This document shows positions 1 to 64,000 of a stretch of 64,000 nucleotides of DNA, one piece after another (the first letter of the stretch is position 1; every line of letters begins with the position of its first letter). Under the pieces are notes generated by a model. The model ran no database searches. It saw nothing but the letters and a program-made list of their open reading frames with translations, and was not told where the DNA came from. The DNA lies in assembly GCF_002959915.1 (NCBI RefSeq), contig NZ_PPDE01000005.1:62001-126000 (forward strand), read 5' to 3'. The position numbers were made by a program, and so were the translations under genes. Source of the stretch: Veillonella atypica KON. GTDB lineage: Bacteria > Bacillota > Negativicutes > Veillonellales > Veillonellaceae.

Positions 1-539
1 CGGTTAATGCCATTGTGTGGCTAATGAAAGATAAAACATTGCCACCAATCCTTAAAATCGACGACCCTATATTGGCTTCCACTATGGGCGCAACCCTTGC
101 AACACGCCGCTCTACTGCGGAAAAACTCGATGCCAACGTCGATCCAAATGCACTCGTTATTGAACCATATGCAAACCCATTCCGTACCTATCCGTTAGTT
201 CGTGATTATGAAAGCTACAAAAAACTCTTCAAAGAATGTGGTGTAGATTGCTATATCATGAACACCGGATTCTTCCTTGAAAAGAAAATCCCTAAAGAAG
301 TGACCATTGATTTATTAGAACGCCTAGTAGAAGGAGACCTACAATTCGAACCATTCGGTGCCTATGAAAACCTATCCTACGTAGAAGTACCAGGATTCGA
401 ACCACCATTTGATGTACGCGAATACCATCACCAACTACACCAAGCCTTTGAATTCCGCTCTGAATACGTGGAAAAACTCAAAGACGGTAAAAATGAATTA
501 CCACAAGAAGTACTTGATGTACTAAAAACTTTAATGTAA
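1..539 (+). CDS. pckA: Phosphoenolpyruvate carboxykinase (ATP), C-terminal part, cut by window edge
   Basis: Only the last ~178 codons are inside the window; the frame is open through base 3 and the start lies upstream. The residues match, from memory, the C-terminal region of bacterial ATP-dependent PEP carboxykinases, which interconvert oxaloacetate + ATP and PEP + CO2 + ADP. In a lactate- and dicarboxylate-using anaerobe the enzyme would serve gluconeogenesis or anaplerosis. Visible blocks are the start VNAIVWLMKDKTLPPILKID, then ASTMGATLATRRSTAE and a NTGFFLEKKIP block. The gene ends TTAATGTAA. Its last codons recur in inverted orientation at 649-671, inside the hairpin that follows. The family call rests on recognition of these blocks; the P-loop and metal ligands lie outside the window. 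Confidence 0.75.
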   Translation, partial: VNAIVWLMKDKTLPPILKIDDPILASTMGATLATRRSTAEKLDANVDPNALVIEPYANPFRTYPLVRDYESYKKLFKECGVDCYIMNTGFFLEKKIPKEVTIDLLERLVEGDLQFEPFGAYENLSYVEVPGFEPPFDVREYHHQLHQAFEFRSEYVEKLKDGKNELPQEVLDVLKTLM

Positions 540-703
540 CACTATAGTTAAATACAAAACAGCCCGTCACAAATGACACGCTACTGCGCTAAAGCGGAGC
601 CCGAAGTCATTTGTGACGGGCTGTTTTTACTTTATCCTTTATGCTTATACATTAAAGTTTTTAGCACATTTGCGTTAGAGAAGCTACTGCGCTAAAGCGG
701 AGC
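516..703 (+). repeat. Gene-end inverted duplication with core (locus A, after pckA); inner stem works as terminator
   Basis: Left arm 516-577 holds the last codons and stop of pckA. The central core is 578-605 and the inverted arm 606-673. The stem 556-577/606-628 is essentially perfect and is followed by a T-run, so it can terminate transcription. Further out, 649-671 read in reverse gives CTAAAAACTTTAATGTA, identical to the pckA end at 523-539/540. A 21-base core segment (GCTACTGCGCTAAAGCGGAG plus C) occurs at 580-600 and exactly again at 683-703, after the inverted arm. See the findings for the family. Confidence 0.75.
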
Positions 704-1107
704 TAATGTTTTAAATATTTTAGATGGAGCAGTAAGATTTTGTGAAAATGATGCAGGAGAATTGTTGGTGTATATAGAATTAGTATTATAAGGTGTTTAT
801 TTCTCATGAGTAATTTTAATTCCTTTAATAAATAGGAATTAAAAATAAGTTTGTTTCATGAAATTATTATGAGTTTTATAATTGAAAAACATTGTTATAA
901 TGGGGGATTGGAGGCGATATTTTTTATAATATGTATAAAATTAGATTGACAATTGTCCTCTCAAAAAATATACTTGTAATAGATTAAAACATATTTTGAA
1001 GATAGGACTTAAAGCCCATCATTATGGTGGAATTAACTAGAAGTAAATGTAGAATATGTTTTCTTGTTATTGTCAGTTGGCCTATGTAGGCCCCTAGGAG
1101 GTTTATT
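704..1107. other. Non-coding AT-rich spacer before cooS
   Basis: No convincing gene is present. A short frame at 713-790 lacks a start. A weak hairpin (AATTCCT/AGGAATT) lies at about 823-841. The useful content is the cooS promoter at 946-974 and a leader of about 125 bases, in which I did not recognise a riboswitch class. Confidence 0.5.
946..974 (+). promoter_or_regulatory. Sigma-70 promoter for cooS
   Basis: TTGACA at 946-951, 17-base spacer, TATACT at 969-974: nearly consensus. Transcription should start near 981, giving a leader of about 125 bases before cooS. Confidence 0.7.
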
Positions 1108-3261
1108 ATGAATAAAGATGTGGAAAACAAAAACATCCATGACCACAGTCATGACGAACATCATCATGACCATGAGCATTGTGGCGGTTATCATCATCAT
1201 GGTCACGACCACGACCACGATCACGATCATGAACATGGTCACGACCATAGTCATGCAAAGGCTATGCCGACGGATAAATGGGTGCCACATACTCATGAAC
1301 CAGGGGTACCTCATGAACATGGTGTAAACGACTACATGAAAGCCGTTGCTGAGTATCGTAAAACCTGGCCTACAAAACAGGATGTAATTGAACAAACACC
1401 AGACCCTGCGGTACGTGAAATGATTCTTCGTATGGAGCAAATCGGTTGCGATACAGTGTTTGACCGTTTCGACAAACAACAACCACAATGTACTTTCGGT
1501 ATTGCTGGCGTATGTTGTCGTGTTTGCTTCATGGGTCCATGTAAAATTACACCTAAGAGCCCTCGCGGTGTCTGCGGTGCTGATGCTGATCTTATCGTAG
1601 CTCGTAACATGACACGTGCCGTTGCTGGTGGTTTGACTCAACATGGTGCGCATGCTCGTGAAATCTTGATTTCTTTGAAGGCTGCTGCTACTGGTGAATT
1701 AGATATTCCGATTTTGGGCGAAGAAAAAATCCGTACCGTATGTAAAGCTTTCAACATTCCTGAAGAAGGCCGTTCCTTAAAAGATGTAGCTAATGATTTA
1801 GCAGATGTTCTGTTAGAAGACTTGAGTCGTGCGTTGCCAGGTGAATATAAGACGATTACAGCTATGGCTCCTGCTGAACGTCGTGAAGTTTGGAAAAATC
1901 TAGATATCTTGCCTGTTTCCGCATACAACGAAGCATTTGATGCATACCATCGCACATGTGTAGGTGGAGATGGCGATTGGGAAAGCAATATGAAACAATT
2001 TTTGCGTTGTGGTCTTGCTTTCACATTTACTGGTGTAGTAGCTGCAGATATTGCTACTGATGCATTATTTGGTCAAGGCGGCCGCCGTACATCAAAGGTT
2101 AATATTGGTGCTTTGAAAAAAGGGTATGTTAACATAGCTGTTCATGGTCACTTGCCAACATTGGTATCTCAAATTTGTAAAATTGGTGCATCTGAAGAGT
2201 ACTTAGAAAAAGCGAAAGCTATTGGTGCGAAAGGTATCCAATTCTATGGGATTTGTTGCTCTGGTTTGTCCAGTATGTATCGTTATGAAAACGTTATCCC
2301 ATTGTGTAATGCAATTGGTGCTGAACTTGTACTTGGTACAGGTGCTCTTGATTGTTGGGTAGCAGATGTACAAGACGTATTTCCTGCCATTATGGACGTA
2401 GCACGTTGTTTCAATACAAAAGTTATTACAACATCTGATGCAACTCGCTTGCCAGGTGCAGAACATATCGGTTACGATCATCATCATACTAACTTGTCCG
2501 AAACTAAAGAATTGGCTCGCAAAATCTTGGATCGCGCTCTTGAAGCTCATGAATTACGTAAAGGGATGCCTGTATTCATCCCGCCATATGAAATCACTGC
2601 AGAAGTTGGTTTCTCTCCGGAATCCACTGTTAAACATTACGGTTCCTTCAAACCATTGGCAGAGGCTTTAAAATCAGGTAAAGTCCGTGGTATCGTTAAT
2701 GTAGTAGGTTGTTCCAATCCTCGTGTTATCTATGAAAAAGCAACTGTAGATGTTGTTGATACACTTATTAAAAATGGCTGCCTTATCTTAACTAATGGTT
2801 GCGCATCCTTCCCATTGATGAAACTTGGCTATTGTAATACAGATGCTATTAAGAAATGTAGCCCTGCATTGCAAGAGTTCTTGGGCGATGATCAACCCCC
2901 AGTATGGCATGTTGGCGAATGTGTAGATAATGCGCGTTCCTCTGGTATCTTCGGTGGTATCGCAGCAGAATTAGGCCTTAACTTGCCTCAATTACCATTT
3001 GCTATGTCTAGTCCTGAATGGTCTAACGAAAAAGGTGTTGGTGCATCCCTCGGTTTCCGATTGATGGGGATTAACTCCTACCACTGCGTTGAGCCACCTA
3101 CACAAGGCTCTGATGCTGTTACAAAATGGTTGAAAGAAGATACTAAAGATCTCTTAGGTTCCGTTATGTATGTAAATACTGATCCTGTTAAAGTAGCAGA
3201 AAAAATCTTAGCAGATATGGATGCAAAACGGGCTGCTTTAGGTTGGGCAGAAGTAAAATAA
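1108..3261 (+). CDS. cooS: Ni-dependent carbon monoxide dehydrogenase catalytic subunit with His-rich N-terminal extension
   Basis: A 717-residue anaerobic CODH (CO + H2O = CO2 + 2 e- + 2 H+), cytoplasmic. Cys128/136 (D-cluster type) and Cys137/140/145/156 (B-cluster type) form the N-terminal iron-sulfur block. Downstream are FYGICCSGLS, GALDCWVADVQD, VVGCSNPRV, LTNGCASFPLMKLGYC and HVGECVDNARS, which carry the expected C-cluster ligands. The unusual part is residues 11-71, with 24 histidines (20 between 11 and 49) alternating with Asp/Glu. Such tails bind nickel in other proteins (HypB, CooJ, SlyD); here the tail is fused to the enzyme. Family members usually begin near what is residue ~75 here. 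The start is fixed by TAGGAGG seven bases upstream. No cooC, cooF, cooJ or acetyl-CoA synthase gene is adjacent, so the electron acceptor is not visible. Confidence 0.95.
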   Translation: MNKDVENKNIHDHSHDEHHHDHEHCGGYHHHGHDHDHDHDHEHGHDHSHAKAMPTDKWVPHTHEPGVPHEHGVNDYMKAVAEYRKTWPTKQDVIEQTPDPAVREMILRMEQIGCDTVFDRFDKQQPQCTFGIAGVCCRVCFMGPCKITPKSPRGVCGADADLIVARNMTRAVAGGLTQHGAHAREILISLKAAATGELDIPILGEEKIRTVCKAFNIPEEGRSLKDVANDLADVLLEDLSRALPGEYKTITAMAPAERREVWKNLDILPVSAYNEAFDAYHRTCVGGDGDWESNMKQFLRCGLAFTFTGVVAADIATDALFGQGGRRTSKVNIGALKKGYVNIAVHGHLPTLVSQICKIGASEEYLEKAKAIGAKGIQFYGICCSGLSSMYRYENVIPLCNAIGAELVLGTGALDCWVADVQDVFPAIMDVARCFNTKVITTSDATRLPGAEHIGYDHHHTNLSETKELARKILDRALEAHELRKGMPVFIPPYEITAEVGFSPESTVKHYGSFKPLAEALKSGKVRGIVNVVGCSNPRVIYEKATVDVVDTLIKNGCLILTNGCASFPLMKLGYCNTDAIKKCSPALQEFLGDDQPPVWHVGECVDNARSSGIFGGIAAELGLNLPQLPFAMSSPEWSNEKGVGASLGFRLMGINSYHCVEPPTQGSDAVTKWLKEDTKDLLGSVMYVNTDPVKVAEKILADMDAKRAALGWAEVK

Positions 3262-3490
3262 TTATTAATTGATTAGACTATTTAACCGAAAATAAAACTC
3301 ATCTTCTTTACGAGGTAATGAAATACCCTCTCGTGCGTCCTCCACCGCCTTAACGGTCTGCGGCATAGCCTTGACCTAGCAAAGTCGGACGTACTGAGAG
3401 GGTTATTTCATTAGAGGTAAACTCTAAATTAGTAAATCTAAATGATGAGTTTTATTTTCTACGTTTTAGCCTAATTAACTAATAATTATT
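3254..3490. repeat. Gene-end inverted duplication with core (locus B, after cooS)
   Basis: Left arm 3254-3338, core 3339-3388, right arm 3389-3490. The arms pair in blocks: AATAATTATTA with TAATAATTATT at the outside (covering the last cooS codon and its stop), ATTAG/CTAAT, AAAATAAAACTCATC with GATGAGTTTTATTTT, and AATGAAATACCCTCTC with GAGAGGGTTATTTCATT. The core, read 5'-3', begins CCTCCACCGCC and ends CAAAGTCGG. It aligns closely to the core of locus C. The element lies between convergent cooS and the MBL gene. Confidence 0.75.
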
Positions 3491-3728
3491 TATGAAAGAA
3501 TAAAAGCGTCAGGCAGACCTGACGCTTCATTGTAATTTCCATCTTAAGTTTATTCAAATAAACTTAAGATAACGCCTAACGTAATAAGTACTGGTAATAC
3601 TTACACGTTAGGCGCATCTTATTTCCCAAATTTTTAGATGAGCCTAACGCTTGCACACGTCAATGACTCTCTTTATGTTTATAGTATACCTCAATAACAA
3701 CATAAAAACAACATAGGTATATAGTAAC
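3491..3728. other. Run of three hairpins between cooS and the MBL gene
   Basis: No gene. It holds a 24-base palindrome AAGCGTCAGG/CCTGACGCTT (3504-3527), a perfect 30-base palindrome (ATCTTAAGTTTATT, two bases, complement; 3541-3570) and a longer stem CGCCTAACGT/ACGTTAGGCG (3572-3613). Any could be the terminator of the convergent transcripts. None has a strong T-run. Confidence 0.5.
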
Positions 3729-4514
3729 TTATAGTATAATAGTTTCTCCATCCTCAGGGACTGCTACATGGCTTTCGATATGGGTGCCTTTGATAAATTT
3801 GCGCACATCCTTACGGCTTGTTGCTGTATGATTAACTGTATCCATATGAACAGCGATGATTTTAGCTTCTGGTTTGCGTACTACCATGCGGCCAATATCT
3901 TTTGTACCCATAATAATACTATCTTCAAAGCCTAAAACTTGAGCATATCCAGTGTTCATAATAATAACGTTAGGATCGAAGCGAAGGAGAGCCTTCTCTA
4001 CATCACTTGTCCAAACTGTATCGCCTACAAGGTACACAGTTGGTTCGTCTGCTGCTTCAAAAATAACGCCCATTGCATCGCCTGCTAATGGTGCGAGAAC
4101 TGGATTTGCATACATTTCTATAGTGCCGTGTGAACCACCTGTTTTTCTTAATGTGATACCATTAAACTCAAGACTTTCAAAAATGATGCGTACATCATTA
4201 AAGCCTTGGGAGATAATAAGTTCTTTGTCCGCTGTATTTTGCACAAAAATAGGAAGTGACTTTGGAATAGATTTAATTGCCGTGTCATCCCAATGATCGA
4301 GATGTGTGTGTGTAACTACTACCGCAGTTACATTGCTTAATAGATTGTCCATTGATACAGGTAAATCAACCATAGGCATTCTTTGTTGATAGTTAAATGT
4401 TCCTTCAAAGCCAGGATAAGTATCTTTTGGTGCTAAGAATGGATCAATAAGAAATGTTGTGTTTTTTATTGTTAATTTTCCTGTAGCATTTCTAATGTGA
4501 GTATATTGTGTCAT
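3729..4514 (-). CDS. Metallo-beta-lactamase-fold hydrolase (UlaG-like)
   Basis: A 261-residue soluble protein of the MBL fold. The signature is THTHLDHWD with His69, His71, Asp73 and His74, followed by a GDTVW block and a C-terminal HMDTVNH block, which supply the two-metal site. The closest remembered group is the UlaG / L-ascorbate-6-phosphate lactonase-like or YtnP-like branch, but the substrate cannot be read from the sequence. The start is supported by AAGGAGA nine bases upstream. It is transcribed away from the TetR-family gene across a spacer with two palindromes, so it is the obvious candidate target of that repressor. Confidence 0.8.
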   Translation of the reverse strand: MTQYTHIRNATGKLTIKNTTFLIDPFLAPKDTYPGFEGTFNYQQRMPMVDLPVSMDNLLSNVTAVVVTHTHLDHWDDTAIKSIPKSLPIFVQNTADKELIISQGFNDVRIIFESLEFNGITLRKTGGSHGTIEMYANPVLAPLAGDAMGVIFEAADEPTVYLVGDTVWTSDVEKALLRFDPNVIIMNTGYAQVLGFEDSIIMGTKDIGRMVVRKPEAKIIAVHMDTVNHTATSRKDVRKFIKGTHIESHVAVPEDGETIIL

Positions 4515-4553
4515 AGGTATCTCCTTAATTGTATTTTGAAAATCTAATCAAAT

Positions 4554-4572
4554 AGATTACTGTTTGTAATCT
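4554..4572. promoter_or_regulatory. Palindrome in MBL/TetR intergenic region (possible operator)
   Basis: AGATTAC-N5-GTAATCT, a perfect 7+7 inverted repeat 40 bases upstream of the MBL gene start and about 100 upstream of the TetR start. It is placed to act on the MBL promoter. Confidence 0.45.
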
Positions 4573-4637
4573 CTAGAATTAGTGTACCTTGTTTTGTTAT
4601 ACTAGTCTCAACAATAATTGACACTGTGTTTGTTAAT

Positions 4638-4660
4638 AGACACATTGTATAAATGTGTCT
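4638..4660. promoter_or_regulatory. Palindromic operator candidate just upstream of the tetR-like gene
   Basis: AGACACATT-N5-AATGTGTCT, a perfect 9+9 inverted repeat ending 14 bases before the regulator's start codon. Size and position fit an autoregulatory TetR-family operator. Confidence 0.6.
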
Positions 4661-4674
4661 ATGTAGGAGGTTAT

Positions 4675-5274
4675 ATGATAACTCGAAAAGAAATGACACG
4701 AATGTTGTTAAAAGAAGGGTTGCTTAGTTGTTTAGAAAACCATTCTTTTGAGTCTTTAACCGTAACATTGTTGTGTAAAGCATCAGGTATAACTCGCTCT
4801 ACTTTTTATTTACATTATAGCAATATCATGGAAATTGTTGATGATTTAGTAGATGATGCAATCGCTTATTCGCGACCAGGAATGGTAGATAATAATAATT
4901 TACAAACTATAGCTCAAACCTTATCGGCTGCTTCTAATTCTGTTTCGTTGAGAGAAGCATACGATTCTATTTTTGATAGATTGCCCTTATGTCAGCGTAT
5001 TATACGACATAAAAAGTATTTACCTTTATTTTTAGATGACCAAATTTCAGAATATGTATTGCAACGAATTATACGGAGTGAAAAAGATCGGCAAGGGCTT
5101 GTTATGGCAGAAGCACTTGGGACTTCATTTGACGTGGGTGTATCCGTTTTTGTATTTTTAGTGCACGGACTATATGCTGTTAATAAACAATATAAGTGGT
5201 CCCAAAGCGATGAATGGTTAGAAGCACAGAAAGTTATCTTTGAACTCGTTTGCCGTGGCTTACAAAGAAAATAA
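4675..5274 (+). CDS. TetR/AcrR-family transcriptional regulator
   Basis: A 199-residue protein. I place the start at 4675, because GTAGGAGG lies seven bases upstream and the TetR fold begins directly after; a longer frame from 4618 would run through the operator-like palindrome. Residues ~10-50 form the N-terminal HTH (SFESLTVTLLCKASGITRST then FYLHY), typical of the AcrR branch. The rest is a helical ligand domain with no recognisable effector signature. It is divergent from the MBL hydrolase gene. Likely role: repressor of itself and that gene in response to an unknown compound. Confidence 0.85.
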   Translation: MITRKEMTRMLLKEGLLSCLENHSFESLTVTLLCKASGITRSTFYLHYSNIMEIVDDLVDDAIAYSRPGMVDNNNLQTIAQTLSAASNSVSLREAYDSIFDRLPLCQRIIRHKKYLPLFLDDQISEYVLQRIIRSEKDRQGLVMAEALGTSFDVGVSVFVFLVHGLYAVNKQYKWSQSDEWLEAQKVIFELVCRGLQRK

Positions 5275-5326
5275 GCATATAAAGTTTTCACATAGTTTCT
5301 TGGTGCATCAATACATGCTCTCCTAG

Positions 5327-5352
5327 AAATTAGAACAGGCCTGTTCTAATTT
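5327..5352. repeat. Palindrome of the ACAGGCCTGT family
   Basis: A perfect 26-base palindrome centred on AGAACAGGCCTGTTCT with flanking AAATT/AATTT. It belongs to the same family as the arrays at 52327-52408 and 54277-54463. The following bases (CTAATTTTTAGAAGAGGTATATGG) are also related to the linker of those arrays. Confidence 0.7.
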
Positions 5353-5371
5353 TTAGAAGAGGTATATGGAT

Positions 5372-5825
5372 GAGGTCAAGTCCCTAGGCCGCGACCGTTC
5401 TGTCTATTTAGAACGAATAAATTCATGGACAACCGTAATTGCTGTGGCAGAAAATATAATTTACTATGTGATGTTCTAATACAGATCTAAATTCCAATAA
5501 AAGAACACCCACAATTATTCGACTTTACTAGGTCAAGGCCCTAGGCCGCAGATCGTTCTGTCTATTTAGAACGTATAAATTCATGGGCGACCGTAATTGC
5601 TGTGGCAGAAAATATAATTTACTACGTGATGCTCTAATACAGATCTAAATTCCAATAAAAGAACACCCACAATTATCCGACTTTACTAGGTCAAGGCCCT
5701 AGGCCGTAGACCGTTAAAGTAGCTGGAGGATAATTGTGGGTGTCTTTTATTACCAAGTTTAGATAGTAAATTATATTTTCTATACAGCTATAAGGTAGAA
5801 CATGAATTTATACGTTCATGTTTGC
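5372..5825. repeat. Gene-end inverted duplication with core (locus C, at the narK 3' end), with 158-bp tandem copies
   Basis: Three cores begin near 5372, 5530 and 5688 (GGTCAAGGCCCTAGGCCG in the last two), exactly 158 bp apart. Between them lie two nearly identical ~130-base arms. The arm 5557-5688 pairs with 5716-5825, which runs into narK: AACGTATAAATTCATG occurs at 5571-5586 and, in reverse, at 5801-5816, which spans the last codons and stop of narK (minus strand). Seen from narK the order is gene end, core, inverted arm, core, same arm again, core. Confidence 0.8.
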
Positions 5826-7145
5826 CCCTTTTCTCACATAGAACCAGAAGCAAACCGCAACTGTTACGATGTTGAATGCTAGTAGTACTGCGAATGCAGG
5901 GTGAATGTTGCCGAATGTGGAGTATACGAAACCGAAGATTTTAGGTGTAATAAAGGCACCGTATGCAGCTACGGCAGCAACGAAACCTGTAATTAAAGAG
6001 GAAAGCAATGGATTGCCAAATACGTGAGGAATCATACGGAATGTAGCACCAGTTGCGAAGCCACAGCATACGAATGTCAACACGGACATAGCAAAGAAGA
6101 ATGGGAAGTTGTGCATATCTACGCCAACCGCAATTAGCGCTGTTGTTGCACATAGACCGAGAAGGCTTACAAAGGTAACTTTTGTACCGCTGTTAATTTT
6201 GTCTGCTAACCAACCACCTACAGGGCGAAGTGCACCTGCTACAAGTGGACCTACGAATGCGATAGAAGCAAATGGTACTTCTGGGAATTCTTTACCTACT
6301 AATAGACCAAGTGCTGCTGCATAACCAGAGAAAGCACCGAAGGAACATGTATAAAGTAATGTAAACGCCCAAGTGTGTTTGTTCCCAAAGATTTGTACAA
6401 GATTTTTAGGATTTGGTTTTTCTAGTGGTAAGTTATCCATGAAACGTGTCATAAGTGCAAGGATAACAACGAGTGGTACGATCCACATGAAAGCTGCATT
6501 GGCAAGGTATACTGCGTTACCTTTGATGATAGCTGGTGTTACACCAAATACACTACCTAGTGCAGTAGAACCCATAGCAAATGGAGCCAAGAAGTAGATT
6601 ACAGAAACACCAAGGTTACCAACGCCGCCGTTGATACCAAGAGCAGTACCTTTTTCGGATTTAGGGAAGAAGTTGCCAATGTACGCCATGGAGGACGAGA
6701 AGTTGCCGCCCGCTAAACCGATAAGGACAGTCAAAATCATGAATGTCGTATAAGAAGTTGTTGTATCTTGAACGGCAAAGCCAAGCCATACAACAGGAAC
6801 TAATAAAATAAGTGTGGAAATAAATGTCCAGTTCTTACCACCGATTAAGGCCGGCATGTAGGTATATACGAAACGTAATGTAGCACCTACAAGACCTGGT
6901 AATGCGGCTAATGTAAATAATTGATCTGTTGTAAAGTTAAAGCCAGCGCCATTTAGTTGTGCTGCAATGGTTGCCCATAAATACCATACACAGAATGAAA
7001 GGGTTAATGCAATTGTGGATATAACCAGGTTTTGTTTAGCAATTTTTTTACCAAACTTTTCCCAAAATTCTGGATTTTCTGGTTGCCAATTAGCCACAAT
7101 TTCGCTACGGCTTGCCCCTACTTGAGGCATTTTTAGTTCTGACAT
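5808..7145 (-). CDS. narK: Nitrate/nitrite antiporter, MFS NNP family
   Basis: A 445-residue protein with 12 hydrophobic segments after a ~38-residue cytoplasmic N-terminus. The nitrate signature glycine-rich stretches are present (GLAGGNFSSSMAYIGNFFP and GINGGVGNLGVSV), characteristic of NarK/NarU/NasA carriers that exchange nitrate and nitrite across the inner membrane. It lies next to the Crp/Fnr gene and narGHJI but is transcribed in the opposite direction. The start has GGAGA upstream. Its last codons are part of the inverted-duplication element at 5372-5825. Confidence 0.9.
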   Translation of the reverse strand: MSELKMPQVGASRSEIVANWQPENPEFWEKFGKKIAKQNLVISTIALTLSFCVWYLWATIAAQLNGAGFNFTTDQLFTLAALPGLVGATLRFVYTYMPALIGGKNWTFISTLILLVPVVWLGFAVQDTTTSYTTFMILTVLIGLAGGNFSSSMAYIGNFFPKSEKGTALGINGGVGNLGVSVIYFLAPFAMGSTALGSVFGVTPAIIKGNAVYLANAAFMWIVPLVVILALMTRFMDNLPLEKPNPKNLVQIFGNKHTWAFTLLYTCSFGAFSGYAAALGLLVGKEFPEVPFASIAFVGPLVAGALRPVGGWLADKINSGTKVTFVSLLGLCATTALIAVGVDMHNFPFFFAMSVLTFVCCGFATGATFRMIPHVFGNPLLSSLITGFVAAVAAYGAFITPKIFGFVYSTFGNIHPAFAVLLAFNIVTVAVCFWFYVRKGANMNV

Positions 7146-7463
7146 GAGAGCTCTCCTTTAACTAAAACACATGTGATAAAGGGTAGATCTTTTCACACGA
7201 ATATGTGGCACATCTCGTTTAAAAGCCTTGTAAAATGTGGTACTATAATAATAGAGAGTGTGCCTAAAATCACACCATTATTATATAGGACAGAATATAA
7301 TGTGAATGTGACGAAAAACACACTTATATGAGAATTAATCGGTTATAATAGGGATAATATACGTAAAGTATATAGTATATGTGCCTTTTGTGCATGGCTG
7401 ATTGTGAAAGCTACTTTCACAATCAATATGGACAAATGACACTGAAAGATGCACGGTGATAGT
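7146..7463. promoter_or_regulatory. Divergent regulatory region narK / crp-fnr gene
   Basis: About 300 bases without a gene. It contains several -10-like TATAAT/TATAGT stretches (7335-7380) and a TATAC-GTAAA-GTATA inverted repeat near 7357-7371. It also holds the 25-base palindrome listed separately. The layout suggests coordinate control of narK and the nitrate reductase cluster by the adjacent regulator; no classical FNR box was evident to me. Confidence 0.5.
7400..7424. promoter_or_regulatory. Perfect 25-bp palindrome upstream of crp/fnr-like gene
   Basis: GATTGTGAAAG-CTA-CTTTCACAATC: 11+11 perfect arms. It could be an operator for the Crp/Fnr-like protein or an mRNA leader hairpin. Each arm carries GTGAAAG, the motif over-represented across the window. 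Confidence 0.6.
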
Positions 7464-8150
7464 ATGGAACAGGAGTTAATTAACCAGTTACTTGCATTGC
7501 CAGGAGAAACAATTCACCTTGAAAAAGGCGAGTTTTTGTTTCACGAAGGTGATATAGCAGATCATTTTTTTATTGTCTGTGAAGGGCGACTTAGTATTAA
7601 GAAATTTGAGGCAAGTGGTCATATTTTTGCTCATCGGTTGGTGGGGCCAAATAATGTGCTTGGTGAAATTCCTTTGTACGAGACGAACACCCGGACTTAC
7701 GTGTTCAATGCGATTGCACGTGAAAAATGCTCGGTATATTCCATCCGTTATGATGTTTTGGAACCAGCCATTGCAAAGGACCATTCACTGGCCATTGCAA
7801 TGATGAAAATCTATACACTTCATATGCGGCGACAACAAGCCAAATACAGAGATTTGTTGTTGTATGGCAAAAAAGGTGCATTCTATTCAACACTATTGCG
7901 TTTAGCTAATAGCTATGGTATTCAACGTGATGACGGTATCTATATAGATATCGCGTTAACAAATCAAGAGTTAGCTGAATTTGCTGCCACATCTCGGGAA
8001 AGTTTAAACCGCATGCTCAGTGAGTTACGAAAATTAGGCTATGTAGCCTATGATAAACACCATCTGGTAATCTGTGACTTAGATGCATTAATCGGATTAC
8101 TCGATTTAGATAGCGACACGATCGATCCTAATATCAGTAATATCGAATAA
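7464..8150 (+). CDS. Crp/Fnr-family regulator of the nitrate reductase locus
   Basis: About 228 residues. An N-terminal cyclic-nucleotide-binding-type beta-roll (residues ~15-115) is followed by a long dimer helix and a C-terminal HTH (LTNQELAEFAATSRESLNRM). It lacks the N-terminal cysteine cluster of FNR, having only scattered cysteines, so it is not an obvious oxygen-sensing Fe-S protein. A NO/heme-sensing or ArcR/NarR-like mode is possible. Start is uncertain: 7449 (five residues longer) has only GAAAG directly before it, while 7464 has a weak GGTGA. Only a terminator-containing 72-base gap separates it from narG, so it probably leads the narGHJI operon. Confidence 0.8.
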   Translation: MEQELINQLLALPGETIHLEKGEFLFHEGDIADHFFIVCEGRLSIKKFEASGHIFAHRLVGPNNVLGEIPLYETNTRTYVFNAIAREKCSVYSIRYDVLEPAIAKDHSLAIAMMKIYTLHMRRQQAKYRDLLLYGKKGAFYSTLLRLANSYGIQRDDGIYIDIALTNQELAEFAATSRESLNRMLSELRKLGYVAYDKHHLVICDLDALIGLLDLDSDTIDPNISNIE

Positions 8151-8162
8151 TTGTGGATATTC

Positions 8163-8200
8163 GCCCTTGTTGTTGGCATTGCTAACGCAAGGGCTTTTTT
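8163..8200 (+). terminator. Intrinsic terminator between the regulator and narG (attenuator?)
   Basis: GCCCTTG (8163-8169) pairs with CAAGGGC (8188-8194), followed by six T. narG begins at 8223 and its Shine-Dalgarno AAGGAGG is at 8209-8215, leaving no room for a separate promoter after the terminator. Read-through from the regulator's promoter would therefore be needed. Confidence 0.75.
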
Positions 8201-8222
8201 GTAGTTTTAAGGAGGACACGAG

Positions 8223-11200
8223 ATGAGTTTATTGTCTCAGAAATTCAAGTTTCTTCGCAAGAAGGACGTATCTCAAAGCGGTCACCAAATCACAGAAGAA
8301 GGCGGTCGCGAATGGGAAAATTTTTATCGTGACCGTTGGTCCTACGATAAAGTAGTCCGCACAACACATGGCGTAAACTGTACAGGTTCTTGTAGCTGGA
8401 ACATTTACGTTAAAAATGGCGTCGTAGCCTGGGAAAACCAAGCTACAGATTATCCGGAAACACCGGATGATATGCCGGACTATGAACCACGTGGGTGCCC
8501 TCGTGGTGCGACATTCTCTTGGTATTTATACAGCCCATTGCGCGTAAAATATCCATATGTACGCGGCGAATTGGCTGAGCTTTGGAGAGAAGCTAAGAAA
8601 ACAGCTAAAAATCCTATCGAAGCATGGAAATCTATCGTAGAAGATCCTGAAAAGGCGAAAAAATATAAATCTGCCCGTGGTATGGGTGGCTTTGTGCGCT
8701 CCACTTGGGACGAAGCGACAGAAATTACTGCAGCATCTTTACTATATACAGCAAAAACATACGGCCCTGACCGCAACGCAGGCTTCTCTGTAATTCCAGC
8801 GATGTCCATGTTGTCCTATGCAGCAGGTGCTCGTTTCCTTAACCTAATGGGTGGTTCACCATTGTCCTTCTATGACTGGTATGCCGATTTACCACCATCC
8901 AGTCCACAAGTTTGGGGTGAACAAACGGATACACCTGAATCTGGTGACTGGTACAATGCTGGTTACATCATGACTTGGGGTTCCAACGTACCGTTGACTC
9001 GTACGCCTGATGCTCACTTCTTGACAGAGGTTCGTTACAAAGGTACTAAGGTTGTATCCGTATCTCCTGACTATGCGGAATCTACAACTTCTTCCGATGC
9101 TTGGCTTAATGTGAAAGCCGGCACTGATGCGGCTCTTGCTATGGCAATGGGTCATGTTATCTTAAAAGAATATTACATCGATAAGGAAACTCCATACTTC
9201 AAAGAGTATGCTAAAGAGTTTACCGATATGCCATTCCTTGTACGCGTTGAAGACATCAACGGTGCAGTACAACCAGGTCGTTTCTTAAACGCTAAGGATT
9301 TAGGTAGCAAAGAAGACGGTGCTGATTTCCAAACTGTATTAATTGATGAAACAACAAATGAAATCGTTGTTCCAAATGGTACAATGGGCGACCGTCACAC
9401 AAATCCACAAAAATGGAACTTACGCCTTGAAAACCGCAATACAGGGGCTAAAATTGACCCTCGCTTATCCGTATTTGACCAACGTCAAGATGTGACTGTT
9501 GTTAAGTTGCCATACTTTGGTGATGAAGAGCACGAAGGCGTTATTGAACGTGCTATTCCAACTATTACAGTACAAACTGTAGACGGTCCTGTAAAAGTAA
9601 CTACCGTATATGACCTTATTCTTGCTAACTATGGTATTGACCGTGGTATCGGTGGTGAAGTAGCGAAAGCTTACACTGATGACACTCCTTACACACCTAC
9701 ATGGCAAGAAAAAATCACTGGCGTAAAAGCAGATATCGCTATTGCTACAGCTCGTGAATTTGCAGATAATGCAGAAAAAACTAAAGGTCGTTCCATGATT
9801 ATCATGGGCGGTGGTATCAACCACTGGTACCATGCGGATATCATTTACCGTACAATCTTGAATCTCATCATGTTCTGTGGTACAGAAGGTGTTAACGGTG
9901 GTGGCTGGGCTCACTACGTAGGTCAAGAAAAACTTCGTCCTGTTGAAGGTTGGGGCGGTATCATGACAGCTAACGACTGGAGTAAAGCGCCTCGTTTGCA
10001 AAATGGTACATCTTGGTTCTACTTTGCTACAGAACAATATCGTTCTGATTGCATCGATTTGGCAGACCGCGTATCTAAATTAGCTAAGCCTCGTTACCGT
10101 CACCCTGGTGATTACAACGTATTGGCTGCACGTTTAGGCTGGTTGCCATCGTACCCTACTTTCAATAAAGGCAGTCAAGAATTGATTAACGACGCTCGTG
10201 CAGCAGGTGCTGGTACAGAAGCAGAAATTAACCAATATGTGGCGCAAGCGTTGAAAAACAAAGAATTACAATTCTGCGTAGAAGATCCTGCGGCTAAAGA
10301 AAACCACCCACGCAACTTGTTTGTATGGCGTGCGAACCTTATCGGTTCTTCCTCTAAAGGCCATGAATATTTCTTGAAACATTTACTTGGTACAAAACAT
10401 GGTGTTCTCGAAGATGATGACGCACCAGTAAAACCAGAAGAAATCAAGTGGCGCGAAGCAGATGAAGCTGGTAAGCTTGACCTCTTAATCGACATCGACT
10501 TCCGTATGGCTTCTACCGGCTTGTATTCTGATATCGTGTTCCCAGCGGCTACATGGTATGAAAAAGAAGACTTGTCTTCTACAGATATGCATCCATATGT
10601 ACACGTATTCCAAGCGGCTGTTGATTGCGCATGGGAAACTAAATCTGACTGGGATACATTCCGTACCCTTGCTGAAACAGTATCTCGCGTAGCGAAAGAG
10701 TCTGGCTTCACAGAATACGAAGATATCGTAGCATTACCTCTTGGTCATGATAGCCCAGGTGAAGTGGCTCAACCAGAAGGTAAGGTTCTCGACTGGAGCA
10801 AAGGCGAATGTGAACCAATTCCTGGTAAAACAATGCCGAACCTCGTTCATGTAAAACGCGATTATAGTAAAATCTTTGAAAAATACATTGCATTGGGACC
10901 TAACATCGAAAACAAAATGGGTGCTCATGGCATGGCTTGGGATGTATCTGATGAATATAAGACATTATATGATCAAAATGGTGTCATCGATAATCCAGAA
11001 TTCATTTCTCATGGCCGCCCTAGCATTTACGAATGTAAGGAAGCTTGTAATGCTGTATTGACATTGTCCTCTTGTACAAACGGTAAATTGGCTGTTCGCT
11101 CTTGGAAAGCAATGGAAGAAAAAACAGGCCTTTCCGGTCTTGAAAAGAACGCAAAAGGCCGTGAACAAGAAAAAATTACCTTCGATGACATGGTTCGTCA

Positions 11201-11897
11201 ACCACGCTTCATCATTAGCTCTGTAACAAGTACTGGTAAGAACGATAAAAACCGTCGTTATTCTCCATTTACTACATCTACAGAAGATAAGGTACCATTC
11301 CGTACCGTAACAGGTCGTCAATCCTTCTATTGCGACCATGAAATGATGCGCGATTACGGTGAAGCTATGGCATTGTACAAACCGGTATTGTCCTATAAAC
11401 CAGTACAAGGTGACTACAAACAAGAAGGTGTTCCTGAAATCACATTGAAATACTTAACACCACATCACAAGTGGTCTACACATAGTATGTATTTCGATAG
11501 CCAACAAATGTTGACATTGTTCCGCGGTGGTCAAACTATTTGGCTCAACGAAGACGATGCAGCAGAAATCGACGTTAAGGATAATGATTGGGTAGAAGCT
11601 TTCAATAAAAACGGTATCGTTGCAGCTCGTGCTGTAGTTTCCCCACGTATTCCTCGCGGCATTTCCTATATGCACCATTCCCAAGATCGTCACATCAACG
11701 TTCCTGGCGCGAAAGTTAAGAAACAACGCGGTGGTACGCATAATGCACCAACTCATATTCACATGAAACCGACACACATGATCGGCGGTTATGGCCAATT
11801 GAGCTATGGCTTTAACTACTATGGCCCAACTGGTAACCAACGTGATATGACAATTGTGGCTCGTAAAATGAAGGAGGTAGATTGGCTTGAAGATTAA
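8223..11897 (+). CDS. narG: Respiratory nitrate reductase, alpha (molybdopterin) subunit
   Basis: A 1224-residue catalytic subunit reducing nitrate to nitrite at the cytoplasmic face of the NarGHI complex. The N-terminus carries the HGVNCTGSCSW motif (His and two Cys of the FS0 cluster) and the fourth Cys in PRGCPRGA. YADLPPSSPQVWGEQTDTPE is the typical Mo-bis-MGD region with the Asp-ligand segment near residues 220-240. Length matches E. coli NarG (~1247). There is no twin-arginine signal, as usual for cytoplasmic NarG. AAGGAGG lies eight bases before the start. Its end overlaps narH by 11 bases. Confidence 0.97.
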   Translation: MSLLSQKFKFLRKKDVSQSGHQITEEGGREWENFYRDRWSYDKVVRTTHGVNCTGSCSWNIYVKNGVVAWENQATDYPETPDDMPDYEPRGCPRGATFSWYLYSPLRVKYPYVRGELAELWREAKKTAKNPIEAWKSIVEDPEKAKKYKSARGMGGFVRSTWDEATEITAASLLYTAKTYGPDRNAGFSVIPAMSMLSYAAGARFLNLMGGSPLSFYDWYADLPPSSPQVWGEQTDTPESGDWYNAGYIMTWGSNVPLTRTPDAHFLTEVRYKGTKVVSVSPDYAESTTSSDAWLNVKAGTDAALAMAMGHVILKEYYIDKETPYFKEYAKEFTDMPFLVRVEDINGAVQPGRFLNAKDLGSKEDGADFQTVLIDETTNEIVVPNGTMGDRHTNPQKWNLRLENRNTGAKIDPRLSVFDQRQDVTVVKLPYFGDEEHEGVIERAIPTITVQTVDGPVKVTTVYDLILANYGIDRGIGGEVAKAYTDDTPYTPTWQEKITGVKADIAIATAREFADNAEKTKGRSMIIMGGGINHWYHADIIYRTILNLIMFCGTEGVNGGGWAHYVGQEKLRPVEGWGGIMTANDWSKAPRLQNGTSWFYFATEQYRSDCIDLADRVSKLAKPRYRHPGDYNVLAARLGWLPSYPTFNKGSQELINDARAAGAGTEAEINQYVAQALKNKELQFCVEDPAAKENHPRNLFVWRANLIGSSSKGHEYFLKHLLGTKHGVLEDDDAPVKPEEIKWREADEAGKLDLLIDIDFRMASTGLYSDIVFPAATWYEKEDLSSTDMHPYVHVFQAAVDCAWETKSDWDTFRTLAETVSRVAKESGFTEYEDIVALPLGHDSPGEVAQPEGKVLDWSKGECEPIPGKTMPNLVHVKRDYSKIFEKYIALGPNIENKMGAHGMAWDVSDEYKTLYDQNGVIDNPEFISHGRPSIYECKEACNAVLTLSSCTNGKLAVRSWKAMEEKTGLSGLEKNAKGREQEKITFDDMVRQPRFIISSVTSTGKNDKNRRYSPFTTSTEDKVPFRTVTGRQSFYCDHEMMRDYGEAMALYKPVLSYKPVQGDYKQEGVPEITLKYLTPHHKWSTHSMYFDSQQMLTLFRGGQTIWLNEDDAAEIDVKDNDWVEAFNKNGIVAARAVVSPRIPRGISYMHHSQDRHINVPGAKVKKQRGGTHNAPTHIHMKPTHMIGGYGQLSYGFNYYGPTGNQRDMTIVARKMKEVDWLED

Positions 11898-13314
11898 GGC
11901 TCAAGTATCTATGGTCCTAAATTTGGATAAGTGTTTGGGTTGTCATACATGCTCTATCACTTGTAAAAATACATGGACGAACCGCGAAGGCGCGGAATAT
12001 ATGTACTTCAATAACGTGGAAACTCGCCCAGGCGTAGGTTACCCACGTCATTGGGAAGACCAAGAAAAATGGAAAGGCGGCTGGACATTAGATAACTCTG
12101 GCAAATTAGCTCTTTCTACAGGTTCTAAAACAAATCGTTTGATGAAATTATTCTTCCATCCTGAACAACCAGAGTTGAAGGATTATTTCGAACCTTGGAC
12201 TTACGACTATGAAACATTGATTCATGGTGGTCGTAAAAACAACCAACCAGTTGCTCGTCCTCGTTCCCTTGTGACTAAACAAAAAATGGAAGTTACTTGG
12301 GGCCCTAACTGGGATGACGATTTGGCTGGTGGTCAACATGCTCGCTCTGATGTGAACTTAACTAAGATGGGCCAAGATATCGTATTTGATTACGAAGAAG
12401 TGTTCATGCGCTACTTGCCACGTCTTTGTAACCACTGCTTGAACCCTGCATGTGTAGCTGCATGTCCATCCGGCGCGATTTATAAACGCGACGAAGATGG
12501 TGTGGTTCTCGTATCTCAAGATGTATGCCGCGGTTGGAGACATTGCGTTCCATCTTGTCCATACAAAAAAATCTTCTATAACTGGGAAACTAATAAAGCT
12601 GAAAAATGCGTATTCTGTTACCCACGCTTAGAAAATGGCTTGCCTCAAATCTGTGCTGAAACTTGTGTAGGTCGTATGCGCTATGTTGGCGTTGTATTCT
12701 ACGATATGGACAAAGTAGAAGCTATGGCAGCTACAAAAAATGAACAAGATATTTACGAAAATACATTAGATTTGATTTTGGATCCTCATGATCCAGAGGT
12801 TATCAAAGCGGCTCGTGCAGAAGGCATCTCTGAAGCATGGATTAAAGCAGCTCAAAAATCTCCTGTATACAAACTTGTAAAAGAGTGGGGCGTGGCATTG
12901 CCATTGCATCCTGAGTATCGCACATTGCCAATGGTTTGGTATGTACCACCACTCAGCCCAATCTTGCAACGTGTAACATCTGATGTATACTTGCCAGATG
13001 CGCATGAAATGCGCGTACCTGTACAATACCTTGCTAACTTGTTTACAGCAGGTAATACAGAAATTTTAGCTCGTACATTGCAACGTGTTCTCGACATGCG
13101 TGAATACATGCGTCGTCGTGAAACAGGTGACGGTCCTATCGATCACAATGTGGAGTTAACAGAGGATCAAATGTACGGTATGTACAAATTGTTGGCATTG
13201 TCCAAATACAATGATCGCTTTGTTATTCCATCTGATGTGAAAGTATCTCGCGAAGGTCGCCTAGAAATGCAACAAAATCGCGGTTTTGCTTGCCCTACAG
13301 GGGGATGTCAATAA
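11887..13314 (+). CDS. narH: Respiratory nitrate reductase, beta (iron-sulfur) subunit
   Basis: A 475-residue electron-transfer subunit. Four cysteine clusters are visible: CLGCHTCSITCKNTW, CNHCLNPACVAACPSGAIYK, CRGWRHCVPSCPYKK (with the Trp that replaces a Cys in the [3Fe-4S] group, as in other NarH) and KCVFCYPRLENGLPQICAETC. Translation appears to start at a TTG (11887) overlapping the narG end, with AAGGAGG about 10 bases upstream; no ATG lies closer. It passes electrons from the NarI hemes to NarG. Confidence 0.95.
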   Translation: MKIKAQVSMVLNLDKCLGCHTCSITCKNTWTNREGAEYMYFNNVETRPGVGYPRHWEDQEKWKGGWTLDNSGKLALSTGSKTNRLMKLFFHPEQPELKDYFEPWTYDYETLIHGGRKNNQPVARPRSLVTKQKMEVTWGPNWDDDLAGGQHARSDVNLTKMGQDIVFDYEEVFMRYLPRLCNHCLNPACVAACPSGAIYKRDEDGVVLVSQDVCRGWRHCVPSCPYKKIFYNWETNKAEKCVFCYPRLENGLPQICAETCVGRMRYVGVVFYDMDKVEAMAATKNEQDIYENTLDLILDPHDPEVIKAARAEGISEAWIKAAQKSPVYKLVKEWGVALPLHPEYRTLPMVWYVPPLSPILQRVTSDVYLPDAHEMRVPVQYLANLFTAGNTEILARTLQRVLDMREYMRRRETGDGPIDHNVELTEDQMYGMYKLLALSKYNDRFVIPSDVKVSREGRLEMQQNRGFACPTGGCQ

Positions 13315-13838
13315 TGAAGGATGCTCAGAAAATCGCTCTTATTGCGTCATTTCTTCTACGCTATCCTGATGAACAATGGTATAACGAATTACCTGAATGG
13401 AGAGAGGACGCCCAATCCGTTGGGCATCCTCAACTTCGCCAAGGTTTATTAGAATTCTTCGACTATGTAGAGGAATCCGATAAAAAAGAATTCGAAGACC
13501 AATTTGTTCGTACCTTTGATTTTAGTCAAAATACAACGATGTATTTGTCGACTTATGAATTGCAAGGTACTGGGGAACAAGCAGAAGAACTCGTTAAATT
13601 TAAAGCGTTCTTCCTAGAAAACGACTATGATTTGCCAAAAGAAATGCCAGACTATATTCCAGCACTTCTTGAATTATGTGCCGTTATCGATGATGAAAAA
13701 GCAAAAGAAATTTACGACTATTGTAAGCCAAAATTGGAATACATTAGAGAACGCTTCATTGAGGCTAAATTGCCTTATGCATTCTTGTTTGATATTATCT
13801 TGTCTGTTGCAAATGGATTGGAGGACGGTGCACGATGA
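13314..13838 (+). CDS. narJ: Nitrate reductase molybdenum-cofactor assembly chaperone
   Basis: A 174-residue NarJ/NarW-type chaperone that binds apo-NarG during cofactor insertion and is not part of the final enzyme. The N-terminus KIALIASFLLRYPDEQWY and the FVRTFDFSQNTTMYLSTYEL block are typical. The start at 13314 is chosen because its ATG overlaps the narH stop (TAATG) and AGGGGG lies eight bases upstream. The frame extends eight codons further up but has no ribosome site there. It overlaps narI by four bases (ATGA). Confidence 0.92.
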   Translation: MKDAQKIALIASFLLRYPDEQWYNELPEWREDAQSVGHPQLRQGLLEFFDYVEESDKKEFEDQFVRTFDFSQNTTMYLSTYELQGTGEQAEELVKFKAFFLENDYDLPKEMPDYIPALLELCAVIDDEKAKEIYDYCKPKLEYIRERFIEAKLPYAFLFDIILSVANGLEDGAR

Positions 13839-14506
13839 ATCTATTCCTTTGGGGCGCTTTGCCTTACATCGCTTTCACCTTCTTAATCGTAGGTACTTTG
13901 GTTCGTTTCTTCTACTTTGAAAGAAACTGGACTACAAAATCGAGTGAATTTTTAGAGAAAAAACAATTGCGCATTGCCAATCCATTGTTCCACTTTGGCT
14001 TGCTTTGCGTTATCGGTGGTCACGTAGTAGGTGTGTTAATCCCTAAAACTTGGACTGCTGCAATCGGTATTAATGACCATATGTACCATCAAGGTGCGTT
14101 ATACATGGGTGCTGTAGCGGGTATTATTTTCATCGTAGGCTTCTTGCTTTTGATGAAACGTCGCTTTACTGTGCCTGCTATGAAAGTTAATACATCTGGC
14201 CTTGATAAATGGTTATACTTGTTCTTAACATTAGCTATTTTTAGTGGTATGGCTGGTACATTACTTAATGCATCTGGTTTCTTTGATTACCGCGTATCCA
14301 TCGGCCCTTGGTTCCGTAGCCTAATCTCCTTTATGCCGGATCCATCCTTGATGGAAGGCGTACCATTCATGTTTAAATTCCACATGTTAGCGTGGATGGT
14401 GGTAGCTATTATCTTCCCATTTAGCCGTTTGGTACACTGCTTGAGTGTTCCACTCAACTACTTAGCACGTCCGTTCATCGTATATCGCAAACGTGATCGT
14501 GTATAA
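13835..14506 (+). CDS. narI: Respiratory nitrate reductase, gamma subunit (cytochrome b)
   Basis: A 223-residue membrane subunit with five hydrophobic segments, close to the length of E. coli NarI (225). Histidines for the two b hemes are in LFHFGLLCVIGGHVVG (helix 2) and in FKFHMLAWMV...RLVHCLSVPLNYL near the C-terminus. It oxidises quinol at the periplasmic side and feeds electrons to NarH. Translation is coupled to narJ (ATGA overlap). A terminator follows at 14561-14608. Confidence 0.95.
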   Translation: MNLFLWGALPYIAFTFLIVGTLVRFFYFERNWTTKSSEFLEKKQLRIANPLFHFGLLCVIGGHVVGVLIPKTWTAAIGINDHMYHQGALYMGAVAGIIFIVGFLLLMKRRFTVPAMKVNTSGLDKWLYLFLTLAIFSGMAGTLLNASGFFDYRVSIGPWFRSLISFMPDPSLMEGVPFMFKFHMLAWMVVAIIFPFSRLVHCLSVPLNYLARPFIVYRKRDRV

Positions 14507-14560
14507 TTGAATAGTTGAAACTTTATATCGGTTGCATACGGTATACTAGTTTCTCTAATA

Positions 14561-14608
14561 GCCCTCATGGTTGTGAAAGCTGTCGCTTTTACGGCTGTGA
14601 GGGCTTTT
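14561..14608 (+). terminator. Terminator of narGHJI
   Basis: Stem GCCCTCA...TGAGGGC with inner GTGAAAGC/GCTTTTAC pairing and a short T-run. It closes the nitrate reductase operon. Confidence 0.7.
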
Positions 14609-14798
14609 AGTGTTTATCTGCTCTTGGATAGTATTTAAAGTCTATATTGTAATATGGGCATATTCCTGCTATATGAGTAACATTCATGTTTTTATATGAG
14701 ATTGGTATACATTTTCACTTTACTGTGAGAATGAAAATTGGTATTATCTTATATGGTGTTATTTTAAATTATATAGTTAAACGTGAGGAGTCTCGATA

Positions 14799-15410
14799 AT
14801 GGCAGAAGTAGTGAAGAAACAATTTAAGAGTAAGTATCATATTCTTATTTGGATCGCTGTGTTAGCACTTATTTTAATGGGAATGGTAGAATATGGGTAT
14901 GTAACTAGCGGCAGATCATTTGGTAACTGGAAGGTTCATTTAGGTTTAATTCCCTATGCTGCATGGCTCGTATTAACCTACATTGCAACGAAGCCAAAAT
15001 GGTTTATCAAACGATATAATCCTAAAGAAATGTTTGAAGTGCATCGTATAGTAGGTATGGTCAGCGTTGTCTTAGTCTGTGCTCACTGGTATGTATACTT
15101 CTTAAAGGCCCTAAAATCTTTCTTAGGTTTTTGGGGCGGTTATATCTCCCTTGGAGCCATGTTTATTGCTCTTATCTTTGGTGTACTATACTTAACACCT
15201 TGGATTGGAAATATGGCAAAATCCGTATCTCGTAAGAAAGCGATTTGGATTCATCGTTTAAATCTTATTGCCATCATTGCAGCAAACATTCATGTTCATG
15301 GTTTTGGTCGTTTGTCCAAAATGGTACCATTCTTACCTGTATTTGATGTATTAACATATGCATTGGTTATTTATTACATCTATTGGATGATCAAACAAAA
15401 GCAATACTAA
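14799..15410 (+). CDS. Ferric-reductase-like transmembrane heme protein
   Basis: A 203-residue protein with about six hydrophobic segments. Histidine pairs His82/His96 and His152/His165 (His167 nearby) sit in two helices with the 13-14 residue spacing used to hold two hemes in FRD/NOX-type and MsrQ-type proteins. There is no FAD/NAD domain, so it would take electrons from a partner. It has its own spacer and a GAGGAG site 10 bases upstream, and is followed by a terminator, so it is monocistronic. It sits beside narGHJI, but a functional link is not shown. Substrate unknown. Confidence 0.7.
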   Translation: MAEVVKKQFKSKYHILIWIAVLALILMGMVEYGYVTSGRSFGNWKVHLGLIPYAAWLVLTYIATKPKWFIKRYNPKEMFEVHRIVGMVSVVLVCAHWYVYFLKALKSFLGFWGGYISLGAMFIALIFGVLYLTPWIGNMAKSVSRKKAIWIHRLNLIAIIAANIHVHGFGRLSKMVPFLPVFDVLTYALVIYYIYWMIKQKQY

Positions 15411-15438
15411 GAATGTAGTATATATTTTTTATAAATAG

Positions 15439-15475
15439 AAGCTCTCGTCTATTACTAAGAGATGAGAGCTTTTTT
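15439..15475 (+). terminator. Terminator after the heme membrane protein
   Basis: AAGCTCTCGTCT and AGATGAGAGCTT stem followed by a T-run. Confidence 0.75.
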
Positions 15476-15614
15476 CGTACCTATCTTTACTTATTAGTGC
15501 ATAAGAGATGGTCTTTTTTTCTTGTTTACGATACAATATATAGGTAAGTTATCTTAATATATTTAGGTAAATATATTCTAAATAATGTATTTTAATTAAT
15601 TGCTTGAAGGTTGT

Positions 15615-16808
15615 ATGGATATTTCATGGAAGCGCATCATCTATTTGATTTGCGCTATACAAGTCGGTGCTGGCATTACTATTATCGGCGTATTATCATT
15701 TATACCTTTATATTTGGTAGATCTAGGGCTGACCAATCAAGGTGAGGCTGCTATGTGGGCCGGTCTTGTATCTGGTGTAACACCTTGTATGGTAGCCTTG
15801 AGTGCTCCCTTTTGGTCCAGGAAAGCCAATGAACTAGGACCTCGGCTGGTGATGATGTTCATCCTTGCCACTTTGATGCTAGCTGTAGGGGCTGCCGGTT
15901 TTGCACAAACGCCGAGTCAGCTGTTAGTGTTGCGTACCTTACAAGGCTTAGTGGGTGGTTTTGTACCCATTGGACTTGGTATCATTGTATTAATCACACC
16001 AGAGGAACGCGTACCATGGGCGATGGGATTGTACCAAGCGTCGATGGTGATGGGGCTTGTTTTTGGCCCTCTTATGGGTGGTCTTGCTGCCGATTTATTA
16101 GGCTATCGGGCTCCGTTCTTTATGTTTTCTATCTTATCAGGCTTGTGCTTGTTAGGTGTGTACCTACTCATGCCTAATCTACAGCATACGCATAAGGTAG
16201 ATAGTAATGAGTCCCAATGGTCATTAATTAAATCATTTCTTGCTATCCCACGTGTACGATTGCTCGTGGTTATGCAATTTTTATGTAATTTTGGTATTAC
16301 CGGTATAGGCCCTATATTGCCACTTTACATTAAACACTATATGCAAGTAAATGATGATTTTGTGGCTACCATTGTAGGTGTTATTATCTTTGGGGCCGGT
16401 CTGTTTAGTGCACTAGCATCGATTTCAATCGGGCGCATTACTAAATGGATGTCTATGCCGAATATATTATTGACGGCCACCTGTGGTGTAGGCGGATTTT
16501 TTATCCTCCAATATCTTATGCCAAATGTGTGGGGCTTAGGTATATTTAGAACCATTGCAGGATTCTTTATGGGTTTTATTACGCCTATAGCGAATACCTT
16601 GATTTCAAAGGCTGTTCCCAAAGAGCGGCGAAGTATTGTCTTTGGTGCTGTATCTAGTGTAGCCATGATGGGCAATGTGTTGGGCCCTATGATTAGTGGT
16701 ATGATCGCTAATTGGTTTGGTTATGGCATGGTATTTTGGAGTACTGCTAGTATCTTTTTTATAGCCGCTATATTTGTGTGGCGTAGCCTGTTGCATGAGA
16801 GTATCTAG
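15615..16808 (+). CDS. MFS efflux-type transporter (DHA1-like)
   Basis: About 397 residues with 12 hydrophobic segments. The motif-A-like loop (APFWSRKANELGPRLVMM) and a motif-C-like segment (LYQASMVMGLVFGPLMGGLA) are typical of drug:H+ antiporters of the DHA1 group. The start at 15615 is preferred, with GAAGG eight bases upstream; a TTG at 15600 would add five residues. A LysR-type regulator gene follows in the same direction 57 bases on, which may control it. Substrate unknown. Confidence 0.75.
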   Translation: MDISWKRIIYLICAIQVGAGITIIGVLSFIPLYLVDLGLTNQGEAAMWAGLVSGVTPCMVALSAPFWSRKANELGPRLVMMFILATLMLAVGAAGFAQTPSQLLVLRTLQGLVGGFVPIGLGIIVLITPEERVPWAMGLYQASMVMGLVFGPLMGGLAADLLGYRAPFFMFSILSGLCLLGVYLLMPNLQHTHKVDSNESQWSLIKSFLAIPRVRLLVVMQFLCNFGITGIGPILPLYIKHYMQVNDDFVATIVGVIIFGAGLFSALASISIGRITKWMSMPNILLTATCGVGGFFILQYLMPNVWGLGIFRTIAGFFMGFITPIANTLISKAVPKERRSIVFGAVSSVAMMGNVLGPMISGMIANWFGYGMVFWSTASIFFIAAIFVWRSLLHESI

Positions 16809-16865
16809 ATGTCTGGATAGTGACAGGTTTATTGTTTGAGATTATGTGTATTGAGAGAGTTCATC

Positions 16866-17753
16866 ATGTTATTAAAACAATTGGAGTATTTTATTTCTGT
16901 TGTAGAGCATAATAGCTTTACACAGGCAGCCTATGAGCACTATGTGTCTCAGTCGGCTATTTCACAACAAATTAAATCCTTGGAGGCTAGTCTTGGCGTT
17001 CCATTGATGATACGTGAAAAGCGTAGCTTTCATCTAACACCGGCTGGTGAATATTTATATCGGAATGGTAAACAGCTGATGACGCGCGTCAAAAATTTAC
17101 AAGATGAGACGGTGCGTGTCGGTAAAAATGAGCGTAAGTATTTGCGTATTGGCTATTTAAATCGCTATAGTGGCATTGCATTGCAACAGGCATTAATGCG
17201 CACTACAAAACGGTATCGTGACCTCGATGTGCGTATGTATAGTGGCAGCCATTCTGAATTGAATCAAATGCTCGATGATAATTTGGTGGATATTATTTTT
17301 AATGATTATTGGCAAATTAAGTCGGATAATGATTATGTAACATATCTTATTAGTAAGGCCACCGTTATAGCAGAGGTGCCCAAGGGGTATACTCCGGAGG
17401 GGTCTGTAGAGCTGAAAGAATTATTAGATTTGCCGTTAATTCTTGTATGTCATGATGACCAACGGTTAGATGAAGAGGAAAACTATCGAAAATCGATGGG
17501 ATTTATGGGATCGTTCCTACAAGTTAAAAATCTTGAAGAAGCCCGTTTTCTCGTTGGTGCTGGACAAGGTATATTATTGGTAGACCGATTCAAGTATTTA
17601 GTGGATACCATTCCAGGTATTGAGCGAAAATGTATATTAAATAATGGTAAACCTATAGAAAAGGATTACTATTTCTATGTGAGTTCACAAAATCCTAATA
17701 CCTATGCAGAGGCATTTAAAGATATTTTTCTACAGGTCCTCGATGAATTTTAA
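16866..17753 (+). CDS. LysR-family transcriptional regulator
   Basis: About 295 residues. An N-terminal winged HTH (LEYFISVVEHNSFTQAAYEH then YVSQSAISQQIKSLEASLGV, residues ~5-45) is followed by a substrate-binding-like domain to the end. The start at 16866 aligns with the usual LysR N-terminus; ten extra codons upstream carry no ribosome site. It lies directly downstream of an MFS gene and convergent with a LysE-type exporter gene. Either could be the target, since LysR proteins often act on neighbours. Inducer unknown. Confidence 0.88.
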   Translation: MLLKQLEYFISVVEHNSFTQAAYEHYVSQSAISQQIKSLEASLGVPLMIREKRSFHLTPAGEYLYRNGKQLMTRVKNLQDETVRVGKNERKYLRIGYLNRYSGIALQQALMRTTKRYRDLDVRMYSGSHSELNQMLDDNLVDIIFNDYWQIKSDNDYVTYLISKATVIAEVPKGYTPEGSVELKELLDLPLILVCHDDQRLDEEENYRKSMGFMGSFLQVKNLEEARFLVGAGQGILLVDRFKYLVDTIPGIERKCILNNGKPIEKDYYFYVSSQNPNTYAEAFKDIFLQVLDEF

Positions 17754-17771
17754 ATAACAACATATATGAAT

Positions 17772-17835
17772 AAAACAGGTATCGCCTAAAACCTCACAGC
17801 TTTATGGTGTAGTGATTTCAGGTGATACCTGTTTT
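17772..17835. terminator. Bidirectional terminator between LysR and LysE genes
   Basis: AAAACAGGTATC / GATACCTGTTTT, with partial pairing further out (CATATATGAATAAA against TTTGTGTTTATATG, which abuts the lysE-like stop). It may be a short member of the gene-end hairpin group, but its core resembles none of the others. Confidence 0.7.
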
Positions 17836-17839
17836 GTGT

Positions 17840-18451
17840 TTATATGGACAGCATCATTAGAATGCCATCATAGACGAGCTTTATGCCATATATGATTAAT
17901 ACGGTACCGCATACGCGATTGATCCATACGAGATGGGATATCTTAATTTTCTTAGCTAGTACATACATGGTTCCAGCAAGGAATCCAAACCAAATCGGTG
18001 TCATCGCGAGGAATCCAAAGAAGAAGTGATATATGTTTTCAGCAGGAATATTAGCGCGAAAGGCGCCGAGCATCATGGATGCATCGATGACTGCTTGCGG
18101 ATTGCCCCATGTAACGAGAAGTGCCATTAACAGGATATTTTTGATGGGGATGTTCGTATCAACCTTTTTAAGTGAAGGTGTAGTTTTAAATGTTTTGTAT
18201 CCTAGGTAGGCTACGAGCAAGCCGCCTGCAATGAGAATGATCAGGTTGAAGACTGGCCATGCCTCGAGGAGCGCCCCAATGCCGTAAAAGGCCGCCGTAC
18301 TCAAGGTCATATCGAATAGCCCGATAATAGTGATGGTTAACAGGATGCGTGGCAATGGTTGGACGAGGGCCGTATTGATGATAAATAGATTTTGCATCCC
18401 AATCGGTGCAAACGTGGCGAGACCTACTAATAAACCTTGCAGGAAATACAT
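17840..18451 (-). CDS. LysE/ArgO-family amino-acid exporter
   Basis: A 203-residue protein with about six hydrophobic segments. The N-terminal GLATFAPIGMQNLFIINTAL corresponds to the conserved G-x-x-x-(S/T/A)-x-x-P-G region of LysE/RhtB carriers, here with P-I-G-M-Q-N as in ArgO/LysE. It would export basic or other amino acids by proton antiport. It has its own ribosome site (AGGAGG) and is convergent with the LysR gene, which could regulate it as in lysG-lysE pairs, although such pairs are usually divergent. The substrate is inferred at family level only. Confidence 0.82.
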   Translation of the reverse strand: MYFLQGLLVGLATFAPIGMQNLFIINTALVQPLPRILLTITIIGLFDMTLSTAAFYGIGALLEAWPVFNLIILIAGGLLVAYLGYKTFKTTPSLKKVDTNIPIKNILLMALLVTWGNPQAVIDASMMLGAFRANIPAENIYHFFFGFLAMTPIWFGFLAGTMYVLAKKIKISHLVWINRVCGTVLIIYGIKLVYDGILMMLSI

Positions 18452-18508
18452 AGATAATCCTCCTTTCTTGATGGATAATACGTTTAGGTAAATTTGGTAC
18501 GTATAATA

Positions 18509-18560
18509 AAAGAATAGACCCCTGTGTAGTGTTATAAAGTACTACATAGAAATCTATTCT
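18509..18560 (-). terminator. Terminator of the yeiH-like gene
   Basis: On the minus strand AATAGATTTCTATGTAGT pairs with ACTACACAGGGGTCTATT and is followed by a T-rich stretch. Confidence 0.6.
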
Positions 18561-18585
18561 GTATTAAACGAAGCTTTATTCTATT

Positions 18586-19632
18586 TTACCATAAACCGAT
18601 AACATGTTGCATCCCTAGGCTGACGAGGGTGATGCAAATCCAGCATGCAGCGCCTAATGCAAGGGCACTACCACCAGATTTGATAAGCTTAACAAGATTT
18701 GTATTAAGCCCAATAGCAACCATGGCCATGGTGATAAAGTATTTAGAAATAGTTTTGAATATGTCTAAGAAGTGAATATCTACATTTGCATAGGACAATA
18801 CAGTTGTAATAAGAGAACAAATGACAAAGTAAAGAACGAACTTAGGGAAGATAGCTGCAATATTAACAGATTCAGCGTTATCGCTTGCCTTAGCCGCTTG
18901 TTTGGCTTTGTACACTTGATAACTAGCAAGACCTAAACAGATAGGGATGATTGCCAATGTACGTGTCAATTTAACGATGGTTGCATATTCAAGAACTTGC
19001 GTGCCTGTGCCCTTCATGCTATCCCAAACAGCAGCAGTAGCTGTTACGGATGATGTATCGTTAACGGCTGTGCCCGCAAAGAGGCCAAAGCCCATGTTAG
19101 ACAACCCAATAGCATCGCCAAGAGGTGGGAATATGAATGCAGCGACTACGTTGAAGAAGAATACAACGGAAATAGCTTGTGCAATATCTTGATCGCTAGC
19201 TTTCACAACAGGCGCCGCCGCAGCAATGGCACTACCACCACAGATGGAAGAACCGACACCAATCAAAACGGCTGTGTTAGAATCGATATGCGTGGCTTTG
19301 AATATGATGTAAGAAATGATAAGCGATGTGGCAATGGTTGAGATGATAATTGGTAAGGAAACCCAACCTACATGCAATACTTGGGTGATGTTAAGACCAA
19401 AGCCGAGAAGGATAACGGCCCATTGTAGGATTTTTTTAGACGTAAATCCAATGCCGGAGCCCGTTTTTTCTCGTTTCCAAGATGTGAATAAAGAACCAAT
19501 AATAATACCGAGGATAATAGCGAAGATTGGACTGCCGATAAAATGAAAATATTGTCCTAATAGCCAACATGGAATGGCTAGAATTGCACAGAGCAATATG
19601 CCTGGCAGTGTTTTTGCATTGATACCCATCAT
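18586..19632 (-). CDS. YeiH/UPF0324-family membrane protein (putative sulfate/sulfite exporter family)
   Basis: A 348-residue protein with ten or more hydrophobic segments. Family landmarks are LQWAVILLGFGLNITQ, GVGSSICGGSAIAAAAPVVK and FAGTAVNDTSSVTATAA, all typical of YeiH proteins. The transported substrate is not established for most members. The start is either of two adjacent ATGs (19632 or 19629) behind AGGAGG. It stands alone between its own terminator and a 270-base upstream spacer. Confidence 0.85.
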   Translation of the reverse strand: MMGINAKTLPGILLCAILAIPCWLLGQYFHFIGSPIFAIILGIIIGSLFTSWKREKTGSGIGFTSKKILQWAVILLGFGLNITQVLHVGWVSLPIIISTIATSLIISYIIFKATHIDSNTAVLIGVGSSICGGSAIAAAAPVVKASDQDIAQAISVVFFFNVVAAFIFPPLGDAIGLSNMGFGLFAGTAVNDTSSVTATAAVWDSMKGTGTQVLEYATIVKLTRTLAIIPICLGLASYQVYKAKQAAKASDNAESVNIAAIFPKFVLYFVICSLITTVLSYANVDIHFLDIFKTISKYFITMAMVAIGLNTNLVKLIKSGGSALALGAACWICITLVSLGMQHVIGLW

Positions 19633-19903
19633 AAAACCTCCTAACTGTACCTACTTGGTACATACATCGCTGTGGTATCGCGCAGGATGTATAAATAAAC
19701 TACTACTTAATAGTAACATAATCGGGGGAATTAATCGAGGGGGATTCCTCATTAAGTATCTTGTATACATAGCTTATAGTATTGTATCTTATGGTGAAAG
19801 TTTTATATAATCTTATACGGGATAATTATACTTAATGAAATATGATTCCTAGTAAAATACGTAGAGAACATCAACATGTCTCATAGAATATGCGAGGTGC
19901 ATT

Positions 19904-20449
19904 ATGATTGATATTAATGGTATTATTGAAAAAAACAAAGAATATGTAGCTAAACATCCTGAGCTTGCTCAAAAGGGTTTAACTAGTCATCCTACAAAGA
20001 AATTAGCCATTGTAACATGTATGGATACGCGTTTAGTGGGGATGCTCGAAGAATCTTTAGGATTTGATCGCGGCGAGGTTATCACCATTAAGACGGCCGG
20101 CAACAGCGTAACGCAACCGATTGATAACATCGTTCAAAGCTTGCTTGTATCTACATACGGCATGGGCATCGAAGATGTAATCGTCATCGGTCACGAAAAC
20201 TGTGGTATGATTGACTTTTCCGCAGAACAATTTATGGAATCTATGAAAGCCAAAGGCATTAATGAAGATGCCATTCGCATGATTGAACCAGGTCTTATCG
20301 ATTGGATGGACCGTTTCCACATTTCTGAAGAAAATGTACGCTATACAGTTAAATTCTTGCGTCACCATCCATTATTCCCAAGAGGCATGGGATTCTACGG
20401 GGGGATGATGGATCCTGATACAGGGGAATTCCGCTATATTGAGGTTTAA
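19904..20449 (+). CDS. Beta-class carbonic anhydrase
   Basis: A 181-residue enzyme for CO2 + H2O = HCO3- + H+. Zinc-site residues are visible: Cys39 in TCMDTRL with Asp41/Arg43, and His97/Cys100 in GHENCGM. The small size and CMDTRL form match the short, strict-anaerobe and clostridial branch. It may supply bicarbonate for PEP carboxykinase and methylmalonyl-CoA-type carboxylation (inference). The final codons (about 20422-20449) are duplicated in inverted orientation at 20632-20661 as part of the hairpin element behind the gene. Confidence 0.92.
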   Translation: MIDINGIIEKNKEYVAKHPELAQKGLTSHPTKKLAIVTCMDTRLVGMLEESLGFDRGEVITIKTAGNSVTQPIDNIVQSLLVSTYGMGIEDVIVIGHENCGMIDFSAEQFMESMKAKGINEDAIRMIEPGLIDWMDRFHISEENVRYTVKFLRHHPLFPRGMGFYGGMMDPDTGEFRYIEV

Positions 20450-20745
20450 TCATCTACTCGATGGGGCCCTATTACAATTCTACATTTAGGCTATCAAGAG
20501 CCACGCATACTCTCTCGCTCCACCGGCCGGGTCTGACTACGGCCTGCGGCCTTCGCAGGGCCAAAGTCGCGCGAGAGTATGCGTGGCTCTTGCTATAACT
20601 ATAGATGTAATTAGGTCCCATCGAGTTTTCTCATAACCACAATGTAGCGGAATTCCTCTGCATTTAATGAGAGAGAACACCGGCCGGGTCTGTTCCTACG
20701 GAACAGGGCCAAAGTCGCTGCGAGGGTATGGGTGGCTCTTGTTAT
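20422..20745. repeat. Gene-end inverted duplication with core (locus E, after carbonic anhydrase)
   Basis: Left arm 20422-20517, core 20518-20571, right arm 20572-20663. The arms are about 95 bases at roughly 80% identity. They match over the last codons and stop of the carbonic anhydrase (GGAATTCCGCTA), over ACTCGATGGG and over AAGAGCCACGCATACTC. The core reads CTCCACCGGCCGGGTCTG...GGGCCAAAGTCGC. A second, shorter core starts at 20678, 157 bases after the first, followed by a degraded copy of the inner arm (TGCGAGGGTATGGGTGGCTC). Confidence 0.82.
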
Positions 20746-20754
20746 AGCTGAAAA

Positions 20755-20786
20755 TTGTCAACCTGTATAGATTGTATATAGTTGAC
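20755..20786. promoter_or_regulatory. BirA-like half-sites, distal copy
   Basis: TTGTCAAC (20755-20762) and GTTGAC (20781-20786) in inverted order, 18 bases apart; the second half overlaps the -35 hexamer of the bio promoter. Confidence 0.5.
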
Positions 20787-20810
20787 TGTTCTATTTGTAA
20801 GTTTTATACT
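20782..20810 (+). promoter_or_regulatory. Promoter of bioD-bioA
   Basis: TTGACT (20782-20787), 17-base spacer, TATACT (20805-20810). Confidence 0.65.
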
Positions 20811-20819
20811 GTAATTAAA

Positions 20820-20851
20820 TTGTCAACTAATTATATATGCATAGTTGTTAA
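20820..20851. promoter_or_regulatory. BirA-type biotin operator
   Basis: TTGTCAAC - 16 bases - GTTGTTAA. It matches the general BirA operator form (TGTnAAC, 15-17 bases, GTTnACA). It lies just downstream of the -10 and 32 bases before bioD, so a biotin-loaded BirA could block transcription. Confidence 0.7.
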
Positions 20852-20882
20852 TGCTGATTCGATATGGTAAAGAGGTGCTCGT

Positions 20883-21635
20883 ATGAGACAGTTAGGTGTT
20901 TCTATTATTGGTACAGATACGGATGTAGGTAAGACGTTTGTCACAGGTTTGCTTGGGGCGTTAGCGGTGGACGATGGTTTTGATGTGGGCATGATTAAGC
21001 CTGTGTCGTCTAGTGCGGTTCCGTTTTCTCAATGCGGAACGATGGATGAAGATGAAATATGCATGGGTCTTGAAAGTAAGGATGCTACCTATTTGATGCA
21101 GTCTGTAGGTATTCCTGAGTCGCGTCGTCGCGAGGTGAATCCTATTGCATTGGCAGGGGATTATTCACCGCGTTTGGCGGCAGAGTTGGCCGGTGTGGAC
21201 ATCGATTATCCAGAGATTGTAAATCATGTGAAACGGGTCGTAAATCAACACGATATTACATTTGTAGAAGGGGCTGGTGGCATTACAACGCCTCTTACTA
21301 AGGATATTACGTTTACAAATCTTATGACGGATATTGCATATCCTGCCATATTGGTTGCTGATGGGCGTCTAGGTTCTATCAATCGCGTTGTGTTAACGTA
21401 TGAGTATGCAAAACAGCATCATATTGATGTAAAAGGAATCATTGTAAATGATACGACTGTGGTGGATCCATTCTTATTAAAGACGAATATTGAGGATATG
21501 GAACGGTATACCGGTATTCCGGTGCTCGGTGTACTTCCTCCATATCAAGGACCTAATCAAGCGCATATCAAACTTGGTTGGGGGCGTTCGTTCTTAGATT
21601 CGGCTAAGATTTGGCAAACTGTATGGGGCATTTAG
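20883..21635 (+). CDS. bioD: Dethiobiotin synthetase
   Basis: A 250-residue ATP-dependent carboxylase that closes the ureido ring of 7,8-diaminononanoate with CO2. The P-loop GTDTDVGKTFVTG is at residues ~10-22, and GAGGITTPL matches the EGAGG substrate loop. It starts behind AGAGGTG and is followed 75 bases later by bioA, so the two form an operon behind the BirA-like operator. bioB and bioF are not in the window. Confidence 0.93.
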   Translation: MRQLGVSIIGTDTDVGKTFVTGLLGALAVDDGFDVGMIKPVSSSAVPFSQCGTMDEDEICMGLESKDATYLMQSVGIPESRRREVNPIALAGDYSPRLAAELAGVDIDYPEIVNHVKRVVNQHDITFVEGAGGITTPLTKDITFTNLMTDIAYPAILVADGRLGSINRVVLTYEYAKQHHIDVKGIIVNDTTVVDPFLLKTNIEDMERYTGIPVLGVLPPYQGPNQAHIKLGWGRSFLDSAKIWQTVWGI

Positions 21636-21710
21636 TGAAAGCTCTATATACAAGGAATCTGGAATTAAGTAGATAGTATAGATATAAAATCTTAAGTATG
21701 AGGTGTTATG

Positions 21711-23099
21711 ATGGCAGAGAAACAACTTTCACAAATTGCACAATGGGACCACGAATTTGTATGGCATCCATTTACGCAAATGCAAGACTGGTTAGCACAA
21801 GAACCTGTAGTTATCGAACGCGGTGAAGGCGTGTATTTGATCGATGACAAGGGTAAAAAGTATTATGATGGTGTATCATCCTTGTGGGTCAATATTCATG
21901 GCCATAATCATCCTGTGCTTAATCAAGCGTTGAAGGACCAAGTTGATAAGATTGCGCATAGCACATTGCTCGGATTGGTGAGCCCTCCATCAGCGCAGTT
22001 GTGTAAAGAATTAGTTGAATTGGCACCAGAAGGTTTGGAAAAGGTATTCTTATCCGATGATGGTAGTACGGCTATTGAAGTCGCTATTAAGATGGCGTAC
22101 CAATACCGTCAATTAGTAGGTCAAACAAAGAAAACGAAATTTATTGCACTCAATGCGGGCTATCATGGTGATACATTAGGTACTGTATCTGTAGGTGGGA
22201 TTCAGTTGTTCCATCAAGTGTTCCATAATTTGTTGTTCAAACCTTTAACCTTGCCAAGCCCTGGTGTATACCGTGATGTAGCAGATCGAGATAAAGCATT
22301 TGAAGATTCCTTAGCAGAATTGGAACGTATCCTCAATGAAGAAGGAGACGAAATTACAGCTCTCGTTATGGAACCATTAGTGCAGGCTGCGGCCGGTATG
22401 CTTGTTATGCCTCACGGCTATTTAAAACGCGTTCGTGAGTTAACTGCTAAACATGATGTATTCCTCATCGTTGATGAAGTGGCAACAGGCTTTGGTCGTA
22501 CAGGTAAATTCTTTGCTTGTGAACATGAAGGCGTATCGCCTGATTTTATGACCTTATCCAAAGGGATTACGGGTGGTTATTTGCCGTTGGCCGCTACATT
22601 GACTACAAAACGCGTATTCGATGCATTTCTTGGCACATTTGAAGAAAAGAAAACATTCTATCATGGCCATTCCTACACCGGTAATGCCTTGGCATGTGCT
22701 GTTGCATTGGCTTCGTTGAAAGTATTCCGCGATGAAAAGGTTATCGAAGGATTATCTGCGAAGATTGAGGCTTTTACAAAGGCACTCAAACCTATCGAAC
22801 AGTTAAAACATGTTAAAGAAGTACGTCAACGAGGTCTTATTGTAGGTATTGAACTTGAAAAGGACGTTGCTACTCACGAAGCGTATCGCCCAAATGATGC
22901 GGTAGGTGCAAAGGTTGCCGTTCTAGCTCGTGAACAAGGCCTTATTTGCCGTCCAATCGGCGATGTGGTTATCCTTATGCCACCATTGGCATCCACGGTG
23001 GAACAATTGGAAGACATGGTTCGCATCGTAGGTGAAAGTATTAAACGTGCCACAGAAGAAGAGGGCGTATTAGAAGATTTGAAGCCAATCATTCTATAA
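21711..23099 (+). CDS. bioA: Adenosylmethionine-8-amino-7-oxononanoate aminotransferase
   Basis: About 462 residues, a class III PLP aminotransferase using S-adenosylmethionine as amino donor. LSKGITGGYLPLAAT contains the PLP lysine, VDEVATGFGRTGKFFACEHE the cofactor Asp region, and WHPFTQMQDW near the N-terminus is typical of BioA. Two adjacent ATGs (21708/21711) follow GAGGTG. It is the second gene of the bioDA operon. Confidence 0.94.
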   Translation: MAEKQLSQIAQWDHEFVWHPFTQMQDWLAQEPVVIERGEGVYLIDDKGKKYYDGVSSLWVNIHGHNHPVLNQALKDQVDKIAHSTLLGLVSPPSAQLCKELVELAPEGLEKVFLSDDGSTAIEVAIKMAYQYRQLVGQTKKTKFIALNAGYHGDTLGTVSVGGIQLFHQVFHNLLFKPLTLPSPGVYRDVADRDKAFEDSLAELERILNEEGDEITALVMEPLVQAAAGMLVMPHGYLKRVRELTAKHDVFLIVDEVATGFGRTGKFFACEHEGVSPDFMTLSKGITGGYLPLAATLTTKRVFDAFLGTFEEKKTFYHGHSYTGNALACAVALASLKVFRDEKVIEGLSAKIEAFTKALKPIEQLKHVKEVRQRGLIVGIELEKDVATHEAYRPNDAVGAKVAVLAREQGLICRPIGDVVILMPPLASTVEQLEDMVRIVGESIKRATEEEGVLEDLKPIIL

Positions 23100-23223
23100 T
23101 AAAAAGCATTTTACTTGCATAATGTAAAATATATTCTATACATTCTCAAAATACGATGATTATTCTGCATATCTATGATACTATATATGTATAGCATCAT
23201 AGATATTCAAAGGAGGTCATCGT

Positions 23224-24564
23224 ATGGACATTTATGTAATTATGCAAGTCATTATTTTGTTCGGTGCTATCTTCTTGGGCGTACGCCTCGGTGGCATGGG
23301 CATCGGCTATGCTGGCGGCCTCGGCGTCGTATTGCTGAGCCTCGGTATGGGGATGTTTCCAGGGCAAATTCCTTGGGATGTTATCTTAATCATTATGTCA
23401 GCCATTGCCGCAATTTGTGCATTACAGTTGGCTGGTGGTTTAGATTATTTAGTACGCATTGCGGAAAATATCTTGCGTAAAAATCCTAAACACATCAACT
23501 ATTTAGCTCCTACAGTTACGTGTTTCTTGACAATCTTAGCTGGTACAGGTCATACGGCATTTTCTATGATTCCTGTAATTGTAGAGGTTGCAAAGAGCGA
23601 GAACATCAAGCCGTCCGTACCACTATCGATTGCCGTTGTAGCCAGCCAAATCGGTATTACCGCAAGCCCTGTATCCGCAGCGGTTGTTGCTATGAGCGGA
23701 TTCCTTGAACCGTTCGGTGTTAGCTATCCAACATTGCTTGGTATTTGTATTTCCACAACATTTATTGCGGTTATGATTACTGCCTTTATCATGTCGACCT
23801 TTACGAACAATGATTTGTCCTCTGATCCTGTTTACCAAGAACGTTTGGCAGCAGGCCATGTGGCACCACCTCGCGAAAAGAATGTTGATTTCCATTTAAA
23901 ACCAGGTGCGAAAAAATCTGTATTAATCTTCTTAATCGGTATCATTTGTATCGTATTCTATGCAACAGCGATTTCCAAGAATATCGGTATCATTAAACCG
24001 GTTATATTTGGTCGAAACGATGCCATCGTCGGATTCATGATGATTATTGCAGCGGCTATTACATTCTTCTGTAAACTAGATACAGCACAACTTGTCAACA
24101 CAAGTACATTCAAATCTGGTTTATCCGCCTGTGTCTGTGTTCTCGGCGTAGCATGGTTAGGCGATACCTTTGTAAAAGGTCATATCCCTGAAATTAAAGC
24201 CATGGCCTCTAGCATGGTAACGGCATATCCATTCTTGTTAGCAGTGGCCTTCTTCTTTGCTAGTACGCTTTTGTATAGCCAAGCAGCGACTACACAAGCA
24301 CTTGTACCGGCAGTAATCCTTGCTTTAGGTATTACACCGGAAAATACGGGATCTGTATATATCATTATCGCATCCTTTGCAGCCGTATCTGCACTCTTTG
24401 TACTACCTACATACCCAACACTTTTGGGGGCTGTACAAATGGATGATACAGGTTCGACCCGAATCGGTCATCTCGTATTTAACCATCCATTCTTCATCCC
24501 AGGCGTACTTGCCATTGCTATTTCTGTAGCACTTGGTTTCGTTGTTGCTCCATTGATGTTGTAA
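23224..24564 (+). CDS. Anaerobic C4-dicarboxylate transporter (Dcu family)
   Basis: A 446-residue membrane protein with 10-12 hydrophobic segments, of the DcuA/DcuB family, exchanging fumarate, malate or aspartate for succinate in anaerobes. Typical stretches are GVRLGGMGIGYAGGLGV, GTGHTAFSMIPVIVEVA and SQIGITASPVSAAVV. It starts behind AAAGGAGG and lies 124 bases downstream of bioA with its own spacer. The DcuA versus DcuB choice cannot be made by eye. Confidence 0.9.
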   Translation: MDIYVIMQVIILFGAIFLGVRLGGMGIGYAGGLGVVLLSLGMGMFPGQIPWDVILIIMSAIAAICALQLAGGLDYLVRIAENILRKNPKHINYLAPTVTCFLTILAGTGHTAFSMIPVIVEVAKSENIKPSVPLSIAVVASQIGITASPVSAAVVAMSGFLEPFGVSYPTLLGICISTTFIAVMITAFIMSTFTNNDLSSDPVYQERLAAGHVAPPREKNVDFHLKPGAKKSVLIFLIGIICIVFYATAISKNIGIIKPVIFGRNDAIVGFMMIIAAAITFFCKLDTAQLVNTSTFKSGLSACVCVLGVAWLGDTFVKGHIPEIKAMASSMVTAYPFLLAVAFFFASTLLYSQAATTQALVPAVILALGITPENTGSVYIIIASFAAVSALFVLPTYPTLLGAVQMDDTGSTRIGHLVFNHPFFIPGVLAIAISVALGFVVAPLML

Positions 24565-24602
24565 TTGGTGAAAGCGTATAAAATCCTATACTTTACATAA
24601 TA

Positions 24603-24642
24603 AACAGGGCGTGGTCATATACGACTACGCCCTGTTATATTC
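24603..24642 (+). terminator. Terminator after dcu gene
   Basis: AACAGGGCGTGGTC pairs with GACTACGCCCTGTT; the following bases are T-rich but not a clean run. Confidence 0.6.
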
Positions 24643-24735
24643 TATAAAATAGAAACATTATAGGAAAAATGCTATACTATAAGTAAGAGAGGGATATATA
24701 TAGTGTGGTTAAGCAAGAGTATATAGGAGCCTATT

Positions 24736-25032
24736 ATGTATACGATTTCTATCAAGCTAGATATGAATCGCATCCCGCCGGAAGCATTCGAGGCAATGAG
24801 AGAGAAGCATCATATCTGGTATAAAACATATTTTGATGCAGGAAAATTTTTAATGTTTGGCACAAGACCAGATAACTCTGGTGAAAGCCTTATTATCGCT
24901 CAAGGAACAGCTGAGGACTTAGAAGAGGCTGTACAATTCGACGCATATTATGCGGAGCAATTGGCAACCTATGAGATTCGCGAATATAAGGTAACATTGT
25001 TCAATGAAGCGATTAAAAACTATATAGATTAA
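24736..25032 (+). CDS. YciI-like (YCII domain) protein
   Basis: A 98-residue ferredoxin-like-fold protein with the YCII pattern: N-terminal beta strand, REKHHIWYKTYFDAGKFLMF around the conserved His/Asp pair, and SGESLIIAQGTAEDLEEAVQ. Members include chlorocatechol dechlorinase-like and unknown enzymes; the function here is open. Monocistronic, with a bidirectional terminator shared with the Zur-like gene. Confidence 0.75.
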   Translation: MYTISIKLDMNRIPPEAFEAMREKHHIWYKTYFDAGKFLMFGTRPDNSGESLIIAQGTAEDLEEAVQFDAYYAEQLATYEIREYKVTLFNEAIKNYID

Positions 25033-25050
25033 TATTAGATATCCCATATG

Positions 25051-25086
25051 AAAGGGCCCCTAGTACATTAGACTAGGGGCCCTTTT
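25051..25086. terminator. Bidirectional terminator yciI-like / fur-like
   Basis: AAAGGGCCCCTAGT / ACTAGGGGCCCTTTT, perfect 14-bp stem with A-run and T-run at either end. Confidence 0.85.
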
Positions 25087-25092
25087 GGCGTT

Positions 25093-25497
25093 TTATCTGT
25101 TTTTACAGTCCTTGCAGATTCCCGCAATTTCTAAGTGATGCTCTGTTACTGTAAACCCTGCATCTGTAAGTTCCTGTGGCATTTCTACGACGGGGCAGGT
25201 ATGTAGAGGTATCATAGTTCCACATTTCGTACATACCGCGTAGTGACGGTGCGTATGGGGTGTAATTTCGTAGTACGCCATGTCGCTACCCATGATGGTG
25301 GTACGGGTAACGATATCTTTTGTTTCTAATAACTCAAGGGTACGGTAAATGGTAGACATCCAGGTGGTGCTGCCATCGCCTAATCGTTCAGCAATTTCGA
25401 TGGCGGTAATCGGTTTATCCGTTGAGTTTAATACGGACCAAATAGCTTCGCGCTGTTTGGTCTTTTTTATGCCTTCTGGCCAATGTGTTGTATTCAT
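25093..25497 (-). CDS. Fur-family metalloregulator, probably Zur
   Basis: A 134-residue protein: N-terminal winged helix with TTWMSTIYRTLELLE as recognition helix, then HTHRHYAVCTKCG and a second CxxC at the end (CKDCKNR), which form the structural zinc site. The downstream order on the minus strand (znuC, znuB, then this gene) plus divergent znuA makes zinc the likely signal; Fur, PerR or Mur cannot be excluded by sequence alone. It lies 59 bases after znuB and is probably co-transcribed. Confidence 0.85.
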   Translation of the reverse strand: MNTTHWPEGIKKTKQREAIWSVLNSTDKPITAIEIAERLGDGSTTWMSTIYRTLELLETKDIVTRTTIMGSDMAYYEITPHTHRHYAVCTKCGTMIPLHTCPVVEMPQELTDAGFTVTEHHLEIAGICKDCKNR

Positions 25498-25556
25498 AAT
25501 AACGCTTTCTATTATGGGTTAACTATTAACTGTATGTACTCTTGTACACATAATAT

Positions 25557-26367
25557 TTATTTACTAAATTGCATCCTCCGAATAATGGATTTAATATTCT
25601 TGATGATGAGTACTATCAATAGGATGAATACCGATGTAAGTGATACAAAGCCACCTGGTGCCACGTTAAGATAATAGGATCCGAATAGGCCGATAATCAT
25701 GGCCAGTAAACTAAATCCAATGGAGCAGAGTAAGGTTGTTCTAAAACCTTTTTCCAATTGTAATGCAGAGGCTACTGGTAAGGCAATCATGGCACTTAAT
25801 ACGAGAACGCCGACGATTTTGATGGAAATGGACACGGCTGCCGCCATTAAGATAGCAAATACATAGTTAATCAAATCCACTTTTACACCCGCTACTCGTG
25901 CTGCCTCTTCATCGTAGGCGATGTAGAGCAGTGAGTTGTAGAGGAAATACAAGGTTAACACAGATAATATGGTGAGTACTGCAATGCTAATCATATCTGT
26001 AGTATTTACGGTTAAGATGCTACCGAAGAAGAACACGTTAGCGTTAGCTTTCAGCTTGCCCGAACTGATGAGGGTAATGGCTGTACCGATGCTGAGAGAT
26101 AAGATGATGGTAAGAATTAAATCAAGATGATGAGAAAAGTATTTTCGCAAGAACTCGATAAGAGCGCCGCAGATGGCGGTGAATATGAAAGCCCCTAATA
26201 TAGGGTTCGTATTGGTCAATAAACCGAGGGTAATTCCGGCGAGGGATGCGTGGCTCATGGTGTCGCCAATCATACTGGACCGGCGTAGTACCATAAATAT
26301 ACCGATGCATGGGCATAATAGAGAAATGCAGACTGCTACGAAGAAGGCATTTTGCATGAAATCATAA

Positions 26368-26375
<8 letters not shown>
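25557..26375 (-). CDS. znuB: Zinc/manganese ABC transporter permease
   Basis: About 272 residues with eight or so hydrophobic segments, of the ABC-3 (ZnuB/MntB) family. Landmarks are RRSSMIGDTMSHASLAGITLG and DEEAARVAGVKVDLINYV (the EAA-like coupling loop). Start is set at 26375, where AGGAGGTG, embedded in the end of znuC, precedes ATG; the two genes overlap by eight bases. Metal specificity (Zn rather than Mn) is inferred from the Zur-like neighbour. Confidence 0.88.
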
Positions 26376-27141
<766 letters not shown>

Positions 27142-27158
27142 AAAAACCACTTTTCTGA

Positions 27159-27230
27159 TTGACAAAATTATTACTACGTTTATACTATAACTATATTACA
27201 AATGCAACTGAGTCGCAACTGCAATTAAAG
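27159..27230 (+). promoter_or_regulatory. znuA promoter and putative metal-regulator site
   Basis: TTGACA at 27159-27164, 16-base spacer, TATACT at 27181-27186. Downstream, near 27203-27226, is TGCAACTGAGTCGCAACTGC, which contains two direct GCAACTG copies 11 bases apart and could be a Zur-type site. The region is shared with divergent znuC. Confidence 0.5.
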
Positions 27231-27289
27231 AATACTATATATACTATAATAGCATGAGCACTCAGGATTTAGAAAAAAGGAGGCCTACT

Positions 27290-28195
27290 ATGGTCAAGAA
27301 ACTGGTATTGTTAGTAGTTGGCGTGCTGATGGCTGCTCTATTTGCAGGCTGTGGTAATGATGCGCCAAAGGAACAAGCAGGTAAGAAAATCCAAGTGGTA
27401 ACAAGTTTTAATGCTATGTCTGAATTTGCGAAGGCTATCGGTGGCGATAAGGTAGAGGTATCTACGATTATTCCAGATGGTACGGAACCACATGACTTTG
27501 AATTAAAACCAGAGAATATGAAACAATTAGCATCAGCGCAAGTATTTGTTTATAACGGACTCGGCATGGAACCTTGGGCGCAACAAGCGATTGATGCGGC
27601 TAAAAACGACAAACTTGTATCTGTGAAAGCATCTGACGGTGTAGAGGCTATTAAAAACACAGATCCTGACGAAATTAAAGAGCATGGCGCTGAAGACCCT
27701 CATACATGGTTGTCTTTGAAAAATGCTAAGATCGAAGTTAAAAATATTAAGGATGCATTGGTAAAGGTAGATCCTACGAATAAGGATTATTACGAAAAGA
27801 ATTACAATGATTATGTAGCAAAATTAGATGCGATGATTCAAAAATATGAAGGTCAATTCGCAAAAGCTCCACACAAAAACTTTGTAACAGGTCATGCTGC
27901 TTTTGCATATCTATGCCGTGACTTTGGATTAGAACAAAATAGCGTAGAAGATGTGTTTGCAGAAGGTGAACCAAATGCGGCACAATTGGCTAAACTCATC
28001 GAATACTGCAAGGAAAACAAGATTACCACAATCTTCGCAGAAGAAATGGCTAGTCCAGAAGTATCTAAGACATTAGCTCAAGAAGTAGGCGCTAAGGTAG
28101 AAACTATTTATACTATCGAAAGCAAGGAAGACGATAAAACATATCTTGAACGAATGGATGATAATTTGACTAAAATCTTAGGAAGTTTGCAATAA
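27290..28195 (+). CDS. znuA: Zinc/manganese ABC transporter substrate-binding lipoprotein
   Basis: About 301 residues. Lipobox LFAGC at residues ~17-21 (signal peptidase II), then a cluster-9 metal-binding fold. Metal-site segments are GTEPHDFELKP (His), EDPHTWLS (His), FVTGHAAFAYLCRDFGL (His) and the late acidic segment FAEEMASPEV. The long His-rich loop of true ZnuA is short here. The start at 27290 follows AAAGGAGG; an upstream ATG at 27254 lies within the leader. It is divergent from znuC. Confidence 0.9.
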   Translation: MVKKLVLLVVGVLMAALFAGCGNDAPKEQAGKKIQVVTSFNAMSEFAKAIGGDKVEVSTIIPDGTEPHDFELKPENMKQLASAQVFVYNGLGMEPWAQQAIDAAKNDKLVSVKASDGVEAIKNTDPDEIKEHGAEDPHTWLSLKNAKIEVKNIKDALVKVDPTNKDYYEKNYNDYVAKLDAMIQKYEGQFAKAPHKNFVTGHAAFAYLCRDFGLEQNSVEDVFAEGEPNAAQLAKLIEYCKENKITTIFAEEMASPEVSKTLAQEVGAKVETIYTIESKEDDKTYLERMDDNLTKILGSLQ

Positions 28196-28245
28196 CTTTT
28201 TATGAGTAAAATTAAACTATTTATAACATAAAAATATAATAAAAT

Positions 28246-28277
28246 TAAAAGCAAGGTATATTCTATACCTTGCTTTT
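28246..28277 (+). terminator. znuA terminator
   Basis: AAAAGCAAGGTATA pairs with TATACCTTGCTTTT. Confidence 0.75.
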
Positions 28278-28375
28278 ATGTTATAATGAATGAGCGTTTC
28301 ATGAAACAATGTACTGTTTATGTGCATTGACGCATACTTTGTATTGTGTTGTATTAATAAGTATTAAGAGGACAT

Positions 28376-29044
28376 ATGATTGAATTCTTTGATCGATTAG
28401 TAGGGCCTATCGATACGGATGGCGTACGCATATATCGTCAACGTACCAGCATAACTCAATTAGTCGTGATGATGGTGCTAGCCGTTATATGTTACCAATT
28501 CACCGCTATAGGTGATTCGGTATATGCGGAGGCTATGAAACACTTCATCATGAATCCCACAACATTTATGAAAATTGAACAACTTCCTATGGTTAATATC
28601 ATTGAAATCAATGGATTGCTACAAAAGTTGAGTACGACGACACCTCTGTGGGATGTGAGCAGATGGCTATTGCTGATTGTGAAAGCTTTAGTTATGGCTA
28701 TACTTATCAGTGGATATGCATTATGGCGTGCTCGTCATTGCTATACGATGACTATTTTAACCGGTGTATTCCACTGTATTGCATATGCGCAAGTGGTAAT
28801 CGGTATCTACATGTTGAGCATTGGTGTACTCTTTGCTTTCGCTAAAGCGCCTGTCGTCCTCGTGTTGTTATTGGGTGTATTTCTTACGATTATTTGCCTT
28901 CTTCTTACCATGTCCTTAATCACCGTGGTAGGACGTATTGTGGGGGCCTCCGTTTCGGGCAATGCCTTTGAAGGACTTCTCGTTATATGCGGTGCGTACA
29001 TCATCTGGGTAGGCATAAAATTTTTAGGCATACTACTATTTTAA
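28376..29044 (+). CDS. Uncharacterised membrane protein, five or six hydrophobic segments
   Basis: A 222-residue protein I do not recognise. After ~30 polar residues there are hydrophobic stretches at ~27-47, 95-115, 122-150, 155-185 and 195-222. No motif, cysteine cluster or charged signature stands out; the general layout resembles YIP1-type membrane proteins, but this is a weak guess. It stands alone between znuA and the convergent FliB-like gene, with terminators on both sides. Confidence 0.6.
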   Translation: MIEFFDRLVGPIDTDGVRIYRQRTSITQLVVMMVLAVICYQFTAIGDSVYAEAMKHFIMNPTTFMKIEQLPMVNIIEINGLLQKLSTTTPLWDVSRWLLLIVKALVMAILISGYALWRARHCYTMTILTGVFHCIAYAQVVIGIYMLSIGVLFAFAKAPVVLVLLLGVFLTIICLLLTMSLITVVGRIVGASVSGNAFEGLLVICGAYIIWVGIKFLGILLF

Positions 29045-29078
29045 AAAGACACATTCCGTTTTTTGGAATGTGTCTTTT
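29043..29078. terminator. Bidirectional terminator
   Basis: AAAAGACACATTCC / GGAATGTGTCTTTT between two convergent genes. Confidence 0.8.
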
Positions 29079-29118
29079 CATCGTTATATAGCCACTAACA
29101 TGATTTGCCCGATAATTT

Positions 29119-30036
29119 TTATTTGTCATGGTTGTTGTTTTCATATTCATTAAATAAGAATGCTACATTATCTTCATCGTATTCGATTTGTTCAGACCAT
29201 CGTCTGATTTGTTCTGGCAGATTTCCGAATTGATGTGTTAGCAATGCGATGAATACTGTGGCGTCAAAGGCGTATCGCACAAGGCTTTCTAACGAGTATT
29301 CTGCAAGCATATCAATTTGGCGGTATAAGATGTATTGATACACCTTGTTGAGTGCGGATACATCGATGGTATCGGTCTTAAGTAAGTCCATCGTAGTTGA
29401 TGCCGTTGTCGATGACAGCATGGCCTCTAAATGGGCTAGTTGATTTGTCCATTCCTCATCGATAGGCTCCGTTTTCTTATATACAGTAACTAACTCTTGG
29501 CAGTAGTGGATAGAATGATTGAGTGTAAACTGACAAATAGCAGGATTAATACCTAATGCTAAGAGATCAAAGATATTTTCGAGTACGGGACGGTCTTCAG
29601 CAGTAAATTCGCCGTCATCATCTTCGATGGTGAATAGCAATTGATCGCCTTCGGTAGCTAATAGCTTTTCTACCGATTCTTCGCAGGATAGACCGACTCC
29701 ACAGAGCTCGAGGTTTTCGATATATTTATAGAACCGCGGATGCATATGACAGGTATCGCATAAACTATCTTCGCCTAGTTCTAAGACCACGCGGCACAAT
29801 CCATCTTCCCGTAGCAACGGACAGGTAGGTTGTTTGTCGCTAAACATGAAATAATAGCCTTCGTCATCGACGGTCATAAATTTCCGTAGGTCTTCACCTA
29901 ATGGTGTAGGCAGTGTTTGATATAATTTAGCTGTCTCCTCATCTACATCGATAGTCCACTTTTGACAACATGTATGATGACATTGATTGGCTTTGCATTG
30001 AAATGTATGGTAAAAGGTTGGATATAAAGAAATCAT
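29119..30036 (-). CDS. FliB-like (flagellin lysine-N-methylase family) protein
   Basis: About 305 residues. The N-terminus carries the cysteine pattern of FliB proteins: FQCKANQCHHTCCQKWTIDV, then CPLLREDGLCRVVLELGED, LCDTCHMHPRFY and a further Cys pair GVGLSCEES. These Cys blocks suggest a metal or Fe-S centre. In Salmonella FliB methylates flagellin lysines, but no flagellar gene is visible here and Veillonella is non-motile, so the true target must differ. The start is either ATG at 30036 or a GTG three codons upstream. Confidence 0.75.
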   Translation of the reverse strand: MISLYPTFYHTFQCKANQCHHTCCQKWTIDVDEETAKLYQTLPTPLGEDLRKFMTVDDEGYYFMFSDKQPTCPLLREDGLCRVVLELGEDSLCDTCHMHPRFYKYIENLELCGVGLSCEESVEKLLATEGDQLLFTIEDDDGEFTAEDRPVLENIFDLLALGINPAICQFTLNHSIHYCQELVTVYKKTEPIDEEWTNQLAHLEAMLSSTTASTTMDLLKTDTIDVSALNKVYQYILYRQIDMLAEYSLESLVRYAFDATVFIALLTHQFGNLPEQIRRWSEQIEYDEDNVAFLFNEYENNNHDK

Positions 30037-30208
30037 AGTACTCACTTGTATATATTATTAACTACTGTTTTACTAATTAAATTGTAACATATGCTATCTA
30101 TTCGTGGGTGTTATTTTAGATTATGATTTTGTTCGTGAAAGCCCTAATTATTGTGTATAATAGTAGTATATGGAATATTTACTAATACTATTTATGTAGG
30201 AGGAACTT

Positions 30209-30778
30209 ATGAAATCTATGTTCGTAAAAGGCGGTATTGCATTGGCACTAGCAGCGGCATTTGGGGTAAATGCACCAGTTGTTGATGCGGCTAGTATTGT
30301 ACCGGTACAACCGACAGTAGCAGTTGTTGATGCTAATCATGCAGCCATTGTAGGCGCCAATACATTGCTCAATGCTTTCATTCAACAACATCCAAAAGCA
30401 GCGATTACAGAAATTGCATTTGATGGCGAAGATGGTCAAATTAAATATGAAGTTGAAGGCTTTGATTCAACAGGTAAGTATGAGTTGAAATACAATTACA
30501 ATACAAATCAAATTGGTGAAACAAAAGAAGGCGCATACAAGGTTGGTTTAGAGAAAAAGGCCTTTGATCCTACTCGTATTTTAACGCCAGACGCAGTTGT
30601 AAACTTTGCCTTTGCTCAAACAAAAGGCCAAGCAACAAGCCTTAATAGCTGGTCTGTAAAAAATGAAAAAGGTCGTTTTGTATACGATGTAGCATTTGGT
30701 GCCGCTAATCATCAAGAAATTGAAGTGCATGTAGACGCTTTCACAGGTGAACTTGTATCTGTAAAAGGCGTAAAATAG
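30209..30778 (+). CDS. Secreted PepSY-domain protein
   Basis: A 189-residue protein with a Sec signal peptide (MKSMFVKGGIALALAAAFGV, cleavage probably near residue 28, VDA-AS). Two PepSY-like units follow: residues ~45-105 (ANTLLNAFIQQHP...ITEIAFDGEDGQIKYEVEGF) and ~118-188 (WSVKNEKGRFVYDVAF...EVHVDAFTGELVSVKG). PepSY domains are often protease inhibitors or regulators at the envelope. AGGAGG precedes the start. It is monocistronic, followed by tRNA-Thr. Confidence 0.82.
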   Translation: MKSMFVKGGIALALAAAFGVNAPVVDAASIVPVQPTVAVVDANHAAIVGANTLLNAFIQQHPKAAITEIAFDGEDGQIKYEVEGFDSTGKYELKYNYNTNQIGETKEGAYKVGLEKKAFDPTRILTPDAVVNFAFAQTKGQATSLNSWSVKNEKGRFVYDVAFGAANHQEIEVHVDAFTGELVSVKGVK

Positions 30779-30784
30779 GTGTAT

Positions 30785-30813
30785 TTGACATCTTACTGCA
30801 ATAGGAGTAGGAT
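30785..30813 (+). promoter_or_regulatory. Promoter of tRNA-Thr
   Basis: TTGACA (30785-30790), 17-base spacer, TAGGAT (30808-30813), 15 bases before the tRNA. Confidence 0.55.
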
Positions 30814-30827
30814 GTTACTATACACAT

Positions 30828-30903
30828 GCTGGTATAGCTCAGTTGGTAGAGCGGCTCATTCGTAATGAGTAGGTCGTAGGTTCGAATCCTATTATCAGCT
30901 CCA
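30828..30903 (+). tRNA. tRNA-Thr (anticodon CGT)
   Basis: A 76-base cloverleaf. Acceptor GCTGGTA / TATCAGC (one G-T pair), D-loop TAGCTCAGTTGGTAGAGC, anticodon stem GCTCA / TGAGT around loop TTCGTAA (anticodon CGT), T-arm GTAGGTTCGAATCCTAT, discriminator T and encoded CCA. It is a single gene with its own terminator. Confidence 0.96.
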
Positions 30904-30906
30904 ATG

Positions 30907-30936
30907 GCCACAAGGTTAACGCCTTGTGGCTTTTTT
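30907..30936 (+). terminator. Terminator of tRNA-Thr
   Basis: GCCACAAGG / CCTTGTGGC followed by six T. Confidence 0.85.
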
Positions 30937-31512
30937 GTATGTGCGGAGTTTTTTCTAAAAATTTACTCATGAATTATCTAGCTTTGTATTATATTGAAAA
31001 AATTGATATTTGATAGCTTGCGTTATGTTATATAGCATGGGCTTTCATAGAAATTATCAGCCATAATATGAATTGATGATTCATGAATCGCATTTATAAA
31101 AACTCTATAGAAATTTAGCCAAAAATTCATATATATTTCATGCAATAAATTGGGTAGTTCAGATATCTTAATTTACATCTCATACGCGGTGGCTAAGATG
31201 GTTTCAGTTAGCCGCCATAGGCCTAGGTGGTAAACAGTAAAGTTCATAAATAGTCTACTATACCAATACACATACATCGCGCCATCCCATCGGCGCCTTG
31301 GGGTGCATACATCTCCCAGTGCACCCCGATGCGGGCCCTTTGGTGGTTCAGACATACATTGACTCTCTCCTATGCCGTCTGTCGCCTTAGGGCCTCCTTA
31401 TGAAGGGTTCCCTCCCAATTCATAAGTATATACATGATGTATATAAATCTCTCTCTCACAACACACAATACACACAACACACACAATCCATATGTGTATG
31501 GTATAGGAGAAA
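30937..31512. other. Long non-coding region with GC-rich hairpins (possible ncRNA)
   Basis: About 575 bases with no credible gene. 30937-31160 is AT-rich. 31180-31400 is unusually GC-rich with stems GGTGGCTAA/TTAGCCGCC (31190-31218), GGCGC/GCGCC (31280-31297) and GGGGTGCA/TGCACCCC (31300-31327), and CATACAT three times (about 31269, 31306, 31352). 31420-31490 is a CA-rich low-complexity tract. A + strand terminator at 31553-31586 implies a + strand transcript. No known RNA family was recognised. Confidence 0.4.
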
Positions 31513-31544
31513 AAAAGCACCATCGAATTTTCGGTGGTGCTTTT
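31513..31544. terminator. Terminator of alr (minus strand), also usable on plus strand
   Basis: AAAAGCACCATCGAA / TTCGGTGGTGCTTTT with an A-run on its left side, which is a T-run on the minus strand. Confidence 0.75.
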
Positions 31545-31552
31545 ACTTTTGT

Positions 31553-31586
31553 GGATGACATTGGAATCATCAATGTCATCCTTTTT
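31553..31586 (+). terminator. Plus-strand terminator opposite the alr end
   Basis: GGATGACATT / AATGTCATCC followed by five T. It faces the alr stop, and no + strand gene lies within 600 bases upstream except tRNA-Thr. Confidence 0.6.
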
Positions 31587-31589
31587 GTA

Positions 31590-32702
31590 TTATATGTATT
31601 GTCGTGGCACGCGATCAGAGAAGCCACAGAAGATTTCATAAGGAATAGTGGAGGCGAGGGCTGCAATTTCAAGGGCAGAGATGCTTTCATGACCTTGAGA
31701 ACCCAATAGTACAACCTTGTCGCCTGGTTTAACCGTAATCGTATTAGGTACAGCCACCATGAATTGGTCCATACAAATACGTCCTACTACAGGGCAACGG
31801 GTACCTTGGATGAGGACGGTACCACGATTGGATAGGCTGCGTGGATAACCGTCGGCGTAGCCTACAGGAATAGTAGCGATTGTCATCGGCTCTGGAGTAA
31901 TATAGGTAGAACCATAACCAATGCCTTCGCCTGCTTCGAGATGTTGCACGTGTACGACTTCACTGTGGAGGGATAGGACTGGTTTGAGGCCTAATCGGTT
32001 TGGTACATCGAGAGATGGCATGATGCCGTATTGGATGATACCTGGTCGTGCATCTGTGAATAGACTATCCTTTACGGATAATAGACCGGCGCTATTTGCC
32101 AAGGAAAAGCGATAGTCCGCATCAGGTCTAAAGGCACGGATTTCGTCCACCATTGTATGGAATTTTTGCGCTTGCCCATGGGCGTGGCTTTGATCTGCTG
32201 CATCGGCATTGCTCATGTGTGAAAAGAATCCATCTACTGCAAGATTGTGATAGGATTCAACACGCTTAATGAACTCCACCACATCTTCTGGTTTAATGCC
32301 TATGCGATGCATGCCTGTATCAACAGCTACGGCGACACGGATAATCATATCGTGGTTGTCAGCCACCTTGTTAAGAGCCTCTAAATCTGTGGATTCGCAA
32401 ACAGCAGGAATAGAATTGGTGTCCGCTACAAGTTCAAAGGATTGTGGTCTCGTAAGGCCCAATAGATAAATAGGAACCATAATACCAGCATTGCGAAGTG
32501 GTACAGATTCTTCTGGAATCGCGACAGCTAAGGATTCATAACCTTCTTCAACAGCGATACGTCCCATCATAACGCTACCGTGACCATAGCCGTTGGCCTT
32601 GATAACAGCTGTGGATGTACTCCACTCAGGGAGACTGTCTTTTATTTTGCGTAGGTTCTCGCGAACCAAGCTTGTATCAATCGTTAAATATGTTGGTCTC
32701 AT
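31590..32702 (-). CDS. alr: Alanine racemase
   Basis: About 370 residues. PLP enzyme making D-alanine for peptidoglycan. The PLP lysine is in TAVIKANGYGHG near residue 35, and the C-terminal domain holds RICMDQFMVAVP; the catalytic Tyr is in the GEGIGYGSTY block. The start at 32702 follows TAGGAGTG; eight upstream codons are unlikely to be used. It is divergent from the hydroxyacid dehydrogenase gene and ends at hairpins that terminate both strands. Confidence 0.94.
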   Translation of the reverse strand: MRPTYLTIDTSLVRENLRKIKDSLPEWSTSTAVIKANGYGHGSVMMGRIAVEEGYESLAVAIPEESVPLRNAGIMVPIYLLGLTRPQSFELVADTNSIPAVCESTDLEALNKVADNHDMIIRVAVAVDTGMHRIGIKPEDVVEFIKRVESYHNLAVDGFFSHMSNADAADQSHAHGQAQKFHTMVDEIRAFRPDADYRFSLANSAGLLSVKDSLFTDARPGIIQYGIMPSLDVPNRLGLKPVLSLHSEVVHVQHLEAGEGIGYGSTYITPEPMTIATIPVGYADGYPRSLSNRGTVLIQGTRCPVVGRICMDQFMVAVPNTITVKPGDKVVLLGSQGHESISALEIAALASTIPYEIFCGFSDRVPRQYI

Positions 32703-32932
32703 GATAATTTCACTCCTAAAATACATTACTTTTATTGTATAACTTTTAGGGAATTAAACAATAGTTTTTGTGAAAGTTTATGCTAAAATTTCATTTATAC
32801 TTACTATCTAGATGTTATTAGTCATAATTAGTATAGGATGATATTGAATATGACGTATAATTCATAGCTTTTGGTAGTATAATTAGTATATAAAATGCTT
32901 TCACAAATCATAGAAACATAGAGGAGGATATG

Positions 32933-33883
32933 ATGAACGAACGAGTTGTAGTAGTTAATGCTAGCAAGATGAACTACGATCATTTACTAGATTTTTCTGT
33001 TTTATCAAATGATGTACAGGTCTATGACGATAGCACTAATGAAGAAGTTATTGAACGTATTCAAGGGGCTCGTGTGGTGGTGACCAAAGAATTGCCAGTA
33101 GGGGCGGATTTACTCTCACAATTCCCTGACTCAGTAAAACTCATCGTAGAAGCGGGTACTGGATATAATAATATCGACCTTGATGCGGCGCGTGCAAAAG
33201 GAATTACGGTGTGCAATATCCCTGCATATAGTACGGAACGTGTGGCACATACTGTGATTATGATGCTTCTCAATTTTTCATCTACTATGCAGCAACAAAT
33301 CGGTATGCTCGCTAAAGGTGACCGTAGTAATTTTACAAAATATCTACAAGTGAGCCATACAGAAGTAAATGGTAAAACACTAGGTGTGGTTGGTGCTGGT
33401 CACATCGGTATGGAAGTCATCAAAGTAGCAAAGGCGCTAGGTATGAATATCTTGGTTCATACGCGCACACCAAAGGCTGATGGAGATGGCATTCGTTATG
33501 TAAGCCTTGATGAATTACTAGAACATAGTGATTATATTACCTTACATTGCCCATTGAATGAGCAAACTAAACATATGATTAATAAGGATACAATCGCTAA
33601 GATGAAATCATCAGCAGTCATCATTAATACTGGTCGTGGTGCACTTATTAATGAAGCTGATTTATGTGAAGCTTTAGTTGCTAAACGCATCGCAGGTGCT
33701 GGCCTTGATGTACAAGAGGTAGAACCTCCAGTAGAGGATAGCCCTTTATATACACTTGATAATGTTATTATTACACCTCATATGGGATGGAAAGGCTTAG
33801 AAACACGTCAACGCTTGGTAGGCATTATTCGTGATAATGTACAAGCATTTTTGAAAGGTGAACCTATTAATGTGGTCTCTTAA
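32933..33883 (+). CDS. D-isomer-specific 2-hydroxyacid dehydrogenase
   Basis: About 316 residues. Rossmann motif LGVVGAGHIGMEVIKVAKALGM in the centre, catalytic Arg in NTGRGALINEADL, Glu in DVQEVEP and His in ITPHMGWKG. Candidates include D-lactate, glycerate/hydroxypyruvate or phosphoglycerate-like dehydrogenases; there is no C-terminal ACT domain, so classical SerA is unlikely. The first of two ATGs (32930) sits too close to GAGGAGG, so 32933 is preferred. Monocistronic with a good terminator. Confidence 0.88.
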   Translation: MNERVVVVNASKMNYDHLLDFSVLSNDVQVYDDSTNEEVIERIQGARVVVTKELPVGADLLSQFPDSVKLIVEAGTGYNNIDLDAARAKGITVCNIPAYSTERVAHTVIMMLLNFSSTMQQQIGMLAKGDRSNFTKYLQVSHTEVNGKTLGVVGAGHIGMEVIKVAKALGMNILVHTRTPKADGDGIRYVSLDELLEHSDYITLHCPLNEQTKHMINKDTIAKMKSSAVIINTGRGALINEADLCEALVAKRIAGAGLDVQEVEPPVEDSPLYTLDNVIITPHMGWKGLETRQRLVGIIRDNVQAFLKGEPINVVS

Positions 33884-33893
33884 TAGATAGACA

Positions 33894-33931
33894 AATAACC
33901 CCTGACCGGTTGTGTGGTCAGGGGTTATTTT
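33894..33931 (+). terminator. Terminator of the 2-hydroxyacid dehydrogenase gene
   Basis: AATAACCCCTGACC / GGTCAGGGGTTATTTT. Confidence 0.85.
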
Positions 33932-34000
33932 CGTTTAGGGCTAGATCATAGATCAAGTTTTTAATATATATAGTATATATATCAAGGGAGGTAGTTATCC

Positions 34001-34786
34001 TCAAACTTGATTATGATTAGTTGGTGTTTTGATGGAACACCACCAATGTCTACGATATGCTTTTATGCCTTCTACAACGGTTTTGCTCGCTTTGGCAGCT
34101 AAATCCTTTGTAGCGGCCGGGATGCCATCAAGGCGGTAAGTGATACCTAATTCCTTGTATTTAGCAACACCCATCACATGATATGGTAAACAGTCGACGG
34201 CTTGTAAGTTGCGGAGTGAGCCTAAGAAAAAGCCTAGCCTATAGTGACGATCTGCGTTGTCTGTAATAGTAGGTACCACCACGTGACGCACCCAAATCGG
34301 CACATTTACATCAGCTGTCAGTTTTGCGAATTGAAGGATTGGTTCTAAAGGCTGTGCGGTTAGCCATTTGTGGACAGTAGGATCGATGTCCTTAATATCC
34401 AAAATGACGAGACTCGTTACACTCAGTAACTTACGGTATGCCACCTCTTGGTGGGGATCAAAACAAATTCCACTTGTATCTAAACAGGTATGGACGTTTC
34501 TTTCACTAAAATATGTGAAAAGCTCGATGACAAAGTCAATTTGCATCAATGCTTCCCCACCTGTGACAGTAATGCCACCGTTCGTATAGAACTGACGGTT
34601 ACGTTCGTATTGCTGCCAAATCTCTTCGACGGTCATAAACTTAGCTTCTTGGCTTTCTTCATTCCACGTGTCTGGATTATGGCAATAGGCACAACGCATG
34701 GGGCATCCTTGAAGAAATACCACCATGCGCATGCCTGGACCATCAACCGTACCCATCGTTTCTAGTGAATGAATACGTCCTGTCAT
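34001..34786 (-). CDS. pflA: Pyruvate formate-lyase-activating enzyme (radical SAM)
   Basis: A 261-residue radical-SAM protein that abstracts hydrogen from the PFL glycine. The Fe-S motif is CPMRCAYCHNPDTW (CX3CX2C) after MVVFLQGC, and the SAM-binding GGEALMQ follows. It is the last gene of the minus-strand cluster pflB, glycyl-radical subunit, pflA, with 12 bases between it and the radical subunit, so all are co-expressed. The C-terminus runs ~15 residues longer than usual. Confidence 0.93.
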   Translation of the reverse strand: MTGRIHSLETMGTVDGPGMRMVVFLQGCPMRCAYCHNPDTWNEESQEAKFMTVEEIWQQYERNRQFYTNGGITVTGGEALMQIDFVIELFTYFSERNVHTCLDTSGICFDPHQEVAYRKLLSVTSLVILDIKDIDPTVHKWLTAQPLEPILQFAKLTADVNVPIWVRHVVVPTITDNADRHYRLGFFLGSLRNLQAVDCLPYHVMGVAKYKELGITYRLDGIPAATKDLAAKASKTVVEGIKAYRRHWWCSIKTPTNHNQV

Positions 34787-34798
34787 AGAAAACCTCGA

Positions 34799-35038
34799 TT
34801 AGATTTGTTGATGGAATGTACGGGAAATAACTTCATCTTGTTGTTGTTTCGTCAATTTGTTGAAGTGTACTGCATAACCAGATACACGAACAGTCAATTG
34901 AGGATACAATTCAGGATGTTTTTGAGCGTCTAACAATGTTTCACGAGTGAACACGTTAACGTTCAAATGGTGACCGCCCTTTTGGGAGTAGCCATCCAAT
35001 AATTCTACCAAGTTATCCACTTGTTGTTGGTTGCTCAT
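34799..35038 (-). CDS. Separate glycyl-radical domain subunit of pyruvate formate-lyase
   Basis: A 79-residue protein equal to the last ~75 residues of a normal [23 protein letters not shown], then [20 protein letters not shown] and a terminal SRTF. The radical glycine is Gly54 in RVSGYAVHF, 25 residues from the end (E. coli PflB: 26). It starts behind AAAGGAGG, 67 bases after the stop of the large PFL gene, so it is independently translated. Sequence and position differ from E. coli GrcA/YfiD, which backs up an intact PflB. Here it is the only copy of the domain at the locus. Confidence 0.9.
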
Positions 35039-35105
35039 GGGTATTCCTCCTTTCAACCAAAATATGAGTATTGATGCCGGTGAAAGCATACAATACGGCG
35101 GAAGA

Positions 35106-37223
35106 TTATTTATCTTCCTCTATAGTAACATTTGGTTCGCTGCAAGCGAAGTTTGTATTGCTGTTAGGCAATTGAGAAGGGTCTAACTCAATATCAAAAT
35201 CGCCTACGGATACAAATGTTTCACCAGATTTACCTAATGCGTCTGGAACGATGGAGAAGGTATTGGAAATACCGTCAGAGCAATCGCGCCATGGCATTTT
35301 TGCAACGGAAGACAACGAAGCTACAGCACCGTGAGAGTCACGACCATGCATAGGGTTAGCACCAGGAGCGAATGCTTGACCAGCCTTACGGCCATCTGGT
35401 GTGGAACCTGTTGCAGTACCATATACTACGTTAGAAGTAATTGTTAACAAGCTCATAGTAGGAACGGATTGACGGTATGTAGGATGTTTACGAACCTTGT
35501 TCATAAATGTGGATACAACCATGGAAGCCAAGCTATCTACACGATCGTCATCGTTACCATATTTAGGGAATTCACCTTCGATTTCGAAATCAACAGCGAT
35601 GCCGTTTTCGTCACGAATAGGTTTTACCTTTGCGTATTTAATAGCGGACAAGGAGTCAGCTACTACGGATAAACCAGCAATGCCAGTTGCGAACCAGCGA
35701 GTTACCTTGCGGTCATGCAATGCCATTTCTAGTTTTTCATAAGCGTATTTATCATGCATGTAGTGAATGATGTTCAATGCGTTTACATATACGCCTGCCA
35801 ACCATTCCATCATGTCGTCGAATTTTTCCCATACTTCGTCAAAGTCTAAGTATTCGGATGTAATAGGGCGGTATTTAGGACCGATTTGTTTCTTAAGTTT
35901 TTCGTCAACGCCGCCGTTGATTGCATAAAGCAAGCATTTTGCTAGGTTAGAACGAGCGCCGAAGAATTGCATTTCTTTACCAATACGCATTGGAGATACG
36001 CAACATGCGATTGCATAGTCATCACCGGAGTTAGGACGCATCAATTCGTCGTTTTCGTATTGGATAGAAGATGTTTCGATAGATAACTTCGCGCAGAAAC
36101 GGCGGAAGCCGATAGGCATGCGAGGGGACCATAATACAGTGAGGTTTGGTTCTGGAGCAGGACCAAGGTTAGTCAATGTATGTAGGTAACGGAAGGACAT
36201 TTTGGAAACCAATGTACGGCCGTCAGTACCCATACCACCGATAGATTCCGTAGTCCAAACAGGGTCGCCTGTGAACAAGTTGTTGTATTCGTGGATACGT
36301 GCAAAGCGAACCATACGCAATTTCATGATGAAATGATCTACGAATTCTTGGATTTGTTCTTCTGTGTATGTGCCGTTGCGAAGGTCGCGTTCAGCGTAGA
36401 TATCGAGGAATGTAGAGTTACGGCCGATGGACATAGCGGCACCATTTTGTTCTTTGATGGCGCCAAGGTAGCCGAAGTAAATCCATTGCATAGCTTCTTT
36501 AACATCTTTAGCTGGTTCGGAAATATCGTAACCATAGGATGCAGCCATTTCTTTCAATTCTTTCAAGGAACGAATTTGTTCTTTGATCTCTTCGCGGTCT
36601 CGGATTATGTCCTCAAGCATATCACCCATAGTGATATTGAATTCTTGGTTTTTCTCTTCGATTAAGTAGTCGATACCATATAGAGCGATACGACGATAGT
36701 CACCGATGATACGGCCACGGCTGTATGCATCTGGCAAACCAGTTACGATGTGTGCTGTACGAGCGGCACGCATTTCTGGAGTGTAAACATCGAATACGCC
36801 GTCATTGTGCGTTTTACGGTGCTTTTTGAAGAAGTCCTCTGTTTGAGGATCCATTTTAAAGCCATATTCTTCAATAGCAGATTTTGCTGTACGAAGGCCG
36901 CCATAAGGGAACATAGCGCGTTTTAGAGGCTTATCAGTTTGTAAACCAACGATTGTTTCAAGGTCTTTGTCGATATATCCTGGCGCATGCGCAGTGATGT
37001 GTGTTGCCACGGAAGTATCGGCATCAAGCATGCCACCTTTTTCGCGTTCTTCTTCGTATAGTTTCATTACCTTGTCCCACAATTTTGTAGTACGTTCTGT
37101 AGGACCAACTAGGAAGGAGTCGTCCCCTTCATAGGGAACATAGTTTCTTTGGATAAAGTCGCGTACGTCAATCGCTTTATCCCACACACCTGTGTTGAAA
37201 TCTTTCCATGCAGTATGTTGCAT
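35106..37223 (-). CDS. pflB: Pyruvate formate-lyase large part, lacking the glycyl-radical domain
   Basis: About 705 residues. It matches PFL throughout, with the catalytic Cys-Cys pair in [13 protein letters not shown] and [20 protein letters not shown] near the end. The chain stops after [15 protein letters not shown] plus ~30 unrelated residues, precisely where a normal PFL continues into the linker and RVSGYAV loop. That missing part is the next gene. Start at 37223 behind GGAGG; 18 upstream codons lack support. It converts pyruvate + CoA to acetyl-CoA + formate, needing assembly with the small subunit. Confidence 0.92.
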
Positions 37224-37601
37224 TTTGCACCTCCATAAATGGATATAACTATAGATTTTGATATATCTAGTGTACAATGTTTATCTAAAACTCACAATAT
37301 ATAAATGATATGGATTTTCAATACATACTATGCAAATTTCGTAAGAATAGATGTTATTTGTAATTTAATAATATTGAAAACACTACATAAATATATTAAA
37401 AGTGTAGTACTTAACTTGCTTTATTTGGATGTGTATATTTGAAAGAATTATTTTTTATATTATCTTTAAATAATGAAAATTTATATCAATAAATGGAAAG
37501 TATTCGATATATTGTGATGGATCTTCTTGGAATTGTAGGGCGTTATTATGGTAATATTTAGATAGTATTGATTATGGAATTACGTAGAAAGGTAGATGCT
37601 A
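37224..37601. other. AT-rich divergent spacer pflB / EamA gene
   Basis: About 375 bases, very AT-rich, with no gene. It must contain the pfl promoter(s). I see no clear FNR or ArcA site and no stable hairpin. Confidence 0.4.
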
Positions 37602-38468
37602 ATGACAAATCGTATGAAAGCCATTTTAGGGGCATCTGCCACCATTGCCGTTTGGGCTACGGCGTTTCCTTTTGGTAAAGTAGCATTGCAATCAGTAGAT
37701 GCATTGACACTCTCGGTAGCGAGGGTTGTAGGTGGTGCTATACTTATGCTAATTATTGGTGTATTTAAGGGATTACATATACCTACATCTTGGCGTGAGT
37801 GGGGCATATATATTTTGTTAGGGGCTACAGGAAATTTCGTTTACCAAGTCGTTTTTAATGAAGGATTGCGAACAATACCTGCCGCTACATCTAGTATTAT
37901 TATGGCTTTGACACCGATGACTACAGCATTGATGGCATTGGTAGTCTATAAGGACAAAATACGCCCTATAGGTTGGATCTTCACCATAACTGCTTTTATA
38001 GGTGTGGCCGTTATTATTCTTTGGAATTCCACTTTGACCATTCCAATGGGGGCCATATGGACGTTGATTGGTATGATACTGTTTGCGGTTTATAATATTC
38101 TAAATCGCGGGCTTAGTCTGAAAGGTTATAACTCTATTACTATCGCTATGTGGTCCATGTTTACAGGTGCCATTATGGCACTACCTTTTGCAGATCATGC
38201 TATTGAAATGATTGGAGCCGCACCAATTACTGCGAAGCTTGCTATGGTATACCTAGCATTCTTTTCCAGTGCATTAGGATTCGTATTCTGGAGCTATGCC
38301 TTTGAACATGCTGAAAAAGTTTCGGATGTAACCAATTTTATGTATATTTCGCCAATCGTGGCAGCCGTAGTAGCAGCCTTTTTATTAGGAGAATATCCTA
38401 ATATGGGACTCTATATTGGAGCGCCAATTATACTAGGATCATTATTCTTATTTAATCGATATAGATAA
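37602..38468 (+). CDS. EamA/DMT-family transporter
   Basis: About 288 residues with ten hydrophobic segments in two EamA repeats (residues ~1-135 and ~145-285). The N-terminal IAVWATAFPFGKVALQSVDA block and PEIHEA-like repeat pattern (LTPMTTALMALVVYKDK; FMYISPIVAAVVAAFLLGEY) are typical of RhaT/YdcZ-like drug or metabolite carriers. GAAAGG lies 10 bases upstream of 37602; another ATG at 37596 is possible. Substrate unknown. Divergent from pfl. Confidence 0.82.
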   Translation: MTNRMKAILGASATIAVWATAFPFGKVALQSVDALTLSVARVVGGAILMLIIGVFKGLHIPTSWREWGIYILLGATGNFVYQVVFNEGLRTIPAATSSIIMALTPMTTALMALVVYKDKIRPIGWIFTITAFIGVAVIILWNSTLTIPMGAIWTLIGMILFAVYNILNRGLSLKGYNSITIAMWSMFTGAIMALPFADHAIEMIGAAPITAKLAMVYLAFFSSALGFVFWSYAFEHAEKVSDVTNFMYISPIVAAVVAAFLLGEYPNMGLYIGAPIILGSLFLFNRYR

Positions 38469-38470
38469 AT

Positions 38471-38559
38471 AAAAGAACCTCAACCTTTTTTGAACTGCAT
38501 CCCAAAAATTAGACACAATTTTTGGAGGTGCAGTTCATTTAGTGTTGAGGTTCTTTTTT
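38471..38559 (+). terminator. Terminator of the EamA gene interrupted by a 47-bp palindrome
   Basis: Outer stem AAAAGAACCTCAAC (38471-38484) and GTTGAGGTTCTTTTTT (38544-38559). The loop is occupied by a second perfect-ended palindrome at 38491-38537 (listed separately). Confidence 0.8.
38491..38537. mobile_element. Palindrome resembling two fused IS3-family (IS150-type) ends
   Basis: TGAACTGCATCCCAAAAATT - AGACAC - AATTTTTGGAGGTGCAGTTC(A). The left half looks like the TGnACTGCacCC...AAAAATTAGACA terminus common to IS150-type IS3 elements, and the right half is nearly its complement. It could be a remnant or minimal MITE left by an IS; there is no transposase. Confidence 0.5.
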
Positions 38560-38675
38560 GTGTTTGACAGTCATTATAAATTGTAGTAATCTAAGTATAC
38601 AATTAAAACATACTTTAAAGATATGTTTTAGAAAAATATTAATTCCTACTAATGTATAGGGAAAGAGGTGGTACA

Positions 38676-39698
38676 GTGATTGCTATACGAAATGTAACGA
38701 AAGAGTTTGACGTTAATAAGCAAAAGGTTACTGCATTATCTGATGTAAACTTTACCATAGAAAAAGGCGATATATTTGGCATTATTGGCTTTAGTGGAGC
38801 TGGTAAATCTACACTGCTTCGCATGATTAATGCCTTAGAGGTACCTACCTCTGGTCATGTTGAAATAGATGGTGTGAATATCAATGGTTTAAGTTTTAAT
38901 GAGCTTAGAAAGGTTCGTAAGCGCATCGGTATGGTTTTTCAACAGTTCAATTTGTTGAATGCCAAATCTGTGTATGATAATGTGGCTATCCCACTAATTC
39001 TTAATAAGGTGCCAAAATCCGACATTGATAAAAAAGTTAAAACCTTATTAGACTTTGTTGATTTGGGCGATAAAGCAAATGCATATCCTGGAGAATTATC
39101 TGGTGGTCAAAAACAACGCGTTGGTATTGCTCGTGCATTAGCTACAGATCCATCCATATTGCTTTGTGATGAAGCAACCAGCGCTCTAGACCCTGATACG
39201 ACAGAATCTATATTACAATTACTAGAACGTGTTAATCGTGAATTAGGAGTAACAGTAGTTATCGTAACTCATGAGATTGATGTAATTCAGAAAATATGTA
39301 ATCGAGTTGTAGTTATGGAGCATGGAAAGCTCATAGAGAGCGGATCTGTACTTGAGGTGTTTAGTAAACCTAAACACGAAACAACAAAGCGCTTTGTTAG
39401 GACTGTAATTCCTGATGAAATTCCATCAACAGTGAAACATACATTAGCTTGTGATAAAAGGCCATACACAATTCTTAAGATGCATTTCTTAGGAAATAAT
39501 ACGACAGATAATGTTCTATATCATATTAATAAAACCTTTGATTTAGAAACGAGTGTATTATTTGCTACGGTAACAGAGTTAGAACATACTGTACTTGGTA
39601 TATTCATTGTTCAGTTTATTGGCGATGATTTTGAGGTGGGCAAGGTAAAAGAGTATCTTGTTGCTCAAGGTATTGAATGGCAGGAGGTGACACTATAA
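38676..39698 (+). CDS. metN: Methionine ABC transporter ATP-binding protein
   Basis: About 340 residues. Walker A GFSGAGKST, Q-loop VFQQFNLLNAKSVYDNVAIP, signature LSGGQKQRVGIARALA and Walker B SILLCDEATSALD, followed by a ~90-residue C-terminal NIL domain that senses methionine. Translation probably starts at GTG 38676 behind AGAGGTGG; the frame continues eight codons further up without a better site. First gene of metNIQ; its end overlaps the metI frame by ~22 bases. Confidence 0.92.
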   Translation: MIAIRNVTKEFDVNKQKVTALSDVNFTIEKGDIFGIIGFSGAGKSTLLRMINALEVPTSGHVEIDGVNINGLSFNELRKVRKRIGMVFQQFNLLNAKSVYDNVAIPLILNKVPKSDIDKKVKTLLDFVDLGDKANAYPGELSGGQKQRVGIARALATDPSILLCDEATSALDPDTTESILQLLERVNRELGVTVVIVTHEIDVIQKICNRVVVMEHGKLIESGSVLEVFSKPKHETTKRFVRTVIPDEIPSTVKHTLACDKRPYTILKMHFLGNNTTDNVLYHINKTFDLETSVLFATVTELEHTVLGIFIVQFIGDDFEVGKVKEYLVAQGIEWQEVTL

Positions 39699-40370
39699 TG
39701 GATTTCTTCATGCAAGAACTTGGTGTTCCAGGATCGCAGTTATTATTAGCCGCAGAACAGACATTATATATGGTGTTCCTATCTCTATTCATTGGTACAG
39801 TACTAGGTCTAATTATCGCAGTCACACTAGTAGTAACAAATCCTAATGGTATCGTTAAAAATAGTATTGTTTATACCATTACAAATACAATTGTTAATGT
39901 TGTGCGTTCTGTACCATTTATCATTTTGATGGTGTTTATATTACCGTTAACTAAGATGATTGTAGGTACGCGCGTAGGAACAATGGCGGCTATTGTTCCG
40001 CTTGTAATATTTATTGCACCGTATTTAGCTCGGTTGTTTGAAAACTCGATTCTAGAGGTTAATAAAGGTATTATCGAAGCAGCACAATCGATGGGGGCCT
40101 CTTCATTTTGAAGTGATTTGGCATTTTCTTTTACCAGAAGCAAAGGGTTCGCTTATTTTATCTATTACAACGGGTACTATTGGTCTAATCGGTGCTACTG
40201 CTATGGCTGGTGCTATTGGTGCTGGTGGTGTAGGTGATTTGGCCCTCACCTATGGTTATGAACGGTTGAACTTCCCATTGATGTTATTTACCGTTGTTAT
40301 TTTAATTATTTTTGTTCAAATTATTCAAACAATAGGCAACTACTTTGCACGTCGTGCGCGTCGTTCCTAA
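39698..40370 (+). pseudogene. metI: Methionine ABC transporter permease, frameshifted
   Basis: From ATG at 39698 the frame reads as MetI (MDFFMQELGVPGSQLLLAAE..., five hydrophobic segments) to a premature TGA at 40109-40111, directly after SMGASSF. Dropping one T from TTTTGA at 40106-40109 restores SFEVIWHFLLPEAKGS and the rest of MetI to 40370, including the coupling loop and the SAMAGAIGAGGVGDL-like end. All other parts are intact. It is therefore a single +1-base change: a recent mutation, a sequencing error or, less likely, +1 recoding at TTT-TGA. metN and metQ on either side look functional. Confidence 0.88.
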
Positions 40371-40424
40371 TTTGATGAAATAGATTTTAGTTATATTGAT
40401 TGTGAAAGTATAGGAGAAAATACT

Positions 40425-41249
40425 ATGAAATTTAAAAAGCTTCTTGCCCTTGGTGCGGCATTAGTATTTAGCGTAGCTTTTATCGCCGGCTGCGGTTCTA
40501 ATAATAGCGATAATGGTGCAAAAAAAGAGTTAACCTACAGTAAATCTCAAGGCCCTTACTCTGAATTATTTGAAAAAGGTGTAAAACCAATTTTGGAGAA
40601 ACAAGGCTATACCTTTAAAGGTGTAGATATGTCTGATTTGGTACAAGCTGACCAAGTGTTAAGTGATGGTGAGGTTGACTTTAACGTTGAACAACATACA
40701 GCATACATGAAAAACTTTAACGAAAAACAAAATGGTCATCTTGTAGCATTAACACCAATTCCAACAGTACCAGCAGGTATCTTTAGTGGTTCTAAAACAT
40801 CTTTAGATCAAGTAGCAGATGGCGACACTATTGCTGTACCTAATGATGCATCCAACATGGCTCGTGCTTATGCGTTATTGCAAAAAATCGGTTGGATTAA
40901 GCTTGATCCTAACAAAGATTTAGCAACAGTAACTCAAGCAGATATTATTGAAAATCCAAAACATCTTAAATTTACAGAAATGAAATCCCTTACAATTCCG
41001 TCTGTACGTACTGATTTCGATTATATCGTTATTACAGGCGCTATTATTTATAATGCAAAAATTGATCCTAAATCTGCATTGGCAAATGAAGACGTATTGC
41101 CACAATGGTTATTACAACTCGTAGTTAATGAGAAAAACAAAGATGCACAATGGGCAAAAGACATCGTAGCAGCTTACCACTCTCAAGAATTCAAAGACTA
41201 CATGGAAAAAAATAACAATGGCCTATGGTTTGTACCAAAAGGTGAATAA
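40425..41249 (+). CDS. metQ: Methionine-binding lipoprotein
   Basis: A 274-residue protein with lipobox FIAGC at residues ~19-23, then a NlpA/MetQ domain. Segments ILEKQGYTFKGVDMSDLVQ, DVNVEQH-like DFNVEQHTAYMKNFN, VPNDASNMARAYALLQKIGW and the late DFDYIVITG are typical. TAGGAGA precedes the start. It ends the metNIQ operon with a strong terminator. It delivers L-/D-methionine to MetNI, whose permease is frameshifted here. Confidence 0.92.
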   Translation: MKFKKLLALGAALVFSVAFIAGCGSNNSDNGAKKELTYSKSQGPYSELFEKGVKPILEKQGYTFKGVDMSDLVQADQVLSDGEVDFNVEQHTAYMKNFNEKQNGHLVALTPIPTVPAGIFSGSKTSLDQVADGDTIAVPNDASNMARAYALLQKIGWIKLDPNKDLATVTQADIIENPKHLKFTEMKSLTIPSVRTDFDYIVITGAIIYNAKIDPKSALANEDVLPQWLLQLVVNEKNKDAQWAKDIVAAYHSQEFKDYMEKNNNGLWFVPKGE

Positions 41250-41356
41250 GAAGGGATACTAAATCGAAATAAAGTATCTTGGTGTTCTACTTGTTCTCTA
41301 GATAGGTTCATGATATACTTTTACTAGAGAAACGTGCTATGCATATGCACAAATAA

Positions 41357-41399
41357 GAGAACCACTGATAAGTTGCAGCTTATCAGTGGTTCTTTTGTT
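41357..41399 (+). terminator. Terminator of metNIQ
   Basis: AGAACCACTGATAAG / CTTATCAGTGGTTCTTTT. Confidence 0.85.
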
Positions 41400-41418
41400 T
41401 TTACGGAACAACCCGAGG

Positions 41419-41523
41419 CTAGTTACCAATTAACAAAAATAGCAAGTCTAACCATTTACAAATATAATAAGAAATTATATTTATCATGACTGCTAAGAGA
41501 AGAGAAACAAACGTACTACGCAT
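41419..41523 (-). CDS. 34-residue hydrophobic peptide (type I toxin-like candidate)
   Basis: ATG at 41523 on the minus strand follows AAAGGAGG with six bases spacing, a near-perfect ribosome site. The product is a 34-residue peptide: MRSTFVSLLLAVMINIISYY then ICKWLDLLFLLIGN. One transmembrane helix is followed by a C-x-W-L-D block like that of small Firmicute membrane peptides, some of them type I toxins. It is convergent with metQ. No antisense RNA gene could be identified by eye, so the toxin role is a guess. Confidence 0.6.
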   Translation of the reverse strand: MRSTFVSLLLAVMINIISYYICKWLDLLFLLIGN

Positions 41524-41830
41524 AATGCACCTCCTTTCCATTACCGGATTTGGAAAGGTTGGTAACATCTTTATTTTAGTACTAATATTTACATTGGAGT
41601 ATATTAAAGAAATGATTAATATCGATGCAGATAGAGTATATATTTATAGAGTTTTGAATATCATTTTTCACAAAAAGTTATAAATAATCCAATGTTATTA
41701 AATACTATTACCTAAAGTTTGTTGTCTATTAATAATATTTATGATTAAAATCATGTACCGTTCTATAGAATTCTGATATACTAGACGAGCATTTTTGCAA
41801 ATTTATATCTTTAAGTAAGGAGTGTTTCTA
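41524..41830. promoter_or_regulatory. Spacer before the DASS carrier gene
   Basis: AT-rich. It holds the leader/promoter of the small peptide (minus strand) and, near 41775-41785, TGATATACT, a good extended -10 for the carrier gene. A 65-codon + strand frame here (41486-41683) has no ribosome site and overlaps the peptide gene. Confidence 0.45.
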
Positions 41831-43297
41831 ATGAAGTTGAATTGGAAATTATTCGCACCGCTTGTAGTAGCTATTATTGTATGGCTCATCGGTGCTCCTG
41901 AAGGTCTTAGCGCAAATTCTTGGATTTATGTAAGTATTTTCGCAGGCCTTGTGGTAGGGTTGATTTTAGAGCCAATCCCACCAGCTTTCATCGGTATCAT
42001 TGCTGTTACCGTGTCTATGTTGTTTAAGGTTGGTCCTGCCCCTGTGGTAGATAAAGCAACCGGTGTCGCTAAGGCGATTACTGATGCGCAAGCTATCAGC
42101 TGGGGCCTTAGTGGTTTCTCTAATGCCATCGTATGGTTGATCTTTGCCGCTTTCATGATTGGTATTGGTTATGAAAACTCTGGCCTTGGCCGTCGTATTG
42201 CTTTGTTCCTCGTAGCAAAGCTTGGCAAGTCCTCTTTAGGTCTTGGTTATGCTATCGCTATTACGGACCTTGTATTGGCTCCATTTATTCCAAGTAATGC
42301 GGCTCGTTCTGGTGGTACCATTTATCCAATCGTATCTAGTATTTGTCCGATGTTTGACTCCTATCCAGATAAGAACCCTCGTAAAATTGGTTCCTACTTG
42401 AACTGGGTAGCGTTGGCAACTACATGTGTGTCTAGCTCTATCTTCTTGACTGGTGCAGCGCCAAATCCATTGGCTCTAGAATTGTCTGCTAAATCTGGCA
42501 TCGTAGCGGCGAACTGGGGCACATGGTTCCTCGCATTCTTGCCAGTAGGCCTTATCTTGTTCATCATCACTCCATTGTTGACCTATGTATTCTGCAAACC
42601 AGAGGTGAAAGGCTCCCCTGAAATTGCAGCCTGGGCAAAGGATGAGTATAAGAAACTAGGTTCCATGACACGCAGTGAAATCTTCATGGCTTTGATTTCT
42701 GTATTGGCTCTTGTACTGTGGATTGGTGCTTCTACATTCAAAGTAAACCCTACAACAACAGCTTTGATCGTTATTATCTTGATGATTTTCACTAAGATTA
42801 TGACATGGCAAGACTTCCTTGCTAACAAACCAGCATGGAATGTTTTGACTTGGTTTGCGACACTCGTACCTATGGCTTCTGGCCTTAAAAATGTAGGCTT
42901 CTTGGAATGGCTTGCTAAATCTGCTGGTGGTTCTTTGGTTTCTTTAGATCCTACAATGGCAGTTCTTGGTTTGTTATTAGCATTCTGCTTGCTTCGTTAC
43001 TTCTTTGCTTCTGGCACTGCTTATGTAACAGCTATGGTAGGCTTGTTTGCTACTCTAATTCTTCAAATTCCTGGTGTTGATCCAGCTCAAGTTATGTTAA
43101 TTCTGTTAGTACCAATGGGTATTATGGGTATTCTCACACCATATGGTACTGGTCACAGCCCAATCTGGTTTGCTAGTGGCTATAACAAAGGTCCTGAATT
43201 CTGGAAATTAGGTGCTATCTTTGGGATTATCTACCTCGCGATCTTTATCGTGGTAGGGATTCCATGGATTCAGTTCGTAATGCCACTTTTAGGATAA
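41831..43297 (+). CDS. DASS-family anion carrier (CitT/TtdT-like)
   Basis: About 488 residues, 12 or more hydrophobic segments. The DASS (SLC13/ArsB-like) motifs are SGFSNAIVWLIFAAFMIGIG, LVLAPFIPSNAARSGGTIYP (SNT-like substrate loop) and the second half APNPLALEL and ASGTAYVTAM. It is close to bacterial citrate, tartrate or 2-oxoglutarate:succinate antiporters. Start 41831 follows TAAGGAG; a GTG at 41822 would add three residues. Its last codons are duplicated in inverted order in the hairpin at 43282-43395. Confidence 0.9.
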   Translation: MKLNWKLFAPLVVAIIVWLIGAPEGLSANSWIYVSIFAGLVVGLILEPIPPAFIGIIAVTVSMLFKVGPAPVVDKATGVAKAITDAQAISWGLSGFSNAIVWLIFAAFMIGIGYENSGLGRRIALFLVAKLGKSSLGLGYAIAITDLVLAPFIPSNAARSGGTIYPIVSSICPMFDSYPDKNPRKIGSYLNWVALATTCVSSSIFLTGAAPNPLALELSAKSGIVAANWGTWFLAFLPVGLILFIITPLLTYVFCKPEVKGSPEIAAWAKDEYKKLGSMTRSEIFMALISVLALVLWIGASTFKVNPTTTALIVIILMIFTKIMTWQDFLANKPAWNVLTWFATLVPMASGLKNVGFLEWLAKSAGGSLVSLDPTMAVLGLLLAFCLLRYFFASGTAYVTAMVGLFATLILQIPGVDPAQVMLILLVPMGIMGILTPYGTGHSPIWFASGYNKGPEFWKLGAIFGIIYLAIFIVVGIPWIQFVMPLLG

Positions 43298-43420
43298 TAA
43301 AATAGGGACCCACGGAACATTCTATTCGCACTCCAGTTCTTCGCAAGTCGCACTCACAGAATGTTCCGTGAGTCTTTTTTTATCCTAAAGTGGAGTGACT
43401 CACTCAGAGGCAAGTCGCTC
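43282..43420. repeat. Gene-end inverted duplication with core (locus F, after DASS gene); inner stem is a terminator
   Basis: Left arm 43282-43323 (starting inside the gene: CCACTTTTAGGATAA, i.e. the last codons and stop), short core 43324-43357 (ACTCCAGTTCTTCGCAAGTC...), right arm 43358-43395. The right arm ends TTATCCTAAAGTGG, an inverted copy of the gene end. The inner stem ACGGAACATTCT / AGAATGTTCCGT with a T-run is a terminator. GCAAGTCGC recurs at 43343 and 43410. Confidence 0.75.
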
Positions 43421-43514
43421 GATAGATATATTAGGGCTTTTTCATACCTAAAATGAACCTCTAGATTGTGTTATAATAACGCATATAGAGGTTGCATATA
43501 AACGCGAGGTATAT

Positions 43515-43919
43515 ATGTCTATTCTTGAACGTACGATACAATCAGTAATATTTGAACTGGGTGCGATTTTAATCGGGATGCTAGTCATTGAATTTATTCC
43601 TCATGAGGGGCAACCATTGTTGTTGATGATATTAATTTCGTTGACTGCAGTCATATGGAATTTCATATTTAACTGGATCTTTGATAAATTAGTACCAGGT
43701 GATCGATTGGCACGAGGTCCCGTAATTCGCACGATTCATGCTGTATTGTTTGAAGGTCTATTATTGGCGGCTACGGTGCCAATGATTATGTATATGATGA
43801 GTATCACCCTGTGGATGGCTTTTATTACGGATATTTCTATGACTTTGATTATCTTGGTGTACACCTATGTTTATAACTGGGTATATGATCGGGTACGTTT
43901 ATTTTTTGTGAAAGCTTAA
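43515..43919 (+). CDS. PACE-family efflux protein (AceI-like)
   Basis: A 134-residue protein with four transmembrane helices in two BTP repeats: residues 5-65 (ERTIQSVIFELGAILIGM ... WNFIFNWIFDKL) and 70-132 (RTIHAVLFEGLLLAATVP ... YNWVYDRVRLF). The paired R-x-x-(H/Q)-x-x-x-F-E and (W/Y)N-x-x-(F/Y)-D motifs are diagnostic for the proteobacterial antimicrobial compound efflux family (chlorhexidine, short diamines). The Glu in each FE pair is present, as needed for proton coupling. Likely in an operon with the next gene, 59 bases on. Confidence 0.9.
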   Translation: MSILERTIQSVIFELGAILIGMLVIEFIPHEGQPLLLMILISLTAVIWNFIFNWIFDKLVPGDRLARGPVIRTIHAVLFEGLLLAATVPMIMYMMSITLWMAFITDISMTLIILVYTYVYNWVYDRVRLFFVKA

Positions 43920-43978
43920 TGTATGTATTTGAGGTAAGTACCTCTTGTAAAGTATATATCGTATAAGGGGAGGTTCTT

Positions 43979-44479
43979 ATGTCTACAAAATCTATTACAG
44001 GTACCGGCCTTTTGTTGGCTGTAGCCTTGTTAGCGCAAAGTTTGCGTCTTATGTTTCCATTTATTCCAAATCAGATCAGCATGTTTCTTATTGGGTCTAT
44101 CACATCGGCTACATTTGTGCTTGCCACATGGCGTTATGGATGGAAAAATGGTCTTGTTATTGCTTGGGTTGCGCCAGTTGTAGCACATTTACAAGGCATG
44201 TTACCATTACCACCATTTATTTTTATTACAGGATTAGGCACGACAGCCTATGTATTAGTCGCACATTGGTTGCAATATAAACCAAAACTTTTACTTATTA
44301 TTGTGGCTGCATTGGTGAAAGCAGGCGTTCTATTTGGTGGATATTCGTTGTTTTTCTCTTTATTTCAACTTCCACCAAAGATTGTAAATACCATGCTCTT
44401 TGTATCTAGTTGGCCACAACTTGTGACATCCTCATTAGGGATTATATTGGCATTGCTCATTATGAAACGTGTTAAATAG
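43979..44479 (+). CDS. Small membrane protein resembling ECF S-component
   Basis: A 166-residue protein with five or six hydrophobic segments. GTGLLLAVALLAQSLRLMFP at the N-terminus and the FPFIP / LPLPPFIF loops recall substrate-binding S components of ECF vitamin transporters, but no subfamily (RibU, ThiT, BioY, QueT) was recognised. GGGGAGG lies eight bases upstream. It follows the PACE gene and ends at a bidirectional terminator. Confidence 0.55.
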   Translation: MSTKSITGTGLLLAVALLAQSLRLMFPFIPNQISMFLIGSITSATFVLATWRYGWKNGLVIAWVAPVVAHLQGMLPLPPFIFITGLGTTAYVLVAHWLQYKPKLLLIIVAALVKAGVLFGGYSLFFSLFQLPPKIVNTMLFVSSWPQLVTSSLGIILALLIMKRVK

Positions 44480-44516
44480 GTTTGATGGTTCTTTTATAAT
44501 ACATCAAATAGATAAT

Positions 44517-44591
44517 AAAAAGGTGTTACACATCCTCGTTGTATTGATAACAGCTAGTACTGTTTCAATGGGGGATGTAGTAACACCTTTT
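44517..44591. terminator. Bidirectional terminator
   Basis: AAAAGGTGTTACACATCCTC pairs with GGGGATGTAGTAACACCTTTTT across a 34-base loop, between convergent genes. Confidence 0.75.
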
Positions 44592-44604
44592 TATATGAGA
44601 TATT

Positions 44605-44880
44605 CTATTGTTTTTTCTTAAAAGATTTTAGGATGAAACCACCCACAGTTCCGGTGATACCAAAACCTAATAGGCCCATGCCAATTGTATGCATTAAAAT
44701 ACTACTTTGATTGTTTTTAGAAATTTCTTGTGCTGCTTGCACTGCGCTTGTAGCCTTTTTCGCAATTTCAACATTATTAGCTGATGGATCTGGAATAACA
44801 AATAAGATTATAATGGCAATGATTAGACTGATAATACCAGCAATGAATAAATACTTTCCGCGTTGATTTACTTTTTCCAT
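44605..44880 (-). CDS. Uncharacterised two-helix membrane protein
   Basis: A 91-residue protein I cannot place. Hydrophobic segments at residues ~10-30 and ~60-83 flank a soluble stretch rich in Ala, Lys and Gln (ANNVEIAKKATSAVQAAQEI); the C-terminus is basic (KSFKKKQ). AGGAGA precedes the start. Monocistronic, convergent with the ECF-like gene. Confidence 0.6.
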   Translation of the reverse strand: MEKVNQRGKYLFIAGIISLIIAIIILFVIPDPSANNVEIAKKATSAVQAAQEISKNNQSSILMHTIGMGLLGFGITGTVGGFILKSFKKKQ

Positions 44881-45590
44881 AATATCCTCTCCTTTATATA
44901 TTACGAAATAAGATATATAGTGTTCATCTTGATTATATCCTGTATGTATATAAATGTAAATTAATAATTCTGTATATGATTTTCGTAATTAAGTACTTAT
45001 GGAAGGTTAGTGAAAATGAAAATGGAAAAGACAGTTTATGTTTTGTTTAAAAATAGAGATTTGATGTGGTTGAGATAATGTTCGAATTAATATTAAAATA
45101 TATTTAAAAATACATAAAAACAACTAATTATTCAGCATCGTAAATGAATAGAAATATCTAGTGTTCATAATTAATTCATGAAAATATAGTGAGAGTGATG
45201 CGTTTGGGATTTACTATGCTTATTAAAATATTGATTATTTATAAGTAAATTGATGTATTATATGAAAAGGGCACAAAATATTCTGATTTTAAAGCTCATC
45301 ATAAAAATTGATAAGTATATCAATATGGCATAGAACAATGGCAATCATGCTATTTTTAATGTATATGAAGAGTTATTAATGAACTTTATATGGAAAAAAA
45401 GCTTGTACATATCGTAAAATTTTGATATGCTATGCAAGTAATTAACAATATAAATTTTTCTTAAACTGACTTAAATATTATTTTTGAAGAGAAAAAATAT
45501 ATTTAGGTTAGGCTAAAGAGAGAGGCGAATAGAGAGATTGAAAAATTGTATTGTATATTGTTAAGGATTTTAATTTAGTGAGGGTGTAAG
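44881..45590. other. 700-base AT-rich spacer upstream of the adhesin
   Basis: No gene or hairpin of note. It contains a good promoter for the adhesin (TTGTAC 45403-45408, 17 bases, TATGCT 45426-45431) and a ~150-base leader ending TGAGGG. The unusually long spacer may hold regulator sites for surface-protein expression; no homopolymer tract typical of phase variation was seen. Confidence 0.5.
45403..45431 (+). promoter_or_regulatory. Promoter of the trimeric autotransporter gene
   Basis: TTGTAC, 17-base spacer, TATGCT. Confidence 0.55.
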
Positions 45591-47591
45591 ATGAGAGAAA
45601 ACAAACATTCCAAAAAATTAGCGCTTGCAGTATTGGCTGCTACAGCTGCTGTAGGCGTATCCGCAGTGGCGCCTGTTAGTGCGGCTGAAATCCAAACTGC
45701 ACAAGGTTTTATTTTTGCAGCAGGTAATGCAACAGAGTCTCCAGATACTACGCACAATAGTGTTTCTTATGGTACTGTTGCAACTGGTACAGCTACTAGC
45801 ATCGCAGTTGGTCAAGGTAATAGTATTACAAGTGCTACTGGTTCTAGCAGTGCTTATGGTAACCAAAATACAGTTAATGGTGACCAAGCTAACGCATTTG
45901 GTGATGGCAATACTGTAGAAGGCTCTTATGCACAAGCATTTGGTGATAGCAATGTTATTAATGGTACACATGCTATTGGCTATGGTTACAAAAACACTGT
46001 AGGTGAATCGACTTCTAATTTCCGTGATCGTGATTATGATAACGAACCAGATAGTGCAACATTACGTCCAGGAGATTGGAAATCTAATTCTGTAGCTATT
46101 GGTTCTGAAAATACTGCATTAGGTAGTTCTGCATTGGCAGTAGGTAATGGGGCTCAAGCTAAAATGAGTGAAGCTATTGCTATCGGTCACGCTGCAGATG
46201 CTGAACGTACTTGGTCTACTGCAATTGGTACACGTGCAAATGCATCCGAAGTTCGTTCCCAAGCTATTGGTTTTGAAGCACAAGCTGCTGGATACAAATC
46301 AAATGCAATTGGTTCTAGTGCAGAGGCAACTGGTGCACATACTAATGCAATCGGTTCTTCCGCTATTGCTTCTGGTGACCATGCACAGGCTTATGGTGCG
46401 GGTGCACAAGCTCGAGGTCTACGTGCTAATGCTTTTGGCTCTGATGCACATGCTACAGCTGACCATGCTATGGCAATTGGTGACCACTCCGTTGCGACTG
46501 ATGCAAATTCGGTTGCTATTGGCTTCCAATCTCAATCTGCTCCGGCAACAGCTGTAAATAATGCTTCTATCACAACAACTAGCATTACAAGTGGTGCTCC
46601 AATCACAACTCATACATATGGTGGTTTTGCTGGTGTAGGTTCTGCAACTAAAGGCTCTGTTTCTGTAGGTCAAGTTGGTCAAGAACGCCAAATTAAGAAC
46701 GTAGCAGCAGGCGAAATCTCTGCTACATCTACAGATGCTGTAAATGGTAGTCAATTGTTCTCTGTAGCAAAGGATTTACAAAATCAAATCGATAACTCTA
46801 CACCAGGTACCATCAATAATAACATTACTAACTTGACTAACCGTGTCGGCGATGTAGAACAACGCGTTAATAAAGTAGGTGCAGGTTCTGCTGCATTGGC
46901 TGCGTTACATCCATTAGACTTCAACCCAGATGATAAATGGACAGTAGCTGCTGGTTATGGTCACTACCATAATGCTAACTCTGCTGCATTGGGTGCTTTC
47001 TACCGTCCTAATGAAGACACAATGTTCTCCATCGGTAGCACAGTAGGTAATGGTAATCCTCAATTAAATGCAGGTGTATCCATTCGTCTTGGTAAACGTG
47101 CACCTGAATCTCGTTCCCGTGTAGCTATGGGCCGTGAAATTGCTGAATTGAACGCACGTCTTCAAGATATTGAAAATAAATACAATAACTTGTTACAAGT
47201 ATTGAATCCACATGCAATTGATCCTAGCAAAACTGCTGAATTCCCAGATGTTCCTCGCAATCACTGGGCTTACCAATACATTAGCCAATTGGCTGGTAAT
47301 GGTATCCTTGTTGGTTACCCTGATGGCACATTCAAAGGCGATGCAACAATGACTCGTTACGAATTCGCAACTATGTTGTACCGTGCTCTTCAAAACGGTG
47401 CACCTATCGATGATAACATGCGTCGTGCTATGGACGAATTCCAACCTGAATTACAAAATATTCGTCTTAACCATTACCGTGTTGACCGTATTTCTGGTGG
47501 CGATAATGACCGTCATAAAACAGAACGTGTTCGCGTTAACAACGAACCTAAAAACCAACGCGACGTATATGGTTCCCGTATTAGCCAATAA
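45591..47591 (+). CDS. Trimeric autotransporter adhesin with C-terminal SLH domain
   Basis: A 666-residue protein. Signal peptide 1-32; YadA-like head of 14-residue left-handed repeats (SxAxGxxAxA pattern) at ~60-315; neck and stalk at ~360-425 (QIKNVAAGEISATSTDAVNG marks the HANS connector); YadA membrane anchor at ~426-502; coiled coil ~510-535; then an SLH domain at ~550-600 (FPDVPRNHWAYQYISQLAGN, GILVGYPDGTFKGDATMTRY) and a polar tail. In a normal type Vc protein the anchor is the C-terminus. The extra domain would lie in the periplasm and could bind modified peptidoglycan, as OmpM does. It is an adhesion/biofilm protein by family. Confidence 0.9.
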   Translation: MRENKHSKKLALAVLAATAAVGVSAVAPVSAAEIQTAQGFIFAAGNATESPDTTHNSVSYGTVATGTATSIAVGQGNSITSATGSSSAYGNQNTVNGDQANAFGDGNTVEGSYAQAFGDSNVINGTHAIGYGYKNTVGESTSNFRDRDYDNEPDSATLRPGDWKSNSVAIGSENTALGSSALAVGNGAQAKMSEAIAIGHAADAERTWSTAIGTRANASEVRSQAIGFEAQAAGYKSNAIGSSAEATGAHTNAIGSSAIASGDHAQAYGAGAQARGLRANAFGSDAHATADHAMAIGDHSVATDANSVAIGFQSQSAPATAVNNASITTTSITSGAPITTHTYGGFAGVGSATKGSVSVGQVGQERQIKNVAAGEISATSTDAVNGSQLFSVAKDLQNQIDNSTPGTINNNITNLTNRVGDVEQRVNKVGAGSAALAALHPLDFNPDDKWTVAAGYGHYHNANSAALGAFYRPNEDTMFSIGSTVGNGNPQLNAGVSIRLGKRAPESRSRVAMGREIAELNARLQDIENKYNNLLQVLNPHAIDPSKTAEFPDVPRNHWAYQYISQLAGNGILVGYPDGTFKGDATMTRYEFATMLYRALQNGAPIDDNMRRAMDEFQPELQNIRLNHYRVDRISGGDNDRHKTERVRVNNEPKNQRDVYGSRISQ

Positions 47592-47631
47592 TACATTGAC
47601 TATAACTTCCCTTCGAGCTTGTGAAAGCTCC

Positions 47632-47667
47632 AAAACAGGATGTATCCTCGTGATGCATCCTGTTTTT
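47632..47667 (+). terminator. Terminator of the adhesin gene
   Basis: AAAACAGGATGTATC / GATGCATCCTGTTTTT. Confidence 0.85.
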
Positions 47668-47830
47668 GTTTTATTATAAAGATTATAAAACTTCATCAAA
47701 TATTTATGTAGAATTATTGCATTTAGATACATATAGTAGTATAATTACATTCGTGATAATAAATATACAGAATATATGTATAAAATATAAAAATAGTAGT
47801 TTGATAAAGATATAAAATGAGGGCAAGACA

Positions 47831-48316
47831 ATGAAAGAATTCAGACAATTAACAGTAGAAGATACAGCGGAATACCATAAGGTTTTAATTGATGGTTATG
47901 CAGCTATTAAAGATTTTCCAATTACCTTTGATGCCATCGATTTTACCGAAGAAGAATCTAAAGGGTGGATTGAAAACTATCCTGTATATGGATTGTATAT
48001 TGACGGACAATTAGTGAGCTCTATTACATTCTGCATGCCATGGGTTAAATACTCTACACCGGATAAATTTCCACATATTGCCCATTTCGTAACAGCACCA
48101 GCTTTCAAAGGCAAAGGCTATGCACGGGAAACACTTGGTTATGCAGAAGAGTTGTTAAAAACTCAATTTAAGACACCAGCCGTTACATTGGGTACGGCTA
48201 AAGAGCATCCATGGTTGCCTAAGATGTATGAATCCTTTGGATTTAAAGCTTATGATCAAGTACATTTTAGAGGAAAACAACATACAACGGTATTGTTTAA
48301 AAAAGACTTGATATAA
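47831..48316 (+). CDS. GNAT-family N-acetyltransferase
   Basis: A 161-residue protein with a GNAT fold: N-terminal FRQLTVEDTAEYHKVLIDGY, then IAHFVTAPAFKGKGYARETL, in which V-(8 residues)-K-G-K-G-Y-A is the acetyl-CoA loop (R/Q-x-x-G-x-G/A), and the C-terminal MYESFGFKAYDQVHF strand. Substrate unknown. It stands alone between the adhesin gene and the DUF969 gene, each spacer carrying a terminator. Confidence 0.82.
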   Translation: MKEFRQLTVEDTAEYHKVLIDGYAAIKDFPITFDAIDFTEEESKGWIENYPVYGLYIDGQLVSSITFCMPWVKYSTPDKFPHIAHFVTAPAFKGKGYARETLGYAEELLKTQFKTPAVTLGTAKEHPWLPKMYESFGFKAYDQVHFRGKQHTTVLFKKDLI

Positions 48317-48326
48317 CTAATACAAG

Positions 48327-48364
48327 CACCTCGTAAGGATATTCCTCATGAGGTGTATTTTTTT
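48327..48364 (+). terminator. Terminator of GNAT gene
   Basis: CACCTCGTAAGGAT / ATTCCTCATGAGGTG followed by T-run. Confidence 0.65.
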
Positions 48365-48473
48365 GTACAAGATAGTGCAGGATTTTTACATTTGGATATA
48401 TAATATATACATGTATGTCATATCTATGCGTTCATTTTGAATGGTAGATGGTTTATTGAAAGGATGTGAGACT

Positions 48474-49223
48474 ATGTTAGTCTTATCTGGTATTTTAGTG
48501 ATGGTCATCGGTCTGATGCTGCGCTTTAATGCCTTGTTAGTTGTCGTAGCCGCAGGTTTTGTAACGGGCCTTGCAGGTGGTCTCAGTATCAACGATATCG
48601 TTGGTGCCATTGGGGAGGCTTTCGTTAAAAATCGTTATATGTCATTATTTATTTTGATTTTACCTGTTATTGGTCTTATGGAACGTCATGGCTTGCGTGA
48701 ACGGGCAGAAATTTTGATCGGCAAGATCAACGCTGCTACGGCTGGTCGTATCTTTATGATTTACTTATTTGTGCGCCAAGTAACTGTGGCTTTTGGTATT
48801 AACATGTCCGGTATGGTTGCCATGGTACGTCCGTTGATCGCACCTATGAGTGAAGCTGCAGTAGCTCAAGGTCGCCCAGTATCTCAACGTACTCTTGATA
48901 AGGTGCGTGGTATAGCTGCTTCTGCAGATAATACAGGCAATTTCTTCGGTCAAAACTTGTTCCTTGCTGCTGGTGGGTTATTGCTTATCAAAGGCGTTAT
49001 GGAACAATTAGGCTATTCTGTAGAGTTAACAGATATGGTGTTATACGGATTGCCAACTGCTGTTTGTGCCTATATCGTTAACTTCATTCGCTTTATTATC
49101 TTTGATAAAACAATTCAAGCCTCTGTAGCTCGTGACGAAGAGGATATGAAATCTGGTAAATTAGTACCTAATGAATTTAATATCCTTGTTACACCAGAAG
49201 AATTAAAGAAGGAGGCTGAATAA
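48474..49223 (+). CDS. DUF969-family membrane protein (pyroglutamate carrier module)
   Basis: About 249 residues with six or more hydrophobic segments. I recognise it as DUF969 from its content and from the invariable gene order DUF969-DUF979-pcp. Together with DUF979 it forms a putative transporter, presumably for pyroglutamate or pyroglutamyl peptides (inference from the pcp neighbour). Start 48474 is chosen since the TM1 begins just after it; GAAAGG lies ~12 bases upstream. Stop and next start are two bases apart. Confidence 0.8.
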   Translation: MLVLSGILVMVIGLMLRFNALLVVVAAGFVTGLAGGLSINDIVGAIGEAFVKNRYMSLFILILPVIGLMERHGLRERAEILIGKINAATAGRIFMIYLFVRQVTVAFGINMSGMVAMVRPLIAPMSEAAVAQGRPVSQRTLDKVRGIAASADNTGNFFGQNLFLAAGGLLLIKGVMEQLGYSVELTDMVLYGLPTAVCAYIVNFIRFIIFDKTIQASVARDEEDMKSGKLVPNEFNILVTPEELKKEAE

Positions 49224-49224
49224 T

Positions 49225-50154
49225 ATGTTAGAACTTATCTATAAAATGCAGCCCTTAGATTATGTATATCTTCTCGTAGGGATTATTCTATTTATCTTTG
49301 CCATTCAATCATTCCTTGATAAAGAACATAAATATCGCATTGGTACAGGTTTATTCTGGCTCTTGTACAGCGTGTCCTTTATCTTTGGCTCTTATCTATC
49401 AAAGGAAATAAATGGCTGGCTCGTTATCGCCATGGCTGCTATCGTCTTGGTAAAACAACTCGGCAAAGGTCATTACTTTGAATCTCCTATTGAATTCAAA
49501 AAAGACGAAGCAGTCCGTATTGGTAATGTTATTTTCGTACCGGCTTTACTTGTTGGTATCATCACGTTCATCATTGGCTTCTTTACTAAATTAGGTGCTC
49601 TTGTAGGCATTGGTATTGCGGCCATCATCGCTATGTGCGCTGCTCTTTACATCACTAAGGGTTCATTTAACCAAGGTTTCCATGAAGGTCGTCGTCTTAT
49701 CGATGCTATCGGTTGGACTGCTATCTTGTCCCAATTATTAGCGGCCCTAGGCTATCTATTTAATTTGGCTGGCGTTGGTAAAATTATCTCAAGTGCTGTA
49801 GCTAGTGTTGTGCCTGCAGATAATGTATTCCTCGTAGTTGTAGCATACTGCATCGGTATGGTCATCTTCACAATGATCATGGGTAACGCTTTTGCAGCCT
49901 TTGCGATGATTACAAGTGCTATCGGTGTTCCAATGCTCGTTGTAGCTCATGGTGCAAACCCAGCTGCTATTGGTGCTATCGCAATGCTTGCTGGCTATTG
50001 CGGTACCTTGATGACACCTATGGCTGCCAACTTTAACATTGTACCGGTAGCGCTTCTTGAAATGCGTGATCAATACGGTGTTATTAAAGCTCAACTTCCA
50101 ATTGCATTGATTATGCTCGTGTTGAATATCCTATTGATGTACTATTTTATTTAA
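49225..50154 (+). CDS. DUF979-family membrane protein (partner of DUF969)
   Basis: A 309-residue protein with about nine hydrophobic segments. GNAFAAFAMITSAIGVPMLV and AIAMLAGYCGTLMTPMAANF resemble the transmembrane core of ion/substrate carriers. It is translated directly after the DUF969 gene (AAGGAGG in the end of that gene) and 50 bases before pcp. A substrate role in pyroglutamate uptake is inferred from context only. Confidence 0.82.
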   Translation: MLELIYKMQPLDYVYLLVGIILFIFAIQSFLDKEHKYRIGTGLFWLLYSVSFIFGSYLSKEINGWLVIAMAAIVLVKQLGKGHYFESPIEFKKDEAVRIGNVIFVPALLVGIITFIIGFFTKLGALVGIGIAAIIAMCAALYITKGSFNQGFHEGRRLIDAIGWTAILSQLLAALGYLFNLAGVGKIISSAVASVVPADNVFLVVVAYCIGMVIFTMIMGNAFAAFAMITSAIGVPMLVVAHGANPAAIGAIAMLAGYCGTLMTPMAANFNIVPVALLEMRDQYGVIKAQLPIALIMLVLNILLMYYFI

Positions 50155-50207
50155 GACCTTGTTCTGTGGATGAACAATCTTTTGAAATATCCTTATGAGG
50201 TGTTATG

Positions 50208-50861
50208 ATGAAAACTATTTTAATTACTGGATTTGATCCATTTGGTGGCGAACCTATTAATCCTGCATGGGAAGCTGTAAAAACGATGGATGGTTATACT
50301 GATGGCGATTACAAGGTGGTAACTCAAATGGTGCCAACTGTACGTTATACTTCTGTTGATACTGTGAAAGCAGCTGCTGAAAAATGCCAACCAGACTTTA
50401 TTCTATGTGTAGGTCAAGCAGGGGGCCGTCCAGATATTACGGTAGAACGAGTTGCTATTAACTGCGATGACTTCCGCATTCCAGACAATGCAGGCAATCA
50501 ACCAGAGGATGAGCCAATCGTAGCTGATGGGCCTAGTGCCTATTTTGCAACGTTGCCAATTAAAAACATTGTTAACGCATTGCATCAAAATGGCATTCCT
50601 GCAAAGGTTTCTAATACGGCTGGTACCTTTGTATGCAATCATTTGATGTATGGTGTATGCCATTATGCGGCACAAAAGGGCAATATCAAGGCTGGTTTTA
50701 TGCACATTCCGTACTTGCCATCTCAAGTGGTGGATAAACCAAATCAACCTAGCATGGCTGTTGAAACTGTGCGTGCCACATTGGAAACCATCGTGCATGT
50801 ATTGGCTCATGGTGAAAGCTACAAGGCACAAGATATTAACTATACAACACCTCATGAATAG
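50208..50861 (+). CDS. pcp: Pyroglutamyl-peptidase I
   Basis: About 217 residues, a C15 cysteine peptidase that removes N-terminal pyroglutamate. Catalytic Glu region in VERVAINCDDFRIPDN, nucleophile Cys in NTAGTFVCNHLMYG and His in GFMHIPYLP are present. N-terminus ILITGFDPFGGEPINPAWEA is diagnostic. Two ATGs (50205/50208) follow ATGAGGTG. Third gene of the DUF969-DUF979-pcp operon. Confidence 0.95.
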   Translation: MKTILITGFDPFGGEPINPAWEAVKTMDGYTDGDYKVVTQMVPTVRYTSVDTVKAAAEKCQPDFILCVGQAGGRPDITVERVAINCDDFRIPDNAGNQPEDEPIVADGPSAYFATLPIKNIVNALHQNGIPAKVSNTAGTFVCNHLMYGVCHYAAQKGNIKAGFMHIPYLPSQVVDKPNQPSMAVETVRATLETIVHVLAHGESYKAQDINYTTPHE

Positions 50862-50968
50862 GCGGTATCTTTAATACGTGTATCGCATGTTATATAGTAT
50901 GATGATGCGGTGTAGAGAATATAGATTCATATATTTTGTTTGTGTATAGATGAGAGTGGGTTATCTCT

Positions 50969-52297
50969 ATGAATAAAAAATTAGTAGCAAGTTTAGTTTC
51001 TTGTTTTGTATTGGGTTCTGTCAGTGCCTATGCAGCCAATCCATTTAGTGATGTAGATCCTTCTAGTTGGGCCTATCAATCAGTAGAACAATTGGCATCT
51101 GCCGGTATTATTAATGGCTACCCAGATGGGACTTTCAAAGGCAATAAAGATATTACACGCTATGAAATGGCTCAAATGGTAGCGAAAGCCATGGCGAATC
51201 AAGACCGCGCTAATGCGGAACAACAAGCTATGATTAATCGCTTGGCCGATGAATTTAGTAATGAACTCAATACATTGGGCGTGCGTGTAGCAAAATTAGA
51301 AGATCAAGTGGGCAATGTGAAGGTAACAGGAAATTATCGTTTACGCTATCGCGGCAGCCAATTGAAAAATGATGCGTATGCTTATGGAAAGCATTCCTCC
51401 TTTGATTATCGGGCGCGTGTGATTTTTAATGCTAAGGTCAATGATAAAACCGATGCTGTTGTCCGTGTACAAGGTTCCGGTGAGCTCGGCAATAGCAATG
51501 CTAATATAGCTCAGGTAAATCTTGCCTATGTAGATCATCATTTTGGCAAGGACACAACATTGCGCGTAGGTCGTCAACTTTATACGCCTGCACTAGGGCT
51601 CATGTATGATGACCTCATCGATGGGGCGCGCCTCATGTATAAACATGGTAAGCTAGATGTATCCGCTAGCTATGGTTACTGGTGGGGTGGTGCAGGTACG
51701 TACCAAAATAAGGAAAACACTATCTCTGCAGCTATGCTAGAAGTGAAAGGTAAACTTAACAAACATGTTACCCTTGGCGGTATGTATGGCCGATTCCATA
51801 ATGGTAAATTATACCAAGGTCAAGACATTGATGCGGCTACAGGTAAACAAGTTAAATCCTTTATCGATTCCCCGTACAAAAATATTTGGGGCCTTAACGC
51901 GAATATGAACTTCAACCGTTGGAACGCATTCGGCGAATGGCTTACAGCACCAGGCATATCCAATTCCCAAGCTTGGATGGCTAGTGTAGGTTATGGTAAT
52001 TACAATATTAGTAAAGCTCGTACTTATAGCGTACGTGGTCAATATTACTATGAAGAAGCTAACTCGCCTGTCTTCAGTAGTGCCTTTGCACCGGCCTATA
52101 GCTTCTTCAATCAACACTATGTGGATACTAAGGGCGTTGCTCATGTACGTAATGGTTTTAAAGGCTTTGTAGCTAATGTAAACTACGTACCATTCCAAAA
52201 TGTATCCATCGGTGCTTACTATGGCTTTGGCAATAAAGACATGGACGGTAATAAATTAGGTGATTACTGGCGTACAGACGTGAACTTTATGTTCTAA
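50969..52297 (+). CDS. OmpM-type outer-membrane porin with N-terminal SLH domain
   Basis: A 442-residue protein. Signal peptide 1-22 (cleavage SAYA-AN), SLH domain ~23-72 (PFSDVDPSSWAYQSVEQLAS, AGIINGYPDGTFKGNKDITRY), coiled-coil linker ~75-112, and a ~330-residue beta-barrel with alternating polar/aromatic strands ending in Phe (NFMF), the usual OMP C-terminal signal. In Veillonella and Selenomonas OmpM links the outer membrane to cadaverine-modified peptidoglycan. GAGTGGG precedes the start weakly. A family paralogue is likely elsewhere; which one this is cannot be told. Confidence 0.93.
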   Translation: MNKKLVASLVSCFVLGSVSAYAANPFSDVDPSSWAYQSVEQLASAGIINGYPDGTFKGNKDITRYEMAQMVAKAMANQDRANAEQQAMINRLADEFSNELNTLGVRVAKLEDQVGNVKVTGNYRLRYRGSQLKNDAYAYGKHSSFDYRARVIFNAKVNDKTDAVVRVQGSGELGNSNANIAQVNLAYVDHHFGKDTTLRVGRQLYTPALGLMYDDLIDGARLMYKHGKLDVSASYGYWWGGAGTYQNKENTISAAMLEVKGKLNKHVTLGGMYGRFHNGKLYQGQDIDAATGKQVKSFIDSPYKNIWGLNANMNFNRWNAFGEWLTAPGISNSQAWMASVGYGNYNISKARTYSVRGQYYYEEANSPVFSSAFAPAYSFFNQHYVDTKGVAHVRNGFKGFVANVNYVPFQNVSIGAYYGFGNKDMDGNKLGDYWRTDVNFMF

Positions 52298-52326
52298 TCT
52301 CAGAACGCCCTATACATGTGGTTTCA

Positions 52327-52408
52327 AAATTAGTACAGGCCTGTACTAATTCTCAGAAAGGATATATAGGGGTACTACAAAATAGAACAGGCCTGTTCTA
52401 TTTTGTAG
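52327..52408. repeat. Two ACAGGCCTGT palindromes (array 1)
   Basis: Palindrome AAATTAGTACAGGCCTGTACTAATTc at 52327-52351, then a 34-base perfect palindrome CTACAAAATAGAACAGG.. at 52375-52408, centres ~55 apart. The linker CAGAAAGGATATATAGGGGT is shared with the array at 54277-54463. Confidence 0.8.
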
Positions 52409-52430
52409 TAGGGGTTGTTCAAAATGTAAT

Positions 52431-52460
52431 AAGAGGCTGTCATTATTGACAGCCTCTTTT
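52431..52460. terminator. Bidirectional terminator ompM-like / hipA-like
   Basis: AAGAGGCTGTCA / TGACAGCCTCTTTT. Confidence 0.8.
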
Positions 52461-52461
52461 G

Positions 52462-53655
52462 CTATTGTTGAGCTATATTGGGATGAATAAAATTGATGTT
52501 TTTTTCGTCGAGTAAACGTATGAAATAAGCAGATCGTTGTTGGATATAGGATTCTAATATATCTAATTTTGCATCTGTTAGTATATCTGATGGAATACGA
52601 TTAAATTTAAAATTTAGTAATGGTGTTAACATGGCACGGTGCGAATCGTGAAGATATAATTTTGCCAATGTATCAAAGGAGAGTCCCCAAAAACTGATAT
52701 CTTTCACACCATTTAAATTGGCATATTCATCGTTAGTTATATTGTAGAATAATGAATTTCCATGATCAAATAAAGGTACAGGACCTAGGATACGATTGCT
52801 TTCATTATCGATGAGAACACCAAAATTATTGAGGTGTCGGTCAGTATTATGAATGAGTGCATCGAATACCATCATATCAGAAAATGGGATAATACCGTAC
52901 AAGCTAGCTATATCGTGCTGTGTGTCATATAACATAAGCTCGTCACGAGATATCGTTTCTTTTAGAAGACCAGATATAGGCATGTATCCGACCTGTTCCG
53001 ATGTGAATAGAGGGCACGCACTAACTAGTTGGTCGTGGAATGTAGTGAGTTTATATTCCACATGTGCTAACCCCATAGCTGCTGCAATCTGACTAGCATA
53101 TACTTCACTGAGTGCCTCAAGCCCTCCATTGGCATAGCGAGGTGTTGAACCTTTATATAAATAAATGACATCATTTTCACGATGCCAACACTTACGGAGC
53201 ATGCCGTTTGTTGTGTATTCGGGGGTCGTCACAATCCCTTGTATATGACTATCTTCGCCTGTGAAAGCGATGCCTGACACAATTTCACTAAATGGATTGT
53301 CGTATAAATTAACATCTGACCATGAAATAGTGGAATGAGTCGGTTTTACCCAATATGTATCATTTAGGGATAGACCATAGGTTACATCTAAATATCGATA
53401 TGGATTTTCTGTATCTGAAATGGCATCTAATAAATTCTCAACAAATGCACGATTATTTGGAATCTTACGCTGTAATAACCAATTTTTTAGTCCTTTTATG
53501 GTAGGTTGCATATTTATTGGCAATGTCGTATTATCTATGATTGTTAAATCAGAAATATCCATGCGAACCAATGTGGTTAAGTTGACAACATCTTCGTGCC
53601 TCTCGATGCAAAACTGCAAGAGAGGGGTATCTTTGTTGAGTAATACATACTCCAT
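52462..53655 (-). CDS. HipA-like serine/threonine kinase-fold protein
   Basis: A 397-residue protein. The C-terminal half has the HipA_C signature: FDALIHNTDRHLNNFGVLID (catalytic loop D-x-x-x-x-N-x-D-R-H-x-x-N) followed by GPVPLFDHGNSLF (metal-binding D-x-G-like), and an upstream KGSTPRYANGGLEALSEVYA block for ATP binding. The N-terminal ~130 residues are unlike classical HipA. No hipB-type HTH gene is adjacent, so it may be an orphan or a different kinase of the superfamily. AAGGAGG precedes the start. Together with the next gene it lies between two palindrome arrays. Confidence 0.78.
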   Translation of the reverse strand: MEYVLLNKDTPLLQFCIERHEDVVNLTTLVRMDISDLTIIDNTTLPINMQPTIKGLKNWLLQRKIPNNRAFVENLLDAISDTENPYRYLDVTYGLSLNDTYWVKPTHSTISWSDVNLYDNPFSEIVSGIAFTGEDSHIQGIVTTPEYTTNGMLRKCWHRENDVIYLYKGSTPRYANGGLEALSEVYASQIAAAMGLAHVEYKLTTFHDQLVSACPLFTSEQVGYMPISGLLKETISRDELMLYDTQHDIASLYGIIPFSDMMVFDALIHNTDRHLNNFGVLIDNESNRILGPVPLFDHGNSLFYNITNDEYANLNGVKDISFWGLSFDTLAKLYLHDSHRAMLTPLLNFKFNRIPSDILTDAKLDILESYIQQRSAYFIRLLDEKNINFIHPNIAQQ

Positions 53656-53813
53656 GTGAATCCTCCTTTCCTTTGAGTTTTATATATGCTCATTATAGCA
53701 TAAGAAAAAACCTTTCTATGGATGTAGTTACAACTCAGATTATCTGAGTTTATTAGCTTTTAGATTGGATGCTATAATAAATAATATAAAGTTGTTTACG
53801 GAGAGTAATGATA

Positions 53814-54215
53814 ATGTATGAAATTGTAAATGAATCTAATTTAACAATAGCATTTGATATGGATACACAACTATCTCCTTTTGGAGCCTTTGGTATTTAT
53901 ATTAAACAAGGGAATCATTGTTGCTCAGCTATCATTGATACCGGTGATTGGTGGGGGATACATAGAGGTTATAATGAGCTTGTCGACATGAATCAAACTT
54001 GTAAAGGAAAAGCGAGTTTTCGCCATTATCTGAGTAGCGGTGGTAATAAACTTATATTTACATTAGATTCCAAAGGTGGTCTTAATATCAATGTTGTTAT
54101 ATGTGAGTATAATTACGAGTGTAAGATGACTATTGAAAGCTTAGACCAAACGTATTTACCCAAGTTTATTGAGTTTTTCAAAGTTTTTCTTGAACGAGAA
54201 CCTAAAGAAATTTAG
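53814..54215 (+). CDS. Hypothetical protein, 133 residues
   Basis: Not recognised. A soluble, acidic alpha/beta protein with short beta-rich segments (FGAFGIYIKQGNHCCSAIID; GGNKLIFTLDSKGGLNINVV) and a C-terminal helix (LPKFIEFFKVFLERE). The layout is similar to small WapI-like immunity proteins, without firm support. Start 53814 is eight bases from GGAGAG; ATG 53808 is too close. It has a long AT-rich tail region and is divergent from the HipA-like gene. Confidence 0.6.
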   Translation: MYEIVNESNLTIAFDMDTQLSPFGAFGIYIKQGNHCCSAIIDTGDWWGIHRGYNELVDMNQTCKGKASFRHYLSSGGNKLIFTLDSKGGLNINVVICEYNYECKMTIESLDQTYLPKFIEFFKVFLEREPKEI

Positions 54216-54276
54216 TTTATATTGCATAAATCTAAAAAATTATTGAAGTAGGCATATAATAGCTATATATTTTATA

Positions 54277-54463
54277 AATTAGTACACGCCTGTACCAATT
54301 TCAAAGTAGCTTATATATGTAGTTTCAGAATTAGAACAGGCCTGTACTAATTCTCATAAAGGGTATATAGGGGTACTAAAAAAATAGAACAGGCCTGTAC
54401 TAATTCACAGAAAGGATATATAGGGGTTCCTACAAAATAGAACAGGCCTGTTCTATTTTGTAG
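54277..54463. repeat. Array of four ACAGGCCTGT palindromes (array 2)
   Basis: Copies at 54277-54302 (degenerate, ACACGCCTGT), 54327-54354, 54382-54405 and 54430-54463, about 52-53 bases apart, joined by linkers of the type AGAAAGGATATATAGGGGT. The last copy is the same 34-base palindrome as in array 1. Confidence 0.85.
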
Positions 54464-54514
54464 AAGGGGATGTATTCGAGCCCCTATCTCCTAATGTTCT
54501 ATAATTTAGCAATT

Positions 54515-54548
54515 AAAAAGAGTCGCACCATATGATGCGACTCTTTTT
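54515..54548. terminator. rbs operon terminator
   Basis: AAAAAGAGTCGCA / TGCGACTCTTTTT, serving the minus-strand rbs genes. Confidence 0.8.
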
Positions 54549-54571
54549 CTGTACCCAGTTTCTATATACAA

Positions 54572-55474
54572 TTATTTTGTAACAACTTTAAGATCTACAG
54601 GAATTTTAGCTTCTACAGCTTCGCCTTTGATAACTTTTTGAGCTGTATCAATAGCGATTTTACCCATTTGGTCTGGTTGTTGAGCAATTGTTGCAGCCAA
54701 TGTGCCGTCTTTAACAGCTTTGTCTGCGTCAGCAGTACCGTCAAAGCCTACGATGAAGATTGTTTTGCCTGCGGATTTAGCTGCTTGGATAGCGCCCAAT
54801 GCCATTTCGTCGTTATGAGCGAAGATAGCTTGTACGTCTGGGTTAGCTTGCAAGATATTTGTTGCTACGTTCAAACCTTTTGTGCGGTCGAAGTCAGCAC
54901 TTTGTTTTGCTACTACTGTTAAGTCTTTGTCAGCTACGTTATGGAAACCTTGGCCACGTTCACGAGTTGCGGAAGCACCAGGGATACCTTCGATTTCAGC
55001 TACTTTCGCAGCTTTGCCAACTTTATCAACGATTAGTTGAGCTGCCATTTCGCCGCCTTTTACGTTATCGGAAGCGATGTGAGCTACTACTTTGCCTTTA
55101 TCAGCAGAACGGTCAACAGTGATTACAGGAATGTTTTTAGCGTTTGCTGCTTCTACGGAAGTAGAGATAGCTGCAGAGTCTACAGGGTTGATGATCAATA
55201 CGGAAACGCCGCTTTCAATCAAGTCAGAAATATCATTTGCTTGTTTTGCAGGGTCATTTTGAGCATCAACGATTTTAACTTTAAGACCAAGCGCTTTAGC
55301 TTGAGCCTCAACGCCTTCTTTCATAGATACGAAGAATGGGTTGTTCAATGTGGAAACAGAGAAGCCGATAGTGCCGGATTTTTTATCGCCGCCGTTATCA
55401 GCGCTTTTACCACAGCCTGCTACAAGACCGATAACCATAACGGCCATCGCCAACAGTAACAATAGTTTTTTCAT
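54572..55474 (-). CDS. rbsB: Ribose ABC transporter substrate-binding lipoprotein
   Basis: A 300-residue periplasmic-binding protein. Lipobox LVAGC at residues ~17-21 instead of the cleavable signal of E. coli RbsB, as common in Firmicutes. The fold segments TIGFSVSTLNNPFFVSMKEG, DLIESGVSVLIINPVDSAA and FAHNDEMALGAIQAAKSAGK are typical for RbsB and contact ribose. Last gene of rbsK-D-A-C-B; 9 bases from rbsC. Confidence 0.93.
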   Translation of the reverse strand: MKKLLLLLAMAVMVIGLVAGCGKSADNGGDKKSGTIGFSVSTLNNPFFVSMKEGVEAQAKALGLKVKIVDAQNDPAKQANDISDLIESGVSVLIINPVDSAAISTSVEAANAKNIPVITVDRSADKGKVVAHIASDNVKGGEMAAQLIVDKVGKAAKVAEIEGIPGASATRERGQGFHNVADKDLTVVAKQSADFDRTKGLNVATNILQANPDVQAIFAHNDEMALGAIQAAKSAGKTIFIVGFDGTADADKAVKDGTLAATIAQQPDQMGKIAIDTAQKVIKGEAVEAKIPVDLKVVTK

Positions 55475-55483
55475 AGGAACCTC

Positions 55484-56419
55484 CTAGGCTTTCTTACGGT
55501 CTGCAAGAACAGCCAGTAAAATAACAATACCTTTTACAACTTGTTGATAGAAACTGGAAACGTCGAGAATATTTAACCCGTTGTTGAGGGTACCAATAAT
55601 TAGGGCACCAATTAATGTGCCAACAATATGACCACGACCACCAGCAAGGCTTGTGCCGCCAAGAACTACTGCTGCGATAGCGTCAAGTTCGTAGCCTGCA
55701 CCTGCTGTAGGTTGTGCAGAGTTAAGACGAGAAGTGATGATTGCACCAGCGATACCACAGAGCATACCAGTCAAGGCATACACGAAGATTTTAACGCGGT
55801 CAATCTTGATACCAGCAATGTAACTAACCTTTTCACTACCACCTACGGCGTATGTTTTACGACCTAAGGATGTGCGGCTCAATACGAACCAGAGGATGAT
55901 GAAAGCAAGGAACATTGTGATGGCTGGAACTGGAAGGCCTGCAATATCCCCTTGGCCAAAGCCGTGGAATAGAGGATCTTGTGTAAGACCGGAGATTGGG
56001 TTACCGTCTGTGAATACTAGTGTCGCACCACGGTAGATTGTCATGGTCGCCAAGGTAGCGATAAATGGAGCTACGCGGCCATAAGTAATAACGAGACCGT
56101 TAATACCGCCCAATACAAGACCTGCACCGGCGGCTAATACGATAGCCAATACAGGGTCAGTACCAGTTACGATGAGGTTGGCCATTACTGCACTAGAGAG
56201 GGCAAGGATGGAACCAACAGATAAGTCGATACCGCCCGTTAAGATAACGAAGGTCATACCAAAGGCGATGATCGCATTGATGGATACTTGGCGTAACAAG
56301 TTACGCAAGTTAGAGAATTCAAGGAAACTGTCGTTCATGACAGAGATAATGATAAATAATAGGATGAGGCCGATGAGGGGGCCTAATTTTTTCACATATT
56401 GTAGAGCTTTGCTGTCCAT
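55484..56419 (-). CDS. rbsC: Ribose ABC transporter permease
   Basis: A 311-residue permease with eight or more hydrophobic segments, of the BPD_transp_2 family. ILTGGIDLSVGSILALSSAV and the coupling segment AVGGSEKVSYIAGIKIDRVK are characteristic of RbsC. Its first base overlaps the rbsA stop codon. Confidence 0.94.
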   Translation of the reverse strand: MDSKALQYVKKLGPLIGLILLFIIISVMNDSFLEFSNLRNLLRQVSINAIIAFGMTFVILTGGIDLSVGSILALSSAVMANLIVTGTDPVLAIVLAAGAGLVLGGINGLVITYGRVAPFIATLATMTIYRGATLVFTDGNPISGLTQDPLFHGFGQGDIAGLPVPAITMFLAFIILWFVLSRTSLGRKTYAVGGSEKVSYIAGIKIDRVKIFVYALTGMLCGIAGAIITSRLNSAQPTAGAGYELDAIAAVVLGGTSLAGGRGHIVGTLIGALIIGTLNNGLNILDVSSFYQQVVKGIVILLAVLADRKKA

Positions 56420-57900
56420 TATTGTCCTCCTGTGGCTAATGTCATAATCGATTCTGGTGTTGCATCGCTGCGGTCCAAGATACCTGCTACGCGACCTTCA
56501 TGAATGACCATAACGCGGTCGCTCATGCCTAGCACTTCAGGTAACTCAGAGGACACCATGATAATGGACACACCATCGTTCGTTAATTCGTTCATTAAAT
56601 CATAAATATCACGTTTCGCACCGATATCGATACCGCGTGTCGGTTCGTCCATGATGATAATGGATGGCTTTTTACCTACCCATTTAGCGATAACCACCTT
56701 TTGTTGGTTACCACCAGATAGGGACGATGCCGGTTCGTGAATAGATTGTGTTTTAACGCCTAGCTTTTTAGACAATTCGTTAGCAAAGGAATTGAGCTTG
56801 CCCTTATCCAGCACATGAGATGGACAAATGTCGCCAAGGTTCGGCAATGTAATATTGGAACCGATGGAGAAATCGAGGATCAAGCCTTCGCTCTTTCTAT
56901 TTTCTGTGATGAAAGCAATGCCAGCTTTGATGGCATCTTCTGGTTTTTTACAATTGAGAACGGATCCGTTAACTGTTACGGTACCGCCATTGTGTTTATC
57001 TACACCAAAGATAGCGCGCATGATTTCTGTACGGCCAGCGCCCATAAGGCCTGCTACGCCGAGGATTTCGCCTTTGCGCAATGAAAAGGAGATTTCGTTG
57101 TCGAAACTTTCTGGTTTGAGGTTATCGACGCTCATCACAACTTCGCCTGGTGTAGTTGTACGAGCAGGGTAGAACTCGTCGATAGAACGACCTACCATGT
57201 GGCGTACCACTTCATCTACAGAAATCTCAGCAGTTGGTTTTGTAATGATGGTGTGACCATCACGCATAACCGTGATGGTATCGCATTCGCTAAATACCTC
57301 TTCCATACGGTGAGAGATATATACGATTGCCACGCCACGGGCTTTCATTTTGCGCATCATTTTGAACAATGTCGCCGTTTCACGTTCTGTGAGGGCTGCT
57401 GTCGGCTCGTCCATGATGACAACCTTGGCATCTAACATCAAGATACGAAGGATTTCCGTCATCTGTTGGTGACCGACGGAGCAAAGACCTGCTTCCGTTG
57501 TGAGCGGCAATTCGATACCTAGTTCGCGGCACGTATTTTGTGCTTCTTCGAGCATCGCCTTTTTATCGAGCATACCGAATTTATTGCGCTTTGGTCTCAT
57601 TAAATATAGATTTTCTAACAATGTTAGATTTGGCCAAATGTTGAGCTCTTGGTGGATGAAAGCTACACCGTTTAGCTCGGCCTCTCTCGGGTTCGGGAAG
57701 GTGCGCTCTACGCCGTCGATGGTGATTTTACCAGCATCTGCCTTGTGAATACCCGTAAGGATATTCATAAGGGTGGACTTGCCGGCGCCGTTTTCGCCCA
57801 TCAAGGCGTGAACCTCGCCCTCCTTGAGGGTAATACTTACATCGCGTAGTACTTGGTTCGTACCAAATGCCTTTGCAATGCCTGACATAACAATTTCCAT
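56419..57900 (-). CDS. rbsA: Ribose ABC transporter ATP-binding protein (two-domain)
   Basis: A 493-residue protein with two fused ABC domains. Domain 1: Walker A GENGAGKST, signature CSVGHQQMTEI, Walker B VVIMDEPTAAL. Domain 2: degenerate Walker A region GLMGAGRTEIM, signature LSGGNQQKVVIAKWV, Walker B IIIMDEPTRGID. This asymmetry is the rule in RbsA/MglA. Directly upstream lies rbsD (45 bases). Confidence 0.95.
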   Translation of the reverse strand: MEIVMSGIAKAFGTNQVLRDVSITLKEGEVHALMGENGAGKSTLMNILTGIHKADAGKITIDGVERTFPNPREAELNGVAFIHQELNIWPNLTLLENLYLMRPKRNKFGMLDKKAMLEEAQNTCRELGIELPLTTEAGLCSVGHQQMTEILRILMLDAKVVIMDEPTAALTERETATLFKMMRKMKARGVAIVYISHRMEEVFSECDTITVMRDGHTIITKPTAEISVDEVVRHMVGRSIDEFYPARTTTPGEVVMSVDNLKPESFDNEISFSLRKGEILGVAGLMGAGRTEIMRAIFGVDKHNGGTVTVNGSVLNCKKPEDAIKAGIAFITENRKSEGLILDFSIGSNITLPNLGDICPSHVLDKGKLNSFANELSKKLGVKTQSIHEPASSLSGGNQQKVVIAKWVGKKPSIIIMDEPTRGIDIGAKRDIYDLMNELTNDGVSIIMVSSELPEVLGMSDRVMVIHEGRVAGILDRSDATPESIMTLATGGQ

Positions 57901-57945
57901 AACTACTCCTATATGACTTGTGAAAGTATCTCTTAATCTATTGCT

Positions 57946-58359
57946 CTAGGGACGATCGCTGAAAATACAATCGGCGCGCAAGATAATGTTGGCATACGGA
58001 GATGCTTCACCAGTTCTAATAATGCATTTGCATTGTTTTGTTGCTTCTTTGAAAGCTTCATGGCTCGTTTCAATCCATTCGTATTGATTGGATGGGAAGG
58101 TAGACTCCAAGAAGTCATAAGCTTCAGGATTATTTTCCTTAATTTCCTTTGCCACATGAACCGCTTCGGATTTCATATGCTTAGCGATGATGGATACCAC
58201 TTGTTCGAAGCTTGGTACACCAAAATCTAAGGCTAAATCAATCTTTTGAACCCCTTCAGGTACTGGTAATCCGCAGTCGGAGATACAAATTGTATCTGTG
58301 TGACCTAAATCAGCAAGTACCTTAGCAATATGGCTATTTAAAATTCCGTGTCGTTGCAT
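57946..58359 (-). CDS. rbsD: D-ribose pyranase
   Basis: About 137 residues, interconverting beta-pyranose and furanose ribose. N-terminus MQRHGILNSHIAKVLADLGH with the catalytic His and the GDCGLPVP-like ISDCGLPVPEGVQKIDLAL block are typical. Start 58359 behind GAAAGGA; 16 upstream codons with weak support are left out. It is separated from rbsK by 204 bases that hold two hairpins. Confidence 0.93.
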   Translation of the reverse strand: MQRHGILNSHIAKVLADLGHTDTICISDCGLPVPEGVQKIDLALDFGVPSFEQVVSIIAKHMKSEAVHVAKEIKENNPEAYDFLESTFPSNQYEWIETSHEAFKEATKQCKCIIRTGEASPYANIILRADCIFSDRP

Positions 58360-58375
58360 ATAAATTCCTTTCATT

Positions 58376-58412
58376 CCAATGAATGAGGCTGTTAAAGCCT
58401 CGTTCATTGTTC
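58376..58412. terminator. Hairpin between rbsK and rbsD
   Basis: AATGAATGAGGCT / AGCCTCGTTCATT, 15 bases upstream of rbsD, without a T-run on the minus strand; it could modulate read-through or rbsD translation. Confidence 0.5.
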
Positions 58413-58440
58413 CTTTTATTATATAGAGATCGAAAGTATT

Positions 58441-58585
58441 CGTTATTAGATAAATGTTTGTTGGAGCTGACTAGGACTTTCAAAGCGACTTTGGCCCTGC
58501 GAAGGCCGAAGGCCGTAGTCAGACCCGGCCGGTGGAGCTTTTAAAGTCCTAGTCAGCTCCCTACTATTTATCTGATAAGAATGCG
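58441..58585. repeat. Gene-end inverted duplication with core (locus G, after rbsK)
   Basis: rbsK (minus strand) ends inside the right arm 58538-58585. The inverted arm is 58441-58484 and the core 58485-58537. GGAGCTGACTAGGACTTT pairs with AAAGTCCTAGTCAGCTCC, and TTATTAGATAAAT mirrors the rbsK end (TTATCAGATAAAT on the minus strand, which contains Leu-Ser-Asp-Lys and most of the stop). The core, read on the minus strand, is CTCCACCGGCCGGGTCTGAC...GGGCCAAAGTCGC, nearly identical to locus E. The element sits inside the rbs operon. Confidence 0.82.
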
Positions 58586-59451
58586 TCGACCTCATCCTTC
58601 GTAGGCATGCCACCTTGGGCGCCCAAACGTTGGATGGAGAGGGCTGCAGCTGCATTGCCGTAGTGCAATGCGTTGGCTAAGCTTTTACCATTGACAATAG
58701 CTGTTGCGAAGGCACCGTTAAAGGTATCGCCTGCGCCTGTTGTATCTACTGGTTCAACATTGAAACCAGATACGGTGTGGATTTCGCCGTTGTCAGCATA
58801 GCCCACGCCTTTACTGCCAAGAGTAACGATGATTTTGTTTTCGTTTGCTAACAATGTTTCCTCTGTAGATTGGTTAGGGTAGAGCGCAGATAACTCATGC
58901 TCATTTGGCGTGATATAGGTTGCTAGTTCCAACCATTCAGGATTGAGGTCCGCCGCTGGAGCCGGATTTAAGAGGACTTTCACATTAGCCTCGTGACAAC
59001 GACGAACGATATATTCGATGGTTGGAATAGGAATCTCATTTTGTACCATTACGAGATCTGCTTGCTCGATAGCAGACCAAGCATTATCTACGACAGATTG
59101 GTCCACCTTAGCATTAGCACCTGCAATAACAATAATACTGTTATCGCCTTCAGCCAATGTGATGTGGGCTGTGCCAGTTGTAGTATTTGGAACCGTAACG
59201 ATGTAGTCTGTATTGATATGATTTTCTTTGAGGTTATCCAAAATCATTTGTCCATATGCATCTTCCCCGATGCAGCCTACCATGGTAACCTCTGCGCCTA
59301 GGCGAGCGGCAGCAACCGCTTGGTTTGCACCTTTGCCACCGTGAGCGATGTGCAATTCGTTGCCCATAATTGTTTCGCCTGCTGCGGGACGTTTATCCGC
59401 GAGGACCACAATATCCATGTTGCAACTACCTATAACAACAATGCGATTCAT
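58564..59451 (-). CDS. rbsK: Ribokinase
   Basis: A 295-residue PfkB-family kinase phosphorylating ribose at O5. N-terminal GSCNMDIVVLADKRPAAGET, the GG pair in HGGKGANQAVAAARLG, and the C-terminal signature DTTGAGDTFNGAFATAIVNG with catalytic Asp are intact. First gene of the rbs operon, AAGGAGA upstream. There is no rbsR in the window; a palindromic AACGTT lies in the promoter region. Confidence 0.95.
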   Translation of the reverse strand: MNRIVVIGSCNMDIVVLADKRPAAGETIMGNELHIAHGGKGANQAVAAARLGAEVTMVGCIGEDAYGQMILDNLKENHINTDYIVTVPNTTTGTAHITLAEGDNSIIVIAGANAKVDQSVVDNAWSAIEQADLVMVQNEIPIPTIEYIVRRCHEANVKVLLNPAPAADLNPEWLELATYITPNEHELSALYPNQSTEETLLANENKIIVTLGSKGVGYADNGEIHTVSGFNVEPVDTTGAGDTFNGAFATAIVNGKSLANALHYGNAAAALSIQRLGAQGGMPTKDEVDAFLSDK

Positions 59452-59550
59452 GATATCTCCTTACCTGTTTATTAGTGTATCTTAATTCTGTTATTAGTAT
59501 AGCGTAAATAACGTTGTTTATCTACATAAATAACCATAAATTATGGGAAT
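59452..59550 (-). promoter_or_regulatory. rbs promoter region
   Basis: On the minus strand a TATACT -10 lies at about 59498-59503, preceded by AACGTTATTTACGC. The -35 is weak, suggesting an activator or operator control. Confidence 0.4.
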
Positions 59551-59593
59551 AAAAAATCGGTATACATTTTCTTAAGTAAGAAATGTATACCGA
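59551..59593 (-). terminator. Terminator of the upstream minus-strand operon
   Basis: CGGTATACATTTCTTAC / TAAGAAAATGTATACCG followed on the minus strand by a T-run (ATTTTTT). Confidence 0.8.
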
Positions 59594-59638
59594 ATGAATT
59601 TTATAGTTTTATAAACCGTTAAGGATATTAATATCAGA

Positions 59639-59817
59639 TTAGTCCAATTGATGCATCATTTTATCAATACGATTAAAAGTTTCTTCTATGGTTGTTGTAC
59701 GTCCTTGAATGATGTCATTTTGTCCTTCAACCAGAGATGATAATATCTCTAGTTGGGCTTTTAACATATTATATGTTTTGTATTCTAGAGTGATTCTATC
59801 ATTTGAAAGTTCCATAG
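59639..59817 (-). CDS. Small coiled-coil-like protein read through a -1 frameshift (22-residue short form, 59-residue long form)
   Basis: ATG at 59817 behind GGAGACC. Frame 0 gives 22 residues: MELSNDRITLEYKTYNMLKK then PN and TAG. At 59757-59763 (minus strand) the mRNA has A-AAA-AAG in exactly the phase of a -1 slippery heptamer. Two bases later an 11-bp stem (CAACTAGAGAT / ATCTCTGGTTG, loop ATTATC) follows. Shifted by -1 the reading continues AQLEILSSLVEGQNDIIQGR then TTTIEETFNRIDKMMHQLD to TAA at 59639, a 59-residue amphipathic helical protein. Either programmed frameshifting or a one-base deletion explains this. It lies 21 bases after the NAD(P)-binding gene, in the same operon. Function unknown. 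Confidence 0.6.
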
Positions 59818-59838
59818 AGGTCTCCTAATATATGGTGA

Positions 59839-60495
59839 TTATAAAAACGATGGTTTATCGTAGTGTGTACCAGGTTCACCTACACCAATGCTGGCACGGC
59901 TGAATGGTGTTTCGTCTTCAACGTGTAGGATATCGTAAACAGCTTTAACCACAGCTTCTCGTGTAACTTGTGCATCATTGAAAGGAGCACCTTCAGGGAT
60001 TAATTCATAATTCGTATTTTCCATGTCATTATAAAGCCAAGGTAGACGTAAAATCGTGTAGTTTAAGTTGGATTCGCGTAATACGTTGCGCGCCTGACGT
60101 TCGCCTTGTACATAGCTAATTGGTAGATTATCGAAGGTAAATTTTTCTAAAGCCGTTGGAAATTCACCAGATAGGCCAGCCATGGATAAGCCGATGATAC
60201 GACGAATGTTTTGGCGAGCAAGTGCTTTCACAATAGTTGCCATATCACTGCCCGTTTCCATAGCACTAAGGAATACGACTTCTGTATTCTTAACGGCTTC
60301 CTCTAATTTTTTAGGATTTTGAAAGGATCCTTCGATAACGGTTATCCGTTCGTGTTCTAAAATTTCCGGATGAATGCGTGTGCTCAATTGGCGTCCATAT
60401 AATGTGATGTGCATATCTGTATATGTTAGAAGTGTTGCTGTCAATCGTTGTGCGATTTGGCCTGCAGCGCCTAAAATTGTGATATATTTGTACAT
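59839..60495 (-). CDS. NAD(P)-binding oxidoreductase (atypical SDR / NmrA-like)
   Basis: A 218-residue Rossmann protein. The N-terminal ITILGAAGQIAQRLTATLLT is the nucleotide loop (GxxGxxG type), NTEVVFLSAMETGSDMATI and RRIIGLSMAGLSGE follow the atypical SDR pattern (no YxxxK pair). Similar to YwnB/NAD(P)H-binding DUF proteins acting on unknown substrates. AGGAGG eight bases upstream of ATG. Followed closely by the small frameshift gene. Confidence 0.82.
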   Translation of the reverse strand: MYKYITILGAAGQIAQRLTATLLTYTDMHITLYGRQLSTRIHPEILEHERITVIEGSFQNPKKLEEAVKNTEVVFLSAMETGSDMATIVKALARQNIRRIIGLSMAGLSGEFPTALEKFTFDNLPISYVQGERQARNVLRESNLNYTILRLPWLYNDMENTNYELIPEGAPFNDAQVTREAVVKAVYDILHVEDETPFSRASIGVGEPGTHYDKPSFL

Positions 60496-60516
60496 GTAGA
60501 CCTCCTATGTCCTAGG

Positions 60517-60565
60517 CATAAGTATTTATATGCATTATATCACAACTATATGACGAGAAAGTGAG
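60517..60565. repeat. Direct repeat / promoter copy 1
   Basis: Matches 61193-61240 over about 45 bases (CATTATATCACAA core). On the minus strand both contain the extended -10 TGATATAAT. Here it is the promoter of the NAD(P)-binding gene. Confidence 0.65.
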
Positions 60566-60574
60566 AATAACAAT

Positions 60575-61096
60575 TTAATTAATAGCTAGAATTTCTTTTG
60601 TTGTTCTTAGTTGCGCAAATCGATTTCTCCAAATTTTTTCTTTGTAAAAGGATAAGATTTGATCGGCAGATAGATGGATGTTGTCAAAGGTTGAGATCGC
60701 ATCTTCGACGATGGTGATTTTATAACCATATTCAAAGCCTACTTTCACAGATGTATCAATGCAAAATTCCACTTGCATTCCTACAAATGTTAAATCGGTA
60801 ATATTTTTTCGGTTTAAATATTCCTTTAATTCAGTGTCCTTGAAGATGCTATTGTAATATTTATTGAAAATCTTTTCGTTTTCTTGAGGCTTTAATTCGT
60901 GATAGACTTGCCAATTATCGCTACCTGTTGCTAATAAACCTTCAGCTTCAGAGTGTCTGATAAAAATGACTTCTATATTTTGATCTCTGAAATGTTGAAT
61001 GATTGCTTTTGTATTTATGATAAAATTTTTTGTATTGAAAGGATTTTCTTTAACTAAGCCTTCTTGTATGTCGATTACGATTAATGCTTGTGCCAT
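60575..61096 (-). CDS. Isochorismatase-family cysteine hydrolase
   Basis: A 173-residue alpha/beta hydrolase of the CSHase superfamily. Catalytic Asp in IVIDIQEGLV (residue ~9), Lys in the central region, and Cys in FVGMQVEFCIDTSVKVGFEY. Typical activities are nicotinamidase, N-carbamoylsarcosine hydrolase or unknown. It lies between two copies of one promoter sequence (60517-60565 and 61193-61240), which suggests the gene was inserted or duplicated together with its promoter. Confidence 0.87.
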   Translation of the reverse strand: MAQALIVIDIQEGLVKENPFNTKNFIINTKAIIQHFRDQNIEVIFIRHSEAEGLLATGSDNWQVYHELKPQENEKIFNKYYNSIFKDTELKEYLNRKNITDLTFVGMQVEFCIDTSVKVGFEYGYKITIVEDAISTFDNIHLSADQILSFYKEKIWRNRFAQLRTTKEILAIN

Positions 61097-61192
61097 GATG
61101 GATTTCCTTTATTAAAGATAAATTATATGTATTACATGGATGTAATTAGAATTTATTATATTAGTTATTAAATTATTGTCGATTTCTTCGTA

Positions 61193-61240
61193 TATAAGTA
61201 TCTATGCGCATTATATCACAAGTATATAACAAGAAAAGGA
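61193..61240. repeat. Direct repeat / promoter copy 2
   Basis: Second copy of the 45-base sequence at 60517-60565, located ~100 bases upstream of the isochorismatase-like gene, again with TGATATAAT on the minus strand. Confidence 0.65.
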
Positions 61241-61384
61241 AGAAAGCAGTATCATATATGTTGATAGTAATTTGGGAAAAGCTGTAAAATTTGATGTTGA
61301 ATTTACATGATAATTTAACTACAATAATAATAAGATATTTGAAAAATGAGTGTTATATTACTAAAGTTTTTTTGAGGTGATGGT

Positions 61385-61630
61385 ATGCCGAATATAAAAC
61401 CGATTTCAGATTTACGTAATTATTCTGAAGTATTGCGTGATGTTGCTATAGATAGTCCTGTATTCTTAACTAAAAATGGTAGAGGCCGATATGCAATTAT
61501 GGATATTCAAGATTATGAACGTGTAATGGCTACGATAAAACTTATGGGCGCTTTAGAGACAGGTCGCAAATCTGGTGAAGAACAAGGGTGGATTTCATCA
61601 GAGCAACTAAAGAGTGAATTGGGGATTTAA
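61385..61630 (+). CDS. Phd/YefM-family antitoxin
   Basis: An 81-residue protein: PISDLRNYSEVLRDVAIDSP and VFLTKNGRGRYAIMDIQDYE form the N-terminal DNA-binding Phd fold; the acidic C-terminus (EEQGWISSEQLKSELGI) would wrap around the toxin. GAGGTG precedes the start. Two bases separate it from the toxin gene. It probably represses its own promoter together with the toxin. Confidence 0.9.
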   Translation: MPNIKPISDLRNYSEVLRDVAIDSPVFLTKNGRGRYAIMDIQDYERVMATIKLMGALETGRKSGEEQGWISSEQLKSELGI

Positions 61631-61632
61631 CT

Positions 61633-61953
61633 ATGGATCATCAAATTAGTTATGCACCAAAAGCACGAGAAGATTTGCTTAAAATAAAATCCTTTATAGA
61701 AGAAGAAACCGGGGATATTGAGTTAGCTAAGAAAACTATTTCGGATATAGTGACTACGAATGATTCTTTAAGAGCTTTTCCAGAAATGGGACAGCGATTA
61801 TTGATAAACATGGGAAGTAAAATTGAATATAGATATTTGCTTTGTCATAATTATTTAAGTTTTTACCGTTATTTAGATCGGACTATTTATATTGATAGAA
61901 TATTAAATAGTAGACGTGATTATCTTAAAATACTATTGGATGAAGTACATTAG
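61633..61953 (+). CDS. RelE/ParE-family toxin
   Basis: A 106-residue protein. N-terminal YAPKAREDLLKIKSFIEEET (the R/K-x-L-x-x-I pattern), middle RAFPEMGQRLLI and C-terminal YRYLLCHNYLSFYRYLDRTI with IDRILNSRRDY fit the ParE/RelE fold. Whether it cuts mRNA or acts on gyrase cannot be told; the C-terminal RILNSRRDYLKIL ending is common in ParE/YoeB-like toxins of Firmicutes. Type II TA pair with the preceding gene. Confidence 0.9.
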   Translation: MDHQISYAPKAREDLLKIKSFIEEETGDIELAKKTISDIVTTNDSLRAFPEMGQRLLINMGSKIEYRYLLCHNYLSFYRYLDRTIYIDRILNSRRDYLKILLDEVH

Positions 61954-62143
61954 TTTTTAAAGGCACCATCATTAATAGATGGTGCTATAAAATGATTTTA
62001 ATAGTAACATGAAGATGCGTGAACACTCTTTATAATTTGAATGCATTGTGATTTAATGATATAAAAGTAAGATTTTATTTAATTTTAATCTGTAATTGAA
62101 AGAGAGAAGGCATTCATTACAAAATTATTTGGAGGGAACTAAC

Positions 62144-62611
62144 ATGAAGTTTTTAGATCAATTAGGAGATGCTGTAAAGGATGTAAAAGAATTAGCTAAG
62201 TCTAAAGCTAGTGTTGTAAAAGATTTAACTGCTGATGCTGCACAAGAAGTAAAGATATTGGCTAAAGAAAAAGCAAAAGATGTGAAGGCTAAATCCGCTG
62301 ATGCAGCGCAAGAAGTAAAGGTATTAGTTCAAGAAAAGACAGCAGATGTTAAAGCTAAATCTGCTGATGCAGCACATGATGTAAATGAATTGGTAAAAGC
62401 AAAGTCTGCAGATGTGGCAAAAGATTTAGAAGCTACCCTTAAGGTAAAGGCTGAAGAGCTAAAACAAAAGGCTAGAGAAGTAAAAGATATAACTGCTGAT
62501 GCGGCTAAAGATATTACTGAAACCGTTAAAGAAAAATCTGCAGGGGCGGCAAAAGATATTAGAGCGAAAGTTGCTGAAACAACTAGCGAAGATAAAACTT
62601 CAGGAAAATAA
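62144..62611 (+). CDS. Repeat-rich helical protein (LEA/apolipoprotein-like)
   Basis: About 155 residues, almost wholly Ala/Lys/Asp/Glu/Val. It contains imperfect 11- and 22-residue repeats (KAKSADAAQEVKVLVQEKTA, then DVKAKSADAAHDVNELV, AKSADVAKDLE). The pattern is of amphipathic helices as in LEA group 3 or YtxH-like stress proteins; no signal peptide. TTGGAGGG precedes ATG 62144; 16 upstream codons are unsupported. The DNA shows matching repeats, so copy number may vary between strains. Confidence 0.75.
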   Translation: MKFLDQLGDAVKDVKELAKSKASVVKDLTADAAQEVKILAKEKAKDVKAKSADAAQEVKVLVQEKTADVKAKSADAAHDVNELVKAKSADVAKDLEATLKVKAEELKQKAREVKDITADAAKDITETVKEKSAGAAKDIRAKVAETTSEDKTSGK

Positions 62612-62616
62612 AAATG

Positions 62617-62664
62617 AGAATGACTTAATATTTCTTAGTTGGGTATTAAGCCATTCTTATTCTA
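62617..62664 (+). terminator. Terminator of the LEA-like gene
   Basis: AGAATGACTTAATAT / GTATTAAGCCATTCTT followed by a T-rich tract. Confidence 0.65.
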
Positions 62665-62794
62665 TTTTTAACACCAAGAGAACAGGTAGATCTAGATTTA
62701 GCTATTTAATTGATTTAGCATGTATTGGTAATAGATTAAGACGAATCAGGTTATACTTGATTTGGGTATTAAGAAATCTTCCTAGGAGGACAGC

Positions 62795-63103
62795 ATGGAT
62801 TTAAAAGAAGTAAAATTACTTTCAAAAGAAATAAGAAATAAATATTTTGAACTAGAAAAAGAGATACATGGTTCTGTTTGGTCGGTAGAAGAAGATGCAT
62901 TGGCATTCTTGACTGATGCGGGCTTAGTGGGGCGATTGACTATGGATAATCAAGGTCGTTGGCCTAGTACAGACAAAGAATTGTTACCATCTAAAATCGG
63001 TGAATGTGTATGGTGGTTAGCAATCCTTGCGGAACGCATGGATCTAAGCTTTGAGGAATGTGTAGAAACGTTTCTCACTGAAAGATTAAAAAATCTGAAG
63101 TGA
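62795..63103 (+). CDS. MazG-like family protein
   Basis: A 102-residue protein. N-terminal KLLSKEIRNKYFELEKEIHG, SVEEDALAFLTDAGLVGRLT with acidic residues of the E-x-x-x-D type, and LLPSKIGECVWWLAILAERM then DLSFEECVETF form an all-alpha MazG/DCTPase-like half. It probably hydrolyses nucleoside triphosphates or only shares the fold. CCTAGGAGG precedes the start. Confidence 0.7.
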   Translation: MDLKEVKLLSKEIRNKYFELEKEIHGSVWSVEEDALAFLTDAGLVGRLTMDNQGRWPSTDKELLPSKIGECVWWLAILAERMDLSFEECVETFLTERLKNLK

Positions 63104-63206
63104 GTTTATACAAGTCGAGATATTACTTTTAACCGTCATGCGTGCAAAAGTCCTCGAAGAGTGATAAAATATAGATTATATATTCATTTTTAGAAAAGAG
63201 GCTATT

Positions 63207-64000
63207 ATGGAACGGATAAAGGATCTTGTGTACACCCATGATCAGGGTGGACAGTTTAGATGGGTAACGGTGAGCACCTTAATGCTTGCGTTGGGTACAA
63301 TTTTGCACTTGGTGAGTCCTAGTTTTGCAGGAATTACACCAAACTGGATGATTGCAGCGTATTGCGTAGCGATTTTGCTGACAAAGCCAAGTGTTTCTCA
63401 AACACTAGGAATTGGTTTAGTAGCGGCCTTGATTGAGGTGTTGACATCAAAATCTGGTTTCCCATATGGTAACTTGTTATCCGAACCAGCTGGTGCATTG
63501 GTGATAACATTTATTTCTCGTACCATGACATCTATGAAAATCGGTAAAATTGGTTCCTTTGAAATCACGCCGATTGTAGGTTCATTCTTTACGACTGTTG
63601 TATCTGGTGGTATTTTTGTTACGTTGTTATGGCAAATTGCAAACTTGCCTAATAATGTATATCTTTATGCTATGTGGCCTCTTGTGTTAGTGGTAGCGGC
63701 TGTAAATGCAGCGATTACACCAGTGTTGTACATTCCGGCTCAAAAGATGTTCGCTAAGCGAGGCATGTTGCCTACCGGTAGCGAAGCTTCTAGCGACCAT
63801 AGTGGTCTCGTTATTACGCCAGAACGGGATGCAAAGATTTCCATTGAGCATTTGAACTATTACCATCCTAAGGCGACTGCGCCTACGTTAAAGAACATTA
63901 ACCTCGATGTGCATGATGGTGATTTCCTTGTTGTAACAGGTCCTGCCGGTTGTGGTAAAAGTACGCTTTGCATGGCCATGGTTGGGGCGGTGCCAAAATT
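63207..64000 (+). CDS. Fused ECF-type transporter: membrane S-like domain plus ABC ATPase, cut by window edge
   Basis: 264 codons are visible; the frame is open at the end. Residues ~1-190 are a membrane domain with about six hydrophobic segments (WVTVSTLMLALGTILHLVSP; GITPNWMIAAYCVAILLTKP), like TrpP/ECF substrate proteins. Residues ~200 on are an ABC ATPase start (ISIEHLNYYHPKATAPTLKN; Walker A GPAGCGKST, residues ~246-254). Fusion of the S component to the EcfA ATPase in one chain is uncommon. AAGAGG precedes the start. Substrate not clear; tryptophan-like by the N-terminal part. Confidence 0.8.
   Translation, partial: MERIKDLVYTHDQGGQFRWVTVSTLMLALGTILHLVSPSFAGITPNWMIAAYCVAILLTKPSVSQTLGIGLVAALIEVLTSKSGFPYGNLLSEPAGALVITFISRTMTSMKIGKIGSFEITPIVGSFFTTVVSGGIFVTLLWQIANLPNNVYLYAMWPLVLVVAAVNAAITPVLYIPAQKMFAKRGMLPTGSEASSDHSGLVITPERDAKISIEHLNYYHPKATAPTLKNINLDVHDGDFLVVTGPAGCGKSTLCMAMVGAVPK

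Follow-up and report, generated by a model that had tools for sequence, protein, structure and literature searches.

The DNA analysed here, a window of 64,000 nucleotides from Veillonella atypica KON, carries on its minus strand a pyruvate formate-lyase (PFL) locus in which a frame of 705 amino acids (37223..35106) is followed, after a gap of 67 nt, by one of 79 amino acids (35038..34799) and then by pflA (34786..34001). The first gene, denoted pflB-L, encodes the catalytic large subunit and is recognised by TIGR01255 (1103 bits, cut-off 994.2) over model positions 1-664 of 744 and by Pfam, whose PFL-like family covers residues 17-602 and whose Gly_radical family is matched at positions 1-51 of 106 only. 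It retains the catalytic pair Cys407-Cys408 (36000..36005; 418/419 in E. coli), invariant across the 38 large subunits of alignment A3. The second gene, of the grcA3 type, encodes the glycyl-radical subunit, a 79-residue protein that matches Gly_radical at positions 50-106 and TIGR01255 at positions 663-743, passes the GrcA3 model NF038360 (165.3 bits, cut-off 158), and holds the radical glycine, Gly54 (34877-34879; 734 in E. coli), invariant in the 23 sequences of alignment A2. It is read in a different frame from pflB-L and has its own ribosome site, the Shine-Dalgarno sequence AAAGGAGG (35046..35053, minus strand), with a 6/6 match to AGGAGG. The third gene specifies the radical-SAM activase of PFL (TIGR02493, 272.6 bits, cut-off 231.75).

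Together the two chains cover the PFL model TIGR01255 without a gap, and the glycyl-radical loop is not in the same polypeptide as the PFL core. Aligned to E. coli PflB, the sequence breaks between the positions corresponding to Lys676 and residue 682, the residue offsets being our own arithmetic. A preliminary description of this DNA had proposed a PFL split into two genes at the glycyl-radical domain, with the linker and radical loop on a separate 79-residue gene endowed with its own ribosome site and followed by pflA, and with both catalytic sites kept; the divided Gly_radical match, the coordinates and the two alignments bear this out. The gap between the genes holds a predicted hairpin 3' of the pflB-L stop (35068..35096, minus strand), for which the evidence is modest: a consensus fold of seven Veillonella sequences with compensatory changes in three pairs, most of the stem being absent from L070. 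This predicted hairpin may set the subunit ratio. A CUUCC stretch in the Veillonella gap is also predicted to be able to pair with the Shine-Dalgarno sequence of the small gene. Scans for promoters (8 vs a shuffle mean of 10.2) and terminators (3 vs 2.8) returned about as many as shuffled sequences did.

Conservation of the split locus in the Veillonellaceae

The host genome (G000, an assembly 99.99% complete) yields one PFL-like match and three Gly_radical matches, two of the latter being the halves of the split PFL and the third a frame of 741 amino acids that, from its sequence, is read as a class III ribonucleotide reductase. None of them is an intact PflB, as the preliminary description had it. 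Across the class, NF038360 is passed by 25 of 380 genomes, all 25 in the family of the window, and a stand-alone small gene occurs in 25 of the 28 family genomes (13/14 in the genus, and 6/6, 6/7 and 0/1 in other genera). A PFL-like match is present in 27 of the 28; G353 and G365 lack the split and carry an intact PflB, and G375 has no PFL-like match. In 23 of the 25 split family genomes the 3' end of the large gene was read, and every one of the 23 is truncated. No intact PflB was found in any of the 25 split family genomes, 20 of which have a single PFL-like gene, while five (G354, G356, G359, G371 and G372) have an additional glycyl-radical enzyme of about 850 amino acids (L035-L039), part of which is 22-32% identical to PflB-L. 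By the Nei-Gojobori method, which gives rough values here with dS partly near or above 1, dN/dS for the small gene, the core and the tail of the large one is, in that order, 0.043, 0.035 and 0.118 among eight genus-like sequences and 0.057, 0.044 and 0.228 among 16 family sequences.

These data bear on the most trivial explanation, that an ordinary pflB appears divided through a sequencing or assembly error or has decayed into a pseudogene. A single assembly alone is insufficient to exclude this, but 25 of the 28 family genomes carry the small gene on its own, which means that there is no sequencing error, and the truncated large gene in 23 of the 23 read, purifying selection on both genes, their different frames and the separate ribosome site all speak against it. 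We therefore reject sequencing error and pseudogene alike on the grounds of conservation and purifying selection, leaving this explanation with practically no probability, and the stop at 35106, flagged at the outset as a possible error, is genuine.

Spread and history of the split

The small protein was searched for in the genomes of 84,980 species, and the best 80 of at least 562 relatives, picked by small-gene similarity, were analysed. Fifteen of these loci are from Veillonella and its kin, and the 65 others are mostly from Clostridia (Ruminococcus, other Oscillospiraceae and Lachnospiraceae), with some from Erysipelotrichaceae (e.g. Holdemania). In all 80 the small protein is encoded by its own gene and the large one ends soon after an LGK motif, although a few contigs break off within the large gene. 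Of 391 genomes sampled evenly from the class to which the Ruminococcus genome G386 belongs, at least 23 have a split PFL, of which 21 pass the GrcA3 cut-off and two, with frames of 93-94 amino acids, fall just below it; the other matches among those listed are nearly all frames of about 730 amino acids or more, that is, intact, and a few span 191-633 amino acids. The split also extends to Actinomycetota, Collinsella aerofaciens being annotated with pflB plus grcA3, and the idea of a quirk peculiar to Veillonella was discarded on account of its occurrence in Clostridia, Erysipelotrichaceae and Collinsella. A further glycyl-radical domain outside the Veillonella family, on a frame of 82 amino acids with 119.8 bits to GrcA3 (G087:C59:6042-6269), could be another split or a contig end.

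The Collinsella annotation, and the fact that the Veillonella protein passes a model named for an autonomous glycyl radical cofactor (NF038360), favour taking the small protein at its NCBI name, GrcA3, as a spare-part repair cofactor instead of an obligate subunit. Yet it adjoins a PflB-L devoid of any radical loop, in a genome without an intact PflB, so that there is nothing to repair, and it reaches only 95.8 bits against the E. coli-type GrcA model TIGR04365 (cut-off 170), of which only the C-terminal half is matched. We accordingly hold the repair-cofactor explanation to be improbable.

Neither the exclusivity of the split PFL nor its layout is uniform. A search with PF02901 of 23 genomes drawn from the best 80 loci, one of them V. 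parvula, revealed a second, intact PflB of another type in at least two, so that a split PFL need not be the only one in a genome; G389 has, besides, a fragment at a contig edge. The loci L158 (G381) and L165 (G397) are from Clostridia with both a split PFL and an intact PflB resembling that of G353 and G365. At 55 of the 80 loci a PflA-like gene follows downstream in the same orientation, whereas the other 25, several of which are on short contigs, gave no match; a universally adjacent pflA was therefore discarded. The ribosome site of the small gene has five or six of six matches in 98 of 100 rows, the start having been picked for the best site, and the stop-to-start gap between the large and small genes ranges from -8 to 432 nt (including the mini-gene described below).

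A tree of 66 PFL cores (IQ-TREE in quick mode, SH-aLRT support, 664 columns) requires two changes of the split/intact label, compared to a mean of 19.9 for shuffled labels, and unites 41 split and two intact rows as one set with 96% support. Just outside this set is PDB 38la, whose placement is unsupported in the 66-row tree, while in a 68-row tree a 97% branch leaves it on the intact side; it could represent a basal member, a split of its own or a truncation made in the laboratory. Five rows of the Veillonella family sit, on a long stem, among Clostridia splits, with 98% for the corresponding set of 25 (23 split, two intact), and the intact PflBs of G353 and G365 share a 100% clade with five further sequences, three from other Negativicutes and two from outside that class. 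The PflA of the window is 52-56% identical to the best PflAs of Clostridia split loci, and 46 and 44% identical to those of G353 and G365. This placement of Veillonella PflB-L, taken with the PflA identities, suggests transfer of the split PFL from Clostridia into an ancestor of Veillonella.

The two intact rows nested in the split clade, L167 (G733) and L168 (G729), are without the tail, and no mini-gene was found near either within the stretches fetched (L189 and L190). Their position in the tree suggests one re-fusion, which would mean that the benefit of the split is not universal. Grouping all 42 split rows (38la included) without L167 and L168 is rejected (p-AU 4e-9), the group having been seen before the test; several independent splits instead of a single one are formally conceivable.

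The apparent re-fusion is one of the observations that suit a neutral rearrangement, in which the radical subunit would stay bound for life, never be exchanged, and new enzyme would be made after oxygen damage. Gaps of -8 to 432 nt likewise suggest no tightly tuned arrangement, and the split is found in anaerobes that, from general knowledge, may rarely meet oxygen. Selection is suggested, on the other side, by the wide spread of the split in Clostridia, Erysipelotrichaceae, Veillonella and Collinsella and its persistence within the family, and by the good ribosome site of the small gene (with the proviso on start choice given above) and the conserved tail. We consider neutrality less likely than not.

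The tail of the large subunit and a third gene

Where the preliminary description saw some 30 unrelated residues at the end of the large gene, there are in fact 40 (residues 666-705; 35109..35228, minus strand), which follow the LGK at the end of the PFL core, and they are conserved in three genera, with a dN/dS of 0.12-0.23. The first of two motifs, GDFDIEL (residues 674-680; 35184..35204), conforms to a pattern, [GS]D[LIFPV][DETSA] after LGK, present in 94 of 100 rows (rows that overlap in organisms), and its Asp675 is at least 90% conserved in alignment A3. As a universal feature of the tails the GD motif was dismissed, since several of the 23 tails of a second sample, inspected by eye, are without it. 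The second, ACSEPN (residues 693-698; 35130..35147), reflects the AC.EPN in which tails of the Veillonella family terminate, and a similar cysteine motif is found on a separate mini-gene in many Clostridia. Conservation across genera and a common motif in the alignment led us to reject the tail as random filler. In an AlphaFold model of PflB-L of mediocre quality (mean pLDDT 68.3, pTM 0.71), residues 648-705 are below 50. A link between the GD motif of the tail and the GDIE at residue 50 of E. coli GrcA is only an idea.

In many Clostridia, a gap of 188-432 nt between the large and small genes encodes an extra small protein of about 50-85 amino acids (start codons being uncertain). This mini-gene occurs in 51 of the best 80 loci (L079:4727-4978, L090:4746-4970, L101:4681-4887 and 48 more among L079-L143). 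The first 30 residues of its product copy the start of the radical subunit, the glycyl loop being absent, and a cysteine motif closes the protein, its C and P being invariant in the 27 sequences of alignment A1. Of seven mini-proteins scanned, two match NF038360 (L079, E = 8.3e-5; L090, E = 1.5e-4) and the other five do not, nor does any Pfam family score above its cut-off for the seven; a profile-profile comparison with the radical subunit gives a probability of 94.5% (E = 7.9e-8, 32 columns). The dN/dS of the mini-gene is 0.04-0.17 in four small sets with 1-6 usable pairs each, and its structure model is poor (58.1).

A cysteine is present in the tail at all 29 loci without a mini-gene and at none of the 51 with one (Fisher 1.9e-22, kinship ignored); on the tree this amounts to six changes and to three independent, well-supported pairs, all concordant (sign test 0.25). 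Tails from loci without a mini-gene are longer, so that a cysteine would arise in them more readily by chance, yet their alignment shows a shared motif. In the second sample of 23 genomes, which overlaps the first (G386 holds L092, and G664, with the same tail as L084, is probably also shared), the ten genomes with a mini-gene have no tail cysteine, and the 13 without it comprise nine with a tail cysteine and four with neither; Collinsella, too, has neither. A strict either/or rule is thereby rejected: the two were never observed together (0/51 and 0/10), and most loci have one of them, but some do without both. A model of the mini-protein scores at least 50 bits in ten of the 391 genomes, all among the 23 split ones and adjoining the radical gene, with two matches crossing a stop codon, and no mini-gene was found near 11 intact loci in the 5-7.5 kb fetched per locus. 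Variant layouts are seen in L234 (G553:C60:51000-54469), where the mini-gene follows the radical gene rather than preceding it, and in L236 (Subdoligranulum variabile), where frame 3967-4459, in an unusual layout, has a weak match (33.6 bits) and is possibly a disrupted mini-gene.

The tail of the large subunit in Veillonella thus includes a piece encoded elsewhere as a separate protein. What the separate protein might do can be sketched speculatively, in a proposal that we consider more doubtful than probable: it would add a third function to core and radical domain, as a dummy radical domain built from the N-terminal docking half of the radical subunit, with a cysteine motif in place of the glycyl loop. 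It would fill the seat of the radical subunit whenever the latter is missing, damaged or away being activated, and by blocking the cysteines of the active site it would keep the enzyme in a form suited to storage or safe from oxygen; Veillonella would keep only its cysteine motif, fused as the ACSEPN tail.

A two-subunit enzyme and its known counterparts

Two conserved cistrons, both catalytic residues, purifying selection and the lack of an intact PflB in the genome lead one to expect a heteromer, and to this extent the interpretation in the preliminary description stands, whereas the tail, the spread and the third gene had escaped it. The reading that we favour, with a probability of about 0.82, is an obligately two-subunit PFL made of PflB-L and the 79-residue radical subunit and served by PflA; gene structure, conservation, PflB absence, selection and phylogeny are its observed basis, from which we infer complex formation, activity and the role of the tail. 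PflB-L would provide the barrel and the two catalytic cysteines, and the small subunit the linker helix, the docking strand and the glycyl-radical loop. The activase PflA would generate the radical at Gly54, most likely while the small subunit is docked, and this glycine would then take a hydrogen from Cys408. In the E. coli enzyme, Gly734 abstracts the hydrogen of Cys419. The tail of PflB-L most likely helps to seat or shield the separate radical subunit, perhaps in place of the covalent tether or by guarding an open active site. Oxygen would cut only the 9-kDa subunit, and a fresh copy could replace the damaged one; such exchange after oxygen damage is plausible, at roughly even odds.

Experiments in E. 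coli speak to the feasibility of such an enzyme. According to one study, a truncated PFL from which residues 696-759 were removed has, with YfiD, wild-type activity once activated, activation being poor; docking is aided by YfiD residues 1-60 and PFL residues 696-733, and PFL without residues 696-733 shows weaker YfiD binding and activation (PMC8683613). The split enzyme must therefore have solved docking otherwise. In vivo, a PflB G734A variant yields intermediate formate levels with GrcA and none without it, according to another report (PMC12338860). A radical domain supplied in trans is thus sufficient both chemically and physiologically. In Veillonella dispar, pflB transcription rises in stationary phase, according to a paper (PMC10100942) whose text does not contain 'grcA'; a pflB is, then, used there.

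Some of this system is already known, as witnessed by the NCBI GrcA3 model, the Collinsella annotation and the truncated PFLs in the PDB, from which it is evident that some group is working on truncated PFLs; the third, mini-gene is the least-known part. No account of a natural split PFL, and no mention of 'GrcA3', is found among the matches listed in the open-access literature, and the natural split is not described in the available portions of PMC13252398, PMC11528403 and PMC12288474. In E. coli and T4, a spare-part radical domain serves for emergency repair. Here, the same idea would become the standard architecture of an enzyme central to fermentation in widespread anaerobes of gut and mouth, with an undescribed third gene added to the system, and we suggest that GrcA3 is better described as a subunit. 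Annotation pipelines or metabolic models that expect PflB at full length, or that count GrcA among the stress proteins, may misinterpret such genomes, and natural two-chain enzymes would allow direct measurement of the docking, activation and exchange of a glycyl-radical domain.

With E. coli PflB (1h16/2pfl, TIGR01255), the Veillonella enzyme shares the core sequence, the cysteine pair, the RVSGYAV loop and the activase, and the predicted large subunit best matches 2pfl_A (Z 45.5, rmsd 3.4, 621 residues); E. coli PflB, however, is one chain of 759 residues, whereas in Veillonella there are two genes, divided after the equivalent of Lys676, and a new tail. The highest-scoring solved relatives of the large subunit are PDB 38la (687 amino acids) and 38lb (739 amino acids), both named 'Formate acetyltransferase' and both, like PflB-L, without the radical loop; 38la ends at LGKE, while 38lb, which groups with Collinsella (98% support), continues in a tail. 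For the small protein, the 34 sequences matched include no chain of 38la or 38lb. As a stand-alone glycyl-radical domain it is akin to GrcA (YfiD) of E. coli and Y06I of phage T4, which work in trans with PFL and PflA (PMC8683613); GrcA-like proteins are common enough in phages that 1532 of 50,697 phage records, by name mostly of enteric phages, match E. coli GrcA. But E. coli GrcA has 127 amino acids, with an extra N-terminal half, and is encoded between eamB and ung, away from pflB and beside an intact PflB, whereas the Veillonella protein of 79 residues is the only PFL radical domain of its genome and is encoded in the operon of a truncated PflB. It is a member of GrcA3 (NF038360), and while that name implies an autonomous cofactor, the genomic context argues for an obligate subunit. 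A further parallel is the E. coli pair of truncated PFL (tPFL) and YfiD (PMC8683613), again a truncated PFL with a radical domain in trans and active once activated. That tPFL is a poorly activated laboratory construct, and it extends about 20 residues beyond the Veillonella break; the natural split, unlike tPFL, puts the linker helix on the radical subunit and adds a tail to the large one.
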